From: Indioceanicola profundi
Lineage (GTDB): Bacteria; Pseudomonadota; Alphaproteobacteria; Azospirillales; Azospirillaceae
Direction of reading: 5' to 3'
NCBI RefSeq assembly: GCF_003568845.1
Contig: NZ_CP030126.1
Span: 534,501 to 598,500 of the forward strand
Length of the DNA: 64,000 nt
Shown here: positions 1-64,000 of the stretch, piece by piece
Layout of the letters: each line of letters starts with the position of its first letter
Numbering within the stretch: position 1 is the stretch's first letter
The notes under the pieces: generated by a model
What the model was told of the DNA's origin: nothing
Database searches by the model: none
Seen by the model: the letters and a program-made list of their open reading frames with translations, nothing else
Translations under genes and position numbers: made by a program

Positions 1-850
1 CCCGGCGCACGGCCTCGGGATCATAGCGGCTGGACTGGTGGGTCAGCAGCAGCCGGCGCACCTCTGCCCGCTTGGCCAGCTCGCAGGCATCGCGCACGGT
101 CAGATGACCGCGGCTCCGGGCCGTTCCCTCGTCGGCGGTGACATAGGTGGCCTCGATCACCAGCAGGTCGGCCCCGCGGACAGGTTCGACGAGATCGTCG
201 ATGCGCTCCGCATCCCCGACCACAGCCAGCCGGGCGCCCCGCTCCGGTGGGCCGAGCACATCCTCCAGACGCACCGTGCGCCCATCGGGCAGGTCGATGC
301 TGCCCTTCTCCGTCAGGCGATGCCGATCCGGCCCTGCGGGAACGCCCAACTCCTCCAGCTTACCGACATCCATCGGCCGCCGCCCGGCCTCCTCGAACAG
401 ATAGCCGAAGCTGTGCGTCTCATGATGACGGACGGGAAAAGCGGTGATGCGGAGCCCGTTCTGGTCCAGCACCGGGCTGTCGCGCTTGACCTCCTGGTAC
501 TCGACCCGAATGGCCGGCCCATCCTCCGGCCAGACCACCTGGTCCAGCAGCGTGCGGGCGACCTGCAAGGCGGTGTCGCTGCCATGGATGGTGAGGCCGC
601 TTGCCTGGTCCCACAGCTCCAACGTGCTCGCGATGCCGGCAAGCCCCAGCACATGGTCCAGATGCCCATGGGTCAGCAGCACCCGATCCAGGCGGCGCAT
701 GCCCAGATGGGCCTTGCGGATCTGGCGCAGGGTGCCCTCGCCGCAATCCACCAGGACGCGCGTCGCCTCATGCTCCACCATCAGGGAGGACAGGCCGCGG
801 TCGGCCGAGGGCACGGTGGCCCCGGTGCCAAGGAAAGTGACCTGGAACAT
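1..850 (-). CDS. rnz: Ribonuclease Z (partial, C-terminus outside the window)
   Basis: Metallo-beta-lactamase-fold endonuclease expected to mature tRNA 3' ends in the cytoplasm. The frame begins at the ATG at 850 with [15 protein letters not shown], a typical MBL/RNase Z amino-terminus, and runs open to base 1, giving about 283 residues of a family usually 300-330 long. The metal-binding motif HGHLDH is at residues 61-66, with a further Asp in AVVGDAE and a His in LLLTHQSS near the end. It lies 11 bp downstream of a small same-strand gene and is probably co-transcribed with it. Assignment to RNase Z rather than a related MBL hydrolase rests on overall pattern; the 3' end is unseen. Confidence 0.85.
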
Positions 851-861
851 GGGGTCGTGCT

Positions 862-1101
862 TCAGCCCTGGCCCGCGAACCGGGTCAGCATCTTGCGGAT
901 TTCCGCCAGTTCCGACCGTATGCCTTCCAGGCTGTCGGCAATGCGGGCCACATTGGTGGCTTCGGCCTCGCCGGGACCGGCGGTCGGGCCGGTGTTGAAG
1001 AACCCGCCCGGAGCGGGGCCTGGCGCGTCGGTATTCACCTCATCCGGGTCGGGCAGATCATCCGTCTCCACCTCGACCCCCAGCACCTTCCTGCGGCTCA
1101 T
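862..1101 (-). CDS. Small hypothetical protein upstream of rnz
   Basis: Seventy-nine residues starting [15 protein letters not shown]. The first half is acidic and Pro/Gly-rich and likely disordered. The last 30 residues ([22 protein letters not shown]) look like an amphipathic helix or short coiled coil. No family is recognised. It is 11 bp upstream of rnz on the same strand, so the two probably share a transcript, and the codon use matches neighbouring genes. No function is inferred. Confidence 0.6.
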
Positions 1102-1173
1102 GACGGTATCCCTCTCGCTCAGCTGTGCCGTTCGAACAGCGGCGGGGCAGGGGCGTTCCGCCGTCCCGCGCGG

Positions 1174-1872
1174 TCAGAGGCCGCGTGAGCTGGTGTTGCC
1201 GAGCACCATGGCGCGCTGTTGCGTCCGGGACGTCTCCTCCTGTGAGCGGATCAGGCCCCGCCGGGCGGCAACCGCCACGGACAGTGCGTAGGACGACCAG
1301 AAGGCAAAGGCGAAAATCTCCAGATAATCCTCAAGACCCACTCCCAGCGGCCGGATGCCGAGCTGGTCCTCCGCCGTGGACAGCGCCAGGAAGCACATTG
1401 CCAGCCCCAGCAGCAGGAAGGGCGTGCGCAGGAACAGCCTCACATTCATGCCGGCGGCAAGCAGCAGCACCAGACCATAGAACGCGTAGACATGCTGTTC
1501 CGTGAGCCGCCAGTAGAAGAACCCGGCAGACTCATGGAGCATCAGGATGTCGTCGAGCCCCAGCAGGACCGTCAGACCCCCGAAAAGCAGCAGGAAGCGC
1601 GTCACGCCCCTGTCCAACAGACGGCCGGCCGCCCCCTCATACAGAAGCACGGCCCCCGACATCAGCAGCATGGCCCCGGTCGCGATTTCCAGGACGCCAT
1701 AATAGAAGGGCTGTCCGGCGATGGCATTCGCGTCCCTGTACAGAAAGGACATGCGAACGCCAGTCCGCGCATGGAAGTACATGCCGAGCAGAATGCAAAG
1801 AATGACGATCGAAAGTGATATCGCGCACCAGAGAGGAGTAGCCTTGTTGGCACTTCGCAGGGCTGCGATCAT
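1174..1872 (-). CDS. Hypothetical polytopic inner-membrane protein
   Basis: A 232-residue protein with about six hydrophobic segments: near residues 15-35, 55-77, 90-107, 125-147, 150-170 and 185-205. A hydrophilic tail follows, containing RRGLIRSQEE. No catalytic motif or known domain is evident. A conserved-looking acidic pair in GLDDILMLHES and a second acidic stretch in STAEDQLG lie between membrane segments. It is divergent from the MarR-type gene at 2066, across a region that contains an FNR/FixK-type box. Function unknown. Confidence 0.6.
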   Translation of the reverse strand: MIAALRSANKATPLWCAISLSIVILCILLGMYFHARTGVRMSFLYRDANAIAGQPFYYGVLEIATGAMLLMSGAVLLYEGAAGRLLDRGVTRFLLLFGGLTVLLGLDDILMLHESAGFFYWRLTEQHVYAFYGLVLLLAAGMNVRLFLRTPFLLLGLAMCFLALSTAEDQLGIRPLGVGLEDYLEIFAFAFWSSYALSVAVAARRGLIRSQEETSRTQQRAMVLGNTSSRGL

Positions 1873-1991
1873 TCTCCCGACCCTCCATGCAATAGTTCTG
1901 AAATAAGACTGTCATCGAAATGTCATGAGGGTCAACCGCCTTGGCCGCTCGAATGTTGCGGGTGGGCAGGAGCTTTTCGCGCAAACCATTA

Positions 1992-2005
1992 TTGATCCGC
2001 ATCAA
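1992..2005. promoter_or_regulatory. FNR/FixK-type binding site (TTGAT-N4-ATCAA)
   Basis: TTGATCCGCATCAA is a perfect match to the FNR/FixK/Anr consensus inverted repeat. It lies about 60 bp upstream of the MarR-type start at 2066 and 120 bp upstream of the divergent membrane-protein gene. The spacing suits control of the MarR gene or of both. It also argues that the coding start is the ATG at 2066 rather than an earlier in-frame ATG at 1925. Confidence 0.6.
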
Positions 2006-2065
2006 TGCCGGGGATGCGGCGGCGGCGCAGAGTGGGCACAGTCACATCCAATCGGGGCCAAGCCG

Positions 2066-2578
2066 ATGCCTGACATGAACTTCCGCTTCCGTCCCGAGGA
2101 CGCCATTACCCTGTGCCTCGTGGACCTCGCCAATGCCATCTCGCGGCAGAGTGAGGCGATCCTCGAGCAGGCGGGGTTGACCGCGCCGCAGTGGACGGTT
2201 CTGCTGAACGTCGCCGGCGATGCGAACTTCCAGGACATCTGCCGGCAGGGCGGCAGCATCTTCTCTTCCGAGATCGCGGCCGCGCGCGGCCTTTCCCGCC
2301 CGCACATCAGCGCTACCGTGACTGAACTGATCCGCAAGGGACTGATCCGCCAGGACGACGATCCGGCGGACCGCCGCCGCAAGCTGCTGTCCATCAGCGC
2401 CGAAGGCCTGTCGGTGCTTCGCCGCCTGCAGCCGCTCCGCCAGTCGATCAACGACGCGCTGCTGGGCGATCTGCCGTTGGAGCAGCGTGAGGCGCTGCTG
2501 GACACGCTGGTCAGGTTGCGGCATCGGGCGCGCACATTGGAAGCGGCACCCGAGCCGGCCTTGCGCGCTGCTGTCTGA
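2066..2578 (+). CDS. MarR-family winged-helix transcriptional regulator
   Basis: About 170 residues from the ATG at 2066 (MPDMNFRFRPEDAITLCL). The frame is open further up to 1925, but that extension would cover the FNR-type box and looks non-coding. The winged helix is at about residues 45-130: EIAAARGLSRPHISATVTEL is the recognition region, followed by the MarR wing motif DPADRRRKLLSISAEG. Long flanking helices should form the dimer interface. Such proteins usually repress nearby or divergent genes in response to a small ligand; neither target nor ligand can be read here. The upstream FNR/FixK box suggests oxygen-linked expression. Confidence 0.82.
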   Translation: MPDMNFRFRPEDAITLCLVDLANAISRQSEAILEQAGLTAPQWTVLLNVAGDANFQDICRQGGSIFSSEIAAARGLSRPHISATVTELIRKGLIRQDDDPADRRRKLLSISAEGLSVLRRLQPLRQSINDALLGDLPLEQREALLDTLVRLRHRARTLEAAPEPALRAAV

Positions 2579-2703
2579 GAAAGGGGGCGGCGCTCGCAGT
2601 GGATTTGCGCCCGGCGCTGGTCTAGCGTCGGGTCTGTGCCGTTTCAGGCCGGTGGTCATCCGCTGTACGAGATGCCTGCCGAACAATGTAATGGAGGATT
2701 CCC

Positions 2704-3141
2704 GTGGCGCTTTCCCCCCGTAAACTCGACGACCGCGTCTCCGCCGCCTCCCAGATCACGGAAGAGGACATCGCCGAAGCGGCGGCCCAGGGCTTCCGGA
2801 CGATCATCAACAACCGCCCGGACGGGGAGGAGCCCGGCCAGCTTCCGGCCGAGCGCGCCGCCCAGGTCGCCAAGGCCCACGGCCTCGCCTATGTCTACAT
2901 CCCCGTGAACGCCCAGACCATGGGACCCGCCGTCGCCGAAGAGTTCGGGCGGGCGGTCGAAGCGAATGAGGGGCCGATCCTGGCGCACTGCCGCAGCGGT
3001 ACCCGCAGCACCCATCTCTGGGCCATGGCGGAAGCGAGGAAGGGCGACAAGCCGGTTGAAGACATCATCGGCCGGGCCTCATCCGCCGGTTACGACCTTG
3101 AGCCGCTGCGGCCCGCCCTGCAGAGACTGGCCGGCGGCTGA
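2704..3141 (+). CDS. DUF442/TIGR01244-type rhodanese/phosphatase-fold protein
   Basis: A 145-residue cytoplasmic protein with GTG start after a GGAGG ribosome site. It has the dual-specificity-phosphatase-like fold of the TIGR01244 family (BLH domain). The active loop HCRSGTRS at about residues 95-102 supplies the nucleophilic Cys96 and Arg101, the spacing of a rhodanese loop. TIINNRPDGEEPGQ (residues 33-46) is the other family hallmark. In other bacteria the domain occurs alone or fused to sulfur-dioxygenase-type MBL proteins and has been linked to sulfide detoxification; here it stands alone. Substrate not established. Confidence 0.8.
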   Translation: MALSPRKLDDRVSAASQITEEDIAEAAAQGFRTIINNRPDGEEPGQLPAERAAQVAKAHGLAYVYIPVNAQTMGPAVAEEFGRAVEANEGPILAHCRSGTRSTHLWAMAEARKGDKPVEDIIGRASSAGYDLEPLRPALQRLAGG

Positions 3142-3435
3142 GCCCGCTACGCCGGGACACGCATGCATATCGACGGATGCTGCGGCCGGAGCCACGCCCG
3201 GCCGTAGCCAGCGCCGGTGTGCGCCTTGTCCCGGGTCTCATCATGCTCCTAAAGAAATACTTAACTCCTTCTAGCGGAGGCGCGAAGGGAGTGTTATCGT
3301 TTTCCCAGTAACGCGCGGACTTCTTTCAGTGAAGTCTAAATGGAAGAAGTTGCGTATAAAATCGAACTAATTGCGATCCGAGTGCAGAGGAAGCCCCTGG
3401 GATACAGGGACCGCAAGCATGGGGATGGATGACGA
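3142..3435. other. Intergenic region upstream of the ldtR-like gene
   Basis: About 290 bp without a gene and clearly A+T-richer toward the right end. It contains an inverted repeat GACTTC-N7-GAAGTC (3318-3336) and a TATAAA hexamer at 3355-3360, without a convincing -35 box. The repeat may be an operator for the downstream MarR-type regulator, but that is inference. Confidence 0.4.
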
Positions 3436-3987
3436 ATGAACGCTCTCTCGACCGCTGCCGAACTCATCGCGGCCACGCCATCCGAGGACCGCAGCCTTCC
3501 GGAGCAGCCGGGCCGGCAGCCCACGATGCGGCTTTATCATGATCTCGCCCGCCTGATCGAGCGTCTGCACCGGCGCTTCCTGGATGTGGTCCGGATCGAG
3601 CTGGCCCGTCTGGGGGTGGAGGATATCAGCCCGGTGCAGGCCCTGATGGTCATGACCATCGGTACGGATGAGCTGTCCGTCCGCGACCTGATCGAGCGCG
3701 GCTATTATCTCGGCTCCAACGCCTCCTACAATCTGAAGCATCTCGTCGAGGCGGGCTTCGTCGAACGGACGCAGAGCCAGCGCGACCGGCGTTCCGCCCG
3801 GCTGAGCCTGTCTCCCCGCGGTCTGGAACTCTGCGCCGAGTTGAAGCGCATGGAGGCCGGCCATATCGACAGCCTGATCCGGGCGGAGCAGGACGGGCAG
3901 GACGTCGAAGCCACCTACAGGACCTTGCGGCGGCTGGAGCGGACCTGGACCGACGTCATCCGCTACCACGGTCTGGACTACCCCTGA
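3436..3987 (+). CDS. LdtR-type MarR-family regulator
   Basis: A 183-residue winged-helix protein. The segment GYYLGSNASYNLKHLVEAGF (from residue 89) is the signature of the alphaproteobacterial LdtR group, followed by the wing RDRRSARLSLSPRG. LdtR of Liberibacter controls an L,D-transpeptidase and osmotic-stress genes; here the target is unknown and no transpeptidase gene is adjacent. The start ATG at 3436 follows GGATGACGA. An upstream inverted repeat may serve autoregulation. The first 30 residues are probably disordered. Confidence 0.75.
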   Translation: MNALSTAAELIAATPSEDRSLPEQPGRQPTMRLYHDLARLIERLHRRFLDVVRIELARLGVEDISPVQALMVMTIGTDELSVRDLIERGYYLGSNASYNLKHLVEAGFVERTQSQRDRRSARLSLSPRGLELCAELKRMEAGHIDSLIRAEQDGQDVEATYRTLRRLERTWTDVIRYHGLDYP

Positions 3988-4101
3988 CCGGAGACCGGCC
4001 CCGCCGGCCCGTTCCACGGTTCCACAGATGTTTCGCCAACTGCAGACGACGGCCGGGCACAGGTCCCGGCCGGCAGGCCTCGCACGCCCGGAGGTTCCAC
4101 G

Positions 4102-5292
4102 GTGAACAAGCCCAGCACCCTGTCATCTTCCGATGTGGAGCGGCTGCTGACCGACAGGACGGCGCAGGCGCGGATCGATACCATGGTCAAGGTCGTCGCC
4201 GACCTGCGGGCGGGCCTAGCGGGACGCGAGGCGGAGCTTGCCCGCGATGTGCTGGAGCGGTTCGCCCGCGATGCGGAAATCGCCGTGCGGGAGGCGGTCG
4301 CCTGGCAGATCTATAATAGCCCGCTACTGTCCGAGGAACTGGCGCGCCGGCTGGCGAACGATGTCGGCAGGGTTGCCTTCCCCATCCTTCGCCATGTCGA
4401 GCAACTGGCCGACGACTTCCTGCTCGAACTGATCGGGCAGCGCGATGCGGAGAAGCAGGTCGCGATTGCCGGAAGGCCCACCGTCTCTCCCGCTGTTGCC
4501 GACGCCATCGTGGAAACCGCGAACCTCACCGCCATCGGGGCGTTGCTGCGGAACGAGGGCGCCGAGATCGGCCCCCCGACGCTGGAGAAGGTGGCCGACC
4601 GCTATGGCGACGTGCCGTTCGTCGCCGAGCCGATGGCCGGTCGGGCGCACCTGCCGATGGCGGTGGTGGAAAAGCTGATCGCCCGCGTCTCCGACGAGCT
4701 GCGTTGCGATCTGGTGGAGCGGTACGGGCTGGGACCGGAAATGGTGGCGGGACTGGTGGCCCATGGCCGAGAGGCGGCTACCGTGCTGATGCTCCAGCCG
4801 CTGGTGCGCCAGGGCACGGACATGGAGCTGTTCGCCCATCACCTGATGCTGAACGGCCGCCTGACGGCATCGCTGCTGTTCCGGGCCTTGTGCACCGGCG
4901 ACATCGATCTGTTCGTGGCCGGAATGGCGGTGCGCGCGGGCATCACAGTGGAGAATGCGCGGCTGCTGCTGCTGGACGATGGTGGACTGGCGCTCCGGGC
5001 GGTGTTCAACCGGGCGCGGATTCCGGCGCTGCTGCTGCCGCCCTTCCGCTCCGCCCTGAATGTGGTGAAGCAACTGGCCTACAGGGGGGAGGAGGAGCGA
5101 CGGCGCTACTTCCAGGTAGCCGTGCTGGCCCGTGTCCATGCCGACTGCGGCGAGACCGAGGAGCGGGCCGTGGATGAGTTGCTGATGCAGCTCTTCGACC
5201 AGAAAACCGCGGACATGATCGAGCAGGCCATGGAGATGGCCGGCATGCCCTTCGTTCCGCTGCGGGAGGATGGGCGCGGGGCGCAGGCCTGA
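4102..5292 (+). CDS. DUF2336 domain-containing protein
   Basis: A 396-residue, mostly alpha-helical protein with HEAT-like character, starting at GTG 4102 seven bases after GGAGG. DUF2336 proteins are common in Rhodospirillales and other alphaproteobacteria and are of unknown function. Segments such as VRRAVAWQIY-like (about residues 60-70) and the repeated pattern of hydrophobic helices support the family call. There is no signal peptide or membrane segment. It is convergent with the next gene and separated from it by a strong stem-loop. Confidence 0.75.
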   Translation: MNKPSTLSSSDVERLLTDRTAQARIDTMVKVVADLRAGLAGREAELARDVLERFARDAEIAVREAVAWQIYNSPLLSEELARRLANDVGRVAFPILRHVEQLADDFLLELIGQRDAEKQVAIAGRPTVSPAVADAIVETANLTAIGALLRNEGAEIGPPTLEKVADRYGDVPFVAEPMAGRAHLPMAVVEKLIARVSDELRCDLVERYGLGPEMVAGLVAHGREAATVLMLQPLVRQGTDMELFAHHLMLNGRLTASLLFRALCTGDIDLFVAGMAVRAGITVENARLLLLDDGGLALRAVFNRARIPALLLPPFRSALNVVKQLAYRGEEERRRYFQVAVLARVHADCGETEERAVDELLMQLFDQKTADMIEQAMEMAGMPFVPLREDGRGAQA

Positions 5293-5306
5293 GCGCTGCG
5301 CCCCGC
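5276..5306. terminator. Stem-loop between convergent genes
   Basis: GCGGGGCGCAG (5276-5286) pairs perfectly with CTGCGCCCCGC (5296-5306) around a nine-base loop that includes the DUF2336 stop codon. TTCGTT follows on the plus strand. It can serve as terminator for both convergent genes, although the T-tract is weak. Confidence 0.65.
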
Positions 5307-5313
5307 TTCGTTC

Positions 5314-7245
5314 CTAGAAGCCGAACATGTGGTCCAGGGAGAACGCGCCGGTCTCGCCCTCCCGGATCAGTCCGTGATAGCCGAACAGCCGGCAGGTGGT
5401 GTCGCGGATCAGGATATAGCCGTTGCCGCCGGCCTCCCGCATCTCCTCCGCGTCGAACAGCTCGCTGGCGCGGAAGTGGAAGCTGCCGGAACAGGCGATC
5501 TTCACCTGCCGCCGCGCCACCTCGTACCCGTCGCGGCGGGTCAGCACGAACTGCGTGTCGCTGAACGGGTGCCAAGTCGTGCTGGCCGGGTAGATCAGGT
5601 GGCACAGCGTGTCCAAACCCTGGCAGCCCAGGCGCAGGAACAGCCGGGTGGAAAGCCCCGGCGGCCGCGAGGAATAGCTCTGCGGCTCACCCTTGTAGGT
5701 GAGGCAGGTGTTGAACATGTGTGCGCCGAAGCTGGTCTCCGCCGCATGGCCCGTCATCTTGTCCTGATAGCGGAACAGGGCGTGCAGCCATCCATCCGCA
5801 TCCTGGCCGGCGGAGAAATCGTAGATCATCTCCAGATGGCCATAGCCGGACTTCAGGTGATGGCCATTCAGCAACTCCGCCGCATCCAGCGCCGTGACAT
5901 GGTCGCGGGGCAGGGCACCAAGGCTGGAGCGGGCCACTTCGGTTCCGTCGGCATCGTACAGGATGGCGGTGATCGGCAACCGCTCCTGCGTACGGGCCAT
6001 CGGGGTCGGCAGGGCGATGGTGCGGAAGCGCCCCACCGGGAAGACCGGTGCCGGCAGGATGAAGCCCTTGCCCATCAGGTTGCCCAGCTCGGCAAGCTGC
6101 GGGTCCGGCTTCAGGTCCGTACGCTCGACATTGGGATGGGCGATGCGGCGGCGGACCTCCGCACCCTCCTTGTTCAGCCGCACCACCTCATAGCGGGGGC
6201 GCACCATGTGCTTGCCGGCCGCGATCTCGATCTGACCCGGCCAGCGCAGGTTCGGCAGCAGTTCCGCCACGTCCAGCGCATGGCTGCCGAAGGCCGGCAC
6301 CTCACGCTCCAGCGCCACAGCCTCGCCGTCGCGGCCCATCGGGTTCAGCTTGATGGCGCCGGCCGGGATCGGGGTGGGATGGCTGTTCTGCACCCACAGG
6401 ATCACCCGCTCATCTTCCGCCGGGGCAGGCAGGCCGGCATAGTAATCGGCGGGCCAGGCGTTGGCGTCATGGGTGCAGGACAGGACGTGCGGATCGTCGC
6501 CGTATGTGTCCAGCGCGTACTTGACCACATCGTGGCCGGCGGCGCCGATGACATGGATGAAAAGCTGGCCTTCGAATTCCGGCAGGTCGAAGCGGCGGCG
6601 CACCTCGGCACTGTCCACCACCACGGTGGCGCCGGCGCCGGGCACATCCTCCTGCCACTCGGCCAGCACCCGGCCGTCATCGGCAAACAGGCAGAGCCAT
6701 AGCCGCGGCCCCTTCGCCCCATAGCCGGACCAGTAATTGGCCGTCACGACGCGGGTGTGGTGGCCGTCCTTGTCGCGGAAGAAGGCGAAATTGGTGGCGA
6801 AGTTCAACGGCGCCAGATACTGCCGCGTTTCGGTCAGCAGCCGGTCGGGCAGCTTCAGCCCATCCAGCGTCACCACCTCGACACCCTCGGGGATCAGATG
6901 ACGGACATGGCCCAGCAGCTTGTCGGCATCAAAGGAGACGACGAACAGCACGCGCGCGTCGCTGCCCGCAAGCGCGGTTACAGGCTCCGCCTCCACGCCC
7001 AGCACGCGGGCGCCGATCTTCTGCACGTCCTGGACATAGACCGCGGCGATCTCCACCCCGGTCAGCGGGAACAGCTCGGCAAAGGGAACGGCAAGGCCCA
7101 GCGGGTCATAGACCGCCACCGGGCCGGCGCACCGCAGCTCCATCAGCAGCTTGTCCGCCTTGGGGGCTACCAGCGGGTGGCCAAGCGCCTTGAACACGGC
7201 GTTGCCGCCGGTCACGTTGCTGAAAGTCTCAATGCGCAGCGCCAT
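5314..7245 (-). CDS. Large conserved-looking protein of unknown function (643 aa)
   Basis: Start chosen at ATG 7245 (MALRIETFSNVTGGNAVFKA), because the 25 residues encoded upstream look non-coding. No signal peptide, membrane segment, nucleotide-binding or catalytic motif is recognised. The sequence alternates short hydrophobic beta-like strands with polar loops throughout (for example QLFIHVIGAAGHDVV, ILWVQNSHPTPIP, LEMIYDFSAG), suggesting a multi-domain beta-sandwich architecture. His and Asp are frequent. It follows a 2-oxoglutarate oxygenase gene on the same strand with a 138-bp gap. I do not recognise the family and assign no function. Confidence 0.65.
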   Translation of the reverse strand: MALRIETFSNVTGGNAVFKALGHPLVAPKADKLLMELRCAGPVAVYDPLGLAVPFAELFPLTGVEIAAVYVQDVQKIGARVLGVEAEPVTALAGSDARVLFVVSFDADKLLGHVRHLIPEGVEVVTLDGLKLPDRLLTETRQYLAPLNFATNFAFFRDKDGHHTRVVTANYWSGYGAKGPRLWLCLFADDGRVLAEWQEDVPGAGATVVVDSAEVRRRFDLPEFEGQLFIHVIGAAGHDVVKYALDTYGDDPHVLSCTHDANAWPADYYAGLPAPAEDERVILWVQNSHPTPIPAGAIKLNPMGRDGEAVALEREVPAFGSHALDVAELLPNLRWPGQIEIAAGKHMVRPRYEVVRLNKEGAEVRRRIAHPNVERTDLKPDPQLAELGNLMGKGFILPAPVFPVGRFRTIALPTPMARTQERLPITAILYDADGTEVARSSLGALPRDHVTALDAAELLNGHHLKSGYGHLEMIYDFSAGQDADGWLHALFRYQDKMTGHAAETSFGAHMFNTCLTYKGEPQSYSSRPPGLSTRLFLRLGCQGLDTLCHLIYPASTTWHPFSDTQFVLTRRDGYEVARRQVKIACSGSFHFRASELFDAEEMREAGGNGYILIRDTTCRLFGYHGLIREGETGAFSLDHMFGF

Positions 7246-7383
7246 GGGACGGGTCCAGCCTGATCTGCGAAAGGGGAAAATGAAGGCCCCTATATAGACC
7301 CCCGGCTGCCCACCGAGCACCCCGACTCACTGCATGGCGCATCGCCGCTCAGGGCAGAGGGGCGCGGACGGCATGCTCTTTCG

Positions 7384-8013
7384 TCAGGCGAAGGGATTCA
7401 GCTTCTTCAGCTTGGATGACAGGCCATGCCGGAACTGCTCGCGGCGCACCACGCTCTCATCCGTCACCCAGTTCAGTTGGATGGCGCGGCGGGGGCCTTC
7501 CACGCTGGTATGGCCGTGCCAGGCAGTGGGGCTGTTGCGGAAGGCAAGCAGGGTGCCCTCGTCCGGCGGCACTTCGACCACCGGGTTCTCCAGGCTGTCG
7601 GGCGTGCGCAGCAGGCGCAGGCGGCCGTCCGGGCATTCCCAGGCCGGGTTCATATAGATCAGGACGGTGATGATCTTGGTCTTGCTGTCGGTGTGGATCT
7701 GCCCGTCCTTGGCGCGTGCATGTCCGCGCACGGTGACCATGGTGGGATGGCCGGTCAGGTCGATCCCGAACTTCTCGGAAAAGGCCGCCGTCATCTCCGG
7801 CCCCTGGATCTCCTCCATGAAGCGGCGGAAGACCGGGCCGTAGCTCAGCTCCGGTAGCGGATGGCTGCCGGGGGTGGCGACCTCCGGATAATCCTTATGG
7901 ATCGCCTCCCGCGCTTCCGCCCGGATGAAGCCGGGCACGACCAGATGGTCATAGGGATCGGCGGAGAGAGGGGTCGTGCGGAACTTGTCCAGATCGATCA
8001 GGTCGGCGGTCAT
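7384..8013 (-). CDS. 2OG-Fe(II) oxygenase, prolyl-4-hydroxylase-like
   Basis: About 209 residues from ATG 8013 (MTADLIDLDKFRTTPL). The iron-binding facial triad is visible as HTD (His107, Asp109) and a distal His in WHGHTSVEGPRRAIQ (about residues 165-179), with Arg175 or 176 positioned to bind 2-oxoglutarate. The core TKIITVLIYMNP fits the double-stranded beta-helix fold. The enzyme should use Fe(II), O2 and 2-oxoglutarate to hydroxylate a substrate that cannot be told from sequence; relatives act on proteins, sugars or small molecules. It is cytoplasmic. Possible partner: the unknown 643-residue protein encoded downstream. Confidence 0.8.
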   Translation of the reverse strand: MTADLIDLDKFRTTPLSADPYDHLVVPGFIRAEAREAIHKDYPEVATPGSHPLPELSYGPVFRRFMEEIQGPEMTAAFSEKFGIDLTGHPTMVTVRGHARAKDGQIHTDSKTKIITVLIYMNPAWECPDGRLRLLRTPDSLENPVVEVPPDEGTLLAFRNSPTAWHGHTSVEGPRRAIQLNWVTDESVVRREQFRHGLSSKLKKLNPFA

Positions 8014-8077
8014 AGGGCTTGGTCCAATGGATTGGCGGTGAGGCCGCTGAACTATCTGACCCTGCTTTCCAGTCCGA

Positions 8078-9076
8078 TCAAGCAGCCCTTTGCCGCGTGA
8101 CCGTCTTCTCAGCCATGCGCCGTCGCACCTCCGCCGCGACGCGGACGGTATCGTCCAGCGGCGTATAGCTCCAGTCCGCCAGCTCGCCGGTGAAGGGGCG
8201 CGCCGTGCCGTCCTGGTACAGCATCTCATGGAAGCGACGGAACTTCGCCGATCCCCCCGCCAGTTCGATGACATGGACCGGCTTTCCGGTGCTTGCCGCT
8301 TCCGAGATCATGGAGACGCTGTCGCAGGTGGCGACCACCGTGTCCGCCAGCCCCAGATAGGCGAAATAGGGGTTCTCGCCGGTGCCGTCCCAGATTTCCG
8401 CCGGCAGCCCGTCGAGCGCCGCGCGCAAGGTGGCTTCGTTCTCCGCCCCGGTCCGGCGGGACGGCGTCACCATCAGCCCGGCGCCGTGGTCGCGCGCCAG
8501 CCCGGCAAGCTTGCCGGCCACGTCGCGCATCACCTCCGGCGTCAGCTCATAGACGCCATTGCTGCCGCCGATCAGGACGGCGACGGGGGGGCGGGGCAGG
8601 TGGGAGAGGCGGGGCGCGAAACGTGACGCCGCATCGGCCAGCCGCTCCGGCGTCACCCGATGAATAGCCCCGCGCGTGGTGACGATGTTGCGGCCGGTCT
8701 TGCGATCATGCTGCGGCATCACCACCAAATCGAACAGGGCGGTGGGCACGCCGGGATTCTGGATGTGGACGCAGAAGGTGCGCCCGCCGCTGCTCCGCCG
8801 GATGGCGAGGGCCAGGCCCACCGCCTGCCGCCCGCTGGTGATCAGAAGGTCCGGCCAGGGCGGCGCCAGCCTGTCCGACGTATCCGTCAGTGATCCGGGA
8901 ATCGCGACCGGCAGATAGGGGGTAAGCTGCCGCCAGGGCGACTTCAGGCCGATGCGCTTGACCACGGGAACGGCTCCGACAGCCTCCGCAAGGCCCAGGC
9001 ACTGGTTCTCCATCCCGGCCTTTCCATCGGACATGACCCAGCAGACCGGCGCGCTGAAATTGTTAATTTCATTCAT
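8078..9076 (-). CDS. Mitochondrial-fission ELM1 (DUF1022) family protein
   Basis: A 332-residue protein starting at ATG 9076 (MNEINNFSAPVCWVMSDGKAG). The opening VMSDGKAGMENQCLGLAEA and the later VLIGGSNGVYELT and TCDSVSMISEAASTGKPV are hallmarks of the bacterial DUF1022/ELM1 family. The fold resembles GT-B glycosyltransferases, and the C-terminal segment resembles a nucleotide-sugar site, so envelope glycan work is possible but unproven. The frame stays open to 9766, but that extension overlaps the Lrp/AsnC gene antisense and is rejected. Divergent from that regulator across 160 bp. Confidence 0.8.
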   Translation of the reverse strand: MNEINNFSAPVCWVMSDGKAGMENQCLGLAEAVGAVPVVKRIGLKSPWRQLTPYLPVAIPGSLTDTSDRLAPPWPDLLITSGRQAVGLALAIRRSSGGRTFCVHIQNPGVPTALFDLVVMPQHDRKTGRNIVTTRGAIHRVTPERLADAASRFAPRLSHLPRPPVAVLIGGSNGVYELTPEVMRDVAGKLAGLARDHGAGLMVTPSRRTGAENEATLRAALDGLPAEIWDGTGENPYFAYLGLADTVVATCDSVSMISEAASTGKPVHVIELAGGSAKFRRFHEMLYQDGTARPFTGELADWSYTPLDDTVRVAAEVRRRMAEKTVTRQRAA

Positions 9077-9238
9077 GATATTGCACTCCGCCGGATTAAA
9101 CGGCTCCTGTCCATCTCCATCGCGCTTACCACGGATGCGCCTGGAATATGCCGGTGATGCGGGCACGGCTTGGCGAATGGACTGCATACGTGTAATATCA
9201 TTGCTCACCCTATCTCCCGGGAGCCTTAAGAAATCACC

Positions 9239-9751
9239 ATGCGGCGGGTCAAACTCGACCGAATTGACCGGCGTATCCTCCGCGACCTGCAGGCGGATGG
9301 CCGGATGACCAATGTTGAACTTGCACGGCGCGCCGGGATTTCGGCTCCGCCCTGCCTGAGGCGCGTCCGCGCGTTGGAGGAGGCGGGCTATATCCGCGGC
9401 TACCATGCCGACATCAACCCTGAAGCCATGGGCTACCATGTGACCGTCTTCGCCCAGGTCGGCCTCTCCTCCCAGGCGGAGAACGATCTGAAGAAATTCG
9501 AAGAGCTGGTCAATAGCTGGGCCGAAGTGCGCGAGTGCAACATGCTGGCCGGCGAAACCGACTTCCTCTTGAAGATCGTCGCCACCGACTGGGACAGCTA
9601 TCAGCGCTTCCTCACCAGCAAGCTGACGGCGGCCCCCAATGTCAGCCATGTGAAGTCGGCCCTGGCGATCCGCCAGTCCAAGTTCGCGCCCGGCGTGCCC
9701 ATCGACGTCGATGTGGGCCCGGAGTCGAAGGAGGAGGATGAGGAGGACTGA
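9239..9751 (+). CDS. Lrp/AsnC-family transcriptional regulator
   Basis: A 170-residue regulator. The N-terminal helix-turn-helix (DRIDRRILRDLQADGRMTNV, then ELARRAGISAPPCLRRVRAL) occupies about residues 6-50. The RAM/AsnC effector and oligomerisation domain follows to about residue 150. The C-terminus is unusually acidic (ESKEEDEED). Members bind DNA as octamers and respond to amino acids. It is divergent from the ELM1-family gene, so that gene or itself may be the target. A good intrinsic terminator follows. Confidence 0.88.
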   Translation: MRRVKLDRIDRRILRDLQADGRMTNVELARRAGISAPPCLRRVRALEEAGYIRGYHADINPEAMGYHVTVFAQVGLSSQAENDLKKFEELVNSWAEVRECNMLAGETDFLLKIVATDWDSYQRFLTSKLTAAPNVSHVKSALAIRQSKFAPGVPIDVDVGPESKEEDEED

Positions 9752-9786
9752 TCCTCTTCCCTCCAACAGGATCAGCGTTCCCGGAG

Positions 9787-9825
9787 ACGGGCGGGCAGTC
9801 GGACAGGCGCCCGCCCGTTTCCGTT
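9787..9825 (+). terminator. Intrinsic terminator after the Lrp/AsnC gene
   Basis: ACGGGCGGGC (9787-9796) pairs perfectly with GCCCGCCCGT (9809-9818), followed by TTCCGTT. It lies 35 bp after the stop codon of the regulator. Confidence 0.7.
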
Positions 9826-9925
9826 CTGGGATTTGTCACCCGGACAAGGTTCGGGATGACAAGCGCCGGGAAGCAGGTGAAATGGAGGCGACCCCATCCA
9901 ACCCCTCCCTGCAAGTCCCCGCGCC

Positions 9926-10573
9926 ATGTACACGCCCCCCGCCTTCCGCCAGGACGATCCCGCCGCCATCGCGGCCTTCCTGGACGCGCACCCCTTCGCC
10001 ACACTGGTGACGGTGGGAGAGGGCGGGCTGTCGGCCACGCCGCTGCCCCTGCTGCGCACGGCGGACGGCGGGCCGCATGGCACCCTGATCGGTCATCTGG
10101 CGCGGGCCAATCCACAATGGCGCAACTTCGATGCGGCGATGCCGGCGCTTGCCATCTTCGCAGGGCCGCACGCTTACATCACCCCGTCCTGGTACCCGTC
10201 GAAGGCGGAGACCGGGCGGGTGGTGCCGACCTGGAACTACATCGCCGTGCATTGCCATGGCCGGCTGGAGCTGGTGGATGACGCGGCCGGCAAGCTGGAT
10301 ATCGTCACCCGCCTGACCAGCCGGCACGAAGCCGGCCGCTCCGCCCCCTGGTCTGTCACCGATGCCCCGGCCGACTATATCGCGGCCCAGCTCAAGGGCA
10401 TCGTCGGCATCCGCCTGGTGGTGGACCGCGTCGAGGCCAAGTGGAAGCTCAGCCAGAACCGGCGCGCGGACGATCGGGCCGGCGTCCGTGAAGGTCTTCT
10501 GACCGATGGGAACCCGGGCGACCGGGCCGTGGCAGAGGCGATGATGGACAGCTTGGAACCGCGCCAATGCTGA
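9926..10573 (+). CDS. PaiB-family FMN-binding protein
   Basis: A 215-residue split-barrel protein starting MYTPPAFRQDDPAAIAAFL. Family landmarks are HPFATLVTV near residue 26, GPHAYITPSWYPSK around residue 85 and VPTWNYIAVHCHGRLEL around residue 98. The name comes from Bacillus PaiB, a negative regulator of sporulation and protease genes. Most members are better described as FMN/heme-binding split-barrel proteins without demonstrated DNA binding. No partner paiA-type acetyltransferase gene is adjacent. Confidence 0.82.
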   Translation: MYTPPAFRQDDPAAIAAFLDAHPFATLVTVGEGGLSATPLPLLRTADGGPHGTLIGHLARANPQWRNFDAAMPALAIFAGPHAYITPSWYPSKAETGRVVPTWNYIAVHCHGRLELVDDAAGKLDIVTRLTSRHEAGRSAPWSVTDAPADYIAAQLKGIVGIRLVVDRVEAKWKLSQNRRADDRAGVREGLLTDGNPGDRAVAEAMMDSLEPRQC

Positions 10574-10606
10574 TGGCCGAAGATTTACCGGGCTACGGCG
10601 CTCCTG

Positions 10607-12379
10607 CTATCGCAGCAGTTCTTCAGCCTGCTCCCGCTCCGGCCCCTGTAGCAGCGGGTTGGCGGGAACAGGGCCGTTGCCGGTCAGGTAGTCATGGGCG
10701 CGCAGCCCCTGGCTGTCCCGCAGTTCCTTGTCCGCTCCGGCATCCAGCAGGCGCCGGATCACGGGCAGGGAGGCGTTCGCGGCGGCGTACATCAGGGCGG
10801 TGCGCAGCCCGTGTCGCGGGCCCTCGCCGAACTCCTCGGGCGCGCTGGTAGCGGCATCGACCTCCACCCCTCTGGCCAGCAGCCACTCCAGACCGGGCAA
10901 GCTGTCCCATTGGGCGGCCGACATCAGCGGCGTCTTGCCGAAGCCGTTCACGGCCTGCGGTTCCATGTCGAGGTCGAGGGCATTCCGCCGGTCCGCCGGG
11001 ACCGATGCCGCGAGCGCGGCGAGATCGTCCAGCAGCTCCGGCCGGGTCACGGCCAGATGGATCAGCGGGTCCTTGCCCGCGGATTCCGCGCAGCGGCTGA
11101 ACGGCTCCAGCATTGCCGCGTCCTGCCAGCTTCCGCGTGTAAGGAATGCGGAAACATCGTCCCGCGACGCCCCATCCAGGATCATGGTACGCAACGACCG
11201 TGGGGGCGGCGCGTCCCCGCAATCCGCCCCGAACACCAGCATGAACAGGCCCCGGCGCGCCGCTTCCGCAGCCTCGTCCCCGCTCAGCCCCGCATCGGCG
11301 TAGAAGGCGGACAGGGCGGCATGGGCCTGGGCGTACGCCGCGGCCACGCCCGGATGGACATGGCGGTTGTTCACCGCCAGATAGGACCATGTCCGATAGG
11401 GCGTCGTCTGGGCCGGCGGCGGTTCGGACAGAATCTCGCTGGGGGTGAGCTTCAGCGCCTGGAGTTGCTGCGCCTGCTGGGCCGCGATGGCGAAGCGGAC
11501 AGTGCCCGGATGGAGGGCCAGGAAGTTTCCGTCCGCCGCTTGTGCCGCCTGCATGAACCGCTCGACATCCGCATTCGGGAATCCCGCGACCGAGCCGCGG
11601 CCCTGGTCACATCCCGACTGCGGAAGGAAATTGTCGCGGCTGCTCCCGAAGCGTGGGGCCGTCGCCTCCAACAGGCCCGGCCGGCGCTGAAGGACGGGGC
11701 AGGGCAGGGCGTATCCGTCGGCCAGCCTGGCCGTGGGAACCGCGATCACGGTCCAGACCAGCGATGCGTCGCTGCCGTCATAGGGGGTGGGCGGGCCGAA
11801 GACCTCACGGGCGAACGGGTCCAGCGCCGGTTCCGCCAGCCCGTCGATCCCGGCCTGGATGGATCGTATGCGCTCATCCCGCTCCGGCCCCGGCGGGCGG
11901 AAGGCGTGCAGGAACAGCATCAGGTCCAGCCGCGCCGTGGCCGACCGCAACGGCTCCAGCAGCCCTTCCGCCCGGTCGGGATCGGAGGTCATCGCCTCGA
12001 TGGCGGCCGCCAGTTCGGTCTCCTCCGGCGGATGCACCGCCCTGTAGAGGTCCGCCACGCGCTGGCCGTACTGGGCGGACAGGCACTCCGCAGCCGCGTC
12101 GCCGGACCGGCAGTCGCCGTTGCGCTGAGCGATCCATTGCCGCTGCGCCTGGACACGCGCCCGCCGCTCCTCCTCCGATCCGGACTGCTCCAGGTGCCGG
12201 CGGTAGAGATCGGCCAGAAGGGCATCCTGGCGGGAGAGCCCTTCATTCCCGCAGATCGCCAAGTCGAGGGGGGCGCGCGCCGCCTCGCAGGAAAAGCTGG
12301 GCCTCGCGACGTCCCGGCCCGCAGCCGGCATGGCAAGCGAAACCAGCACCACACCCATACCGGCCGCGTTGCGCCACAT
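10607..12379 (-). CDS. Secreted LprI-like/ankyrin-repeat fusion protein
   Basis: About 590 residues from ATG 12379, preceded by GGAGAG. Residues 1-21 form a signal peptide (MWRNAAGMGVVLVSLAMPAAG). Residues 30-110 resemble the LprI lysozyme-inhibitor domain, with Cys residues in SFSCEAARAPLDLAICGN and the repeated RQWIAQRNGDC pattern. A long middle region without recognised domain follows. Residues 490-565 hold at least two ankyrin-like repeats (GKTPLMSAAQWDSLPGLEWL; LRTALMYAAANASLPVIRRL). Several further Cys pairs fit a periplasmic, disulfide-bonded protein. A role in binding or inhibiting a cell-wall enzyme is inference from the LprI domain only. Confidence 0.72.
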   Translation of the reverse strand: MWRNAAGMGVVLVSLAMPAAGRDVARPSFSCEAARAPLDLAICGNEGLSRQDALLADLYRRHLEQSGSEEERRARVQAQRQWIAQRNGDCRSGDAAAECLSAQYGQRVADLYRAVHPPEETELAAAIEAMTSDPDRAEGLLEPLRSATARLDLMLFLHAFRPPGPERDERIRSIQAGIDGLAEPALDPFAREVFGPPTPYDGSDASLVWTVIAVPTARLADGYALPCPVLQRRPGLLEATAPRFGSSRDNFLPQSGCDQGRGSVAGFPNADVERFMQAAQAADGNFLALHPGTVRFAIAAQQAQQLQALKLTPSEILSEPPPAQTTPYRTWSYLAVNNRHVHPGVAAAYAQAHAALSAFYADAGLSGDEAAEAARRGLFMLVFGADCGDAPPPRSLRTMILDGASRDDVSAFLTRGSWQDAAMLEPFSRCAESAGKDPLIHLAVTRPELLDDLAALAASVPADRRNALDLDMEPQAVNGFGKTPLMSAAQWDSLPGLEWLLARGVEVDAATSAPEEFGEGPRHGLRTALMYAAANASLPVIRRLLDAGADKELRDSQGLRAHDYLTGNGPVPANPLLQGPEREQAEELLR

Positions 12380-12458
12380 ATCGCTCTCCAAATCCGACAA
12401 GGGCCAGAGTAGGTGCCGGAGGTGGAGGGCTCAACCCGGATGTGCGGCCGGCCTGCGG

Positions 12459-13103
12459 TCAGGCGAAGGCCCGGTAGCGGTGCCGCGGGTGCGGGTGGAT
12501 GTCGTCGGGATAGGCACGGTCGAAGGCGTCGGCCTCGTACAGGCTCTCCTCCTCGATGCCGTAGCCATCCTCATAGACATAGGCGTCATCGGCCTGCTCT
12601 TTGCCATGTCCGCGCAGCGCCTGCACGGCGCGGGCCGCCTCCGGTACCGACAGCACGGCGGAGGCGATGGAGGCCAGGGTGGCCGACTGGCAGTAGCCGC
12701 AGAGCGCCTTGTTGTCCTGCCACTCCTCCCGCGCCAGGCGCAGGCAGGTAACGGCGTCGTAGAGGGTCTTGGCGGACAGGGCCAAGGGCAGCCAGGGCTG
12801 GTCGCGCCAGCGATCCCGCCCGCCGGCACCGGCCAGGATGGCGGTGAAGGCGTAGTTGGCGATCATGAGCAGCCCGTCGGGCGTTTCCATCCGCTTGTAG
12901 CCATAGGGCGAGGCATCGACCTTGCTGGCGTCGAAGACGCGCAGCGGCAGGTCGGGCAGGCGGCGCAGCATTCCCATCTGGTAGGCGCCGACGATGGCCC
13001 CCGCCGCAGCCCCGACCAGGGAAAGGCCGGTGATCTGCCTGCGTCGGCGCAGCTCCGCCGACCGGTCCTTGCGCAACTCATGGCTCAGCCGCCGCGGGTC
13101 CAT
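12459..13103 (-). CDS. VKOR-like membrane protein with CxxC motif
   Basis: About 214 residues from ATG 13103, with GGAGGA seven bases upstream; two earlier in-frame starts at 13127 and 13157 are less well placed. Membrane segments lie around residues 25-42, 83-95, 102-118 and 133-153. The CGYC motif (near residue 136) begins the last one, as in vitamin-K-epoxide-reductase-like proteins that oxidise or reduce thiol partners. Its similarity to alphaproteobacterial VKOR-family proteins is from memory of the DASKVDAS and RPWLPLAL-like landmarks. The C-terminal 50 residues are acidic and Tyr/His-rich. It follows alr with a 70-bp gap. Confidence 0.6.
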   Translation of the reverse strand: MDPRRLSHELRKDRSAELRRRRQITGLSLVGAAAGAIVGAYQMGMLRRLPDLPLRVFDASKVDASPYGYKRMETPDGLLMIANYAFTAILAGAGGRDRWRDQPWLPLALSAKTLYDAVTCLRLAREEWQDNKALCGYCQSATLASIASAVLSVPEAARAVQALRGHGKEQADDAYVYEDGYGIEEESLYEADAFDRAYPDDIHPHPRHRYRAFA

Positions 13104-13173
13104 GGGCCATTCCTCCGGTTGTTCCATATCCGGAATGACAATGGGAAAGAGCCGCAAACGTTGCGCCGGCGGC

Positions 13174-14319
13174 TCAGCCGCCCAGATAGACCCGGTGGTA
13201 ACGGTCGCCGAGGGAGGTCAGGATCTCATAGCTGATGGTGCCGGCCTCGGCCGCCGCCTGATCCACCGTGCGGTGGGGGCCGACCACCTCCACCCAGGCG
13301 CCCTCGGCCAGGAACCGATCCGGCACCTCGGTCACGTCCACGGTCAGCAGATCCATGGACACGCGCCCGATGATCGGGGCGATGTGCCCGCCGATGCGGA
13401 CATGCCCCTTGCCGGCCAGCCGCCAGGGATAGCCGTCGGCATAGCCCATGCCCAGCGCCGCCACCTTGGCCGGACGATCGATGCGGTGGGTGGCGTCGTA
13501 GCCCACGGTATCGCCGGCCGGCGCATGCCGCACCTGATGGATGCGGGCCAGGATGCGGATCACGGGGGCCATCGGGTTCGACATCCAGGGGGCGGGATTG
13601 CCCCCATGCAGCGCGATGCCCGGCCGCACCAGGTCGAAATGGTACTCCGCCCCGTGGAAGATGCCGGCGGAGTTGGCAAGGCTGGCCGGGGCCTTGGGCA
13701 GGCGGGCCAGGGAGGCGCGGAAGCTCCGCGCCTGCCGGGCGGTCATCGGGTTGCCCGGATCGTCCGCGCAGGCCAGATGGCTCATCCAGGCCTGCACCTC
13801 CAGCCCGTCCAGCCGCCGGGCGGCGTCGTCTGCCAGTTCATCCACCTCCGCCGGGGTCAGCCCCAGCCGGTTCATGCCGGTGTCCAGATGGATGAAGCAG
13901 GGCAGGGGGCGGCCCTGCCGGCGCGCCTCCGCCTGCCATTGTTCGATATCGCCCGGCGTGTTCAGGATGGGAACCAGCCCGGCGCCGGAGATATCTGGGG
14001 CCGAGCCCGGCGGAATGCCGTGCAGCACCGCGATGCGCGCATCGGGCAGGCCCTTCCGCAGCGTGATCCCGGCCTCGATCGTCGCCACGAAGAAGGTGCG
14101 GGCGCCGGCGGCCCGGAGCGCCCGGGCCACCGGGGCGGCCCCCAGGCCATAGGCATCCGCCTTGACCACCGCCCCGCACTCGGCACCGTCCGCAAGACCG
14201 GCCATGTGCCGCCAGTTGCCCCTGACCGCATCCAAATCGACCACCAGCACCGCACCGGCACGGGCCGGCACGGAGGAGAGGTCAGGAAGGTCCGGGCCGT
14301 CTTTCACAGCCTCGTCCAT
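13174..14319 (-). CDS. alr: Alanine racemase
   Basis: A 381-residue PLP enzyme interconverting L- and D-alanine for peptidoglycan synthesis in the cytoplasm. The PLP lysine is in VVKADAYGLG (about residue 53). The catalytic tyrosine of the second subunit lies in the GDTVGYDATHRI region. GMGYADGYPW and GRVSMDLLTVDVT are the C-terminal beta-domain motifs. Start is ATG 14319; a TTG six bases earlier is possible. It is 12 bp downstream of dnaB, the usual dnaB-alr pairing of alphaproteobacteria. Confidence 0.93.
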   Translation of the reverse strand: MDEAVKDGPDLPDLSSVPARAGAVLVVDLDAVRGNWRHMAGLADGAECGAVVKADAYGLGAAPVARALRAAGARTFFVATIEAGITLRKGLPDARIAVLHGIPPGSAPDISGAGLVPILNTPGDIEQWQAEARRQGRPLPCFIHLDTGMNRLGLTPAEVDELADDAARRLDGLEVQAWMSHLACADDPGNPMTARQARSFRASLARLPKAPASLANSAGIFHGAEYHFDLVRPGIALHGGNPAPWMSNPMAPVIRILARIHQVRHAPAGDTVGYDATHRIDRPAKVAALGMGYADGYPWRLAGKGHVRIGGHIAPIIGRVSMDLLTVDVTEVPDRFLAEGAWVEVVGPHRTVDQAAAEAGTISYEILTSLGDRYHRVYLGG

Positions 14320-14331
14320 AATCAACCCGCC

Positions 14332-15828
14332 TTACTCGTCGGGTCCGAAGTCGTGATGGGTGTCGAGATCGCCGAAGCGGGTGTAGTTGCCGTCGAAGAA
14401 CAGTCGCACCGTGCCCACGGGACCGTGGCGCTGCTTGCCGATGATGCATTCGGCGGTGTTGTGGACCAGCTCCAGACGCTCCTTCCAACGCTGATATCGG
14501 TCGTTGAACTTGTCCTCCGCCTCGTCGGGCCGCCGGCCGGGTTCCGCGCGCTCCAGATAGTACTGTTCGCGGAACACGAACATGACTACGTCGGCGTCCT
14601 GCTCGATGGAGCCCGATTCGCGCAGGTCCGAAAGCTGGGGCCGCTTGTCCTCGCGCTGCTCCACGCCGCGGGAAAGCTGGGACAGCGCCAGCACGGGCAC
14701 ATGCAGCTCCTTGGCGATGGCCTTCAGGCCGCGGGTGATTTCGGAGATTTCCTGCACCCGGTTCTCCGACCCCTTCAGCCCGCCGCCGCGCAGGAGCTGG
14801 AGATAGTCGACCACCACCAGTCCCAGCCCGTGGGTGCGCTTCAGGCGGCGGCAGCGGGTGCGGACGGCGGTGATGGTGAGGGCCGGCGTGTCGTCCACGA
14901 AGAAGGGAACGCGGGACAGATACTGGCTGGCCTCCACGAATTTCGGGAAGTCGCTGGCCGCGATCTCGCCGCGGCGCATCTTGTCGCCCGACACCTCCGC
15001 CTGATCCGCCAGGATACGGCCGGCAAGCTGCTCGGCGCTCATTTCCAGGGAGAAGAAGCCGACGGCAGCCCCTTCCTTGCCGCCCGACAGCATGTGCGCC
15101 TTGGCGGCGTTGAAGGCGATGTTGGTGGCCAGCGCCGTCTTACCCATGGAAGGACGGCCGGCCAGGATCAGCAGGTCGCTGGGATGCAGGCCGCCCAGCT
15201 TGTGGTCCAGATCGCGCAGGCCCGTGGTGACGCCGGTGACATGGGTGGAACGGCGGAAGGCGGATTCGATGGAGTTGATCGCCCCCGCCAGCGCCTTTTC
15301 GAAAGGAATGAAGTCGCCCTTGATGTCGCCGGAGGAGGCGAGATCGAACAGCTTCTTCTCCGCTTCCTCGATCTGGTCCGTGGCGCCGACGTCCAGCTCA
15401 TGTTTGTAGGCGGTGTTGACCATGTCCTCGCCAACCTCGATGAGCTGGCGGCGCAGGAACAGGTCATGGATGATGCGGCCGTAATCCTCGGCATTGTGGA
15501 CAGCCACGATCGCGGCGGCCAGACGGGCGAGATACTCCGCGCCGCCGATCTCCGACAGGTCCTTGTCCTGCTCGAAATAGGCCTTCAACGTCAGCGGGTT
15601 CGCGACCTGCCCGCGGTCGATCAGCTTCAGGCAGGCGGCATAGATGCGGCCATTGGCGGGATCGAAGAAGTGTTCTGGGCGCAGGAACTCGCCCACCTTC
15701 TCGAACGCCTTGTTGTTGACCAGGATGGCACCCAGCAACGCCTGCTCCGCCTCCTCATTATGGGGCGGGGTCCGGTAGGCGAGTGCCGACTCGCGGAGAC
15801 CAGGGGGATCGATCAGCTTCGTGTCCAT
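14332..15828 (-). CDS. dnaB: Replicative DNA helicase DnaB
   Basis: A 498-residue hexameric helicase that unwinds DNA at the replication fork. The N-terminal domain (PPHNEEAEQALLGAIL) contacts primase and loader. A linker is followed by the RecA-like domain with Walker A GRPSMGKT (about residue 225), Walker B LVVVDYLQLL and the SQLSRGVEQR motif near residue 385. Length and motifs are complete. The gene normally follows rplI, but here a CFA-synthase gene intervenes. Confidence 0.97.
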   Translation of the reverse strand: MDTKLIDPPGLRESALAYRTPPHNEEAEQALLGAILVNNKAFEKVGEFLRPEHFFDPANGRIYAACLKLIDRGQVANPLTLKAYFEQDKDLSEIGGAEYLARLAAAIVAVHNAEDYGRIIHDLFLRRQLIEVGEDMVNTAYKHELDVGATDQIEEAEKKLFDLASSGDIKGDFIPFEKALAGAINSIESAFRRSTHVTGVTTGLRDLDHKLGGLHPSDLLILAGRPSMGKTALATNIAFNAAKAHMLSGGKEGAAVGFFSLEMSAEQLAGRILADQAEVSGDKMRRGEIAASDFPKFVEASQYLSRVPFFVDDTPALTITAVRTRCRRLKRTHGLGLVVVDYLQLLRGGGLKGSENRVQEISEITRGLKAIAKELHVPVLALSQLSRGVEQREDKRPQLSDLRESGSIEQDADVVMFVFREQYYLERAEPGRRPDEAEDKFNDRYQRWKERLELVHNTAECIIGKQRHGPVGTVRLFFDGNYTRFGDLDTHHDFGPDE

Positions 15829-15990
15829 ACGCGCACTCTAACAGCGTCGGGCCATGGGCGGGTAATCCGCAAGGCCAGAGGCATAGGTGCAAACCGTGGA
15901 CAGAGTGTGAACAGATCTGTGGATAAGTGGGAAAACTCTGTGCGCGGCTTGGGGCGGAGAACGCATGTGCCACCTGTGAGCTCTCCGCCT

Positions 15991-16015
15991 CATCCCTCGA
16001 CAAGCTCAGGGTGAG
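15991..16015. repeat. Short REP-like palindromic sequence
   Basis: A segment reading CCCTCGACAAGCTCAGGGTG resembles dispersed palindromic repeats found between genes in many proteobacteria. A related sequence, GAGCCTGTCGAAGGGTGAG, occurs at 23838-23856. It lies in the 217-bp gap between dnaB and the CFA-synthase gene. Confidence 0.45.
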
Positions 16016-16045
16016 AAGCTGGGCTCTCAGGCCGCCCGGGAGCCA

Positions 16046-17275
16046 TTACTCCGCCGCGACAGCCATCCGGTGCTCGGCCTCGTAGATGTAGTCGCGGGTC
16101 AGGGGGACCGCGTCGGCACGCTTGGCCATCTGGAGCTGCCAGACCATGTGGCCCTGATGGCGGAAGGCACATTCGCAGCCGGCCAGATAGAATTCCCACA
16201 TCCGGTAGAAGCGCTCGTCATAGAGCGCGACCAGCCTGTCCCGATTGGCCGCAACCCGCTGCCGCCAGTGCCACAGTGTCTCGGCATAATGCAGCCGCAG
16301 GAACTCCATATCCGTCGGCATCAGGCCTGATCGTTCCACATGCGGAATAACCTCTGACAGGGCCGGGCTGTAGCCGCCGGGGAAGATGTATTTGCGCAGC
16401 CAGGGATTCGTCGTGCCCGGCCCGTCCGTGCGCCCGATGGAATGCAGCAGGGCGACTCCGTCGGGGTCCAGCAGCTCGTCGATCTTGCGGAAGAAGGCGC
16501 CGTACTGGGGCACGCCTACGTGCTCGAACATGCCGACGGAGACAATTCGGTCATATGTGCCCGACTCGGCGCGGTAGTCCTGCAGCTCGAACTGGACGCG
16601 GTGCTCCAGCCCAGCTTCCCGAGCGCGACGCCGGGCGATGGCGAGTTGCTCCTGGGACAGGGTGATGCCCTTCACCTGGACGTCGGCGCTCTTCGCGATT
16701 TCCAGCGCCAGCCCGCCCCAGCCGCAGCCGATATCCAGCACCTTCAAGCCGGGCTTCAGCAGCAGCTTGGCGATGATGTGCCGCTTCTTGGCCGCCTGCG
16801 CCTGATCCAGGCTCATGCCGGGATCAGCGAAATAGGCGCAGGAATATTGCCGGTCCTTGTCCAGGAACAGGTCGTAGAGCTTTTCCGACAAATCGTAATG
16901 GTGGGCCACGTTCCGGCGGGACCGGTCGGCGGGATTGGCCTGCTGCCAGAGCCGTTGCAGCCCCACGCCGAACCGGCGGAGTTTGCCCACTGGCCCGAGA
17001 TGGTTGTCGCCGGCGTTGCGGGTGACGATGCTCAGCAGATCGTAGATGGAGCCTTCCTCCACCACCAGCGTACCGGCCATATAGGCCTCCCCCGCATGCA
17101 GGCCGGGATTGACGCCCAGCTTCCAGTGCAGCGACGGGTCGGTCAGTCGTACCGTGCAGGGCCGTTCATCCGCGGGGCCCGACTCCCCGCCGAACTCCCA
17201 CCGTTTTCCATGCGCGTCGATCAGCGTGATGCGGCCGGTGCGGATCAGGGGCTTCAGCAGTCGGGCGAAGAGCAT
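16046..17275 (-). CDS. cfa: Cyclopropane-fatty-acid-phospholipid synthase
   Basis: About 409 residues from ATG 17275, preceded by AAGGAGG; the 23 codons upstream are not needed. It transfers a methylene group from S-adenosylmethionine to the cis double bond of membrane phospholipid acyl chains. The SAM site is VLDIGCGWGGLALEIA (about residue 172). The bicarbonate/active-site region includes YSCAYFADPGMSLDQAQ and SVGMFEHVG. A long N-terminal lipid-binding domain precedes the methyltransferase, as in E. coli Cfa. Its position between rplI and dnaB is unusual. Confidence 0.92.
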   Translation of the reverse strand: MLFARLLKPLIRTGRITLIDAHGKRWEFGGESGPADERPCTVRLTDPSLHWKLGVNPGLHAGEAYMAGTLVVEEGSIYDLLSIVTRNAGDNHLGPVGKLRRFGVGLQRLWQQANPADRSRRNVAHHYDLSEKLYDLFLDKDRQYSCAYFADPGMSLDQAQAAKKRHIIAKLLLKPGLKVLDIGCGWGGLALEIAKSADVQVKGITLSQEQLAIARRRAREAGLEHRVQFELQDYRAESGTYDRIVSVGMFEHVGVPQYGAFFRKIDELLDPDGVALLHSIGRTDGPGTTNPWLRKYIFPGGYSPALSEVIPHVERSGLMPTDMEFLRLHYAETLWHWRQRVAANRDRLVALYDERFYRMWEFYLAGCECAFRHQGHMVWQLQMAKRADAVPLTRDYIYEAEHRMAVAAE

Positions 17276-17433
17276 GGCGGGTGCCTCCTTGCGGGGTGGC
17301 GGATCAATCTCCAGGGCGCACGGGACAAACGCGCGGCGATGCACGCTATTCTATGATCTGCTGATACAAGCGGGCGGTTTGAAGGGGGAGGGCGGCGGGC
17401 GCGTTCGCTATACCCCGACCGATGTGTGCAAAG

Positions 17434-17462
17434 AAAAACGGCGCGCCCGGTGGGGCGCGCCG
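17434..17462 (-). terminator. Intrinsic terminator of the rpsF-rpsR-rplI operon
   Basis: A perfect ten-base stem, CGGCGCGCCC / GGGCGCGCCG with a GGTG loop, lies 28 bp beyond the rplI stop. Read on the minus strand it is followed by TTTTT (AAAAA at 17434-17438). Confidence 0.85.
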
Positions 17463-17490
17463 CTCATCTCTCGGATCGAGGGGATCAGGC

Positions 17491-18048
17491 TCAGGCCTGC
17501 TCCTCGGTGGTCTCGTCCGTGGTCTCGACCGTCTCGTCCTCATCATCGTCCTCCGGCATGCCGGTGACCATGCCGCCGCGCTGCGCTTGCAGCTCGGCCT
17601 CGTCCTGGGACCGGGCAACGTTCACCGTGACGAACACGGAAACCTCGGGGTGCAGGACGATGCGGACCTTGAACAGGCCCAGGGTCTTGATCGGCTCGTC
17701 GATCGACACCTGACGGCGCTCGATGGTGACGCCGGCGGCGGTGACCGCCTCGGACACGTCGCGGGCGGCGACGGAACCGTACAGCACGCCGGTTTCACCC
17801 GCCTGACGGGTGATGACGACGGACATGCCGTCCAGCTTGCCGGCGACCTGCTCGGCATCCTTGCGGCGCTCGAGGTTCGCGGCCTCGAGCTGGGCCTTCT
17901 GCTTGTCGAAGAAGGCGAGGTTCGCCTTCGTCGCGCGCAGGGCCTTCTTCTGCGGCAGCAGGAAGTTCCGGGCGAAGCCCGGACGGACCTTCACCACTTG
18001 GCCCATCTGGCCGAGCTTCTCAACGCGCTCCAGCAGGATCACGTCCAT
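17491..18048 (-). CDS. rplI: 50S ribosomal protein L9
   Basis: A 185-residue protein beginning [21 protein letters not shown], the classical L9 N-terminus that binds 23S rRNA. The linker helix (about residues 41-75) and C-terminal domain with [12 protein letters not shown] and [10 protein letters not shown] follow. Compared with the usual about 150 residues, it carries an extra C-terminal tail of about 30 residues that is highly acidic ([20 protein letters not shown]) and probably disordered. Third gene of rpsF-rpsR-rplI. Confidence 0.97.
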
Positions 18049-18070
18049 GTCAGTTCTCCTCGGCTAGAGC

Positions 18071-18346
18071 TTACTTCACCACGTAGGGAAGCAGGGCGAG
18101 GAAGCGGGCGCGCTTGATCGCGCGGGCCAGCTCACGCTGCTTCTTCGTGGAGACGGCGGTGATGCGGCTCGGAACGATCTTGCCACGCTCGGAGATGAAG
18201 CGGCTCAGCAGCTTCACGTCCTTGTAGTCGATGGCCGGGGCGTTCGGGCCGGAGAAGGGGCAGGTCTTCCGGCGACGGAAGAACGGACGACGGCCACCGC
18301 CGCCGCCACCGGCGCGGGGGCCGGAAGAGGTACGCTCGGCGCTCAT
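18071..18346 (-). CDS. rpsR: 30S ribosomal protein S18
   Basis: Ninety-one residues. The core [20 protein letters not shown], then [20 protein letters not shown] and the basic C-terminus [11 protein letters not shown], identifies S18. The N-terminal 24 residues are Gly/Arg/Ser-rich ([14 protein letters not shown]), typical of alphaproteobacterial S18. The start overlaps the rpsF stop by four bases, so the two are translationally coupled; S6 and S18 form a heterodimer on the 30S platform. Confidence 0.97.
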
Positions 18347-18804
18347 GCGCGGTCTCCTTCACCCTCGGTGTTGCGCTCACGACGGGGACCGCGGTCACCG
18401 CGGTCGCCACGATCACCCCGGTCGCCGAACCCACCGCCACGGGGGCCGTCGAACCGGCGCGGGCCGCGCTCGCTACGCTCACCCTTGTTGGCGAGCATGG
18501 CGGTCTGACCCTCGGGGATCGTGTCCAGCTTCACGGTCATGTACCGCAGCACGTCCTCGTTGATGGACATGTTGCGCTCCATCTCGGCGACGGCGGCAGC
18601 CGGAGCCTCGTAAGCGACATACACGTAGTGACCCTTCCGGTTCTTCTTGATCCGGTAGGTCAGGGTCTTCAGGCCCCACTGCTCGGTCTTGGCGATCTTG
18701 CCGCCATTCTCGGTGAGGATGTTGGAGAAGGTCTCGGTGAGACTCTCCACCTGCGAGGACGTGACGTCCTGGCGGGCAATCATGATGGTTTCATACAGTG
18801 CCAT
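18343..18804 (-). CDS. rpsF: 30S ribosomal protein S6
   Basis: A 153-residue protein starting [21 protein letters not shown], with the S6 ferredoxin-like core to about residue 100 ([20 protein letters not shown]). The remaining 50 residues are a basic, Gly/Arg/Asp-rich tail with tandem RGD-type repeats ([16 protein letters not shown]), much longer than in E. coli and probably disordered and RNA-interacting. GGGGAG lies six bases before the start. First gene of rpsF-rpsR-rplI. Confidence 0.97.
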
Positions 18805-18925
18805 ATGGACTCCCCATGGCTGTTGATGGCCCGCCGCTGTACGGTTCCGGTTTCGACGCCGGCCGCCAGCCGCACGAGCCTAGCCGGCGCGATGGCGCAC
18901 GCCGGCAGGGATAAGGAAGCCGCGC

Positions 18926-18953
18926 AATATACACGGAACCGCCTTCCGCTCAA
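18926..18953 (-). promoter_or_regulatory. Sigma-70-type promoter for rpsF-rpsR-rplI
   Basis: On the minus strand, TTGAGC (-35, 18953-18948) and TATATT (-10, 18931-18926) are separated by 16 bp. They would start transcription about 115 nt upstream of rpsF. Confidence 0.65.
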
Positions 18954-19100
18954 GCGCAAAGCGGCATGGCCGGGCGGACCTGAGCGCATGGGGAAAGGGC
19001 ATCGCAGGGACGCCCTAATATATAAGGCATGCGCGGTGAAGATGCCGGCCGGCTTACGTATACGTCAACTAAGGAAGCAGACTAAATCCTGTGTGTTTGC

Positions 19101-19128
19101 TTGACTAAGGCACGGAAGGCGCTATCAA
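19101..19128 (+). promoter_or_regulatory. Sigma-70-type promoter for fabD
   Basis: TTGACT (19101-19106) and TATCAA (19123-19128) with a 16-bp spacer lie about 65 bp upstream of the fabD start. The -35 is close to consensus and the -10 only partly so. Confidence 0.5.
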
Positions 19129-19194
19129 GGTCGCCAATTCGTCGGGGGCACCCCTGGCGGTTCCGTGATTCTACCCAGGTATTGGAAGCTTCCG

Positions 19195-20127
19195 ATGCGT
19201 GCGTTCGTCTTTCCGGGGCAGGGCAGCCAAGCCGTCGGCATGGGCCGTGAGTTGGCGGATACGTTCGACGTGGCCCGCCAGACCTTTGCCGAAGTGGACG
19301 ATGCGCTGAGCCAGAAGCTCTCCACCCTCATGTTCGAGGGGCCGGAGGATCAACTCACCCTGACCGAGAACGCCCAGCCGGCCCTGATGGCGATGTCCAT
19401 TGCCGTGTTGCGGGTGCTGGAAGCGGAAAAGGGACTGGACCTGTCCAAGTCCGCGCGCTTCGTCGCCGGCCACAGCCTGGGTGAATATTCAGCGCTCTGC
19501 GCCGCCGGGTCCTTCACCCTGGCCGATACGGCCCGGCTGCTGCGGCTGCGCGGTCAGGCCATGCAGAAGGCGGTGCCGGTGGGTGTCGGGGCCATGGCCG
19601 CCATCCTGGGCGCCGACTTGGACACCGCCCGCGCCATCGCGGAGGAAGCGGCGGAGGGAGAGGTCTGTTCGGCCGCCAACGACAACGCGCCCGGCCAAGT
19701 GGTCGTGTCCGGCCACAAGTCGGCGGTGGAGCGCGCCATCCGGATCGCGGCGGAGAAGGGCTTCAAGCGCGCCGTGCTTCTGCCCGTCTCCGCGCCCTTC
19801 CACTGCCCGCTGATGCAGCCTGCCGCCGATGCGATGGCGGAGGCGCTGGCCGGCGTCACGATCGCCGCCCCGCGGGCGCCGCTGGTGGCGAACGTCACCG
19901 CCTCCGCCGTGACCGACCCGGAAACTATTCGCCGCCTGCTGGTGGAGCAGGTGACCGGTGCGGTGCGCTGGCGCGAGGGTGTCCTTTACATGAAGGAGCA
20001 GGGCGTCACCGAACTGGTGGAGCTGGGCGCCGGCAAGGTGCTGTCCGGCCTTGCCAAACGGATCGACAAGGAAATCGCCGGCCGCGCCATCGGCACGCCG
20101 GCCGATGTCGCCGGTTTCGAGCCCTGA
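19195..20127 (+). CDS. fabD: Malonyl-CoA:ACP transacylase FabD
   Basis: A 310-residue enzyme that loads malonyl onto acyl carrier protein for type II fatty-acid synthesis. Start is ATG 19195 (MRAFVFPGQGSQAVGMG). FPGQGSQ is the substrate loop. The nucleophilic serine sits in GHSLGEYSAL (near residue 97) and the catalytic His in VSAPFHCPLM (near residue 203). First gene of fabD-fabG-acpP-fabF. Confidence 0.96.
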   Translation: MRAFVFPGQGSQAVGMGRELADTFDVARQTFAEVDDALSQKLSTLMFEGPEDQLTLTENAQPALMAMSIAVLRVLEAEKGLDLSKSARFVAGHSLGEYSALCAAGSFTLADTARLLRLRGQAMQKAVPVGVGAMAAILGADLDTARAIAEEAAEGEVCSAANDNAPGQVVVSGHKSAVERAIRIAAEKGFKRAVLLPVSAPFHCPLMQPAADAMAEALAGVTIAAPRAPLVANVTASAVTDPETIRRLLVEQVTGAVRWREGVLYMKEQGVTELVELGAGKVLSGLAKRIDKEIAGRAIGTPADVAGFEP

Positions 20128-20165
20128 TCCTTTCTCAGAACCAGAAGATTTAGGGAGCCTCCCCC

Positions 20166-20903
20166 ATGTTCGACCTGACCGGCAAGACCGCCCTGGTGAC
20201 GGGCGCCTCCGGCGGCATCGGCGCCGCCATCGCCCGCACGCTGCACACCCGGGGCGCCACCGTCGCCCTGCACGGCACCAAGGTCGAGGCGCTGGAGAAG
20301 CTGGCCGCCGAGTTGGGAGACCGCGCGAAGGTCACGCCCGCCAACCTGTCCGACCCGGCTGCGGTGGAGCAGTTGGCCAAGGACGCGGAGGCGGCGCTGG
20401 GCCAGGTGGACATCCTGGTCAACAATGCCGGCCTGACCCGCGACGGGCTGGTCCTCCGTATGAAGGACGAGGACTGGCAGTTGATCATCGACGTGAACCT
20501 GACGGCGGGCTTCCGCCTGTCCCGCGCCATGGTCAAGGGCATGATGAAGCGCCGCTGGGGCCGCATCATCGGCATCACCAGCGTGGTCGGCGTCACCGGC
20601 AATCCGGGGCAGGTGAACTATGCCGCCTCCAAGGCCGGCATGATCGGCATGACCAAGGCGTTGGCGCAGGAAGTCGCCAGCCGCAACATCACCGTGAACT
20701 GCGTGGCGCCGGGCATGATCCAGACGGCCATGACGGACGTGCTGAACGACGCCCAGAAGGAAGCCATGCATTCCCGTATTCCGGCGGGCCGCCTCGGCAC
20801 CCCGGACGATATCGCCGCCGGCGTGTTGTATCTGGCGAGCGAGCAAGCGGCCTACGTCACCGGCCAGACGTTGCACATCAACGGCGGCATGGCCATGATC
20901 TGA
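20166..20903 (+). CDS. fabG: 3-oxoacyl-ACP reductase FabG
   Basis: A 245-residue short-chain dehydrogenase reducing 3-oxoacyl-ACP with NADPH. The cofactor motif GASGGIGAA is at about residue 12, the NNAG motif near residue 88, and the catalytic Ser-Tyr-Lys set in GITSVVG and YAASKAG (Tyr near 152). The C-terminus LHINGGMAMI is typical. It follows fabD by 38 bp. Confidence 0.96.
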   Translation: MFDLTGKTALVTGASGGIGAAIARTLHTRGATVALHGTKVEALEKLAAELGDRAKVTPANLSDPAAVEQLAKDAEAALGQVDILVNNAGLTRDGLVLRMKDEDWQLIIDVNLTAGFRLSRAMVKGMMKRRWGRIIGITSVVGVTGNPGQVNYAASKAGMIGMTKALAQEVASRNITVNCVAPGMIQTAMTDVLNDAQKEAMHSRIPAGRLGTPDDIAAGVLYLASEQAAYVTGQTLHINGGMAMI

Positions 20904-21070
20904 TCCGGGAAAGGGGGGTAAGAGCCGGTTTCCGGCGCTGGTCAATCGCAGCCGTCCATGGTATGTGACGGCACTTTTGAGGCACCGGCGCACGGGTCAC
21001 ACCGGCTCTGACCAACCCGTCACGGACCACGTCCAAACCACCAGACCACCAGAAGATAAGGTCAGAAGAC

Positions 21071-21310
21071 ATGAGTGACATCGCGGAGCGCGTTAAGAAG
21101 ATCGTCGTCGAGCACCTGGGCGTGGAAGAGGCCAAGGTGACGGAGAACGCCTCCTTCATCGACGACCTCGGCGCCGACAGCCTCGACACGGTTGAGCTGG
21201 TCATGGCCTTCGAAGAGGAGTTCGGGATCGAGATTCCGGACGACGCCGCGGAGAAGATCCTGACCGTGAAGGACGCCATCGACTTCATCCAGCAGAAGTC
21301 GGCGGCCTGA
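21071..21310 (+). CDS. acpP: Acyl carrier protein
   Basis: Seventy-nine acidic residues ([20 protein letters not shown]). The serine that receives 4'-phosphopantetheine is in [12 protein letters not shown] (Ser37). It carries growing acyl chains in the cytoplasm and is also the likely acyl donor for lipid A synthesis. Preceded by a 167-bp gap that may contain its own promoter, and followed by a strong terminator, consistent with expression above its neighbours. Confidence 0.97.
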
Positions 21311-21321
21311 TCACAGGTCTC

Positions 21322-21355
21322 CAGGGCCAGCCCATGCGGCTGGCCCTGTTGCTGT
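21322..21355 (+). terminator. Intrinsic terminator after acpP
   Basis: CAGGGCCAGCC (21322-21332) pairs perfectly with GGCTGGCCCTG (21338-21348) around a five-base loop, followed by TTGCTGTT, 11 bp after the acpP stop. Confidence 0.8.
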
Positions 21356-21477
21356 TCCAGTCCAGCGCCCGCCTGTGGGGCTGGACGCCCATCTCCGGGC
21401 CTGGGCCCGACCGGGCGCCTTGATGGCCGACCGGGCGGGTCCGTTACCATTTCCGCCAATTTCTGCGGGTCGGACAC

Positions 21478-22743
21478 ATGCGTCGCGTCGTCGTCACCGG
21501 ATTAGGCCTCGTCACCCCGCTGGGTACGGGCGTCAAGCACAACTGGCAGCGCCTGATCGCCGGCCAGTCGGGCATCCGAACTATCGAGAATTTCGATGTA
21601 TCCGACCTGCCGGTCAAGATCGCCGGCCAGGTTCCTCGCGGCGCTGACATGGAAGGCGGGTTCAACCCCGACGCCTATGTCCCGCCGAAGGACCAGAAGA
21701 AGATCGACGACTTCATCCTGTACGCCATCGGCGCGGCGGATGAGGCGATCAAGGACAGCGGCTGGAAGCCCGAGACCGAGGAGCAGGCCGAGCGCACCGG
21801 CGTGATGATCGGCTCCGGCATCGGCGGTCTTCCGGCCATCTACGAGACCTCGCTGCTGCTGGCCGAAAAGGGTCCGCGCCGCGTCTCGCCCTTCTTCATC
21901 CCCTCCGCCCTGATCAACCTGGCCTCTGGCCATGTGTCGATCATCCATGGCTACAAGGGTCCGAACCACGCGGTGGTCACGGCCTGCTCGACCGGCGCGC
22001 ACGCCATCGGCGACGCCGCCCGGCTGATCGCCTTCGACGATGCCGACATCATGGTGGCCGGCGGTACGGAAGCCGCGGTGAGCCGCCTCGGCATGGCCGG
22101 CTTCGCGGCCGCCCGCGCCCTCTCCACCGGCTACAACGACACGCCGGAGAGGGCTTCGCGCCCCTATGACAAGGGCCGTGACGGCTTCGTCATGGGCGAG
22201 GGCGCCGGCATCGTGGTGCTGGAGGAGCTGGAGCACGCGAAGAAGCGCGGCGCCCACATCTATGCCGAGGTGGTTGGCTACGGCATGTCCGGCGACGCCT
22301 ACCACATCACCTCCCCGTCCGAGGATGGCAATGGCGGCTTCCGCTCCATGCGCATGGCGCTGAAGCGGGCCGGGCTGGACGTGTCGGAAATCGACTACAT
22401 CAACGCGCACGGCACCTCGACGCCGGTGGGCGACATGATCGAGCTGGGAGCCGTGCGCCGCCTGCTGGGCAACGCGGCCGCTGGCGTCTCGATGTCCTCC
22501 ACCAAGTCGGCCATCGGCCATCTGCTGGGGGCGGCCGGTTCGGTGGAGGCGATCTACTCGATCCTCGCCATCCGCGACCAGGTGGTTCCGCCGACGCTGA
22601 ACCTCGAGGACCCGTCCGAGGGGACGGAGGGCATGGACCTCGTTCCGAAGCAGGCAAAGGAGCGCAAAGTGAAGGCCGCGCTCTCCAACTCCTTCGGCTT
22701 CGGCGGCACCAACGCCTCGCTGATCCTGAAGCAGTTCTCGTAA
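21478..22743 (+). CDS. fabF: 3-oxoacyl-ACP synthase II FabF
   Basis: A 421-residue condensing enzyme that elongates acyl-ACP with malonyl-ACP. The nucleophilic Cys is in VVTACSTGAHAIG (near residue 172). The catalytic histidines are in NAHGTSTPVGD (near 311) and SAIGHLLGAAG (near 348), and the GFGGTNASL loop is near the C-terminus. Length and motifs are complete. The mltG start follows 19 bp after its stop. Confidence 0.97.
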   Translation: MRRVVVTGLGLVTPLGTGVKHNWQRLIAGQSGIRTIENFDVSDLPVKIAGQVPRGADMEGGFNPDAYVPPKDQKKIDDFILYAIGAADEAIKDSGWKPETEEQAERTGVMIGSGIGGLPAIYETSLLLAEKGPRRVSPFFIPSALINLASGHVSIIHGYKGPNHAVVTACSTGAHAIGDAARLIAFDDADIMVAGGTEAAVSRLGMAGFAAARALSTGYNDTPERASRPYDKGRDGFVMGEGAGIVVLEELEHAKKRGAHIYAEVVGYGMSGDAYHITSPSEDGNGGFRSMRMALKRAGLDVSEIDYINAHGTSTPVGDMIELGAVRRLLGNAAAGVSMSSTKSAIGHLLGAAGSVEAIYSILAIRDQVVPPTLNLEDPSEGTEGMDLVPKQAKERKVKAALSNSFGFGGTNASLILKQFS

Positions 22744-22762
22744 GGCGCGGGAGTCTGCGAGG

Positions 22763-23812
22763 GTGACGGACCCGACATCAGAGTCCACCCCGTCCGCCGC
22801 ACCGAAGAAGCGCCGCCGCTGGCCCTGGCTGGTGGCGGCGCTTCTGCTTGTGCTGGTCCTGGCGGGTGCCGGAACGGCCTGGATCGCCCGGCAGCATTAC
22901 ATCCAGCCCGGGCCGCTGGCCGCCGACGCCACGCTGGTGGTGGAGCGGGGCAGCGGCGTGCAGGCCATCGCCCGGCAGCTCGAATCCGCCGGGATCGTCC
23001 GCCGGCACTGGGAACTGCTGATCGCGGCCAGACTGCGCGAATCCGCCCGCCGCCTGCGCGCCGGGGAGTACGCCTTCCCGGCGGGAATCAGCCTGAAGGG
23101 CGCGCTGGACATACTGGAAAGCGGGAAAACGGTGGTCCGCCGCCTGACCATTCCCGAGGGGCTGACCTCCGCCCAAATCGTGGAGCTGCTGCGGGCCGAG
23201 ACGGCCCTGTCCGGCGAGATCGCGGAGGTGCCGCCCGATGGCACGCTGCTGCCGGAAACCTACCATTTCAGCTATGGCGACAACCGGGCGGAGCTGCTGG
23301 GCCGCATGGAAACCGGGATGCGCGAACTGCTGGCCCAGGCGTGGGAGAAGCGCGCTCCCGACCTGCCGGTAGCCACGGCGGAGCAGGCGGTGACCCTGGC
23401 CTCCATCGTGGAGAAGGAGACCGGCGTGGCGGCGGAGCGGCCGAAGGTGGCCGCGGTGTTCGTCAACCGCCTGCGCCTCGGCATGCGCCTCCAGTCCGAT
23501 CCCACGGTGATCTACGCGCTGACGGAGGGGAAGGGGCCGCTGGACCGGCCGTTGACGCGCGCCGACTGGAAGCTGGAGCATCCCTACAACACCTATTTCA
23601 TCGCCGGCCTGCCGCCCGGCCCCATCGCCAATCCGGGCGCCGAGTCGATCCGGGCCGTGCTGAACCCCGACAACCACGAATATCTGTATTTCGTCGCCGA
23701 CGGCAGCGGCGGCCATGCCTTCGCCGAGACGCTGGAGGAGCACAACCGCAACGTCGCGGCCTGGCGCCGCTTCCAACGGGAGCAGGGCCAGCCGGCGGAA
23801 GAGGTGGAGTAG
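22763..23812 (+). CDS. mltG: Endolytic murein transglycosylase MltG
   Basis: A 349-residue inner-membrane lytic transglycosylase (YceG family) that cleaves nascent glycan strands. GTG start. A basic N-terminus is followed by a single membrane segment (about residues 19-40: WPWLVAALLLVLVLAGAG), then a periplasmic LysM-like subdomain and the YceG domain. The catalytic Glu is in LASIVEKETG (near residue 217); LQSDPTVIYAL and NTYFIAGLPPGPIANPG are signatures. Placement after fabF is standard in alphaproteobacteria. Confidence 0.95.
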   Translation: MTDPTSESTPSAAPKKRRRWPWLVAALLLVLVLAGAGTAWIARQHYIQPGPLAADATLVVERGSGVQAIARQLESAGIVRRHWELLIAARLRESARRLRAGEYAFPAGISLKGALDILESGKTVVRRLTIPEGLTSAQIVELLRAETALSGEIAEVPPDGTLLPETYHFSYGDNRAELLGRMETGMRELLAQAWEKRAPDLPVATAEQAVTLASIVEKETGVAAERPKVAAVFVNRLRLGMRLQSDPTVIYALTEGKGPLDRPLTRADWKLEHPYNTYFIAGLPPGPIANPGAESIRAVLNPDNHEYLYFVADGSGGHAFAETLEEHNRNVAAWRRFQREQGQPAEEVE

Positions 23813-23823
23813 GACCGCATCAC

Positions 23824-23913
23824 CACCCCTCACCCCGAGCCTGTCGAAGGGTGAGAGGGCCTTCGCCGTGCTGGTCGTCCTGGTGTCCTTCGACGGGCTC
23901 AGGACGAGGGGTG
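23824..23913. repeat. Long imperfect inverted repeat (REP/BIME-like)
   Basis: The 27-bp arms 23824-23850 and 23887-23913 are reverse complements with four mismatches, and enclose about 36 bp. The arm core GAGCCTGTCGAAGG is a form of dispersed palindrome common in proteobacterial intergenic DNA. Located directly after mltG, where it may end transcription or protect mRNA ends. Confidence 0.65.
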
Positions 23914-23927
23914 GGGTGGGGTGGGCC

Positions 23928-24029
23928 GCCGTAGGTCGGATCGAGCCCCGGAGGGGCGATGATCCGACACAGTGCCCCCGGTCTTCGCCACCGTGTCGGA
24001 TCGGCGCTGCGCTTGATCCGACCTACGGC
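23928..24029. repeat. BIME-like pair of palindromic units
   Basis: Outer arms GCCGTAGGTCGGATC (23928-23942) and GATCCGACCTACGGC (24015-24029) are perfect inverse complements. Inner arms GATCCGACAC (23961-23970) and GTGTCGGATC (23993-24002) are also perfect. Each half alone resembles the widespread GTAGGTCGGATT-type REP unit, and the two are arranged head to head. It separates mltG from the convergent holC. Confidence 0.7.
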
Positions 24030-24046
24030 AGAACCGGCCGTCCCGG

Positions 24047-24496
24047 TCAGGCCTTCTTCTGCCAGCCGCCGCGCTCGGTCTGTTGCCAGTAGGTCAACTC
24101 GTGGCCGGCATCCTTGGCCGCCTTCCAACGGCGGCGGGCGGCGGAGACCGCATCGGGGTCGTTGCCGTCGAACAGGTCGCAGGCCAGCTCGTATTCGTTC
24201 AGCGCCGCACCTTCCGCCCCGTCGGTCAGGAACAGGACGGTGGCGGCGTTGGGGCGATCGTCGCCGGGCGTGATCCAGATCGGCTGCGACTCGGCGTGGC
24301 CGTCCTTGGCCGTGCCATGGGGCAGGAAGCCGTCCGGCTTGTAGGTCCAGAGATGCTGGGCCAGCGCCTCCGCCCGCTCTTCGCTGCCGGTCTTGACCAC
24401 GGCGCGCCAGCCCCGCTCGACCGACTTCTCCAGCAGGTCCGGCAGGGTCTGTTCCAGCGTCTTGCGGGTCAGGTGGTAGAAGCGCAGCTCGGTCAT
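24047..24496 (-). CDS. holC: DNA polymerase III chi subunit
   Basis: A 149-residue protein from ATG 24496 (MTELRFYHLTRKTLEQTLPD). Chi links the clamp loader to single-strand-binding protein on the lagging strand. The order FYHLT, the LLEKSVERGWRAVV region, HLWTYKPDGFLPHG (near residue 50), PIWIT and the VLFLTDG strand is characteristic. It lies downstream of pepA, as in many proteobacteria, but a strong hairpin terminator separates the two. Confidence 0.92.
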   Translation of the reverse strand: MTELRFYHLTRKTLEQTLPDLLEKSVERGWRAVVKTGSEERAEALAQHLWTYKPDGFLPHGTAKDGHAESQPIWITPGDDRPNAATVLFLTDGAEGAALNEYELACDLFDGNDPDAVSAARRRWKAAKDAGHELTYWQQTERGGWQKKA

Positions 24497-24516
24497 GACG
24501 GTAGGATAGCAGATCG

Positions 24517-24551
24517 GCAAAGGAAAAGGGGCCGGATCGCTCCGGCCCCTT
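24517..24551 (-). terminator. Intrinsic terminator after pepA
   Basis: AAGGGGCCGGA (24526-24536) pairs perfectly with TCCGGCCCCTT (24541-24551) around a four-base loop. On the minus strand it is followed by TTCCTTT. Placed between the pepA stop and holC start, it should reduce holC expression from the pepA promoter. Confidence 0.8.
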
Positions 24552-24573
24552 GGCATCACCCGCGCAAGCGCGC

Positions 24574-26067
24574 TCAGCCCTCGTAATTGTCCGCGACCAG
24601 CCGGTCCAGCAGGCGGACGCCGAAGGCGGTGGCGCCCTTCGGGACCACGCCCTTGTCCGCCTTGGACCAGGCCGTGCCGGCGATATCGAGATGCGCCCAC
24701 GGCACGCCGTTGGTATAGCGGGCCAGGAACTGGGCAGCGGTAATGGAGCCGGCCTTGCCCGGAGAGCCGATGTTCCGCATGTCGGCGATGTCGGAGTCAA
24801 TGTCCCGGTCATAGGCCGGAGCCAGCGGCATGCGCCACACCTTCTCGCCCGTCGCCTGACCGGCCCTGGCGATCTTCTCGGACAGCTCGTCATTGTTGGC
24901 GAACATGCCGGCATGCTCGTTGCCGAGGCTGACGATGATGGCGCCGGTCAGGGTGGCCAGATCGATCATGAACTTCGGCTTGAACTCCTGCTGGCAGTAC
25001 CACATGGCGTCGCACAGGACGAGGCGGCCTTCCGCGTCGGTATTCAGGATTTCGATGGTCTGGCCGGACATGCTGGTGACCACGTCGCCCGGACGCTGGG
25101 CGTTGCCGTCCGGCATGTTCTCCACCAGCCCGACGATGCCGACCACATTGGCCTTCGCCTTGCGGCCGGCCAGGGCCGCCATCAGGCCATAGACGGCGCC
25201 GGCGCCGGCCATGTCCCACTTCATGTCGTCCATGTTCAGGCCGGGCTTCAGGCTGATGCCGCCGGTGTCGAAGGTGACGCCCTTTCCGATGAAGGCGATG
25301 GGCTGGTCGCCCGGCTTGCCGCCGTTCCAGCGCATGACGACGAGCCGGGGCGGCTTGGCGCTGCCCTGGCCGACGCCCAGCAGCGCGCCCATGCCGAGCT
25401 TCCGCATGCGCTTCTCGTCCAGGACATCGACCTCAAGGCCCAGGTCGCGCAGCGCCGCGCAACGTTCGGCGAAGCTCTCCGGATAAAGGACATTCGGCGG
25501 CTCGGAGACGACCTCGCGGGCGAGGAACACGCCGTCTGCGACCTTCTCCAGCCGCTCCCACGCCTTCTTGGCGGCCTTCGCCTCGCCGGCCAGGAGGGTG
25601 ATCCTGGTCAGGGTCGGCTTCTTCTCCTCGGGCGTCTTCGTCTTGTAACGCTCGAACCGCCAGCCGCGGGCGAGCGCGCCGAATGCCAGCTCTGCCGCGA
25701 ACTCGGCCGCCGGAACGGTCAGGCCTTCATGGGCGTCCGACGCGATGGACAGCTCCGTCTCGCCGGAGGTGAGGAGGCCGGCGACCACGGTTGCGCCGGC
25801 GTTGCCAGCCGTCAGCTGCGTCGCATCCGCCGGATTGCCGATGCCCACCAGCACGATGCGGTTGATCTCGACCCCGTTGGGAGCCAGGACGGTCAGCGTC
25901 TCGTCCGCCTTGCCGCTGAAACGGGCCGCCTTCATGGAGCGGCCCAGCAGACCTCCGGTGCGCTCATCCAGTTCGGCGCCGAAGCTGCCCAGCTTGGCCC
26001 CGGCGGCCACGGTCACGGCAAGCGCGCCCGACTTCGGCAGCGCGAGGGAGGAGAAGGCGATTTTCAT
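24574..26067 (-). CDS. pepA: Leucyl aminopeptidase
   Basis: A 497-residue M17 cytosol aminopeptidase releasing N-terminal amino acids. The two-zinc catalytic domain shows FIGKGVTFDTGGISLKPG (Lys and Asp ligands near residues 266-275), DMAGAGAVYGLM and the signature NTDAEGRLVL (near residue 350). The N-terminal macro-like domain spans about residues 1-165. In E. coli PepA also binds DNA at cer and carAB; that role is not implied here. Divergent from lptF. Confidence 0.96.
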   Translation of the reverse strand: MKIAFSSLALPKSGALAVTVAAGAKLGSFGAELDERTGGLLGRSMKAARFSGKADETLTVLAPNGVEINRIVLVGIGNPADATQLTAGNAGATVVAGLLTSGETELSIASDAHEGLTVPAAEFAAELAFGALARGWRFERYKTKTPEEKKPTLTRITLLAGEAKAAKKAWERLEKVADGVFLAREVVSEPPNVLYPESFAERCAALRDLGLEVDVLDEKRMRKLGMGALLGVGQGSAKPPRLVVMRWNGGKPGDQPIAFIGKGVTFDTGGISLKPGLNMDDMKWDMAGAGAVYGLMAALAGRKAKANVVGIVGLVENMPDGNAQRPGDVVTSMSGQTIEILNTDAEGRLVLCDAMWYCQQEFKPKFMIDLATLTGAIIVSLGNEHAGMFANNDELSEKIARAGQATGEKVWRMPLAPAYDRDIDSDIADMRNIGSPGKAGSITAAQFLARYTNGVPWAHLDIAGTAWSKADKGVVPKGATAFGVRLLDRLVADNYEG

Positions 26068-26150
26068 GAGTTTCTCTCACCTGGTGGGGACGGCGGGCAT
26101 CCGGCATGGCGGGCCGGCGCGCCCGGCTGTTGTTTGGCGGGTCCGGACCC

Positions 26151-26179
26151 GATAAAGAACAGTGGTCGGGCGGTGTCAA
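26151..26179 (-). promoter_or_regulatory. Possible pepA promoter
   Basis: On the minus strand, consensus TTGACA (26179-26174) is followed after 17 bp by TTTATC (26156-26151), about 85 bp upstream of the pepA start. The -35 is perfect and the -10 poor. Confidence 0.45.
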
Positions 26180-26330
26180 GCCGCTGCGGGTTGATGGCGG
26201 CGGATGCGGGACCGAAGACTTCTGCCCAAGAACCGCCAAGATAACGGGTTAGGCACGTCCATGGGATGATCCGCGGGCCTGCCGGCCCCGGGAAGCGGCC
26301 GACCAACCGCCTGGATTTCTGACGCGCGTG

Positions 26331-27458
26331 ATGAACCAGATCAGCCGCTATCTCCTACGCAACCTGTCGGTGGCGACCGTGTTCGTCACCGCCGGGCTGT
26401 CCGCGGCCATCTGGCTGACGCAGTCCTTGCGCCTTGTGGAACTGGTGGTCGAAGGCGGCGCGCCGTTCTGGATCTTCCTGCAACTCGCCGTCCTGACGCT
26501 GCCGACCTTCCTGGCGGTGGTGCTGCCGCTGGGGCTGCTGGCATCGGTGCTGTTCACCTATAACCGCCTGACCATGGACAGCGAGCTGGTGGTCATGCGG
26601 GCAGCGGGCATGGGGCCGCTGGCGCTGGCGAAACCGGCGCTGGTCCTGGCCGGCATCGTGACCCTGATCTGCTATGTGCTGACAATCCATATCGGCCCCG
26701 CAGCCCAGCGGGAACTGGTGCGCCTGCGCTATGCCGCCCAGAGCGACTATTCCGCCGTGCTGCTGCGCGAGGGCACCTTCAACGATGTGGGCGAGGGGCT
26801 GACCGTCTATGTGCGGGAGCGGCATGGCGGAGAGCTGTCGGACCTTCTGATCCACGACGCGCGCAAGCCCGATCTGCTGACCACCGTGGTGGCGGAAAGC
26901 GGGCAACTCGTCACCGGGAACGGAACCCCCCAGGTCGTCGTCTACAACGGGACGCAGATGACCTTCAGCCCGGAAACCGGGCGGCAGGACTGGCTGGAAT
27001 TCTCCCGCTACACGGTGGATCTCCAGGTGCTCCGGCGTCAGATCGGGGACCGGCAGCCCGACCCGCGGGAGCGCAGCCTGTGGGACCTTATCCAGCTCTC
27101 CGCCAATCCACAGGATGCCGCCGCTGCCGGCCGGTTGCGGGCGGAGCTGCATTCGCGCCTGGCCAATCCCCTGTTGGCCCTTGCCTTCACCGTGATCGCG
27201 CTGGCGGCCCTGCTGCCCGGCGAATTCTCCCGCCGCGGGCAGGTGCGCCGCATCGGACTGGCGGCCGTGCTGGCCCTGCTGCTGCAAAGCGCCGTGCTGG
27301 GGCTTTCCAATCTGGTGGGCAAGATCCCCGCGCTGGTGCCGTTGCTCTATGCGACGGCCCTGCTGCCCGTCATCGGCGGCCTCTGGTACATGAAGCACTG
27401 GCGGCGGATGCGCCACCGGTATGGCCGTCAACGGCCCGTAGCCGCGACGGAGGGGTGA
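26331..27458 (+). CDS. lptF: LPS export ABC transporter permease LptF
   Basis: About 375 residues. The N-terminus MNQISRYLLRNLSVATVFVT and the layout of three N-terminal and three C-terminal membrane segments around a periplasmic beta-jellyroll (about residues 120-270) identify LptF/LptG family permeases. It forms a heterodimer with LptG and with LptB extracts lipopolysaccharide from the inner membrane. The ATG at 26331 is preferred; a GTG immediately upstream is in frame. lptG starts 5 bp after its stop. Confidence 0.93.
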   Translation: MNQISRYLLRNLSVATVFVTAGLSAAIWLTQSLRLVELVVEGGAPFWIFLQLAVLTLPTFLAVVLPLGLLASVLFTYNRLTMDSELVVMRAAGMGPLALAKPALVLAGIVTLICYVLTIHIGPAAQRELVRLRYAAQSDYSAVLLREGTFNDVGEGLTVYVRERHGGELSDLLIHDARKPDLLTTVVAESGQLVTGNGTPQVVVYNGTQMTFSPETGRQDWLEFSRYTVDLQVLRRQIGDRQPDPRERSLWDLIQLSANPQDAAAAGRLRAELHSRLANPLLALAFTVIALAALLPGEFSRRGQVRRIGLAAVLALLLQSAVLGLSNLVGKIPALVPLLYATALLPVIGGLWYMKHWRRMRHRYGRQRPVAATEG

Positions 27459-27463
27459 GCATC

Positions 27464-28558
27464 ATGCGTCTTTCACCCACCCTCTCCACCTATATCGGCC
27501 GCCAGTTTCTAGTCTGGTTTCTGGCTGTGCTGGGCGGAATGCTGGCCATCATCTATCTGCTGGACACGGTCGAACTGCTGCGCCGCGCCGCCAACAAGCC
27601 TGACGCCTCGTTCGAGCTGGTCGTGGGCATGGGCCTGCTGAAGCTGCCGGAGATCGGGCAGGAGGTGTTTCCCTTCGTCGTGCTGTTCGGCGGCATGTAC
27701 ACCTTCTGGCGGCTGACCCGCACACAGGAGCTGGTGGTGGCGCGGGCCAGCGGCATCTCCGTCTGGCAGTTCATGGCTCCCGTGCTGGCCGTGGCGCTGC
27801 TGCTGGGTCTGGCGCAAATCATGGTGCTGAACCCCGTCTTCTCCGCCATGCTGTCGCGCTACGAGCATCTGGAGAACCGGTATCTGCGCGGCCAGACCTC
27901 CTCCCTCGACATCGCCCGTTCCGGCCTCTGGCTGCGTCAGACGGGGGAGACGCAGCGCTATCTGATCCATGCGGAATCGGTGGTGCCAGGAACGGTCACG
28001 CTGCGGCGTGTCATGGTGCTGCTGGAAGCGCCCGGCGGGCGCATTACCAGCCGCCTCGACGCGGAAAGCGCCACTCTGGCCGACGGGCACTGGCTGCTGC
28101 GGGAGGCGTGGTACAACCGACCCGGCCTGCCGCCGGAGTTCCTCGCCAAGTACGAGCTGCCGACCGATCTGACGGAAGAGCGCATCCAGAGCAGCTTCGC
28201 CTCTCCCGACACCTTGTCCTTCTGGGAATTGCCCGGCTTCATCCGGACTCTGGAGACAACGGGACTTTCCTCCGTCCGGCACCGGATGCACTGGCATACG
28301 CTGCTGGCCCGTCCCATGCTGTTCGCGGCCATGGTGCTGCTGGCGGCGGCGTTCGCGTTGCGCCATTCGCGCACGGGGGGCAGCCTGGCCCTGATCGGGA
28401 CCGGCATTGTCGCGGCGCTGGTGCTGTTCGCGGTGCAGGACGTGGTCCTGGCGCTCGGCCTGTCGGGGACCATCCCCGTGGCACTGGCAGCCTGGGCGCC
28501 GGCTGGCGTGGCCGTGATGCTCGGCACTGCCGCCCTGCTTCACCTCGAAGACGGATAA
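27464..28558 (+). CDS. lptG: LPS export ABC transporter permease LptG
   Basis: A 364-residue partner of LptF (MRLSPTLSTYIGRQFLVWFL). Same six-segment layout with a periplasmic jellyroll around residues 130-255; C-terminal segments begin at HWHTLLARPMLFAAMVLLAA. An open frame exists upstream to 27080 but overlaps lptF and is not coding. LptB, LptA and LptC genes are not in the window, as is usual. Confidence 0.94.
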   Translation: MRLSPTLSTYIGRQFLVWFLAVLGGMLAIIYLLDTVELLRRAANKPDASFELVVGMGLLKLPEIGQEVFPFVVLFGGMYTFWRLTRTQELVVARASGISVWQFMAPVLAVALLLGLAQIMVLNPVFSAMLSRYEHLENRYLRGQTSSLDIARSGLWLRQTGETQRYLIHAESVVPGTVTLRRVMVLLEAPGGRITSRLDAESATLADGHWLLREAWYNRPGLPPEFLAKYELPTDLTEERIQSSFASPDTLSFWELPGFIRTLETTGLSSVRHRMHWHTLLARPMLFAAMVLLAAAFALRHSRTGGSLALIGTGIVAALVLFAVQDVVLALGLSGTIPVALAAWAPAGVAVMLGTAALLHLEDG

Positions 28559-28636
28559 GCGATGCCAGCAGCTTTGCCAGCAGCGCCTTTAGCCTCTATA
28601 ACACCGCCCATGTCATCTGCCGTGAAACGAAATACC

Positions 28637-29908
28637 ATGACAAAATTCGCCCGGTCCGCCCTGGTCGCCCTGGCTGCCGCCCTCTGCGCGGCGCCCGGCA
28701 TGGCGGCTGCCCAGCAGCAGCAGGCGGAGGTGGAGCGGATTGCCGCCCTCGTGAATGAGGAGGTGGTCTCCTATTCCGACCTGATGGGCCGCATGCGGCT
28801 CGCCCTCGCATCGTCCGGCCTGCCGGACAGCCCCGAGGTGCGGCAACGGCTGCTGCCGCAGGTCCTGCGCGTGCTGATCGATGAGCGGCTTCAGATCCAG
28901 GAGGCCCGCCGTCTGGAGTTGCAGGTCACCGACCAGATGGTCGACCGGGAAATCTCCGACATCGCGCGACGGAATGAGATGAACACGGCGACCTTCCAGG
29001 AGGCGCTGGCCCAGCAGGGTATTCCCTTCAACACCCTGCGGGAGCAGACCCGCGCCGGCATCGCCTGGAGCCAGATCGTACAGCGTCGCCTGCGTCCCAC
29101 CGCCACCGTGGCGGAGGAGGAGGTCGCGAACCGGCTGGAACAGATCAAGGCGAATGTCGGCAAGCCGGAATATCTGATCTCCGAAATCTTCCTTTCCGTG
29201 GACGATCCCGCGAGCGAGGCCGAGGTGCGGCGGCTGGCCGACCGGCTGGTCGAACAGATCGGCGCCGGCGCGCCATTCGCGGCCGTCGCCCAGCAGTTCT
29301 CGCAAAGCGCCAGCGCGGCTGCGGGCGGCAACCTGGACTGGGTCCAGCTCGGCCAGCTCGAGCCCGACCTGGACCGCGCCCTTCAGCAGTTGAAGCCTGG
29401 CCAGTTCTCCCGCCCGATCCGTGGCACCGGCGGCTACCATATCTTCTGGATGCGCGACCAGCGCACGGTGATCGCCGGCGACCCGAACGACATCAAGGTC
29501 GCGATCGGGCAGTTCATCCTGCCCGTTCCCCAGGGCGCCGATGCCGCGCCGCAGTTCCAGCAGGTCTCGGCCGTTGCCGAGGAGGCGTCGAGCTGTCAGG
29601 CGCTCCAGAACGCTGCGGACCGGCTGCCGGGCGCCCAGGTGGCCGGACTGCCGCTGACCCGCATGGGGGACATTCCGCAGGAAATCCGCGCCCTGGTCCA
29701 GAATCTGGGCGTCGGAACCCCGACCCAGCCCCTGGTCACCGATGTCGGCGTGATGCTGCTGATGATCTGCGAGCGCGAAGTTCCGGAAGGTTCCACCCCG
29801 CCGGTGGACCAGGTCCGCAACGCCCTGATGATGGAGCGGTTGGATATGCTCCAGCGCCGTTATCTCCGTGACCTGCGGCGCGAGGCGTCCATCGAATACC
29901 GTCTCTGA
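28637..29908 (+). CDS. surA: Periplasmic peptidyl-prolyl isomerase/chaperone SurA
   Basis: About 423 residues from ATG 28637 (MTKFARSALVALAAALCAAP), giving a clear signal peptide cleaved around AAA-QQ (residue 25). The SurA N-terminal domain (IAALVNEEVVSYSDLMGRMR) is followed by a parvulin domain near residues 175-280 (ISEIFLSVDDP... GGNLDWVQLGQL). A second, degenerate parvulin-like part precedes the C-terminal helix. It helps outer-membrane proteins fold. Genes lptG-surA-pdxA-rsmA are closely spaced and probably co-transcribed. Confidence 0.92.
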   Translation: MTKFARSALVALAAALCAAPGMAAAQQQQAEVERIAALVNEEVVSYSDLMGRMRLALASSGLPDSPEVRQRLLPQVLRVLIDERLQIQEARRLELQVTDQMVDREISDIARRNEMNTATFQEALAQQGIPFNTLREQTRAGIAWSQIVQRRLRPTATVAEEEVANRLEQIKANVGKPEYLISEIFLSVDDPASEAEVRRLADRLVEQIGAGAPFAAVAQQFSQSASAAAGGNLDWVQLGQLEPDLDRALQQLKPGQFSRPIRGTGGYHIFWMRDQRTVIAGDPNDIKVAIGQFILPVPQGADAAPQFQQVSAVAEEASSCQALQNAADRLPGAQVAGLPLTRMGDIPQEIRALVQNLGVGTPTQPLVTDVGVMLLMICEREVPEGSTPPVDQVRNALMMERLDMLQRRYLRDLRREASIEYRL

Positions 29909-29927
29909 CGGCGGGGAAGGAGCCACC

Positions 29928-30971
29928 ATGTCGGGCGGCAGCATCTCCTCTCCACTCGCGCCGGACCTGCCGCCGCTCGCCCTCACCATGGGCGATCCGG
30001 CCGGCATCGGCGGTGAAATCGCGCTGGCCGCTTGGCGTCTGCGCAAGGAGCGGCAGGTCCCGCCCTTCGTGCTGCTGGATGATCCGAGGCGGCTGACCGA
30101 TCTGGCGGCCCGCCTGGGCTGGCAGGTGCGCATCGCCGAAGTGGCCGACCCGACGGAGGCGGCGCGCCGCTTTCCGGAGGCGCTGCCGGTCGTGCCGGTG
30201 CATCTCGCGGCCGCGGTAACGCCGGGCAGGCCGGACCCGGCCAATGGCGGGTCCGTCATCGCCAGCATCGACCGGGCCGTTGAGCTTGCGCGGTCCGGGG
30301 CCGCCGCAGCCGTTGTGACCAACCCGATCCAGAAAAGCGCGCTCTACGCCGCCGGGTTCCGCTGGCCAGGCCATACCGAATATCTCGCCCACCTCGCCGG
30401 TCAGGCGGAGGACCGGACTGTGATGCTGCTGGAAGGCGGCGGCCTGCGGGTGGCACTTGCCACGATCCATGTGTCCCTGCGACAGGTGCCGGACGTGCTG
30501 ACCAGGGACGGCATCGTGCAGGTTTCGCATGTGGTCGCGGCGGCGCTCCGCCGGGATTTCGGCATCGATCGGCCCCGCCTCGCAGTGGCCGCCCTGAATC
30601 CCCACGCGGGGGAGGGGGGCAGCATGGGACGGGAGGAGATCGAGGTGATCGCGCCCGCCGTGGCGGAACTCCAGCAGGATGGGCTGGAGGTCACCGGCCC
30701 ACTGCCGGCCGACACCCTGTTCCATGCCGCCGCGCGGGAACGGTATGACGCCGTCATCTGCATGTATCACGATCAGGGGCTGATCCCGCTGAAGACGCTG
30801 GATTTCGACACCGGCGTGAACATCACGCTGGGCCTGCCCTTCGTGCGGACCTCGCCGGACCATGGCACGGCGCTGGGCATCGCGGGGACCGGTACCGCCA
30901 GCCCCTCCAGCCTGATCGCGGCGGCCAAGTCGGCGGCCCGGATCGCCGCCCGCCGCGCCGCCACAAGCTAA
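29928..30971 (+). CDS. pdxA: 4-hydroxythreonine-4-phosphate dehydrogenase
   Basis: A 347-residue enzyme of pyridoxal-phosphate synthesis, oxidising 4-phosphohydroxy-L-threonine with NAD. Start is ATG 29928 (MSGGSISSPLAPDLPPLALT), preceded by GAAGGAG. Hallmarks are TMGDPAGIGGEIA (near residue 21), the metal His in WPGHTEYLAHL, AALNPHAGEGG and MYHDQGLIPLKTLDFDTGVN (metal His). Order surA-pdxA-rsmA is the standard proteobacterial arrangement. Confidence 0.96.
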   Translation: MSGGSISSPLAPDLPPLALTMGDPAGIGGEIALAAWRLRKERQVPPFVLLDDPRRLTDLAARLGWQVRIAEVADPTEAARRFPEALPVVPVHLAAAVTPGRPDPANGGSVIASIDRAVELARSGAAAAVVTNPIQKSALYAAGFRWPGHTEYLAHLAGQAEDRTVMLLEGGGLRVALATIHVSLRQVPDVLTRDGIVQVSHVVAAALRRDFGIDRPRLAVAALNPHAGEGGSMGREEIEVIAPAVAELQQDGLEVTGPLPADTLFHAAARERYDAVICMYHDQGLIPLKTLDFDTGVNITLGLPFVRTSPDHGTALGIAGTGTASPSSLIAAAKSAARIAARRAATS

Positions 30972-30976
30972 GTTCA

Positions 30977-31822
30977 ATGACCACCGACCTGTCCCACCTG
31001 CCGCCGCTGCGGGATGTGATCTCGCAGCACGATCTTGCCGCCCGCAAATCCTTCGGCCAGCATTTCCTGCTCGACCTCAACCTCACCCGCCGCATCGTGC
31101 GCGAGGCCGGAGACCTCGAGGGCGTGCATGTGGTGGAGGTCGGGCCCGGTCCCGGCGGCCTGACCCGCCCGCTGGTCGAGTCCGATGCAGTTACGGTCAC
31201 CGCTATCGAGCGCGATACGCGCTTCGCCGCGGCCCTGGCGGATGTGGTGGAGGCATCCGGCGGGCGTTTTCGCCTCGTCGAGGCCGATGCGCTGGAGGTG
31301 GACCCGGTGGAGCTGGTGCCTGCCCCGCGGGCCATCATCGCCAACCTGCCCTACAATGTGGGCACGCCGATGCTGTTCAACTGGCTGAAGCGGATCGGGG
31401 AGTACCGGTTCCTCGCCTTGATGTTCCAGAAAGAGGTGGTCGACCGGATCGTGGCCCGCCCGCGCAGCTCCGATTATGGGCGGCTGGCAGTGATGTGCCA
31501 GTGGCTGGCGGATTGCCGGACCATGATGGTGCTGCCCGCCCGCGCCTTCACTCCACCGCCGAAGATCGACAGCGCCGTCGTTCGCATCGCCCCGCGCGCG
31601 CGCCTCGCCGACGATCCGGCCTTCCGCACCATGGAAACGCTGGTCGCCGCCGCCTTCAACCAGCGCCGCAAGATGCTCCGCTCCAGCCTGCGCGGCACGT
31701 TGGGGGAGCCTGAACCCCTGCTGGAAAGCGTCGGCATCCTGCCCACCGCCCGGGCGGAGGAGGTGGAGGTGGCAGGTTTCGTGGAACTGGCGAAAGCCTG
31801 GGAACGCGCTCGGGCTACGTAG
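30977..31822 (+). CDS. rsmA: 16S rRNA (adenine1518/1519-N6)-dimethyltransferase
   Basis: A 281-residue enzyme (KsgA) dimethylating the two adjacent adenines of the 3'-terminal 16S hairpin. FGQHFLLDLNLTRRIV is the N-terminal signature, EVGPGPGGLTRPL the SAM motif I (near residue 56), and NLPYNVGTPML the catalytic motif IV (near residue 119). It starts 5 bp after pdxA. Confidence 0.97.
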   Translation: MTTDLSHLPPLRDVISQHDLAARKSFGQHFLLDLNLTRRIVREAGDLEGVHVVEVGPGPGGLTRPLVESDAVTVTAIERDTRFAAALADVVEASGGRFRLVEADALEVDPVELVPAPRAIIANLPYNVGTPMLFNWLKRIGEYRFLALMFQKEVVDRIVARPRSSDYGRLAVMCQWLADCRTMMVLPARAFTPPPKIDSAVVRIAPRARLADDPAFRTMETLVAAAFNQRRKMLRSSLRGTLGEPEPLLESVGILPTARAEEVEVAGFVELAKAWERARAT

Positions 31823-31928
31823 ATCAGACACGCACAGCGTAGCCGACTCTTATTTCTGTCAGTAGGCCGGCAAAGCCGGATTCCTTCCCATCTTTCAAAA
31901 CCGCCCATCGCACAGCATCGCGATTCGC

Positions 31929-33293
31929 CTAGAAGCGCAGGGTGAAGACCGTCCCGCCTTCCTCCGCCCGCGCCACGGCGATGCTGCCGCCATGGGCCAG
32001 CATGATCTGGCGGGCCAGGGAGAGGCCGACGCCGGACCCCTCGCGCTTGGTGGTGAAGAAGGGGACGAAAATCTTGTCCGCCACCTCCGGCGGGATGCCG
32101 GGGCCGTTATCGATGACCTGAAGGGCTACGCGCCCGCCCTCGTCCAGGAAGGCATTCATGCGTACGCAGGCATCCTCCTGCCCGGCCAACGCTTCCACCG
32201 CGTTCTTCAACAGATTGATCAGGACTTGGTCCAACAGATCGGGGTCCACCGCCATTTCCAGCGCCGGCGGAAGCACCAGCGTTTCGAACCGGATGCGCTT
32301 TTCCGCCAGCGCGGGGGCCATCAGGCGGCGCATGCGGTCCAGCACTTCCCGCACCTTGATCCGCTCCAGCGCCGGCTTCGGCACCTGGGTGAACTGGCGA
32401 TAGCGTTCGACGAAGCGCAGCAGCCCGTCGCTGCGGCGGGCCACGGTGTCGATGGCCTGGACGGCGTCTCCCATCTCCTCCGCCAGATCGGGGCGGTCGG
32501 CCACCTTCTCCGTCAGATCCTCCATGACCGCCTTGGCTGTGCGGGTGAGGGAGGAGACGGGGGTGAGGGAATTCATCATCTCATGGGTCAGGACCCGAAC
32601 CAGCTCCTGCCAAGCGCGCACCTCCGTCGCTTCCAGGTCCGCGCCGATGTTCTGAAGGGAGACCAGCAGCCGCGGTTCCCCGGCCAGGGTGAGCTGTGTG
32701 GCCGCCACCGTCATCTGCAGCGGCCCGCCGCCGACCCCGCCCGCGACGCGCAGCAGGGCGCGGCTTCCGGCTTTCAACTCGCGCAGCGAGTCGGCCACCG
32801 TCTTGCTTCCGTCCGCCAGACGGCGGTTCAGATCCTCCGGCCCCAGAAGGCGGCGGGCGGCATTGTTCAGCAGCTCAACCCGTCCACTGGGGAAGACCGC
32901 GGCAAGGGCCACCGGCACATGCTCCAGCAGGGCGTTCAGATATTCGGCCTGGCGTTCGGTATCGGCGCGGGTGGCCTTGAAGCGTTCCAGCACCGTAGTG
33001 AAACTGGCGCCCAGCTCATCGAAAGCGGAGCCCATGCCCCGCATGCCGAAGGTCTGGGAGAAATCCGAATGGGCAATGGCGGTCAGGAAGCGGGACAACT
33101 CCCGATTCGTCATCGTCACCTTGCGCAGCAATCCGCCGATCTGGACCAGGATGGCGATGCCCACCAGCAGCGATGTGGCGCGGTACTCCGTCGCTACCAG
33201 CAGCACGCCCAGCAGCATGGAAGAGAAGGCCAGAAGCGCCACCCGGACGGTGACGTTCAGCTCGAACCGCCGGGAGCCGATCCTAGAGCCCAT
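31929..33293 (-). CDS. Sensor histidine kinase (NtrY-like) of the ABC-efflux regulon
   Basis: A 454-residue membrane kinase. Two hydrophobic segments (about residues 14-34 and 38-56) lie close together with almost no periplasmic loop, so it probably senses a membrane or cytoplasmic signal. A PAS-like domain spans about 115-215. The H-box VLTHEMMNSLTPVSSL carries His237, and the ATPase domain shows LINLLKNAVEA, DNGPGIPPEV and GSGVGLSLARQI. Its start overlaps the end of the response-regulator gene by 11 bp, so the pair is translationally coupled. It should phosphorylate that regulator at Asp55. Confidence 0.9.
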   Translation of the reverse strand: MGSRIGSRRFELNVTVRVALLAFSSMLLGVLLVATEYRATSLLVGIAILVQIGGLLRKVTMTNRELSRFLTAIAHSDFSQTFGMRGMGSAFDELGASFTTVLERFKATRADTERQAEYLNALLEHVPVALAAVFPSGRVELLNNAARRLLGPEDLNRRLADGSKTVADSLRELKAGSRALLRVAGGVGGGPLQMTVAATQLTLAGEPRLLVSLQNIGADLEATEVRAWQELVRVLTHEMMNSLTPVSSLTRTAKAVMEDLTEKVADRPDLAEEMGDAVQAIDTVARRSDGLLRFVERYRQFTQVPKPALERIKVREVLDRMRRLMAPALAEKRIRFETLVLPPALEMAVDPDLLDQVLINLLKNAVEALAGQEDACVRMNAFLDEGGRVALQVIDNGPGIPPEVADKIFVPFFTTKREGSGVGLSLARQIMLAHGGSIAVARAEEGGTVFTLRF

Positions 33294-34716
33294 GCTTTTC
33301 CATCCGGCGGTACAGCGAAGTGCGGGTGATTCCCAACTCGTGCGCGGTGTGGCTGATATTGCCCTGGTGTTTCTCCAGCGCCCGTCGGATCACCTCCCGC
33401 TCTACCGCCTCCAGGTCGAAGGTGTCCAGATGCAGCCCGCCAGCCGGGCTGTCGGCATCGGTCGCCACGATGGCCGGGGAGTGTGCCACGGTCGCAGCGG
33501 CCGGCTGTCCGGCAGTGGAGGGGAGGGAGAAATCCTCCGCCTCCAGCACATCGCCGGCGGACAGGATCATCGCCCGCTCCACCGCATGGCGCAGGGCGCG
33601 CACATTGCCCGGCCAGCGATAGGACATCAGCCGGGCCAGAGCGTCGGCCGAGACCCGCTTGCGCGGCATGTTGTACTTGCGGGCATAGAGACCGATGAAA
33701 TGCTCCAGCAGCGTCGGGATGTCCTCCGGCCGGTCGCGCAGGGGTGGCAGGGTCAGCTCCACCGTGTTGATGCGGTACAGCAGATCCTGGCGGAACACAT
33801 CCTCTCGCCCCAACTGCTCCGGCGGCATGTTGGTGGCGCTGATCAGGCGGACATCGATGGGCATCGGCCGGGTTCCGCCCACCGGCACCACCTCCCGCCG
33901 CTCCAGCACCGTCAGCAGCTTTGCCTGGAGGTAGAGCGGCAGGTTCCCGATCTCGTCCAGGAACAGGGTGCCGCCATTGGCGGCCACCAGACGGCCGACC
34001 CGGTCCTCCTTGGCGTCGGTGAAGGCGCCCTTCCTGTGGCCGAACAGCTCGCTCTCGAACAGTGTCTCCGTCACCGCGCCGAGGTCGACGGAGAGGAAAA
34101 TCCTGTCCGCGCGGCTGGAGCGCCGGTGGATTTCTCGCGCGATCACCTCCTTGCCGGTGCCGTTCTCGCCAAGGATCAGCACATTTGCCTGAGTGGGGGC
34201 AGCCCGGTCGATGAGCTGGAAAACGCGCAGCATGGCGGGGGCGGTGCCGACGATGGCCTGCCCGGTTCCGTCCGCCGCGGTTGCCAGTTCCTTCGCGCGG
34301 GCATCCGCCGTCTGCGCCTCCCGCTTCGATGCGGTGAGCTTGAGGGCGGAGGAGAGGGTGGCCACCAGCCGCTCGTTCTGCCAGGGCTTCAGCACGAAGT
34401 CGGCCGCCCCCTGCTTCATCGCCTCCACCGCCGTGCCGACATCGCCATAGGCGGTGATCAGCACCACGGACAGCGTCGGATCGATCTCCACGATCCGCTT
34501 CAGCCATTGGAAGCCTTCGCGCCCCGTATTGGCGCCGATGGCGAAATTCATGTCCAGCAGGACGGCATCGAACTGCCCGTCCTTCAGCAATTGCGGGATG
34601 CGGTCGGGCCGCGATTCCGTGTGGCACTGGATGCCCTGGCGCTTCAGCAGCAGGCGTGCGGCGACGAGGATATCCTCATCATCATCGACGATCAGGACGC
34701 GTCCGGCTTCAGACAT
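33283..34716 (-). CDS. NtrC-family sigma-54-dependent response regulator of the ABC-efflux regulon
   Basis: A 477-residue regulator from ATG 34716 (MSEAGRVLIVDDDEDILVAA). The receiver has Asp11-13 and the phospho-acceptor Asp55 in VLLDMNFAIG. The AAA+ domain has Walker A GENGTGKE (183-190) and GTLFLDEIGNL. The sigma-54-contact loop reads GAFTDA (230-235) instead of GAFTGA. A Fis-type helix-turn-helix ends the protein (KHQGNISHTAHELGITRTSL). The gene is divergent from permease 1, and two copies of TGTCCG-N4-CGGACA lie 26-61 bp upstream of its start, suggesting autoregulation. Confidence 0.92.
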   Translation of the reverse strand: MSEAGRVLIVDDDEDILVAARLLLKRQGIQCHTESRPDRIPQLLKDGQFDAVLLDMNFAIGANTGREGFQWLKRIVEIDPTLSVVLITAYGDVGTAVEAMKQGAADFVLKPWQNERLVATLSSALKLTASKREAQTADARAKELATAADGTGQAIVGTAPAMLRVFQLIDRAAPTQANVLILGENGTGKEVIAREIHRRSSRADRIFLSVDLGAVTETLFESELFGHRKGAFTDAKEDRVGRLVAANGGTLFLDEIGNLPLYLQAKLLTVLERREVVPVGGTRPMPIDVRLISATNMPPEQLGREDVFRQDLLYRINTVELTLPPLRDRPEDIPTLLEHFIGLYARKYNMPRKRVSADALARLMSYRWPGNVRALRHAVERAMILSAGDVLEAEDFSLPSTAGQPAAATVAHSPAIVATDADSPAGGLHLDTFDLEAVEREVIRRALEKHQGNISHTAHELGITRTSLYRRMEKHGL

Positions 34717-34741
34717 GGGCGGCAATCCAGGTTGGGTGCTC

Positions 34742-34757
34742 TGTCCGGTTCCGGACA
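34742..34757. promoter_or_regulatory. Operator palindrome A1 (TGTCCG-N4-CGGACA)
   Basis: TGTCCGGTTCCGGACA is a perfect inverted repeat. The same arms recur at 37447 and 37473 upstream of the adaptor operon. Its centre is about 118 bp upstream of the start expected from the sigma-54 promoter at 34842 and 33 bp upstream of the divergent regulator start codon. Confidence 0.8.
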
Positions 34758-34761
34758 CAAC

Positions 34762-34777
34762 TGTCCGTAAACGTACA
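34762..34777. promoter_or_regulatory. Operator palindrome A2 (imperfect copy)
   Basis: TGTCCGTAAACGTACA matches the A1/B1/B2 pattern with one mismatch in the right arm. It is centred 20 bp (two helical turns) from A1 and about 98 bp upstream of the expected start. Confidence 0.65.
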
Positions 34778-34841
34778 GGCGGCACCGAAAAGGTGCATCA
34801 GAAAAGCTCTGCAACCGGCTGAAGCAAGGGGCAGGCCAGCT

Positions 34842-34857
34842 TGGCGCGCGTCTTGCT
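34842..34857 (+). promoter_or_regulatory. Sigma-54 promoter for permease 1
   Basis: TGGCGCGCGTCTTGCT has the invariant GG (34843-34844) and GC (34855-34856) separated by exactly ten bases, close to TGGCACG-N4-TTGCW. Transcription would start near 34868, about 53 nt before permease 1. Paired NtrC-type operators lie upstream. Confidence 0.75.
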
Positions 34858-34920
34858 ACATGCCTCCCCACGGACCCGCGCCGATATACGGTCGCGGCGC
34901 ACCCAGGGGAGAGGGGCTCA

Positions 34921-37371
34921 ATGATCCGGCACTATGCATTGATGGCGCTCCGCACGCTGGCCCGGCACAGGCTCTATGCGGCGATCAATCTGTTCGGATT
35001 GGCGGTCGGTCTGGCGGCGGCCCTGTTGATCCTGATCTATGTCCGCCACGAAACCTCGTACGAGCGCCACTTCACCCAGGCCGACCGTATCTACCGACTG
35101 GCGCAGGACCCGCGGGACGAGAGCCAGTCGGACGGTATCCGTCACCATCTGGCGTCCCAGCCCATGGCCGACATGATCCGCGGCGTCGGTGCATCGCTAG
35201 GGATCGAGGCGGTGAGCCGGGTGGAAAATGGCAATCTGATCCTCTCGGAAGGCGGGCCGCCGCTTTCGCAGAGCGTTGGCATCGTGGACCCGGAATTCCT
35301 GCGGATCTTCGATTTCGAGTTCATCGCGGGCGATCCGCGGAGCGCGCTGGCCACGCCGGACAGTCTGGTCCTTTCGGAGGCGGCGGCGCGCAAGTTCTTC
35401 GGAAGTAGGGAGGCGGTCGGGCGCATGCTGACCGCCCAGACCGGCGCCGTGCTGCGCGTGACCGCGGTGATCGCGGAGCCGCGCGGTCCAAGCCAGGTCT
35501 GGTTCGAGGCGCTGATGTCCACCAGTTCGCCCCTGATCGGCCCGCCGCAATGGATCAACAGCAACGGGCCGGTCTATATCCTGGCGTCGCCGGGCGTATC
35601 GGGAGCGGAACTGGAACGTCGCCTGGATGAGGTCATCCCGCCGCTTGTGCCCGGCGAGGTACGGGAGGACCAGGGCGAAATCCGCCTCGGCCTGGAGCCG
35701 CTGTCGGATCTCTATCTGCATTCCGGGCGCTGGACGAGCATGAACCAGCCTCCAGCCAATGCGGCAACGGTCTATGCCACCGCCGGCGTGGCCGTGTTGC
35801 TCCTCGGCATTGCGGCGATCAACTATACGAATCTGGCGACCGCTCGCGCCAGTCTGCGGACCCGCGAGGTCGGGCTGCGCAAGACGGTGGGGGCGAAACG
35901 GCGTCAGTTGATCGTCCAGTTCCTGGGCGAGTCCATCCTGGTAGCAGCCGGCGGATTGCTCCTCGCCCTGGTCCTGACCGAACTGATGGCGGAGCCCTTC
36001 GCCAGCCTTATCGGCATCAGGCTTTATTTCAGCCCCTGGACGGACCCGCTACTGCTCACCGGCGCCATCCTGCTGACGCTGGGCGTGGGCGTGGTGGGAG
36101 GCGCCTATCCCGCCCTTTATCTCTCCGGTATCCGGCCGGCGGCGGTGCTGCGGGCGGGGAAAGGCGGTGTCGGCGGGGCGGGACGGCTGCGCGCCGCCCT
36201 GGTGATCGTGCAGTTCGCCTGCGCCGTCGGGCTGGCCGCGGCCACGCTGATCGTCGTGCAGCAGACCCGCTACGCCACCACCGCCGAACTCGGCTTCGAC
36301 AAGGAGAACCGTCTGATCCTCAGCGGCATCCGGCATGAGCAGGTGCGGCTCCAGTTGGAACCGCTGAAGGACGAACTGCTGCGCATTCCCGGCGTCACGG
36401 GGGCAGCCGCCTCCTGGATGGTGCCCGGAGGGGCGGGAGCGCAGGGGCGGGAGGTCTATTTGCCCGGCACGCCGGACGGCGAACGAATGAACCCCGAGGT
36501 CTACCGGGTCGAGCATGGCTTCCTGGACGTTCTGGGTGTCCGCATGCTTGCCGGCCGCGGCTTCGATCGGGCCCGGGCTGAGGACGAGATGCGGTTCCCC
36601 GACGGGGTGGAAGGACCGCAGGTCTTCAGCACTGTCCTGAACGCCACGGCCGCACGCAACCTCGGCTTCGCTTCTCCGGAAGAGGCGCTAGGACAGATCC
36701 TCGACTTCAGTGATGACACGCCGGTGACGTCACGGCTGCGGGTCATCGGGGTGGTGGAGGATTTCCGCCCGCGCAATGCCCGCAACGCGATCCGCCCCAC
36801 GGTCTTCGTCGGCGGCGACCCGGTGTACCGCTACAACTTCCTGACCTTGCGGCTGGCGCCGGGAGCCGACCTGGATAGGGTTCTGACGCAGGTGGATGTC
36901 GTCTGGAGCCGCTTCGCGCCGGATATCCCCGTCGCCCGCAGCTTCCTGGACGAGTATATCGAGCGCATGTATGAGCGGGAGAAGCGGATCGCCGGAGTGC
37001 TGGGCGGCTTCGCCGCGCTGACCGTCGCCATCGCCTGTCTGGGTCTGTTCGCCCTCGCTGCGTTCGAGGCGGAACGGCGGACCAAGGAGATCGGTGTCCG
37101 CAAGGTCCTCGGGGCGACGGTGCTGGACATCGTGCGGCTGCTGGCCTGGCGCTTCTCCCGCCCGGTTCTGATCGCGAACCTCATCGCTTGGCCGGTGACG
37201 TGGTTCCTTGTGGCGGAGTGGCTGGGCGGGTTCGCCTACCGTATCGACGTGACGCCGCTGCCCTTCATCCTGGCCGGCGGCGGCGCGCTGCTGATCGGAT
37301 GGATCACGGTGGCCGGCCATGCCGCCCGTGTGGCCGCCCGCCCGCCGGTCCAGGCCTTGCGCTACGAGTAG
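34921..37371 (+). CDS. MacB/FtsX-type ABC transporter permease 1
   Basis: An 816-residue inner-membrane permease with two repeated halves. Each half has a membrane anchor, a large periplasmic MacB-type core domain and an FtsX domain of three membrane segments. The N-terminal anchor is INLFGLAVGLAAALLILIYV (about residues 22-41). FtsX 1 begins near residue 285 (TAGVAVLLLGIAAINYTNLA) and contains the coupling motif REVGLRKTVGAKRRQLI; FtsX 2 begins near 690 (RRTKEIGVRKVLGATVLDIV). It ends LRYE like its paralogues. Transcribed alone from its own sigma-54 promoter and closed by a strong terminator; its ATPase is probably the one encoded at 39133. Confidence 0.88.
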   Translation: MIRHYALMALRTLARHRLYAAINLFGLAVGLAAALLILIYVRHETSYERHFTQADRIYRLAQDPRDESQSDGIRHHLASQPMADMIRGVGASLGIEAVSRVENGNLILSEGGPPLSQSVGIVDPEFLRIFDFEFIAGDPRSALATPDSLVLSEAAARKFFGSREAVGRMLTAQTGAVLRVTAVIAEPRGPSQVWFEALMSTSSPLIGPPQWINSNGPVYILASPGVSGAELERRLDEVIPPLVPGEVREDQGEIRLGLEPLSDLYLHSGRWTSMNQPPANAATVYATAGVAVLLLGIAAINYTNLATARASLRTREVGLRKTVGAKRRQLIVQFLGESILVAAGGLLLALVLTELMAEPFASLIGIRLYFSPWTDPLLLTGAILLTLGVGVVGGAYPALYLSGIRPAAVLRAGKGGVGGAGRLRAALVIVQFACAVGLAAATLIVVQQTRYATTAELGFDKENRLILSGIRHEQVRLQLEPLKDELLRIPGVTGAAASWMVPGGAGAQGREVYLPGTPDGERMNPEVYRVEHGFLDVLGVRMLAGRGFDRARAEDEMRFPDGVEGPQVFSTVLNATAARNLGFASPEEALGQILDFSDDTPVTSRLRVIGVVEDFRPRNARNAIRPTVFVGGDPVYRYNFLTLRLAPGADLDRVLTQVDVVWSRFAPDIPVARSFLDEYIERMYEREKRIAGVLGGFAALTVAIACLGLFALAAFEAERRTKEIGVRKVLGATVLDIVRLLAWRFSRPVLIANLIAWPVTWFLVAEWLGGFAYRIDVTPLPFILAGGGALLIGWITVAGHAARVAARPPVQALRYE

Positions 37372-37399
37372 CCGTTCCCGACTGCCCAGGAAATCCTGG

Positions 37400-37433
37400 G
37401 GCGCCATGGCTTGACCATGGCGCCTCTTTTTTT
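37400..37433 (+). terminator. Intrinsic terminator after permease 1
   Basis: GGCGCCATGG (37400-37409) pairs perfectly with CCATGGCGCC (37415-37424), loop CTTGA, followed by TCTTTTTTT. It isolates permease 1 from the adaptor operon. Confidence 0.92.
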
Positions 37434-37446
37434 GTCCCCTTGCAGG

Positions 37447-37462
37447 TGTCCGCAATCGGACA
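37447..37462. promoter_or_regulatory. Operator palindrome B1 (TGTCCG-N4-CGGACA)
   Basis: TGTCCGCAATCGGACA is a perfect inverted repeat with the same arms as A1. Its centre is about 122 bp upstream of the expected start of the sigma-54 promoter at 37551. Confidence 0.82.
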
Positions 37463-37472
37463 TGCAGGTAAG

Positions 37473-37488
37473 TGTCCGATTGCGGACA
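37473..37488. promoter_or_regulatory. Operator palindrome B2 (TGTCCG-N4-CGGACA)
   Basis: TGTCCGATTGCGGACA is a perfect inverted repeat, centred 26 bp from B1 and about 96 bp upstream of the expected start. A degenerate third copy with an intact CGGACA half lies at 37490-37505. Confidence 0.82.
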
Positions 37489-37550
37489 GCGTTCATTTCC
37501 GGACAGTGACGCTCGGCCCGCAACCTCAAGAATTCCGTCACTTCCAGTTC

Positions 37551-37566
37551 TGGCACGTGGATTGCC
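37551..37566 (+). promoter_or_regulatory. Sigma-54 promoter of the adaptor-ATPase-permease operon
   Basis: TGGCACGTGGATTGCC is a near-perfect -24/-12 element: TGGCAC, five bases, TTGC, with GG and GC ten bases apart. Transcription would start near 37577, about 51 nt upstream of the small ORF at 37628. Confidence 0.88.
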
Positions 37567-37627
37567 ATGAAACTCGCGACAACGGGCGGATTGCCCGGAC
37601 CTGTGTGCGGGACCCATGAGGACGACC

Positions 37628-37780
37628 ATGAACACTGCCCCTGAAGCGCACCCGGACAGAGCACAGCGCCGCACCCTGTGGGAGCGGTTGGATGACGGAA
37701 TCGCTTCCGTGAATCCCGATTTCTGGCTCGCGGGGGCCGTGTTCGCGGTGATCGTGCCATGGCTCAACCGCCTCGCTTGA
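37628..37780 (+). CDS. Possible 50-residue single-span membrane peptide
   Basis: ATG 37628 to TGA 37780. The sequence starts MNTAPEAHPDRAQRRTLWER, followed by a polar stretch, one hydrophobic span (FWLAGAVFAVIVPWLNRLA, about residues 32-50) and the stop. It is the first open frame after the sigma-54 promoter, with GAGGACG just upstream of the start, and ends 29 bp before the adaptor start. The layout suggests a regulatory or structural micropeptide of the transporter, but a translated leader without function is equally possible. Confidence 0.5.
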   Translation: MNTAPEAHPDRAQRRTLWERLDDGIASVNPDFWLAGAVFAVIVPWLNRLA

Positions 37781-37809
37781 CGCTGGTCCGGACGGAAGGA
37801 AAAGCAACG

Positions 37810-39072
37810 ATGGGAATGGATCGGAAGATCGAGAAGGCCGGCTGGACCAAGCACAAGCGCTGGATCGGTGCTGCCGCGGTGGCGCTGCTTCTGGCGGGCG
37901 GCGGCTATTACGCGGCGTCCGGCATGGGAGGCGGGCAGACCATCCGCATGGCGCAGGAGCGGCTGTCGGTCGCGGCCGTGCAGGAAGGCCAGTTCGAGGA
38001 CTTCATCCCCGTCCGCGGCGCTGTGGAGCCGCTGACCAGCATTTTCCTGGACGCCAGCGAAGGTGGCCGGGTCGAGCGCCGTCTGGTGGAGCCGGGCCAG
38101 CCGGTCAAGGCCGGCCAGCCGCTGGTTGAGTTCTCCAACACCCAGCTCCAGCTCCAGGTGCTGGGCAACGAGGTGCAGGTGGTGGAGCAGCAGAACCAGC
38201 TCCGATCCCTGGAAATCTCGCTGGAGAGCACCCGCCTGTCCAACAAGACGGCGCTGGTGCAGGTCGAGTACGAGATCGTCCGGCTGGGCAGGGAGCTGGA
38301 GCGCCGCTCCACCCTGGTGAAGACCTCTGCCGTATCCGAACGGGAGTACCAGGACACCCGCGACGAGCTTGATTATTACAAGAACCGCCGTGCCGTCCTG
38401 CTGGAGACGGTGAGCACCACCGACCGCATGCGGGCCGAGCAGTATGACCAGCTCGCCAAGTCCACGGCCAGCCTGGAGCAGCAGCTTGAGATCATGCGCC
38501 GCTCGCTGGACAATCTCACGGTCCGTGCGCCGGTGGATGGCATCCTGACCGTGCTGGACGCCGAGATCGGCCAGAACAAGACCCGCGGGGAGCAGATCGG
38601 CCGCATCGACCGCACCGACGGCTTCAAGGTCGTCGCCCAGGTGGACGAGTTCTACCTCTCGCGCCTCGAGGTCGGGCAGTCGGCCGAGGCCGCCATCGGT
38701 TCCGGCAGCTACAGGCTGACCGTGGCAAAGATCTACCCGCAGGTGCGGGACGGCCAGTTCCGGGTGGACCTGGAATTCGGAGACGAGAAGCCGGCCGGCA
38801 TCCGGCCGGGCCAGACGCTGCAGATGCGCTTGCGGCTGGGGGCCACCTCCACCGCGCTGCTGATCCCGAACGGCGGCTTTTATCAGGATACCGGCGGCTC
38901 CTGGATTTTCGTGGTGGACCCGTCCGGTGAATTCGCCACCAAGCGCAACATCAAGGTGGGCCGCCGCAACACCCAGGTGATCGAGGTGGAGGAGGGGCTG
39001 GCTCCCGGCGAGCGGGTCATCACCTCGGCCTATGGAGACATGGTCCGCATGGACCGCATCCAGTTCAACTGA
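37810..39072 (+). CDS. Periplasmic adaptor (HlyD/MacA-type membrane-fusion protein)
   Basis: A 420-residue adaptor from ATG 37810, preceded by GGAAGGA. A basic start (MGMDRKIEKAGWTKHKRWIG) and one membrane span (about residues 19-37) anchor it. The lipoyl-like half-motifs (VEPGQPVKAGQPLVEFSN; TVRAPVDGILTVLDAEIGQN) flank a coiled-coil hairpin of about residues 115-230. A beta-barrel and membrane-proximal domain follow (VDEFYLSRLEVGQSAEA). It should bridge the ABC permease to an outer-membrane channel; no TolC-type gene is in the window. Confidence 0.9.
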   Translation: MGMDRKIEKAGWTKHKRWIGAAAVALLLAGGGYYAASGMGGGQTIRMAQERLSVAAVQEGQFEDFIPVRGAVEPLTSIFLDASEGGRVERRLVEPGQPVKAGQPLVEFSNTQLQLQVLGNEVQVVEQQNQLRSLEISLESTRLSNKTALVQVEYEIVRLGRELERRSTLVKTSAVSEREYQDTRDELDYYKNRRAVLLETVSTTDRMRAEQYDQLAKSTASLEQQLEIMRRSLDNLTVRAPVDGILTVLDAEIGQNKTRGEQIGRIDRTDGFKVVAQVDEFYLSRLEVGQSAEAAIGSGSYRLTVAKIYPQVRDGQFRVDLEFGDEKPAGIRPGQTLQMRLRLGATSTALLIPNGGFYQDTGGSWIFVVDPSGEFATKRNIKVGRRNTQVIEVEEGLAPGERVITSAYGDMVRMDRIQFN

Positions 39073-39132
39073 ACCGAACCGACCACGGACACCGCTGGAT
39101 TGCGATCCGGCCGATCAGAAGGAAGAAACACG

Positions 39133-39813
<681 letters not shown>

Positions 39814-39877
39814 TCCGGCGCCCGCCGCCGTCCCGCGGCGGGCCGCCCGATCCCTGCAAGCCCGAAGGAACCCCTCC

Positions 39878-42367
39878 ATGTTCCGCAACTACGTTACCGT
39901 CGCCCTGCGCAATCTGGTCAAGCACCGGCTCTACTCCGCGATCAACATCGTGGGGCTGGCGGTAGGGCTTGCAGCCTGCGTCCTGATCCTCGTCTTCGTG
40001 CGCAACGAGCTCAGCTACGACCGGTTCTTCACCGGCCATGAGCGGCTCTATCAGGTCGCGATCACGGCCAACACTCCCGGCCGGCAGCCGGAAAAGACCA
40101 GCATGACCATGCTGCCCTTCGCCCGCGCCATGAAGGAGAGCTTCCCGGAGGTAGAGGAGACCACCCGCATCGTGCGGCAGCGCTCCGTCCTCCGGCGGGA
40201 CGAGACCCAGTTCTTCGAACTGGTGATCCTCGCCGATGCTTCGATGTTCCGGATGTTCGACTTCCCCTTCGTGGCGGGCGACCGGGAAACCTCCCTGGAT
40301 CAGCCGACCGGCATCGTGCTCAGCGAGCGTATGGCGCGGAAATATTTCGGGGAGCGGTCCGCACTCGGCCAGACCATCACCATCGACAATCAGCATGAGC
40401 TGGTGGTCACCGGTGTGTTCAAGGACCTGCCTTCCAACACGCAGTTCGACTTCGACATCGTCATGCCCATCAACTCCGTCGCGGCACGCAATCTGCGCGC
40501 GCTGGAGGAGAACTGGGGGGCGATCTGCTGCAAGACCTATGTGCGGCTGGCCGAGGGTGCCGACATCGAGGATGTGCGTGAGCGGCTTCTTCCCTGGATG
40601 AAGCGGACCGCCCCCACGCTGAACGGCCCGAACGGCAGCGTCAATCTGGGCGATGCATTCATTCCCAGCCTGCGCCCGGTGGCCGATGTCCATATGGAAC
40701 CGCTTCTGGGCGACATGCGCCCAGGCACCAGCAAGGCTGAAATCTATACCTTCAGCGCCGTGGCGCTCCTGGTCGTGGCCATCGCCAGCATCAACTTCAT
40801 GAATCTCGCGACGGCCCGCGCCACCCAACGCGCACGGGAAGTCAGCGTGCGCAAGGTGGTGGGGGCCAGCCGCACCCAGATCGTGGCGCAGTTCATCGGC
40901 GAATCCGTGCTGCTGACCCTGATCGGGCTGCTGCTGTCGCTGGCGCTGGTGGAGCTGGCGCTGCCGGCCTACAGCGCCTTCCTGCAGAAGGATCTCGCCT
41001 TCGATTACAGCGATCCGGCTCTGCTGGCGATCCTGCTCGGTCTGGCCTTCTTCGTCGGCATCGCGGGCGGCGCATATCCGGCCTTCTTCCTGTCCGGCTT
41101 TAACCCGGCCAAGGTGCTGAAGGGCGCTTCCAGCGGAGTGGGCGGGGGTAGCGGCCGGCTGCGCATGATCCTGGTGGTGGTGCAGTTCTCCATCTCCATC
41201 GGGTTGATGGTCGCCACTGCCGTGGTCTATGGGCAGCTCCTCTTTGCCCAGAACAAGAACCTCGGTTTCCAGCGGGACAATCTGGTTGTCCTGAGCGGAA
41301 CCGGCCGTCCCGGCGTGCGGGACAATCTGAACGGTCTTCTGGAAACGCTGCGCCAGGACCCGCGCATCGTCGGCGCGGCCGCCACCAACATCATTCCCGG
41401 CGAGATGGATGAGAGCAATACCAACATCCGCCTGCCGGGCGGCGACCCGACGGAGCAGATCGTCATTCGCAACGACACGGTCGGGCCGGAATTCGTTTCC
41501 ACCATGGGCATGCGGATCATTGCCGGCCGCGACTTCGACAAGTCCCGCGGCACGGATGTGATCCAGCGGCCGGACTGGCAGCTCCGCGGCGAACCCACGC
41601 CCGAGGGAACCCAGCCTTTCTCCCAGCCGGGTGCGGCGCTGATCAACGAGTCCGCCGTGCGCCGCCTCGGCTACGCGTCGCCGGAAGCGGCCATCGGCCA
41701 GACTTTCACGGCGGGCGACAGCGAGGTCAGTTCGCTCGACCTGACCATCATCGGCGTGGTGGAGGATTTCCACTTCCGCTCCATCCACGATCCCATCGCG
41801 CCTGGCTTCTTCATCACCGACAACGGATACAGCAGCGATGCCGTGATCCGGGTGCGCGGCGACGATGTGCGGGGCGCGCTGGAGGCGATCGACACGGCTT
41901 GGCGCAATGCCAACCCGTCGGTGCCGGTGCAGCGGGCCTTCCTGGACGACCAGCTTCAGGCCCTCTATGAGCGGGAGCAGCAGACCGGCACCCTGTTCGC
42001 CGCCTTCTCCGGCCTCGCCATCGTGATCGCTTGCCTCGGCCTCTTCGGGCTGGCCAGCTTCACGGCGGAGCGGCGGACCAAGGAGATCGGGCTCCGCAAG
42101 GTGCTCGGCGCCAGCGTGACCGACATCGTGCGGCTGCTGGTCTGGCAGTTCTCCAAGCCGGTGCTGGTGGCGAACCTGATTGCATGGCCGCTGGCCTGGT
42201 ACGGCATGTCCCGCTGGCTGGAGAGCTTCACCTACCGCATCGACCTGAACCCGCTGCCCTTCCTGCTGGCGGGAGCGGCGGCTCTGGCCATCGCCTGGGC
42301 CACGGTTGGCCTGCATGCCGCCAAGGTCGCGCGGTCCAAGCCGGTCACGGCGTTGCGGTACGAGTAA
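39878..42367 (+). CDS. MacB/FtsX-type ABC transporter permease 2
   Basis: An 829-residue permease from ATG 39878 (MFRNYVTVALRNLVKHRLYS), with the same duplicated architecture as permease 1. The anchor is INIVGLAVGLAACVLILVFV, FtsX 1 begins with IASINFMNLATARATQRARE around residue 305, and FtsX 2 (RRTKEIGLRKVLGASVTDIV) around residue 735. The first periplasmic core has a Cys pair (GAICCK near residue 210) not seen in the others, possibly for a disulfide. It follows the ATPase by 64 bp. It differs from permeases 1, 3 and 4 mainly in the periplasmic domains. Confidence 0.88.
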   Translation: MFRNYVTVALRNLVKHRLYSAINIVGLAVGLAACVLILVFVRNELSYDRFFTGHERLYQVAITANTPGRQPEKTSMTMLPFARAMKESFPEVEETTRIVRQRSVLRRDETQFFELVILADASMFRMFDFPFVAGDRETSLDQPTGIVLSERMARKYFGERSALGQTITIDNQHELVVTGVFKDLPSNTQFDFDIVMPINSVAARNLRALEENWGAICCKTYVRLAEGADIEDVRERLLPWMKRTAPTLNGPNGSVNLGDAFIPSLRPVADVHMEPLLGDMRPGTSKAEIYTFSAVALLVVAIASINFMNLATARATQRAREVSVRKVVGASRTQIVAQFIGESVLLTLIGLLLSLALVELALPAYSAFLQKDLAFDYSDPALLAILLGLAFFVGIAGGAYPAFFLSGFNPAKVLKGASSGVGGGSGRLRMILVVVQFSISIGLMVATAVVYGQLLFAQNKNLGFQRDNLVVLSGTGRPGVRDNLNGLLETLRQDPRIVGAAATNIIPGEMDESNTNIRLPGGDPTEQIVIRNDTVGPEFVSTMGMRIIAGRDFDKSRGTDVIQRPDWQLRGEPTPEGTQPFSQPGAALINESAVRRLGYASPEAAIGQTFTAGDSEVSSLDLTIIGVVEDFHFRSIHDPIAPGFFITDNGYSSDAVIRVRGDDVRGALEAIDTAWRNANPSVPVQRAFLDDQLQALYEREQQTGTLFAAFSGLAIVIACLGLFGLASFTAERRTKEIGLRKVLGASVTDIVRLLVWQFSKPVLVANLIAWPLAWYGMSRWLESFTYRIDLNPLPFLLAGAAALAIAWATVGLHAAKVARSKPVTALRYE

Positions 42368-42435
42368 GCCGGGCAAAGGGGGCGGCCGGAACGGGCCGCC
42401 CCTGCGTGCGCAAGGGTCGTGTGAGGAGGGGCGGG

Positions 42436-44895
42436 ATGCTTAGGAATTGGATTACAGTGACCCTGCGCAATCTGGCGCGTCATCGTCTTTATGCGGCGGT
42501 GAACATACTTGGCCTGGCGGTAGGGCTTGCTGCCTGCCTGCTGATCGCCGTGCTGGTCCGGCATGAAACCAGTTTCGATGGGTTTCATGCGAACGCGGAC
42601 CGGATCGTCCGGGTGAACCGGACGGAATTCATCGCAGAGCGCGCTCCCCAGACCAGCGGCACCACCGCCATGCCGGTCGGCCCGACTCTGGCCGATGCAT
42701 ATCCCGAAGTGGAGATGATGGTGCGGGTGGCCCGCTTCGGCGCTATCATCCAGACCGATGGAGGCGTGTTCCGGGAACGGGTATTCCGGACCGATCCCGG
42801 CTATTTCCAACTGATCGACGCGGTCTTTCTGCACGGGGATGCGTCCCTGGCGTTGGCAGAGCGGGACAGCGCCGTGCTGACCCAATCCAAGGCGCGCAAA
42901 TATTTCGGTGATGTGGACCCTGTCGGCCGCACGCTGACGCTGACCACCGGGCGCAGTTGGCGCATTACCGGCGTGATAGCCGACCCGCCCGTGAATACGC
43001 GGTTCGATGCGGGCATCATCACCCACTTGGACAGCAGCTTCAGCGACAGCGCCGACCAGTGGTATCGGGAAAGGGTTGATGGATGGTCCAACCACTGGCT
43101 CACCACCTACCTGCTGCTCCGTCCCGGCGCCGACCTCGCGGCCATGCAGGCCCGCATGGAGGATGTGCTGGCGGAAACCCCTGATTATCAGCGGCCCGAC
43201 ACGCCCGGACTGGGCTACAGCTTCACGCTTTCCTTCCAACCCTTGGCGGAGATCAACACCAATCCGCAGGGCGGTGAGCCAGGAACGCCGACCACGGTCA
43301 TCCATGCGCTGATCGCGGTTGGGGGGCTGATCCTGCTAGTGGCGGGCATCAATTTCGTGAACCTTACGACCGCGCGTGCCAGCCTGCGCGCCCGCGAGGT
43401 TGCCGTCCGCAAGACGCTGGGCGCTCGCCGCGCCAGCATCATCGCCCAGTTCCTGGGGGAATCGGTGATGCTGTCGTTGTTCGCCGGGCTGGTCGCCCTG
43501 GCGCTGGTGGAGCTCAGCCTGCCCCTGGTTCTTCAAGGACTGGAACTACCAGCCCTTGCAGGGCCGGCGGAATCATTGGAGCTGCTGACCTACGCCTTGC
43601 CGTTTCTGGTGCTCCTCGGTGTGGCGGCGGGGCTGTATCCGGCCTTCATCCTCTCCGCCTTCGCTCCCGCGTCCGCGCTGAAGGGGGGCGGCACCGCGCC
43701 GGGCGGTGGAAAGCTCCGCACCGTGCTGGTCGTGGTGCAGTTCGGCATCGCCATCGCGCTGGTGATTGGCACCACCGTCATCCTGACGCAGACCCGCTAC
43801 GCCAGCAGCCAGCGCCTCGGCTTCGATCAGGAGAATCTGGTGCTGCTCAGGGGCCTGGACCTGGATGAGGTACGTCCGCAACGCGAAGCGCTGATAGAGC
43901 GGATCGGCCGTCTGCCGGGCGTGGTGACCGCCGGCCTCACCTCCTGGGCGCCGGCGGACCCCTCCGAGCGGACCACCACCTTCCGCTTCCCGGGTGAGGA
44001 GAGGGCGGTCACCTTGCGCAACGAGCCGGTGGATTTCGGTTATCTGGAGGCGCTGGGCGCACGGCTGCTGGCCGGCCGCATCTTCGACCGCGCCCGGCCG
44101 GTGGACCTGTTCCAGGAGTCAGGGCAGACCAATGGCCGCTTCGATGGCACCGCGGTGGTCACTGCCGGGATTCTGCCGGTGCTGGGCGTCGCCACGCCGG
44201 AAGAGGCACTGGGGCGGCCTATGATCTATGGAAGCACCGTGACCGACGGGGTGGAGCGGCACCATATCGTCACCATCGTCGGCGTTGTGGAGGATATCCA
44301 ATTCTCCTCCGCGCGGGACGCGCTGGTGCCCACGGTCTTCATGGTGGATCGCACGCAGCTGGACGTATTGGCCATCCGGCTCGCGGCCAGCACGGGGCCG
44401 GACACGTTGGCCGCCATCGATGCAATGTGGCGGGACGTCGTTCCGAACGTGCCGGTGCGCCGCGACTTCCTGGATGAGCGCGTCCGCAGGCTTTATGCAG
44501 CGGAGGCGCGGCAGGCAACCGTACTGGCGGCCTTTGCCGGCCTTACCATCGTAATCGCCTGTCTTGGCCTCTTCGGCCTTGCCGCCTTCACGGCGGAGCG
44601 GCGGACGAAGGAGATCGGTGTGCGCAAGGTGTTGGGCGCCCGCACGCGCGACATCGTCCGCCTGCTGGTCTGGCAGTTCTCCCGTCCGGTGCTGCTGGCG
44701 AACCTGATCGCCTGGCCGGTTGCATGGATTGCGATGGAGCACTGGCTGAACGGCTTCGCCATCCGCATCGACCTCGGCCCCGGCCCGTTCCTGGCGGCGG
44801 GAGCCGGCGCCCTGGTGATCGCCTGGGCCACCGTGGCCGGCCACGCGGCGCGGGTGGCGCGGCGCAGACCGGTCACCGCTTTACGGTATGAGTGA
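42436..44895 (+). CDS. MacB/FtsX-type ABC transporter permease 3
   Basis: An 819-residue permease from ATG 42436 (MLRNWITVTLRNLARHRLYA), preceded by GAGGAGGGGCGGG. Duplicated core-plus-FtsX architecture: anchor VNILGLAVGLAACLLIAVLV; FtsX 1 with REVAVRKTLGARRASIIAQF near residue 325; FtsX 2 with RRTKEIGVRKVLGARTRDIV near residue 725. Its sequence aligns without gaps to permease 4 around both stop codons of that gene, showing Trp at each place (TSWAPADPSE; VIAWATVAGH). It is the best guide to the ancestral permease 4. Confidence 0.88.
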   Translation: MLRNWITVTLRNLARHRLYAAVNILGLAVGLAACLLIAVLVRHETSFDGFHANADRIVRVNRTEFIAERAPQTSGTTAMPVGPTLADAYPEVEMMVRVARFGAIIQTDGGVFRERVFRTDPGYFQLIDAVFLHGDASLALAERDSAVLTQSKARKYFGDVDPVGRTLTLTTGRSWRITGVIADPPVNTRFDAGIITHLDSSFSDSADQWYRERVDGWSNHWLTTYLLLRPGADLAAMQARMEDVLAETPDYQRPDTPGLGYSFTLSFQPLAEINTNPQGGEPGTPTTVIHALIAVGGLILLVAGINFVNLTTARASLRAREVAVRKTLGARRASIIAQFLGESVMLSLFAGLVALALVELSLPLVLQGLELPALAGPAESLELLTYALPFLVLLGVAAGLYPAFILSAFAPASALKGGGTAPGGGKLRTVLVVVQFGIAIALVIGTTVILTQTRYASSQRLGFDQENLVLLRGLDLDEVRPQREALIERIGRLPGVVTAGLTSWAPADPSERTTTFRFPGEERAVTLRNEPVDFGYLEALGARLLAGRIFDRARPVDLFQESGQTNGRFDGTAVVTAGILPVLGVATPEEALGRPMIYGSTVTDGVERHHIVTIVGVVEDIQFSSARDALVPTVFMVDRTQLDVLAIRLAASTGPDTLAAIDAMWRDVVPNVPVRRDFLDERVRRLYAAEARQATVLAAFAGLTIVIACLGLFGLAAFTAERRTKEIGVRKVLGARTRDIVRLLVWQFSRPVLLANLIAWPVAWIAMEHWLNGFAIRIDLGPGPFLAAGAGALVIAWATVAGHAARVARRRPVTALRYE

Positions 44896-44952
44896 TTTTC
44901 CTGATCGGCATTGCGCCATAGGCGGCGCCAGCTTGGAAGGAGAGGGTGAACA

Positions 44953-47376
44953 GTGCTGCGCGACTGGTTGACGGTGTGCTTGCGGGGACTGATCCGGCAC
45001 AGGCTCTACACAACAATCAACATAATGGGCCTCGCCGTCGGACTTGCCGCGGCACTGCTGATCGGGACCTATGTGCGTCACGAGCTGTCCTATGACAGTA
45101 TGTATGCGGATGGCGACCGCATCTATCGGATCACTCGGATCGAGCATCGTTCCGGCCAGCAGCCCCGGCCCGTCGGACCGGTGTCGTACCCTGTCGGCGA
45201 GTTGCTACAGCGGGAGCGCCCGGAGTTCGAACATCTGGCCTTGATCAGTTGGTTCCCCGTGGTCTTGCAGCATGAAGGCGAGCCGATCCGGGAAATCATG
45301 CACATTGCCAGTCCGGGCTTCTTCCAGATTTTCGACTTGCCGTTCCTGAAGGGCGATCCGGTGACCGCCCTTGCCGAGCCATATGGGCTGGTGCTTACAG
45401 AAAAGATGGCCCGTAAGTATTTCGGCGATGCGGACCCGGTGGGGCAAAGCCTGTCCATTGCTCGCGGCGAAAGCTTCAGAGTTACCGGAGTCGTCGCCGA
45501 CCCTCCGACGAACAGCAGCATCCAGTTCGATATGGTCGTGTCCCTCGCGACGCCGTTCCCGGAATTCGAGAAGCCACGGACGCTCTGGTTCAATAATTGG
45601 CTGAACGTCTTTGTCCGCTTGCATCCTGGCGAGTCGGCCAACGCGGTGGAAGCGGAGCTAGGCGATATGCTCCAGCGCCACGTTCCGAACTACGAACCGC
45701 CGGGCAAGGCGAGTTCCACCTTCACGCTGCATATGCAGCCATTGGCCGATTTCCACCTGGGACCTTTCCCAGGCCTGGATTATTCCGGACGCAGGACACT
45801 GGCGGCGTTCGCCGCTGTAGCAGGCCTGATCCTGATCGTCGCCGGCATCAACTTCGTGAACTTGTCCACCGCCCGGGCCACGCTGCGCGCGAGGGAAGTG
45901 GCGCTCCGCAAGACACTGGGCGCTTCCCGCGGGGGTCTTGTCCTGCGTTTCATGGGGGAGGCGGTGCTGCTGACGGCGTTGGCCGGCGTCGTGGCCATGG
46001 CGCTGGCCGAACTTCTGCTGCCGCTGCTGACCGACGCGCTCAACATCAGGTTGGAAGAGGATTTCGCCAGCCCGTTGTCGCAGCTCTTGACGCTGGCAGG
46101 TCTGGTGCTTGTGATCGGAATCCTCTCCGGGATCTATCCAGCTTTCCTCCTCACCCGCCACAATCCGGCTGACACCATGCGCGGCGGTTCGGCCCCCCAA
46201 GGGTCGGGACGTCTGCGGACGGCGCTCGTCGTCGGGCAGTTCGCCGTGGCGATCGGATTGTCGACCGCATCCCTGGTGATCCTAGCCCAGACCCGCCACG
46301 CCGGTTCCGCACAGTTGGGTTTTGACCGCGAGAACGTGGTCCTGTGGCGCGGATTGAACAATCCCGCGGTTGCAGGGGGCTGGCAGGTCTTCCGGGATCG
46401 CGTGACGGAGCTGCCGGGCGTCGTCAGCGCCGCTGCTGTGCGGTAGGTTCCAGGCGACGGGTCCGACTCCTCCATCATAGTGCGCCATCCGAATGGATCG
46501 GCCGAGCTCAGCCTCAGGATGGAGGCGGTCGATACGACCTATCTTCAAACATTGGGCATTCCGCTTGTCGCCGGGCGCGGGTTCGAGGAGGGGCGGTCAG
46601 CCGACATACTGGTCGATTCCAAGGGGCCGCAGAAAGACGCGGCCAATGTCATTTTGTCGGAATCGGCGGTCCGACTGTTGGGCTGGAGATCGCCGGAGGC
46701 GGCGCTGGGCGGCACCGTCCTGGTGCCGGAAGAGGGGCAGAACATCACGCTGACGGTGATCGGCGTCATTCCCGACCTGCAGTTCTATTCCGCGCGCCAG
46801 CCCCACGCGCCCACGATCTTTACCGTCCAGAAGCAGGGCATATCCACCCTGGCTGTCCGGGTAAGGGGCGGGGCAGCGCCCGAGGTGCATGGCTTGATCG
46901 ACGCGGTCTGGCGGGAGCTGTTTACCGACTTGCCCGTTAACCGCGAGTTCCTGGACGAACGGATCGAGCGCATCCATCGGGCGGAGTTGCGGCAAGGAAT
47001 CGTGCTCGGAGCATTTGCGGTTCTGACGGTTGGAATCGGCTGCCTCGGCCTGTTCGGTCTGGCGGCGTTCACCACCGAGCGGCGCAGCCGGGAGATCGGG
47101 ATACGCAAGGTGATGGGGGCCCGCACCGCTGATATTGTCAGGCTTCTGGTCTGGCAGTTCAGCCGGCCGGTGGCGGCGGCTTGCCTGATCGCGTGGCCGA
47201 TCGCGTGGCTGGGGCTGGAGGATTGGCTTTCCGGCTTCGTGAACCGGATCGACCTCAATCCCCTCTTCTTCCTGGCTGTCGGCATTGCCGCCATGCTTAT
47301 TGCCTAGGTGACGGTTGCCGGTCATGCGGCCCATGTTGCTCGCCAGAAGCCGATCCATGCCCTGCGCCATGAGTGA
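44953..47376 (+). pseudogene. MacB/FtsX-type ABC transporter permease 4, interrupted by two amber codons
   Basis: GTG 44953 (MLRDWLTVCLRGLIRHRLYT), with GGAAGGAGAGGG upstream, to TGA 47376: 808 codons, the length of its sisters, with no frameshift. In-frame TAG codons occur at 46444-46446 (after AAAVR) and 47305-47307 (after AMLIA). Both align with Trp in permease 3, so each is one G-to-A change from TGG. Without readthrough the product is a 497-residue N-terminal half with one FtsX domain. An internal restart near 46480 would yield the C-terminal part lacking its last 22 residues. The intact frame between the stops suggests recent inactivation, sequence error or readthrough. Confidence 0.8.
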
Positions 47377-47439
47377 GCACCTTGCATCGGCCTGCTTGGT
47401 GGGGCACAAGGCCGGACGGAAAGGATGCGAGGTGCGGCG

Positions 47440-48447
47440 ATGGTTACGGGTATGAAAGCTGCCGGCAGAATGGCGCTGCCCACGGGCGCTGATGTCGAGG
47501 ATGCGGCGCGGGTGCTGGAAGGGTGGGCGGTGCGGACGCCGCTGCTGCGCAATGCGGAGCTGGACCGGCTGACCGGCGGCACCATCCTGGTGAAGCCGGA
47601 GGTTCTCCAGCGCACCGGCAGCTTCAAGTTCCGCGGCGCCTACAACCGCCTTTCCCGCATCCCGAAGGAGAACCGGCCCCAGGGCGTCGTGGCCTGGTCG
47701 TCGGGAAACCATGCGCAAGGCGTCGCCGCCGCGGCGGGTCTGCTGGGCCTTCCGGCCACCATCGTCATGCCGGCCGACGCGCCGGCCCTGAAGATCGCCA
47801 ACACCCGCGCCCTGGGGGCGGAGGTGGTGCTGTACGACCGCGTACGCGAAAGCCGGGAGGAGATCGGCGGCCGCATCGCGCAGGAGCGCGGCGCCATCAT
47901 CGTGCCGCCCTTCGACGATCCCTACATCATCGCCGGCCAGGGCACCGTCGGGCTGGAGATCGGGGATCAGGCGCTGGGCATGGGGCTGGCGGTGGAGGAG
48001 GCCCTGGCCCCGTGCTCCGGCGGCGGGCTCGCCAACGGCATGGCGCTGGGCCTGCACCGGATCTTCCCCCATGCGAAGGCCCACACGGTGGAGCCGGCCG
48101 GCTTCGACGATTTCGCCCGTTCTCTGGAAACCGGGCAGAAGCAGCGCAACGCCAGCGCCAGCGGCTCCGCCTGCGACGCGCTGATGGCCCCGACGCCCGG
48201 CGACATCACCTTCGCCATTGCCCAGCGTGAGCTTGGGCCGGGCTTCTCCGTCACGGATGAGGAGGCGTTCGCCGCCATGCGCTTCGCCTTCCAGCATCTG
48301 AAGCTGGTGGTGGAGCCGGGCGGGGCGGTCGCGCTTGCGGCTGTGCTGACCGGCAAGCTGGAGACGAAGGGGCGAACCATCGCCGTGGTGCTGTCCGGCG
48401 GCAATGTGGACCCGGGGCTGTTCGCCCGGGTCCTTGCCGCGGCCTGA
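47440..48447 (+). CDS. Threonine dehydratase-like PLP enzyme
   Basis: About 335 residues from ATG 47440; other in-frame ATGs at 47425, 47452 and 47470 are possible. Fold-type II PLP enzyme of the threonine/serine dehydratase group. The PLP lysine lies in TGSFKFRGAYNR (Lys63), the substrate loop in SSGNHAQGVA (near residue 86), and the glycine-rich phosphate loop in PCSGGGLANG (near residue 183). No C-terminal ACT domain is present, so it is the short catabolic or serine-racemase-like form rather than biosynthetic IlvA. It follows permease 4 but has no obvious link to the transporter. Confidence 0.85.
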   Translation: MVTGMKAAGRMALPTGADVEDAARVLEGWAVRTPLLRNAELDRLTGGTILVKPEVLQRTGSFKFRGAYNRLSRIPKENRPQGVVAWSSGNHAQGVAAAAGLLGLPATIVMPADAPALKIANTRALGAEVVLYDRVRESREEIGGRIAQERGAIIVPPFDDPYIIAGQGTVGLEIGDQALGMGLAVEEALAPCSGGGLANGMALGLHRIFPHAKAHTVEPAGFDDFARSLETGQKQRNASASGSACDALMAPTPGDITFAIAQRELGPGFSVTDEEAFAAMRFAFQHLKLVVEPGGAVALAAVLTGKLETKGRTIAVVLSGGNVDPGLFARVLAAA

Positions 48448-48468
48448 GTGGCCGCCGCCTGAGCCGGC

Positions 48469-48744
48469 TCAGCCCTCGCGCTTGCCGCCATCCTGGTGGT
48501 GGCTGCCGCCGCTGCCCTGGCCGCGGCCGGTCTTGGACTGGAGGGCGTCGATCCGCTCCGACGCTTCCGCCTTGCTCAGCTCCGCGTTGAACTCCTCGCC
48601 CGCCTCTTCGGACAGGGTCTTCAGGTAGCTGGCCTGGGCGCCGGTCATGGGCTCATCGCCGGTGACCCAATCCTCAGGGTCTTTCTGCCGGTTGCTGGGC
48701 TGGCCGGTCACGTCGGCGCTCTTGGGGTTCTTCTGGTCGGTCAT
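48469..48744 (-). CDS. DUF3072 domain protein
   Basis: Ninety-one residues from ATG 48744 (MTDQKNPKSADVTGQPSNRQ). The core DPEDWVTGDEPMTGAQASYL, then KTLSEEAGEEFNAELSKAEA, matches the small DUF3072 family of unknown function. The C-terminus is Gly/His/Gln-rich and probably disordered. Soluble, no catalytic motif. Convergent with the dehydratase gene and divergent from the small gene at 48798. Confidence 0.75.
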   Translation of the reverse strand: MTDQKNPKSADVTGQPSNRQKDPEDWVTGDEPMTGAQASYLKTLSEEAGEEFNAELSKAEASERIDALQSKTGRGQGSGGSHHQDGGKREG

Positions 48745-48797
48745 GCTCAACTCCGTTGCTACGGGCTGGGGCAACAGCCGAATGCGAAGAACGTTCC

Positions 48798-49088
48798 ATG
48801 AACATCTGCGAGGCTGGAGGTCAGGGCGCGGATGCGCTAGACCTCGTGGACCGATCCCAGGCCGAGGCGAAGGGCATGAATCTCGAACAAAGACTGGCCG
48901 TGAAGCTGCTGGCCCAGGCCTCCTCCATGCTGGGCAAGGCTGTGAGCGAGACCCTGTGCACCGAACCCGACCGCCGCGTCATCCGCGCCCTGCTGGCCGA
49001 GGCGAAGGAGATGATCGGCGAATTCGAGGAGCAGTATTTCGACATGGATGCCGCGCCGGCGGCCCCGGAGCGGACGGGGGAGCGCTAG
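48798..49088 (+). CDS. Hypothetical small helical protein
   Basis: Ninety-six residues from ATG 48798 (MNICEAGGQGADALDLVDRS). Predicted helices include NLEQRLAVKLLAQASSMLGK and RRVIRALLAEAKEMIGEFEE, and the C-terminus is Pro/Ala/Glu-rich. No family recognised. It ends four bases before the convergent DUF3422 stop. A restart at Met27 (MNLEQRLAVK) is possible and would keep only the helical part. Confidence 0.5.
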   Translation: MNICEAGGQGADALDLVDRSQAEAKGMNLEQRLAVKLLAQASSMLGKAVSETLCTEPDRRVIRALLAEAKEMIGEFEEQYFDMDAAPAAPERTGER

Positions 49089-49092
49089 GCTT

Positions 49093-50400
49093 CTACTCGG
49101 CCGCGTGCAGGACCCGCCGCAGGCGGCGCACGCCCAGCCAGACCGCGGCGATCACCACCGGCACGGCGATGGATGTCAGGATCTGCTTCCCGCCGCCATA
49201 TCCCAGCACCGGCAGCCCGTCCAGCAGGTACTTCATCAGTCCGATGAAGTAGTAGGAAATGGCGAAGACCGAGAGACCCTCCACCGTCTCCTGGATGCGC
49301 AACTGCGCCTCCGTCCGAGCCGCCATGGAGCGCAGAAGGTCGGCGTTCTGGGCAGCCAGATGCACGTCCACCCGCGTGCGCAGCAGGCCGCTGGCGCGGC
49401 TGATCCCCTCCGACAGCTCCTCCTGCCGGCGCGCCACGGCCATGCAGGTCTGGACGGCGGGACCGAAGCGCCGCTCCAGGAATGTGCCAAGCCGTTGCAG
49501 GCCGGGAATGCGGTCCTCCCGCATGTCGGACAGCCGCCGCTCCACCAGATGGGCATAGGCCTTGGTGGCGCCGAAGCGGTAGCGGGTGCGGGAGGCCAGC
49601 GCCTCCGCCTCTGCCGCCAACTGGGTCAGCGCGTCCAGAAGCCGGTGCTCATCCTCCACCCCGGCCTTGTCGGCGGCGGCGGTGCGCTCGACGATCTCGC
49701 CCAGCCGCCGTTCCAGGCCGGACAGGATGCCGGAACTTTCCCGCGCCAGCGGTAGGCCCAGCAGGGCCATCATGCGGTAGGTTTCCAGCTCCAGCAGCCG
49801 CTGGATCAGCCGACCGGCCCGGTTGATCGACAGGTTGACGGCGCGGACCAGCAGGCGGGTATGCCCGTCCGTGCCGATCTGGAAATCAGTCCAGACCAGG
49901 GCGTCGCCGCCATGAACCAGCGATCCCTGCACTTCGCCGGTGAAGAGGTGGGAAAGGCTTGCTGCATCATGCTGCGGCAGCTGATCCGGCTCCAAACGCA
50001 GGTGGACGGCCACCAGCCGCTCTCCCGGAAGGCCGCGCACCCAGTCGGCGAGGCCGAGGCTGAGGGCAGACCAGCCCTGGCCGTCCGGCGGATTCGGCTG
50101 GACCACGGTGACGGAGGTGAATTCGGTGTGCCGCTCCCATTTCAAGATGCGGCCGTCGATATGCAGCACCACCTGCCGGTCCGTGGGCGCGGGGGGCAGC
50201 AGGCCGAAGCGGGTGCACAGCGTCTCGATATGCGCGCGGTCGGCCTGATCCTCACCGGACAGCAGGGCCATGTGGGTGACGCGGGACGGAATCGGCACCC
50301 GCAGATGAGGGCGCGCATGCAGCTCGTCATTCAGCTCCCGGCGCAGCGCATGCTCGCCGCCGGACGGAAGGGCCGTCGCGATCTCCACGGCATCCTGCAT
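49093..50400 (-). CDS. DUF3422 family inner-membrane protein
   Basis: A 435-residue protein. The N-terminal RRELNDELHARPHLRVPIPS is the DUF3422 signature. A long soluble region with extended helices (about 200-370) follows, ending in two C-terminal membrane segments (about residues 372-390 and 400-420). The topology resembles RMND1/Sif2- or CorA-like proteins with a cytoplasmic domain and a C-terminal hairpin, but no metal-transport motif is seen. Widespread in alpha- and betaproteobacteria, function unknown. Confidence 0.8.
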   Translation of the reverse strand: MQDAVEIATALPSGGEHALRRELNDELHARPHLRVPIPSRVTHMALLSGEDQADRAHIETLCTRFGLLPPAPTDRQVVLHIDGRILKWERHTEFTSVTVVQPNPPDGQGWSALSLGLADWVRGLPGERLVAVHLRLEPDQLPQHDAASLSHLFTGEVQGSLVHGGDALVWTDFQIGTDGHTRLLVRAVNLSINRAGRLIQRLLELETYRMMALLGLPLARESSGILSGLERRLGEIVERTAAADKAGVEDEHRLLDALTQLAAEAEALASRTRYRFGATKAYAHLVERRLSDMREDRIPGLQRLGTFLERRFGPAVQTCMAVARRQEELSEGISRASGLLRTRVDVHLAAQNADLLRSMAARTEAQLRIQETVEGLSVFAISYYFIGLMKYLLDGLPVLGYGGGKQILTSIAVPVVIAAVWLGVRRLRRVLHAAE

Positions 50401-50494
50401 GGCATTGCTCCCGGTTCAAACCCGATCGACTATGCCAGCGGCACAGGACCCGCGCCAGCCTGCCGCGGATAGCCGCTGTGCGGCGGAATCACCT

Positions 50495-53179
50495 TCAGGC
50501 ATTGGCGGCGGAGCGCCTGGCCGGGCGCAGCTTCACCCAGGCATGGGCGCCGGTCTGGAAGGCGATCACTCCGGTGAAGCCGACCGCCTCCAGGCTGGAG
50601 CGGAACATCTCCCCGATCTCCGCGCCCAGGCCGCCCGGCAGCCGCTCCATGGTCCGGATCATCAGGTCCAGCCGGGCGGGCCGCACCATGCCCTCCATCT
50701 GGACAGGGCCGAAGCGGGACAGGGTCAGATCGATCAGGAACCGCTTGGACCGGTCGCCGGCGGCACGCCCGCCTTCATTTTCCTCCTCGCTGGCGGCGCG
50801 CACTGCGAATTGCAGCCGCTCCAGCCGGGCCGGATCGCCGAACGGCACGGCCCAGCTTCGCCAGCCATCGGCCAGCGGCTCTGCCGACTGCCGGGCGATG
50901 GACTGGAAATCTTCCGTCAGCCGTTGGAACAAGTCACGTCGGCCGGACTGGTCCAGCACGTCCATGGCAGCACCGCCGAGCCAGCCGGCGGCATCCCCGC
51001 CGCGCAAAGCCGTCAGGAAGAACAGCAGGTTCGTTGTAAGCCGCCGGTTCGGTTGCGGGATCACGGCATGGGCAAGGGTCCGGGCCAGGGCAGGGTCGCT
51101 GGCGGCGATCAGGGCCATGACATCCTTCAGCGCCGGCCAGCCCCGTCCTTGCAGCGGGTCGATGGCCGGCAGCATGCTGCGGACGACTTCCTCCGAATCC
51201 GCTTCCACCGCCAGATGGACGATGGTGCCGGGCGGCAGGCTGGTTGCGGCCTGAAGCACCAAGGTGCCCTGAGGCGTGGAGATGACCGGCAGCCCGCCTG
51301 CCGTGCTGCCCATCAGCGTCCCGATCAGGACCGGACCCGGCGGGGCCGGAGGAGCCGGGTACGCGGTTGCCATGGGCGGCGGTCTCATGCCGGTTACAGT
51401 TCCGGCCGTCGCAGCCTGGGACGGCACCGGCTGCGCTTCCCCCTCAATGGAGACGATCCGAAGCCGGAGCTGCTGGCCCGGCACCAGCAAGACCGGCGCC
51501 TGGGGCACGGTCGGTTTTCCCTGCGCGCTTTCAGGCGCATGCGCCAGCGCATCCGGGAGGAACGCCGATGCGTCCGGCGCCAGGGCCGGCAGGGCAGGAG
51601 CGCTCCGGGCCGGGGCTGGAGCGGCTTGGGGCTGGGCAACCGTGTCCGCGTTGGCCGGGATCAATTCCGGAATTGGCAGGACAGCAGGACGGGCCTGGAT
51701 CGTTGCCGGTTGGGGCGTGGATTGGGTAACCGGTGGGGTTGATCCAGGCTTCGCCGGCGGCGTGGCTCCTGTCGTTCCGATCACCTGGACCGCAGGGACT
51801 TGCGGGACGGGAGCCGGTCCGATCGGAGTTGCGGGCCGAGGGACGGCTGCCGGAACCCCAGGGGTTGGCAGAGATGGTTCCGCCGCCGCCGGTGTTTGTG
51901 CCGACGTCATCTGGGGCCGTTCGGGCAGCGTTGTCGGAAACGCCTGCAGGACCGGGCGGCGAGCATAGGGGAACGTTCGCACGGTTGGCGTGGCCAGCGA
52001 TCCGGAGGGAAAGGGAACCTCCATGCCATCCACACCCGGTGCCGGCGTGGGCTGGGCATCGATCTGGGGCGTTGAAGCCGGCCGCTTGGCGAAGGGCAGA
52101 GCGGGCGCGGCGGTTTCCGGGCTGGAGGGTAGGGCGGCGCTACTTCCCCGTGCCGGACCGGTTCCAGGCTGGGCGGATATCGGCTCGGGCTCGGCTACGG
52201 GCGGACTGGCAGGAAGGGAGGATGCCGGTTCCTGCGCGGGAACAGCCGGTACCATGGAACCGCGGACCGGAAGCGGCAGCGGGGGCGAAACTGGCGGCTG
52301 AGCGGCAGGAACGGTTGCCGCCGCATCCGGAACAGGCGTCCCGACCGGCTGCCGGATCACCGGCGCGGCCGGCGTGGACGGTCCGGCAGCGGGTGGATGC
52401 GAATGTATGTGTTCCGGTGCTGGCAGGGATGGCGGAATGGCCAACCCTGGCGCGCCGCCGTCTGGAACTCGCGGCGGTGGAACCGGGGTTGACGGCTGCT
52501 GGATGGGAGCCGGTGCGCTTCCCGAAGGCGGCGTCGGGCCGGCAGGCAACGGCATGGTGACCACCGGTGCGCTGGGCTGGCCGGGTGGGGTGGAGATGGT
52601 GCCGCCGACAACCGGACCGGCGGGCTGGCCTGTCGGCGCTTTTGGCGGAGCGGGTTCTGTCAGCGGCGCATCGGGCGGTTGAACCGGTGCGGGACTTTGC
52701 GGCGGCTCCGCCCCACCGGGGCGGGGGGCGGAGATGACGGTGCCCTGCACGCTACCGCCAGGCTTCAATGGAGGAGCAGGGAGCTGGTCCGGCGTCTCTG
52801 CAGCCGGCTCGGGAGCTGGTTGTTGCGGTTGCTTCCCGCCGGCTGGCTGCGGGCCGGCGCTGGATGCTGGAACCAGGGCCACGGCGCTGCCTGGGCTTGC
52901 CGATCCCTGGCCGGGTGCGATCTGTAGGACGAGCGGGGTGTCCTGCGGCAGCGTGGTCGAGGTGCGGACCTGGATGTCACCGGCGGCGGTGCGGATCGTG
53001 GCCGTGCCGTCCTTCTGCGCCACCACCTGCCCGCCGATGGCGACAGGCCGGGAGAGGCCGGCCAGCTTTGCCGGCACGGCCTGGACCTGGACCGTGGCGA
53101 GCGGGATGAAGCCGGCCGGCGGCGCACTGCCCGGCAGGGCAGGCGCGCCGGCTTGCGTCGGAACGGGGGAGGCGTTCAC
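50495..53179 (-). CDS. FliK-like flagellar hook-length control protein
   Basis: An 894-residue protein, last gene of the flagellar cluster, 23 bp after flhG. Residues 20-120 form a beta-rich domain (IGGQVVAQKDGTATIRTAAG). Residues about 125-570 are extremely Pro/Ala-rich, fitting a stretched ruler. The C-terminal 150 residues (RFLIDLTLSRFGPVQMEGMV onward) resemble the Flg_hook substrate-switch domain. The call rests on architecture and context; length is roughly twice that of enteric FliK. Proline-rich sequence makes the precise start less certain. Confidence 0.65.
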   Translation of the reverse strand: MNASPVPTQAGAPALPGSAPPAGFIPLATVQVQAVPAKLAGLSRPVAIGGQVVAQKDGTATIRTAAGDIQVRTSTTLPQDTPLVLQIAPGQGSASPGSAVALVPASSAGPQPAGGKQPQQPAPEPAAETPDQLPAPPLKPGGSVQGTVISAPRPGGAEPPQSPAPVQPPDAPLTEPAPPKAPTGQPAGPVVGGTISTPPGQPSAPVVTMPLPAGPTPPSGSAPAPIQQPSTPVPPPRVPDGGAPGLAIPPSLPAPEHIHSHPPAAGPSTPAAPVIRQPVGTPVPDAAATVPAAQPPVSPPLPLPVRGSMVPAVPAQEPASSLPASPPVAEPEPISAQPGTGPARGSSAALPSSPETAAPALPFAKRPASTPQIDAQPTPAPGVDGMEVPFPSGSLATPTVRTFPYARRPVLQAFPTTLPERPQMTSAQTPAAAEPSLPTPGVPAAVPRPATPIGPAPVPQVPAVQVIGTTGATPPAKPGSTPPVTQSTPQPATIQARPAVLPIPELIPANADTVAQPQAAPAPARSAPALPALAPDASAFLPDALAHAPESAQGKPTVPQAPVLLVPGQQLRLRIVSIEGEAQPVPSQAATAGTVTGMRPPPMATAYPAPPAPPGPVLIGTLMGSTAGGLPVISTPQGTLVLQAATSLPPGTIVHLAVEADSEEVVRSMLPAIDPLQGRGWPALKDVMALIAASDPALARTLAHAVIPQPNRRLTTNLLFFLTALRGGDAAGWLGGAAMDVLDQSGRRDLFQRLTEDFQSIARQSAEPLADGWRSWAVPFGDPARLERLQFAVRAASEEENEGGRAAGDRSKRFLIDLTLSRFGPVQMEGMVRPARLDLMIRTMERLPGGLGAEIGEMFRSSLEAVGFTGVIAFQTGAHAWVKLRPARRSAANA

Positions 53180-53202
53180 GGCTGGCGCGCTCCCGCTACG
53201 GC

Positions 53203-53985
53203 CTATTGGCCCTGGATGATGCGCTGGGCGATGGCTTCCACATCCTGTGCCGCATCCGCACTGGGGGAGCGGAGCAGAAGCGGGGTCTGGGTCTTGATGG
53301 CGTCCCGCACCTTCAAATCCCGGCGCACGATCCCGGCCAGCGGCGGTTCCTTCTTCAGGAACCGACGGCAGGCGGCCAACAGGGTCTCATACGTCTTTTC
53401 ACCTTCGGCGCGTGTCTGCGCCATGTTGACGACGATCCGCAGGTCCGCGCCCGGATTGCTCTGCCATGCCAGCTTCAGGAAGGCGTAGGCGTCGGTAATG
53501 CTGGTCGGCTCATCCGTCGTGACCACCAGCGTGGCCCCGGCAGGGCCGGAGAAGGCGCGCACCGTGCGGTCCACGCCAGCGCCAAGGTCGATCACGACCC
53601 AGTCATAGACCCGCGCCATGTCCATGAGATCGTTGCGGAGCTGCCCGAGCCGCGGCGGGGCCAGATTGGCGAGATTTCCGGAGCCGGAGCGTCCGGCCAG
53701 GATGTCGAACCCGCCTTCCGGGAAGCGCGTGGTCGCCCCTTCCATTGTGTAGAGCCCGTCCACCACCTGGCCGATGTCGCGCTTCGGCATCAGGCCGAGC
53801 TGGATGTCCACGTTCGCCAGGCCGAGGTCGCCGTCGAACAGCAGGGTCCGGCGGCCCAGGCTTGCCAGCGCGTGGGACAGGGTGATGGAGAAGAAGGTCT
53901 TGCCGACCCCGCCCTTTCCGCTGGCAACGGCGAGCACGTTCTGGCGGCGCAGCGGCGTCACATTCGTGGAGGCAACCATGGTCAT
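53203..53985 (-). CDS. flhG: FlhG (MinD-like ATPase controlling flagellar number)
   Basis: A 260-residue cytoplasmic ATPase (FleN/YlxH). The deviant Walker A ASGKGGVGKT is at residues 21-30, FDGDLGLANVDIQLGL is switch I, and VVIDLGAGVD is the Walker B equivalent. It restrains flagellar number together with FlhF at the pole. The start overlaps the flhF stop by four bases. Confidence 0.92.
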   Translation of the reverse strand: MTMVASTNVTPLRRQNVLAVASGKGGVGKTFFSITLSHALASLGRRTLLFDGDLGLANVDIQLGLMPKRDIGQVVDGLYTMEGATTRFPEGGFDILAGRSGSGNLANLAPPRLGQLRNDLMDMARVYDWVVIDLGAGVDRTVRAFSGPAGATLVVTTDEPTSITDAYAFLKLAWQSNPGADLRIVVNMAQTRAEGEKTYETLLAACRRFLKKEPPLAGIVRRDLKVRDAIKTQTPLLLRSPSADAAQDVEAIAQRIIQGQ

Positions 53986-54992
53986 GCGTGGGTTCCCGTC
54001 TGCTTGATGCGCCGCTGCGCGGCTGCCGCTTCTTCCGGCATCATGAATCGTGCAAGTGTGGTGGGGGTCAGCGCCCCCAGACCGTCGATCACCTTGGGGG
54101 TCGCGGAGGCGTCGGCGAAGGACATCTCCGCCTCGTAGGCCGCGGCCAGCAGGCTGCCCAGCCGGCGCGCCATGTCGAGCCGCGTCGGCAGCAGCCGGCG
54201 CACGCCGACCTGACGGAAGGCGCGGGCCATCTCGCCAGCCTCCTGCGCATCCAGACCGGCCGGCAGGACCAGCACCGGCTCTATGTCCGCGGCGACCAGG
54301 AAGTCGCGCAGCTCTCGCATGTCGGCCTCGTCGTAGGGATTGCGCCCGGCGCTGTCCACCAGCACCTGCTCCGCCCCTTTCTGGACTTCCAGCGCATCGG
54401 CCAGGGCCACCGGGTCCTCCGCCGTGATGAGGCGCAGCTTCAGCAGGCGCGTATAGGCGGATAGCTGGTCGATCCCGCCGGCCCGCACCGTGTCGGTGGA
54501 GACCACGCCCACCGGGCGGCCATTGCGGAAGGCGCGGGTGCAGAGCTTCGCAATCGTCAGCGTCTTGCCCGACCCGGGCGGCCCGACCAGCATCAAGGCA
54601 CGCGGGTAACGTCCGTCGGGCAACGGCTGGAAGCCGAAGACCTGATCAAGCCCGGCGGCCAGGGCCGCGAGCGGATCGCGGACGTCGAGATCGGAAACGG
54701 CGTCCATTATCTGCTGGTTCACCGCGGCCGGCGCGCCGTGATGCAGCAGCACTTCGGAGACGCGGTCGAGGACATCAGGCCCTTGGGGCTCCAGCGGGGC
54801 GCCGAAGCGCAGCACCGGGGCGGGGGAGGGGGCGGGCAGGTTCCCATCCTCCTCTTCGACCGCCGCGGTGACGCGAACCCCGACGCCGTCCTCCTCGCGC
54901 GTGGCGACGATGATGGCGTCATCGCCCAGCACCTCGCGGACGAGGCGCATGGCTTCCGCCATGGTGGGTGCGTGGAAGGATTTCAGCCGCAT
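53982..54992 (-). CDS. flhF: FlhF (SRP-type GTPase placing the flagellum)
   Basis: A 336-residue SRP-family GTPase. The N-terminal basic region (MRLKSFHAPTMAEAMRLVRE) is typical of FlhF. The NG domain has P-loop GPPGSGKT (137-144), STDTVRAGGIDQLSAY, and VLVDSAGRNPYDE (G3-like). FlhF recruits the first flagellar ring protein to the pole; FlhG stimulates its GTPase. Followed with a four-base overlap by flhG. Confidence 0.92.
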   Translation of the reverse strand: MRLKSFHAPTMAEAMRLVREVLGDDAIIVATREEDGVGVRVTAAVEEEDGNLPAPSPAPVLRFGAPLEPQGPDVLDRVSEVLLHHGAPAAVNQQIMDAVSDLDVRDPLAALAAGLDQVFGFQPLPDGRYPRALMLVGPPGSGKTLTIAKLCTRAFRNGRPVGVVSTDTVRAGGIDQLSAYTRLLKLRLITAEDPVALADALEVQKGAEQVLVDSAGRNPYDEADMRELRDFLVAADIEPVLVLPAGLDAQEAGEMARAFRQVGVRRLLPTRLDMARRLGSLLAAAYEAEMSFADASATPKVIDGLGALTPTTLARFMMPEEAAAAQRRIKQTGTHA

Positions 54993-55068
54993 CTCGGTAC
55001 CGCCAGTCCTGCCATGGGACCCCTCCGCCTCTGATCGGGCATCTTCACGTCATGCATCGCCGCCTGCA

Positions 55069-57180
55069 TCAGATCTGCCCCACCGTCTTGATCTTCGCCT
55101 TGGCGTGGATCTCGTTCTGCGACATCACCACGGTGGCCGGACGGAACCGCTCCACGATGGAGCGGACGAAGGGCCGGACCGCCGGGCTGGTCAGCAGCAC
55201 CGGCGCCTCGCCCTGCATGGCCAGCCGGTCGAAGTTCTGACGCACGACGGTGATGAACTGCTGGAGCCGCGAGGGGGCCATGGAGAGCTGCCGCTCATCC
55301 CCTTCGCCGACAATGCTCTCGGCAAAGGCCTGCTCCCATTCCGGGCTCAGGGTCAGAAGGGGAATGTAGCCCATCTCGTTGGTGTTGGCGTCGCTGATCT
55401 GGCGGGCCAGCCGGGCGCGCACATGCTCGGTGATCTGGGTCATGCTGCGGGTATAGGCCGACGCCTCGGCAACGCCTTCCAGGATGGTGGCGAGGTCGCG
55501 GATGGAAATCCGCTCCGCCAGAAGGTTCTGAAGCACCCGTTGCAGACCGCCGACATTGATCTGGGACGGCACCACGTCGGCCACCAGCTTCTGGTGCTCC
55601 TTCGGCATCTCGTCCAGCAGCTTCTGCGCCTCCGAGTAGGAGAGCAGATCGGCCATGTTGTCCTTCACCAGTTCGGTCAGGTGCGTGGTCAGGACAGTGG
55701 GCGGATCAACGACGGTCAGGCCCTTGAACAGGGCCTCCTCGCGATAGGCGTGCTCGATCCACTTGGCGGGCAGGCCGAAGGTCGGCTCCTTTGTCGCCTC
55801 GCCGGGCAGGGTGATGGTCTCGCCCCGCGGGTCCATGCAGAGCAGCATGTTGGGCCGCACATCGCCGCGCCCGGCCTCGATCTCCTTGACCCGGATCACA
55901 TAGGTGTTGGGCGGGAGCTGGAGATTGTCCTGGATTCGGACGGCCGGCAGGATGATGCCGATCTCGCTGGCCAGCTGGCGGCGCAGCCCCTTGATCTGGT
56001 CGGTCAGCCGGTGCCCGGCCTCCGTATTGATCAGGGACAGCAGCCCGTAGCCCAGCTCCAGCCGGACCAGATCGATGGCCAGCGCGCTTGAGATCGGCTC
56101 CTCCACCACCGGGGCGGGCGGCACGGATTCCAGCTCTTCCCGGGCGATACGCTCCTCCTCCTTCGCGCGCATGCGGGGCACGTACCAGGCGGCGAAGCCC
56201 GCGGCGGAGGCCAGCAGCAGGAAGGGCGGCATCGGCAGGCCGGGTAGAAGCGCCAACGCCACCAGCAGGCCCGAAGTGATGCCCAGCGCCATGGGATAGT
56301 GGCTGAGCTGGCCGAACACAGCCTTCTCGGCGGAGCCGGTCACGCCGGACTTGGACACCAGGATACCGGCGGCGACGGATACGACCAGGGCCGGAATCTG
56401 GGAGACCAGACCGTCGCCGACGGTCAGCAGCGTGTAGGTCTGGCCGGCATCCAGGAAGGTCATGCCCTTCTGGCCGATGCCGACGACCATGCCGATGATG
56501 ACGTTGATGAAGGTGATGGCGATGCCGGCCACCGCGTCGCCGCGCACGAACTTGGACGCACCGTCCATGGCGCCGAAGAACTGGCTCTCGTCCTCCAGCT
56601 CCTTGCGCCGCCGCCGCGCCTCAGACTCGTCGATCAGGCCGGAGGAGAGGTCGGCGTCGATGGCCATCTGCTTGCCGGGCATGGCGTCCAGGGTGAAGCG
56701 GGCTGCCACTTCGGCGATACGGCCCGAACCCTTCGTGATGACCATGAAGTTCACCAGCACCAGGATGAAGAACACCGTGACGCCGATGATGAAGTTGCCG
56801 CCCATGACGAAGCCGCCGAACGCCTCGATCACGCTGCCGGCCGCACTTTCCCCCTTATGCCCATTGCCCAGGATCAGACGGGTGGAGGCAAGGTTGAGCG
56901 CCAGGCGAAGCAGGGTGGAGATCAGCAGGATGGTCGGAAAGGAGGTGAATTCCAGCGGCTTCCGGATGCTGAGCACCGTCATCAGGATCAGGATCGAGAA
57001 GGTGAAGCTGAAAGTCAGACCGACATCCAGCAGCCAGGTCGGCATCGGCAGGATCAGAATGACCAGGACCCCGACGATGGCAAGCGCCAGCAGCATCTCG
57101 CCATGGCGCACGGCATCCCAGAGCTGGCGCAATGCCCCCAGCCCGTCGTGCAGCCCCCACTTGTTCGTCTGATCCGTCAT
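55069..57180 (-). CDS. flhA: Flagellar export-gate protein FlhA
   Basis: A 703-residue export-apparatus component. Eight membrane segments occupy about residues 30-330. The conserved cytoplasmic FHIPEP loop contains LDAMPGKQMAIDADLSSGLI (about 165-184) and SQFFGAMDGASKFVRGDA. The large C-terminal cytoplasmic domain (about 370-703) binds chaperone-substrate complexes. Complete and typical in length. Confidence 0.97.
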   Translation of the reverse strand: MTDQTNKWGLHDGLGALRQLWDAVRHGEMLLALAIVGVLVILILPMPTWLLDVGLTFSFTFSILILMTVLSIRKPLEFTSFPTILLISTLLRLALNLASTRLILGNGHKGESAAGSVIEAFGGFVMGGNFIIGVTVFFILVLVNFMVITKGSGRIAEVAARFTLDAMPGKQMAIDADLSSGLIDESEARRRRKELEDESQFFGAMDGASKFVRGDAVAGIAITFINVIIGMVVGIGQKGMTFLDAGQTYTLLTVGDGLVSQIPALVVSVAAGILVSKSGVTGSAEKAVFGQLSHYPMALGITSGLLVALALLPGLPMPPFLLLASAAGFAAWYVPRMRAKEEERIAREELESVPPAPVVEEPISSALAIDLVRLELGYGLLSLINTEAGHRLTDQIKGLRRQLASEIGIILPAVRIQDNLQLPPNTYVIRVKEIEAGRGDVRPNMLLCMDPRGETITLPGEATKEPTFGLPAKWIEHAYREEALFKGLTVVDPPTVLTTHLTELVKDNMADLLSYSEAQKLLDEMPKEHQKLVADVVPSQINVGGLQRVLQNLLAERISIRDLATILEGVAEASAYTRSMTQITEHVRARLARQISDANTNEMGYIPLLTLSPEWEQAFAESIVGEGDERQLSMAPSRLQQFITVVRQNFDRLAMQGEAPVLLTSPAVRPFVRSIVERFRPATVVMSQNEIHAKAKIKTVGQI

Positions 57181-57220
57181 CTGCCGCTAGGTCCCCGCCG
57201 CGTTCCGCCGTCCCGCCCGC

Positions 57221-58627
57221 TCACGCGGTCGCCCGTTCTTCCGTGCCCGGCGGCGGTACCGGCACGCCGTCCTCGGAATATTCCTTCAGCTTGTTGCGCA
57301 GGGTGCGGATGGAGATGCCGAGGATGTTCGCGGCATGGGTCCGGTTGCCCAGCGTATGGCGCAGCGTGTCGATGATCAGATCCCGCTCCACCTCCGCCAC
57401 CGTCTTGCCGACCAGCGCCTGGGTGGGCGTGCCGGCGGTTCCGTTCGGGGCGGACGTTGCGGCAGGGGAAGCCGCCGCCGTGGTGGCGCGGGCGGCCACT
57501 GTGCCCAGGGCGGGCGCCGCGGCCGGTTCCGCGCCGGTGAGCAGGATGGCGTCGGGGCCGATCTCGTTGCCGCGGCTCAGCAGCACGGCGCGGTGGAGGG
57601 TATTCTCCAGCTCGCGCACATTGCCGCGCCAGTGATGGGCCTGGAGCATGGCCATGGCCTGTGCGCCGATGGTCCGCTCCGGCAGGCCGTTGGCCTCGGA
57701 ATATTTGGCGGCGAAATGCTGGGCCAGCACGGGAATGTCCTGCGGACGCTCCCGCAAGGGCGGCAGGTTCAGCGTGACGACGTTGAGGCGGAAATAGAGG
57801 TCCTCGCGGAAGCGTCCGCCCCGCACCTCGGACATCATGTCCCGGTTGGAGGTGGCGAGTACGCGGATATCAACCTTGACCGGCGTGGTGCCGCCGACCC
57901 GGTCGATCACCCGCTCCTGCAGGGCCCGCAGCAGCTTGGCCTGGAGCCGGATGTCCATCTCGGAAATTTCGTCCAGCAGCAGCGTGCCGCCGTTGGCTTC
58001 CTCGAACTTGCCGATGCGCCGCGCCACGGCGCCGGTGAAGGCGCCCTTCTCATGGCCGAACAGCTCCGATTCCAGCAGGTTCTCCGGAATCGCGGCGCAG
58101 TTGACGGAGACGAAGGGCGCATTGGCCCGCCGGCTCTTCCGGTGGATGAAGCGGCTGACAACCTCCTTACCGGTCCCGCTCTCGCCCGTTATCAGGACGG
58201 AAGCGTCGCTGGGCGCGATCTGCTCCGCCAGCCGCAATGTGCCCTGCATTGCCGGATCGCGGCTGATGACGGCGTGGCTCTCCTCCGCGACCGCCTCCAG
58301 CACCGCTGCGATCAGGTTCGCATCGGGGGGGAGGGGGATGTATTCCTTGGCCCCGGCGCGGATCGCCCGTACGGCGGCCTGCGCGTCGGTGCCCACGCCG
58401 CAGGCCACGACGGGAACGGCGAAACGCTCCGCCTTCAGAGCATCCACCAGCCGGGCAACGTCCATCTTGACGTCGACCATGACGAGATCGGCGCCCTGGC
58501 CGGTGCGCAGCGCGTTCATCGCCCCGTCGATGCTGTCGATGTGGGCTACCTTGGCGCCCTTCTGCAAGGCGATCCTTCCGGCTGCCGTAATGTAGCCTTC
58601 CAGGGTGCCGACGATCAGGAGACGCAT
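57221..58627 (-). CDS. flbD: FlbD, sigma-54-dependent flagellar regulator
   Basis: A 468-residue NtrC-family activator. The N-terminal receiver-like domain lacks the usual acidic pocket at its start (MRLLIVGTLEGY), as in Caulobacter FlbD, so control by phosphorylation is doubtful. The AAA+ domain has GESGTGKE (148-155), canonical GAFTGA (195-200) and GTLLLDEISEMD. An Ala/Pro-rich linker (about 375-410) precedes the Fis-type helix-turn-helix (GNRTHAANILGISIRTLRNK). It should activate late flagellar genes and possibly repress early ones. Confidence 0.93.
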   Translation of the reverse strand: MRLLIVGTLEGYITAAGRIALQKGAKVAHIDSIDGAMNALRTGQGADLVMVDVKMDVARLVDALKAERFAVPVVACGVGTDAQAAVRAIRAGAKEYIPLPPDANLIAAVLEAVAEESHAVISRDPAMQGTLRLAEQIAPSDASVLITGESGTGKEVVSRFIHRKSRRANAPFVSVNCAAIPENLLESELFGHEKGAFTGAVARRIGKFEEANGGTLLLDEISEMDIRLQAKLLRALQERVIDRVGGTTPVKVDIRVLATSNRDMMSEVRGGRFREDLYFRLNVVTLNLPPLRERPQDIPVLAQHFAAKYSEANGLPERTIGAQAMAMLQAHHWRGNVRELENTLHRAVLLSRGNEIGPDAILLTGAEPAAAPALGTVAARATTAAASPAATSAPNGTAGTPTQALVGKTVAEVERDLIIDTLRHTLGNRTHAANILGISIRTLRNKLKEYSEDGVPVPPPGTEERATA

Positions 58628-58673
58628 CGTTCCATCCTCTCTCCGGTATCCGCGGAGTTCAGTCTCAAGCAGG

Positions 58674-59576
58674 TCAGTCGTAGGCGCTGAGCCGCCGGTC
58701 GGGCGGCAGCAGCGTGTTGATCATGATTTCCAGCCGGCGCGGGTTCTCCTGCCGGGCCACCGAACCGGCCGCCAGCAGGTACAGCCCGTCCACCAGCGCC
58801 TGGGCATCGGCGTTCCGCTCCACCTTCCCGGCCAGCGGGGCCAGCACCATGCTGCCCAGCACGGCGCCGTAGAAGGTGGTCAGCAACGCCACGGCCATGG
58901 CCGGGCCGATGGTGGTCGGGTCGGAAAGATTGCCCAGCATCTGCACCAACCCGACCAGCGTTCCGATCAGGCCCATGGCGGGCGCCACTTCCGCGGCGCG
59001 GCGCAGGACGGAGGCGCCGATGCGGGCCCGGGCCATGCCGGCCTCGATCTCCGTGCGCAGGATGCGTTCCACGTCATCGGCCGGAAGCCCGTCCACGATC
59101 AGCTCGATGGAGCGCTGGACCACCGGCTGCCCGCGCGTCCGGCCAAGCAACGGCTGAAGCGACAGCGGACCGAAGCGGCGGGCATGATCGGCCAGTTCCA
59201 GGACATGGGCGGCGACCCGCGCGGCATCGTGCACCGGCCCGACCAGGGCCCGGCGGAGCTGGCCCAGGGCCGTGGAGACATCGGTGCGGGAGAAGGAGAC
59301 GGCCGTCACGGCCACCGTCCCGCCAAGCACGATGGCGAGGGACGGCACATTGAAGAAGGCGTCCGGCGCGCCGCCCATGACCAGCGCCACGCCCACCATC
59401 AGCAGGGCGGAGCCCAGCCCCGCGACACTGGCGACGTCCAGCCTGTTGCGCCGGACCAGCGGCGCGGGTGGGTTCGGCGGGCGGGCCGGCATGGCGGCCT
59501 CGTGCCCGGCGGGCGTCTTCGCCTGCATCCTGGCCCTGGTCTGCGCCGCCACGTCCCCGGCGATTTTTTCCGACAT
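58674..59576 (-). CDS. MotA/TolQ/ExbB-type proton-channel protein in the flagellar cluster
   Basis: About 300 residues from ATG 59576 (MSEKIAGDVAAQTRARMQAK); an ATG at 59582 is also possible. A Pro/Arg-rich cytoplasmic N-terminus precedes four membrane segments, near residues 50-68, 76-95, 200-220 and 230-250. The MotA signature is APAMGLIGTLVGLVQML (near residue 198). It is shaped as a MotA subunit, but no motB lies beside it. It may be the motor stator or a dedicated flagellar-assembly homologue. The frame continues upstream but overlaps fliN and is not coding. Confidence 0.8.
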   Translation of the reverse strand: MSEKIAGDVAAQTRARMQAKTPAGHEAAMPARPPNPPAPLVRRNRLDVASVAGLGSALLMVGVALVMGGAPDAFFNVPSLAIVLGGTVAVTAVSFSRTDVSTALGQLRRALVGPVHDAARVAAHVLELADHARRFGPLSLQPLLGRTRGQPVVQRSIELIVDGLPADDVERILRTEIEAGMARARIGASVLRRAAEVAPAMGLIGTLVGLVQMLGNLSDPTTIGPAMAVALLTTFYGAVLGSMVLAPLAGKVERNADAQALVDGLYLLAAGSVARQENPRRLEIMINTLLPPDRRLSAYD

Positions 59577-59590
59577 CGGCATTCCCCGCC

Positions 59591-59917
59591 TCAGGACCGG
59601 TCGGTCTTGATGATTTCCGTCATGGTCACGCCAAGCCGGTCCTCGACCACCACCACTTCGCCGCGGGCGACCAGGCGGTTGTTGACATAGATGTCGATGG
59701 CCTCGCCGACCTTGCGGTCCAGCTCGACCACGGAGCCGCGCCCGATCTTCAGCAGGGAACTCACCTGCATGCTGGTCTTTCCCAGCACGGCGGAGATCTG
59801 GACCGGGATGTCGTAGACGGACTCCAGGTCCTTCACGACTGGCTGGATGTCGTCCATCCCATTCCCGTTCCGGCCCTGCTCGAAATCGTCCAGGCCCATA
59901 TTGTCCTTCGCCGGCAT
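59591..59917 (-). CDS. fliN: Flagellar switch protein FliN
   Basis: A 108-residue C-ring protein with the SpoA/FliN domain: VYDIPVQISAVLGKTSMQVS, then LLKIGRGSVVELDRKVGEAI and VNNRLVARGEVVVVEDRLGV (about residues 33-105). The first 30 residues are polar. It forms the base of the rotor switch and binds FliH for export. Three bases separate it from fliH. Confidence 0.95.
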   Translation of the reverse strand: MPAKDNMGLDDFEQGRNGNGMDDIQPVVKDLESVYDIPVQISAVLGKTSMQVSSLLKIGRGSVVELDRKVGEAIDIYVNNRLVARGEVVVVEDRLGVTMTEIIKTDRS

Positions 59918-59920
59918 GCC

Positions 59921-60658
59921 TCAGCTCCGATCCTGCAAAATCGCGGCGGGCGCGCTCCGTTCGGCCGCAGGCCCGCCGGGGAAGCCGGCGAGCAGGTCGC
60001 CGGCGATGCGCTCGATATCGGTCCATATGGCGGTGGCATCCCGCTCCGCCCCGCCGTCGCCCCACTCCGCCCGGACGTCCAGCGGGCCGAGGCGCGGATC
60101 GGCCAGAACGCCGACATTGCCGGCGAAGCCCAGCCGCCCGGCCATGTCGTCGATCCGGTCGCGCAGCGCGTCCAGGCGGCTCTCATGGACCCGGATGACC
60201 AGTTTCGGCTCATCCAGCAGTTCCGTCAGGAAATGGGCGACGGTGGCCTCCACCTCCGCCTGACCGTGGGTCCGGACATAGGCCGGGAAGAGCTTGCGCA
60301 CGATGGACAGGACCATGCGGACGGTATTCTCGGCCCGCAGACCGCGTGCGGCCTGTTCCGCCGCGACCAGCGCCTTCAGGTCGGCCTCGACTGTGCGAAG
60401 CGCCTCGGCCAGGGCGCGCTGGTCGGCGGTTTCCGCCTCCTGCCGACCTTTTACCCGGCCTTCCTCGAAGCCCTGGGCACGCGCAGCCTGCTCCGCCGCG
60501 GCAATCTGCTCGCGCAGTTCCGCCAGGGTGAAGGTCGGTTCCGGCGGCGGTTCCGGTTCCGCCGGACCTGCAGGTTCAGGCTCCATCTCCTCCGGCCGCA
60601 GGGGAGAGCGGCCGTTGTCGAAGGATTCCTCGAACAGGAATTTCTGGATGGTGCCCAT
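59921..60658 (-). CDS. fliH: FliH/FlbE-type flagellar assembly protein
   Basis: A 245-residue regulator of the export ATPase FliI. The N-terminus MGTIQKFLFEESFDNGRSPL is the alphaproteobacterial FlbE/FliH start. A Pro/Glu-rich linker and a helical stalk with the GxxxG-like segment AARAQGFEEGRVKGRQEAET (about residues 55-90) follow. The C-terminal domain (about 100-225) resembles V-ATPase subunit E. Position between fliF and fliN supports the call. Confidence 0.88.
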   Translation of the reverse strand: MGTIQKFLFEESFDNGRSPLRPEEMEPEPAGPAEPEPPPEPTFTLAELREQIAAAEQAARAQGFEEGRVKGRQEAETADQRALAEALRTVEADLKALVAAEQAARGLRAENTVRMVLSIVRKLFPAYVRTHGQAEVEATVAHFLTELLDEPKLVIRVHESRLDALRDRIDDMAGRLGFAGNVGVLADPRLGPLDVRAEWGDGGAERDATAIWTDIERIAGDLLAGFPGGPAAERSAPAAILQDRS

Positions 60659-60668
60659 CTTCGACGGC

Positions 60669-62327
60669 TCAGCTTTCCTGGTACAGCCAGTTGCGGATGA
60701 TGGAGACGGCTTCCTCGGGGTGCTTCTCCACGATCTCGCCGACCTTGCGCAGGGAAGAGGCGCGGACGCGGCCGTCGACGCGGTTGATGTCGATCATCTG
60801 CTCCAGCTCCTCGTTGGCCTGGGCGGCCTCCAGCGCCAGTTCCCGGGCCAGTGCGCCGCCGCCGGGGCCGGCGAGCTGCGGGACCGCACTGGCATCGGCC
60901 AGCAGGTCGGGTTCCTCCTCGAGCTGGGGCGTACGGTCCAGCGCCCGCTGCACCAGCGGCCGGATCACCACCAGGATCACCAGCACAGCCACGATGGCCA
61001 GGATCACGGTCTCGCCGATCCGCCGCAGCTCGCTGACCGGCAGGCCCAGTATCTTGGTCTCGCCATCGCCGAAATCCGTTTCCGGCACGGCGAACTGCAT
61101 GCTGCTGATCTCGATCACGTCGCCGCGGGCGCCGTCATAGGGGATGGCCGCCGCCACCAGCCGACGGAGCTGCTCGAGATCGGCATCAGGCCGGGGCTGG
61201 TAGGTCTGGGTGCCGTCCTCCGCGGTCGTGTAGGTGCCGTCCACCAGCACGGCGACCGACAGGCGGCGGATCTGCCCGGCCTCGCGCTCATGGGTGCGGA
61301 CCGTGCGGCTGATCTCATAGTTGGTCGTCTCCTCCGTCCGGCTGCTGCGGGAGGTGGAGGAACCAACGGACCCGGCGGCAGTATCGTCGCCGTTGGGAAG
61401 GTTATTGGCCACGGTGACCGGGTCGATGCCGTCGCGGTCCTGCGCCTCGCTCTCTTCCGTCACCGTCTGGGTGCCGCGGACGACCTGGCTCTCGGGGTCG
61501 TAGATTTCACTGTTGGTGACGATCTTGTCGAAATCCAGCTCCGCAGCCACCTCGGCGCGTACCCTGCCGATCCCGACCGTGCGGGCCAGCAGATCCTCGA
61601 CCCGCTGCTGCAGACGCCGTTCATAGGCAAGGCGCCGCTCCTCCGCCGTGGCGGCCAGGGCCTCCTGACTGTCCGAACCCATGCCGCGGGCCAGAAGATT
61701 GCCCTTGTCGTCGATGACCGAGACCATGCCCGGCTCAAGCTGCGGCACGGCGGCGGCGACCAGGGTCTGGATGGACAGGATCTGCTCGCGTGTGAGTTGG
61801 GCGCCGGGGCGCAGCCGCAGGAACACGCTCGCCGTTGCCGTCTGGGTCTGCCGCGAAAACAGCTCCCGCTTCGGCGGGACGATATGGATGCGGGCCTCCA
61901 TGACCGGCTGGAGGCTCTTCACCGTCCGCACCAGCTCACCCTCCAGGGCGCGCAGGGACTGGACGTTCTGCATGAAGTTGGTCGTGCCCAGGGCCTCGGG
62001 CTCGTTGAAAATCTCGTAGCCAACCGTGCCGCCGCTGGGCAGCCCCTGGTCCGCCAACTGCATGCGCAACCTGCCGACCTGATCCGTCGGCACTTCGATC
62101 CGCGTGCCGTCGGGACTGGCACGGTAGGGGATGTTCTGCGCCTCGAGTTGCTGGATGATCGCGCCGCCGTCGGCCGGGGCGAGGTCGTCGTAGAGCAGCC
62201 CCATGCCCTGGCTGGAGAAAGTCGAGGCCATATAGAGCAGGCCGCCGACAATGACGACGGCAGCCACGCCGAACGCGGCGAGACGTGCCGTGCCGAGGTT
62301 GCGCAGTGTCTGGAGGAACGAGTCCAC
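60669..62327 (-). CDS. fliF: Flagellar MS-ring protein FliF
   Basis: A 552-residue inner-membrane ring protein. Membrane segments lie near residues 17-35 (AAFGVAAVVIVGGLLYMAST) and 430-450. Between them are the periplasmic ring-building motifs, including SPDGTRIEVPTDQVGRLRMQ and ARIHIVPPKRELFSR. The C-terminus (RKVGEIVEKHPEEAVSIIRN) is the FliG-binding tail. The expected partner fliG is not in this cluster. Probable first gene of the operon. Confidence 0.96.
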   Translation of the reverse strand: MDSFLQTLRNLGTARLAAFGVAAVVIVGGLLYMASTFSSQGMGLLYDDLAPADGGAIIQQLEAQNIPYRASPDGTRIEVPTDQVGRLRMQLADQGLPSGGTVGYEIFNEPEALGTTNFMQNVQSLRALEGELVRTVKSLQPVMEARIHIVPPKRELFSRQTQTATASVFLRLRPGAQLTREQILSIQTLVAAAVPQLEPGMVSVIDDKGNLLARGMGSDSQEALAATAEERRLAYERRLQQRVEDLLARTVGIGRVRAEVAAELDFDKIVTNSEIYDPESQVVRGTQTVTEESEAQDRDGIDPVTVANNLPNGDDTAAGSVGSSTSRSSRTEETTNYEISRTVRTHEREAGQIRRLSVAVLVDGTYTTAEDGTQTYQPRPDADLEQLRRLVAAAIPYDGARGDVIEISSMQFAVPETDFGDGETKILGLPVSELRRIGETVILAIVAVLVILVVIRPLVQRALDRTPQLEEEPDLLADASAVPQLAGPGGGALARELALEAAQANEELEQMIDINRVDGRVRASSLRKVGEIVEKHPEEAVSIIRNWLYQES

Positions 62328-62437
62328 GAGGCGATGCTCCCGAATGGCGATGCCCGACCGCCGAGGAATCTACACGGGGTTAACCCGTATTTCGAGGTAG
62401 CATGCGACCATTCGATGAAACAAACATGACCAGGATA

Positions 62438-62450
62438 GGCAAAATTTGCC
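62438..62450. promoter_or_regulatory. Near-palindrome GGCAAAATTTGCC upstream of fliF
   Basis: GGCAAA and TTTGCC arms around a single A, about 115 bp upstream of the fliF start. A site for a flagellar regulator such as FlbD or CtrA-regulated promoter architecture is conceivable. On the minus strand it resembles a -24/-12 element but its spacing is one base short. Confidence 0.4.
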
Positions 62451-63118
62451 CATTTAGGGCTATGTGTGGCGGTGGAAGCACACAATCCGCGCTCAATGTC
62501 GCAGGACGTGGTTGTGGGCCCGGGGCCGGCTGCGTGTCCGCTCTCCGCAGCCGTTGCAGCGCTCGGGCCATTGATGCGCGATGCTTCAGTCCTGAGCCTT
62601 CGTTCTGTATCGCGCTATGACCTCCGAGGGCGATGTCCTTTCTGCTGTCCAGGGACATCGTCGAACGTTCGGTCGGGGGGATGGAAGGGGAACATGACGC
62701 TGCCCGGCATGAACCCGGAGTCGCATTCGACCCAATCTGGCTCCCCCGATCCACTGAGCGTCACCGAAACGGCGCCGGTTCCACTATTAGGAAAAGGCGG
62801 GCGGGGAATCTCTCGGGACAGAGGAGCATGCTACGCCTGCGCGCAAGGATCGAGCGGAGCGATCCCTTTGCATGAAACGAAGTTTTACTTTCGTCCGCTT
62901 AATCGAAACGTCCTTATCTGCCATGTCCGGCGATCTGAAATTGTGCGTCAAAATCAGCCAGCAAGCGCAAAAAAGGCTAGGTCCGATCAGGTCGAGAAAA
63001 ATTCACACGCCGTTAAACCCTTACGAACAGTGGGATTTCCGGCGGAATAGCTGGAATCTCCCTCCGGCAGCTTAGACTCTTTCGTCCCTCCGCCGCCGCC
63101 GTTCGCATTCCGGCACAA

Positions 63119-63147
63119 TTGACAGCGCAAAACGTGTCGGATATGCC
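63119..63147 (+). promoter_or_regulatory. Promoter-like element in the gene-poor region
   Basis: Consensus TTGACA (63119-63124) and TATGCC (63142-63147) with a 17-bp spacer. If used, it would give a leader of about 300 nt before the DUF3450 gene. Confidence 0.35.
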
Positions 63148-63419
63148 ACTGCCCTTGATGTGAGCGGCCCCGCGCCAAGCGGCATGAGAAGGCTAAAAAG
63201 AGGCTGAAAGCCCGACACATCGGAGTGTATGGTGTCTTCCTCGTGACGGTCCGCCGTCATTGGATGACGAGTGCGCCCGCGATAATCAAAAAATGCGGAG
63301 CGGCAGGGCGCCGATACACATGAACAGGGCAAAGCATATGGGACCTCGAAATGTCGATAGTGCGTACCTCGTTCGGTAAAGACGTTTGATCGGCTTCCTG
63401 CACAAATAATGTGCGGTTT

Positions 63420-63437
63420 GATGCCAAGCCAGGCATC
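63420..63437. promoter_or_regulatory. Inverted repeats before the DUF3450 gene
   Basis: GATGCC-N6-GGCATC (63420-63437) is perfect and ends 22 bp before the start codon. GCACA-N5-TGTGC lies just upstream (63400-63414). They may be an operator or fold in the mRNA leader. Confidence 0.4.
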
Positions 63438-63459
63438 CCCAAGGGCAGTTGGAGACTTC

Positions 63460-64000
63460 ATGACCCAGTCGAACCTCAAGCGGCGAGCGGCTGTCGCGGC
63501 CGTCACCGTGTTCATGCTTTCCGGGGCCGCCACCGTGCAGGCTCAGCAGATCGATCAGCTGCTCACCATTGAGAAGCAGGTCGCGCAGGCCGGAGCCCAG
63601 AGCCAGGCCACGATCGACAAGATCGCGGACGAGACTGACAGGCTGGTGGGCGAGTACCGGTCCGTCACGACCCAGATCGACAACATCAAGGTCTATAACG
63701 ACCAGCTCCAGGAGCTTGTTGCGGCCCAGGAGAAGGAAAAAGCTTCCCTCCAGGCGCAGATCGAGAATGTGAGCGGCGTTGAGCGCGAGATCGTTCCGCT
63801 GATGCAGCGCATGATCGGCACGCTCGAGCAGTTCGTGAAGCTGGATGTTCCGTTCCTGCAGCAGGAGCGCGTCGAGCGCGTCGCCACCCTCCGCGAGCTG
63901 ATGAGCCGCGCCGACGTCTCCACGGCCGAGAAGTACCGCCGTCTGATGGAGGCCTATCAGGTGGAGAACGAGTACGGCTGGACCCTTGAGGCCTATGCCG
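63460..64000 (+). CDS. DUF3450 family periplasmic protein (partial)
   Basis: Open to the window end; 180 residues visible from ATG 63460, preceded by TTGGAGAC. Residues 1-28 form a signal peptide (MTQSNLKRRAAVAAVTVFML... VQAQ). The rest is a long coiled coil (about residues 30-105), followed by the family region VEREIVPLMQRMIGTLEQFV and SRADVSTAEKYRRLMEAYQV. DUF3450 genes usually sit upstream of exbB/exbD-type motor genes of an alternative TonB system, which predicts such genes just beyond the window. Confidence 0.85.
   Translation, partial: MTQSNLKRRAAVAAVTVFMLSGAATVQAQQIDQLLTIEKQVAQAGAQSQATIDKIADETDRLVGEYRSVTTQIDNIKVYNDQLQELVAAQEKEKASLQAQIENVSGVEREIVPLMQRMIGTLEQFVKLDVPFLQQERVERVATLRELMSRADVSTAEKYRRLMEAYQVENEYGWTLEAYA

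Follow-up and report, generated by a model that had tools for sequence, protein, structure and literature searches.

Gene content and regulatory modules of the exporter locus

The window, which is the whole stretch of 64,000 nucleotides of the Indioceanicola profundi genome that was analysed, carries the genes of a histidine kinase and an NtrC-type response regulator, both divergent from the gene of permease 1, and downstream of permease 1 an operon for a small peptide, an adaptor, an ABC ATPase and further permeases (Table 1). The scores with the darobactin export models all lie below the NCBIfam cut-offs (DarC, 209.6 of 450; DarD, 281 of 375; DarB, 148.9 of 700). The permeases match the ADOP model TIGR03434 over its full length with 275-362 bits against a cut-off of 622.3 and are therefore related to that family but not members of it by the model. 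Permeases 2 and 3 are intact; permease 5 contains two in-frame stop codons (46444-46446 and 47305-47307) and is either a pseudogene or the result of an assembly or sequence error. The genome has an rpoN gene (425 bits, cut-off 277), and an Rfam scan at the locus gave no match above the gathering threshold. A second NtrC-type regulator-like frame of the window (57278-58624, minus strand), 35% identical to the regulator, is not linked to TGTCCG sites.

Table 1. Genes and regulatory features of the exporter locus (window positions)
Feature	Position	Strand	Description
Histidine kinase	31929..33293	-	cognate kinase; two TM helices, very short periplasmic loop (hydropathy)
Response regulator	33283..34716	-	NtrC-type; REC + AAA+ (Sigma54_activat) + Fis HTH; GAFTDA for GAFTGA
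Module 1, operator	34742..34757	.	perfect dyad, 25 bp upstream of regulator start codon
Module 1, second operator	34762..34777	.	TGTCCG-TAAA-CGTACA, one arm mismatch
Module 1, sigma-54 promoter	34842..34856	+	TGGCGCGCGTCTTGC
Permease 1	34921..37371	+	MacB_PCD + FtsX
Intrinsic terminator of permease 1	37398..37434	+	12-bp stem 37398-37426, 9 GC pairs, T-run
Operator 1	37447..37462	.	TGTCCGCAATCGGACA, perfect dyad TGTCCG-CAAT-CGGACA (sequence, genome scan)
Operator 2	37473..37488	.	TGTCCGATTGCGGACA, perfect dyad TGTCCG-ATTG-CGGACA (sequence, genome scan)
Operator 3	37490..37505	.	CGTTCATTTCCGGACA, degenerate (sequence, alignment of orthologous promoters)
Sigma-54 promoter	37551..37565	+	TGGCACGTGGATTGC, 0 mismatches to TGGCACN5TTGC
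Small peptide	37628..37780	+	50 aa, single TM, conserved, first in operon; no Pfam/NCBIfam match
Periplasmic adaptor	37810..39072	+	HlyD/RND-MFP type; nearest named model DarC, below cut-off
ABC ATPase	39133..39813	+	MacB/LolD class; nearest named model DarD, below cut-off
Permease 2	39878..42367	+	MacB_PCD + FtsX, ADOP-like
Permease 3	42436..44895	+	same family as permease 2
Permease 5	44953..47373	+	permease 2 family, last in cluster; two in-frame stops

The regulatory module of the adaptor operon (37434-37627) is insulated from read-through by the terminator of permease 1. Operator 2 is the reverse complement of operator 1, and the centres of the two sites lie 70.5 and 96.5 bp, respectively, upstream of the T at -24, the former being the most frequent position in the module family. 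With the transcription start predicted at about 37577, the recomputed distances from the centres of operators 1 and 2 to the start are 122.5 and 96.5 bp, and the leader of 51 nt runs to the small ORF rather than to the adaptor gene. The copy upstream of permease 1 (module 1) has a promoter that reads TGGCGC instead of TGGCAC; its operator centres lie 118.5 and 98.5 bp from the predicted start (72.5 and 92.5 bp from the -24 T), and its leader is 53 nt long. Because one of its dyads is situated 25 bp upstream of the start codon of the regulator, it is likely to be an autoregulatory site as well, and the regulator gene is probably controlled by its own product.

An earlier note on this DNA had described two perfect palindromes, a degenerate third and a sigma-54 promoter behind the terminator of permease 1, all of which are found in the sequence; the operator-to-start distances and leader lengths that it gave for both modules are correct, and its argument that two copies of matching geometry make chance very unlikely holds. 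The arrangement is a regulatory module with enhancer-like operators and a sigma-54 promoter. The promoter element ends one base earlier than claimed, at 37565 instead of 37566. The third site is degenerate, as described, yet it is not noise, since at 53.5 bp from the -24 T it is aligned with the operator nearest to the promoter in the orthologous sequences. The module does precede the adaptor operon, but the first gene of this operon, the conserved 50-aa membrane peptide, had been missed.

Further targets and distribution of the module

In the 64-kb window, the 16-mer is matched with at most three mismatches five times against 0.66 expected, a number reached in none of 100 shuffles. Pattern searches over the 5.37-Mb genome, run together with a control pattern, detected six perfect TGTCCGN4CGGACA dyads, whereas the control had a single match. 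Only three places carry the paired pattern, namely module 1, the module of the adaptor operon and C1:237192-237224, all at transporter genes of the system, and the control yielded none; the scatter of random pairs that would have spoken against the earlier note is thus not seen. The sixth perfect dyad (C2:510316) lies inside the coding ORF of a kinase and was dismissed as a chance match. Dyads with one or two mismatches hardly exceed the control (449 versus 420), and degenerate sites alone were therefore left out as evidence.

The module at C1:237192-237224, which precedes another, distant MacB/ADOP-like permease of the same family, adds a third member to the regulon; its sigma-54 element (CGGCCTGGTCCTTGC) is weaker, with CGGCCT at -24. 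The fourth target (C1:2790371) is a small-peptide gene. This gene (C1:2790456) was found by a search with a profile of the small peptides of the relatives, and its upstream region, read only thereafter, contains a perfect sigma-54 promoter (TGGCACGGCGGTTGC) and an operator cluster (TGCCCGATTCCGGACA-GTGTCCG). As the gene was found first by protein homology, its promoter is an independent check on the regulon. The two-promoter regulon proposed earlier is accordingly too small: by their sequences, at least four promoters of the genome carry the module, i.e., those of permease 1, the small-ORF/adaptor operon, the permease at C1:237192 and the peptide gene at C1:2790371.

Among the relatives searched, 17 genomes have an ortholog of the regulator. 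The paired module is present in 14 of these 17 and in none of the 17 genomes without the ortholog, with a Fisher p of about 1e-6 that is indicative only, because the genomes are related. For 16 of the 17 orthologs the motif immediately precedes the regulator gene, and it is found at none of 12 other sigma-54 regulators of the relatives. When ten orthologous adaptor promoters were aligned, the invariant columns were essentially the dyad arms and TGGCA-N6-TTGC only. Operators 2 and 3 match the pair of the relatives, and operator 1 is therefore an extra upstream site in this genome. In the relatives, the module also precedes a secreted-looking S41 peptidase (L067, L070, L072 and L082; PF03572 was scanned in L070, and the other three were assigned by similar N-termini), of which no ortholog was found in the genome of I. 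profundi.

A GTDB-wide scan for the pair together with a -24/-12 element returned 62 loci. At 38 of them a regulator homolog is present, or an adaptor or permease gene starts within 600 bp downstream, or both; these loci include Niveispirillum, Nitrospirillum, Roseateles/Pelomonas, Massilia, Pseudoduganella, Janthinobacterium, Chitinimonas, Sphingomonas, Tannerella, Coprenecus and Chitinophaga. The pattern is permissive, and a sizeable part of the 62 matches (e.g., L091, L097, L099, L101, L103 and L140) look like chance. The full module is found at related exporters in Burkholderiales, Sphingomonadales and Bacteroidota, adjoining regulators with G[A/S]FTDA. It lies directly before an outer-membrane efflux (TolC-type) gene in Tannerella (L108) and in Sphingosinicella (L118) before pcm, behind which an outer-membrane efflux gene follows, indicating that the outer-membrane, third part of the tripartite exporter joins the regulon in other phyla; pcm also follows the module at L144 and L149. 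At five loci (L071, L081, L090, L094 and L115) an operator and a sigma-54 element are placed where a histidine-kinase gene and engB converge; no ORF is evident behind them, and they might drive a small RNA.

In 68 non-redundant modules, the operator centres cluster near 50, 61, 71, 82 and 92 bp from the -24 T with a best period of 10.4 bp, the significance of which is overstated by the over-representation of Roseateles and Azospirillaceae. Pairs spaced by 17 bp place their second site near 54, outside this series, and the operators of the adaptor operon (70.5/96.5) and of module 1 (72.5/92.5) fit it broadly. With enhancers this close to the promoters and in phase, contact may be made over a tight loop.

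Small peptides, regulator and proposed mechanism

In the relatives, several modules precede ORFs of 45-55 aa whose C-terminus forms a TM helix and which frequently stand in tandem groups of two or three; they have no match in Pfam or NCBIfam. In Azospirillaceae, these tail-anchored peptides make up a multicopy family behind the module. At one locus (L075, G001 C2:174700-177000), three tandem copies of a module-peptide pair within about 2 kb likely reflect recent local amplification. The adaptor-linked peptides (Family A), including that at 37628-37780, are under purifying selection (dN/dS of about 0.2-0.5), and the tandem copies are less constrained. Besides the peptide at 37628-37780, the profile search of the genome of I. 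profundi recovered C1:2790456. The family occurs in 14 of the 57 genomes searched, namely in each of the 12 that have the regulator and in two that do not (G002 and G022). A TGGCA-type sigma-54 element lies upstream at all 30 peptide loci inspected, whereas TGTCCG operators accompany it only in regulator-bearing genomes; in G002 and G022 the sigma-54 promoters of the peptides are kept and the operators are absent. This contrast is the cleanest natural control for the link between regulator and operators.

A sub-branch of the peptides that has no operators takes, in three genera, the position of first gene ahead of pspA and pspC, which points to a role in membrane stress. In G000, a family peptide of 65 aa (C1:1072231-1072496; L163:1501 onward) is the first gene, preceded by a perfect sigma-54 promoter and followed by pspA and pspC, an order also seen in G009 (L216) and G002 (L218). 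Another family peptide (G000 C1:147231-147429; L157/L210) follows a perfect sigma-54 promoter that has no TGTCCG operator, and presumably therefore uses another enhancer-binding protein.

The regulator (33283-34716), which we propose from its genomic association as the protein that binds the TGTCCG-N4-CGGACA operators, has GAFTDA in place of the canonical GAFTGA loop. All module-linked regulators with a readable loop have G[A/S]FTDA and, as far as the locus covers their C-terminus, share the ending NIS-x-(A/T)A...LYR(R/K)..KHG(L/I); the 12 other sigma-54 regulators of the relatives have GAFTGA. Two regulator-like matches with GAFTGA are weaker and lie at loci without an exporter. None of the NCBIfam equivalogs PrsR, AtoC, NtrC and ZraR reaches its cut-off with the regulator (AtoC, 365 versus 714). 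The change from G to D in the loop that contacts sigma-54 could weaken this contact. GAFTDA has been listed as a natural variant in Desulfovibrio, and loop variants of this kind are held to keep their function (PMC4641369), so that we read GAFTDA as the mark of a subfamily rather than as a ground for exclusion. For VfmH, another GAFTDA regulator, sigma-54 was not recovered in a pull-down, and its sigma-54 competence was stated to be open (PMC10714721). That GAFTDA regulators are associated here with consensus sigma-54 promoters speaks for their working with sigma-54.

Sequence and comparative data show the modules, how they are conserved, that they co-occur with the regulator and which genes they precede, and we consider it highly probable that a sigma-54 promoter and a tandem-dyad enhancer, bound by the adjacent NtrC-type regulator, drive a regulon of exporters and peptides. 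We infer binding, phosphorylation and looping, the nature of the signal, the functions of exporter and peptides, and that a GAFTDA protein uses sigma-54. The kinase, whose two TM helices are joined by hardly any periplasmic part in an intramembrane-sensing-like architecture, would sense the state of the membrane or of the transporter and phosphorylate the adjacent regulator. The phosphorylated regulator would assemble on the phased 16-bp dyads, which lie on one face of the helix about 50-95 bp upstream of -24, so that its AAA+ oligomer could contact the sigma-54 RNA polymerase over a short loop. One transcript for the 50-aa membrane peptide, the adaptor, the ABC ATPase and several MacB/ADOP-like permeases would be turned on, and the same regulator would control permease 1, the permease at C1:237192, the peptide gene at C1:2790371 and probably its own gene. 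The product would be a tripartite MacB-like exporter with tail-anchored small membrane peptides, made in an envelope-stress-type response, in which the peptides may act on the exporter as modulators or serve to protect the membrane.

The link between regulator and operators is suggested by co-occurrence and proximity among relatives that are not independent of each other, and the dyads might instead be operators of another regulator encoded elsewhere, e.g., a repressor, with the adjacent two-component system using other sites. The shape of the dyads would suit many dimeric regulators, and three regulator-bearing genomes do not have the strict paired pattern. However, this reading is improbable given that the motif co-occurs with the regulator ortholog (14/17 versus 0/17), precedes its gene in 16 of 17 orthologs, is paired with it again in Burkholderiales, Sphingomonadales and Chitinimonas, and is absent where peptides and sigma-54 promoter persist without the regulator; in addition, a repressor would need no helical phase relative to a sigma-54 promoter. 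Far less credible still is a hairpin in RNA or DNA, i.e., a terminator or attenuator formed by the mirror-image dyads instead of protein sites. The two dyads are reverse complements, and a terminator scan does score 37447-37488 as a 17-bp stem, but they are situated between a strong terminator and the predicted start, and their distance to the promoter is conserved. Moreover, the central four bases in the relatives are mostly non-complementary, so that no long stem is formed while the arms are invariant. We rejected the hairpin because the predicted start is downstream of it and the stem is not conserved.

A different question is what the exporter and the peptides do. They could form a bacteriocin- or RiPP-like secretion system, with the small ORFs as exported substrates in a production and immunity circuit, since the closest named models of adaptor and ATPase are DarC and DarD of darobactin export, the peptides vary and occur in multiple, tandem copies, and an S41 peptidase stands under the same module in relatives. 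We regard this as unlikely: all Dar models score far below their cut-offs, no gene for a maturation enzyme was noticed among those of the operon, a TM helix forms the C-terminus of the peptides, and the sub-branch that leads the psp operon in three genera speaks for a membrane-stress role. This estimate concerns function only and adds to the one given for the mechanism of the module.

Relation to known systems and implications

All component types of the system except the peptides are known; as a whole, it matches none of the named systems compared. Like the NtrC, AtoC and ZraR regulons, it combines a REC-AAA+-Fis HTH regulator, an AtoS-like kinase, paired dyads and TGGCAC-N5-TTGC, but it differs from them by GAFTDA/GSFTDA in place of GAFTGA and by the operator TGTCCG-N4-CGGACA. 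PrsR of the PrsK/PrsR system (PEP-CTERM) is a sigma-54 response regulator of the same overall type; the match to its model (TIGR02915, 350 bits) is below the cut-off of 502.6, and the targets here are exporters and membrane peptides. The exporter resembles DarBCD and MacAB-TolC in having an adaptor, a separate ATPase and a MacB_PCD/FtsX permease, with OEP (TolC-type) genes accompanying the module in Sphingosinicella and Tannerella, but it has several paralogous ADOP-like permeases and an ATPase that, unlike in MacB, is unfused. In the Bce-type modules of Bacillota, a two-TM, near-loopless kinase is likewise encoded beside an FtsX-family exporter, a likeness that is a functional analogy only. 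Bce modules use an OmpR-type regulator, whereas the system described here has an NtrC-type regulator, a sigma-54 promoter and a Gram-negative tripartite exporter. The Psp response is also sigma-54 driven and comprises membrane-localised small proteins, and a homologous peptide is the first gene before pspA-pspC. In contrast to Psp, the exporter regulon has a two-component regulator and TGTCCG operators, which the psp promoter of the same genome does not carry.

The best reading of the system is a sigma-54-dependent two-component regulon of exporters and small membrane peptides of the envelope-stress type. We lean, if only slightly, towards an undescribed sigma-54 two-component response shared across phyla, in which G[A/S]FTDA regulators and paired TGTCCG-N4-CGGACA enhancers would join MacB/ADOP-like tripartite exporters with the new multicopy family of tail-anchored peptides. 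In this reading the peptides would be general envelope-stress small proteins under sigma-54 control, because their sub-branch also leads the psp operon. No description of the TGTCCG operator or its regulon was found in the literature searched, the coverage of which excludes most subscription papers.

These results suggest that GAFTDA regulators act with sigma-54, the point that is open for VfmH (PMC10714721). They provide a DNA signature by which, in several phyla, the targets of a signalling family not yet characterised can be predicted and regulons read from genomes. They also expose a family of small membrane peptides that is absent from Pfam, and whose promoters tie the control of exporters to the phage-shock response.
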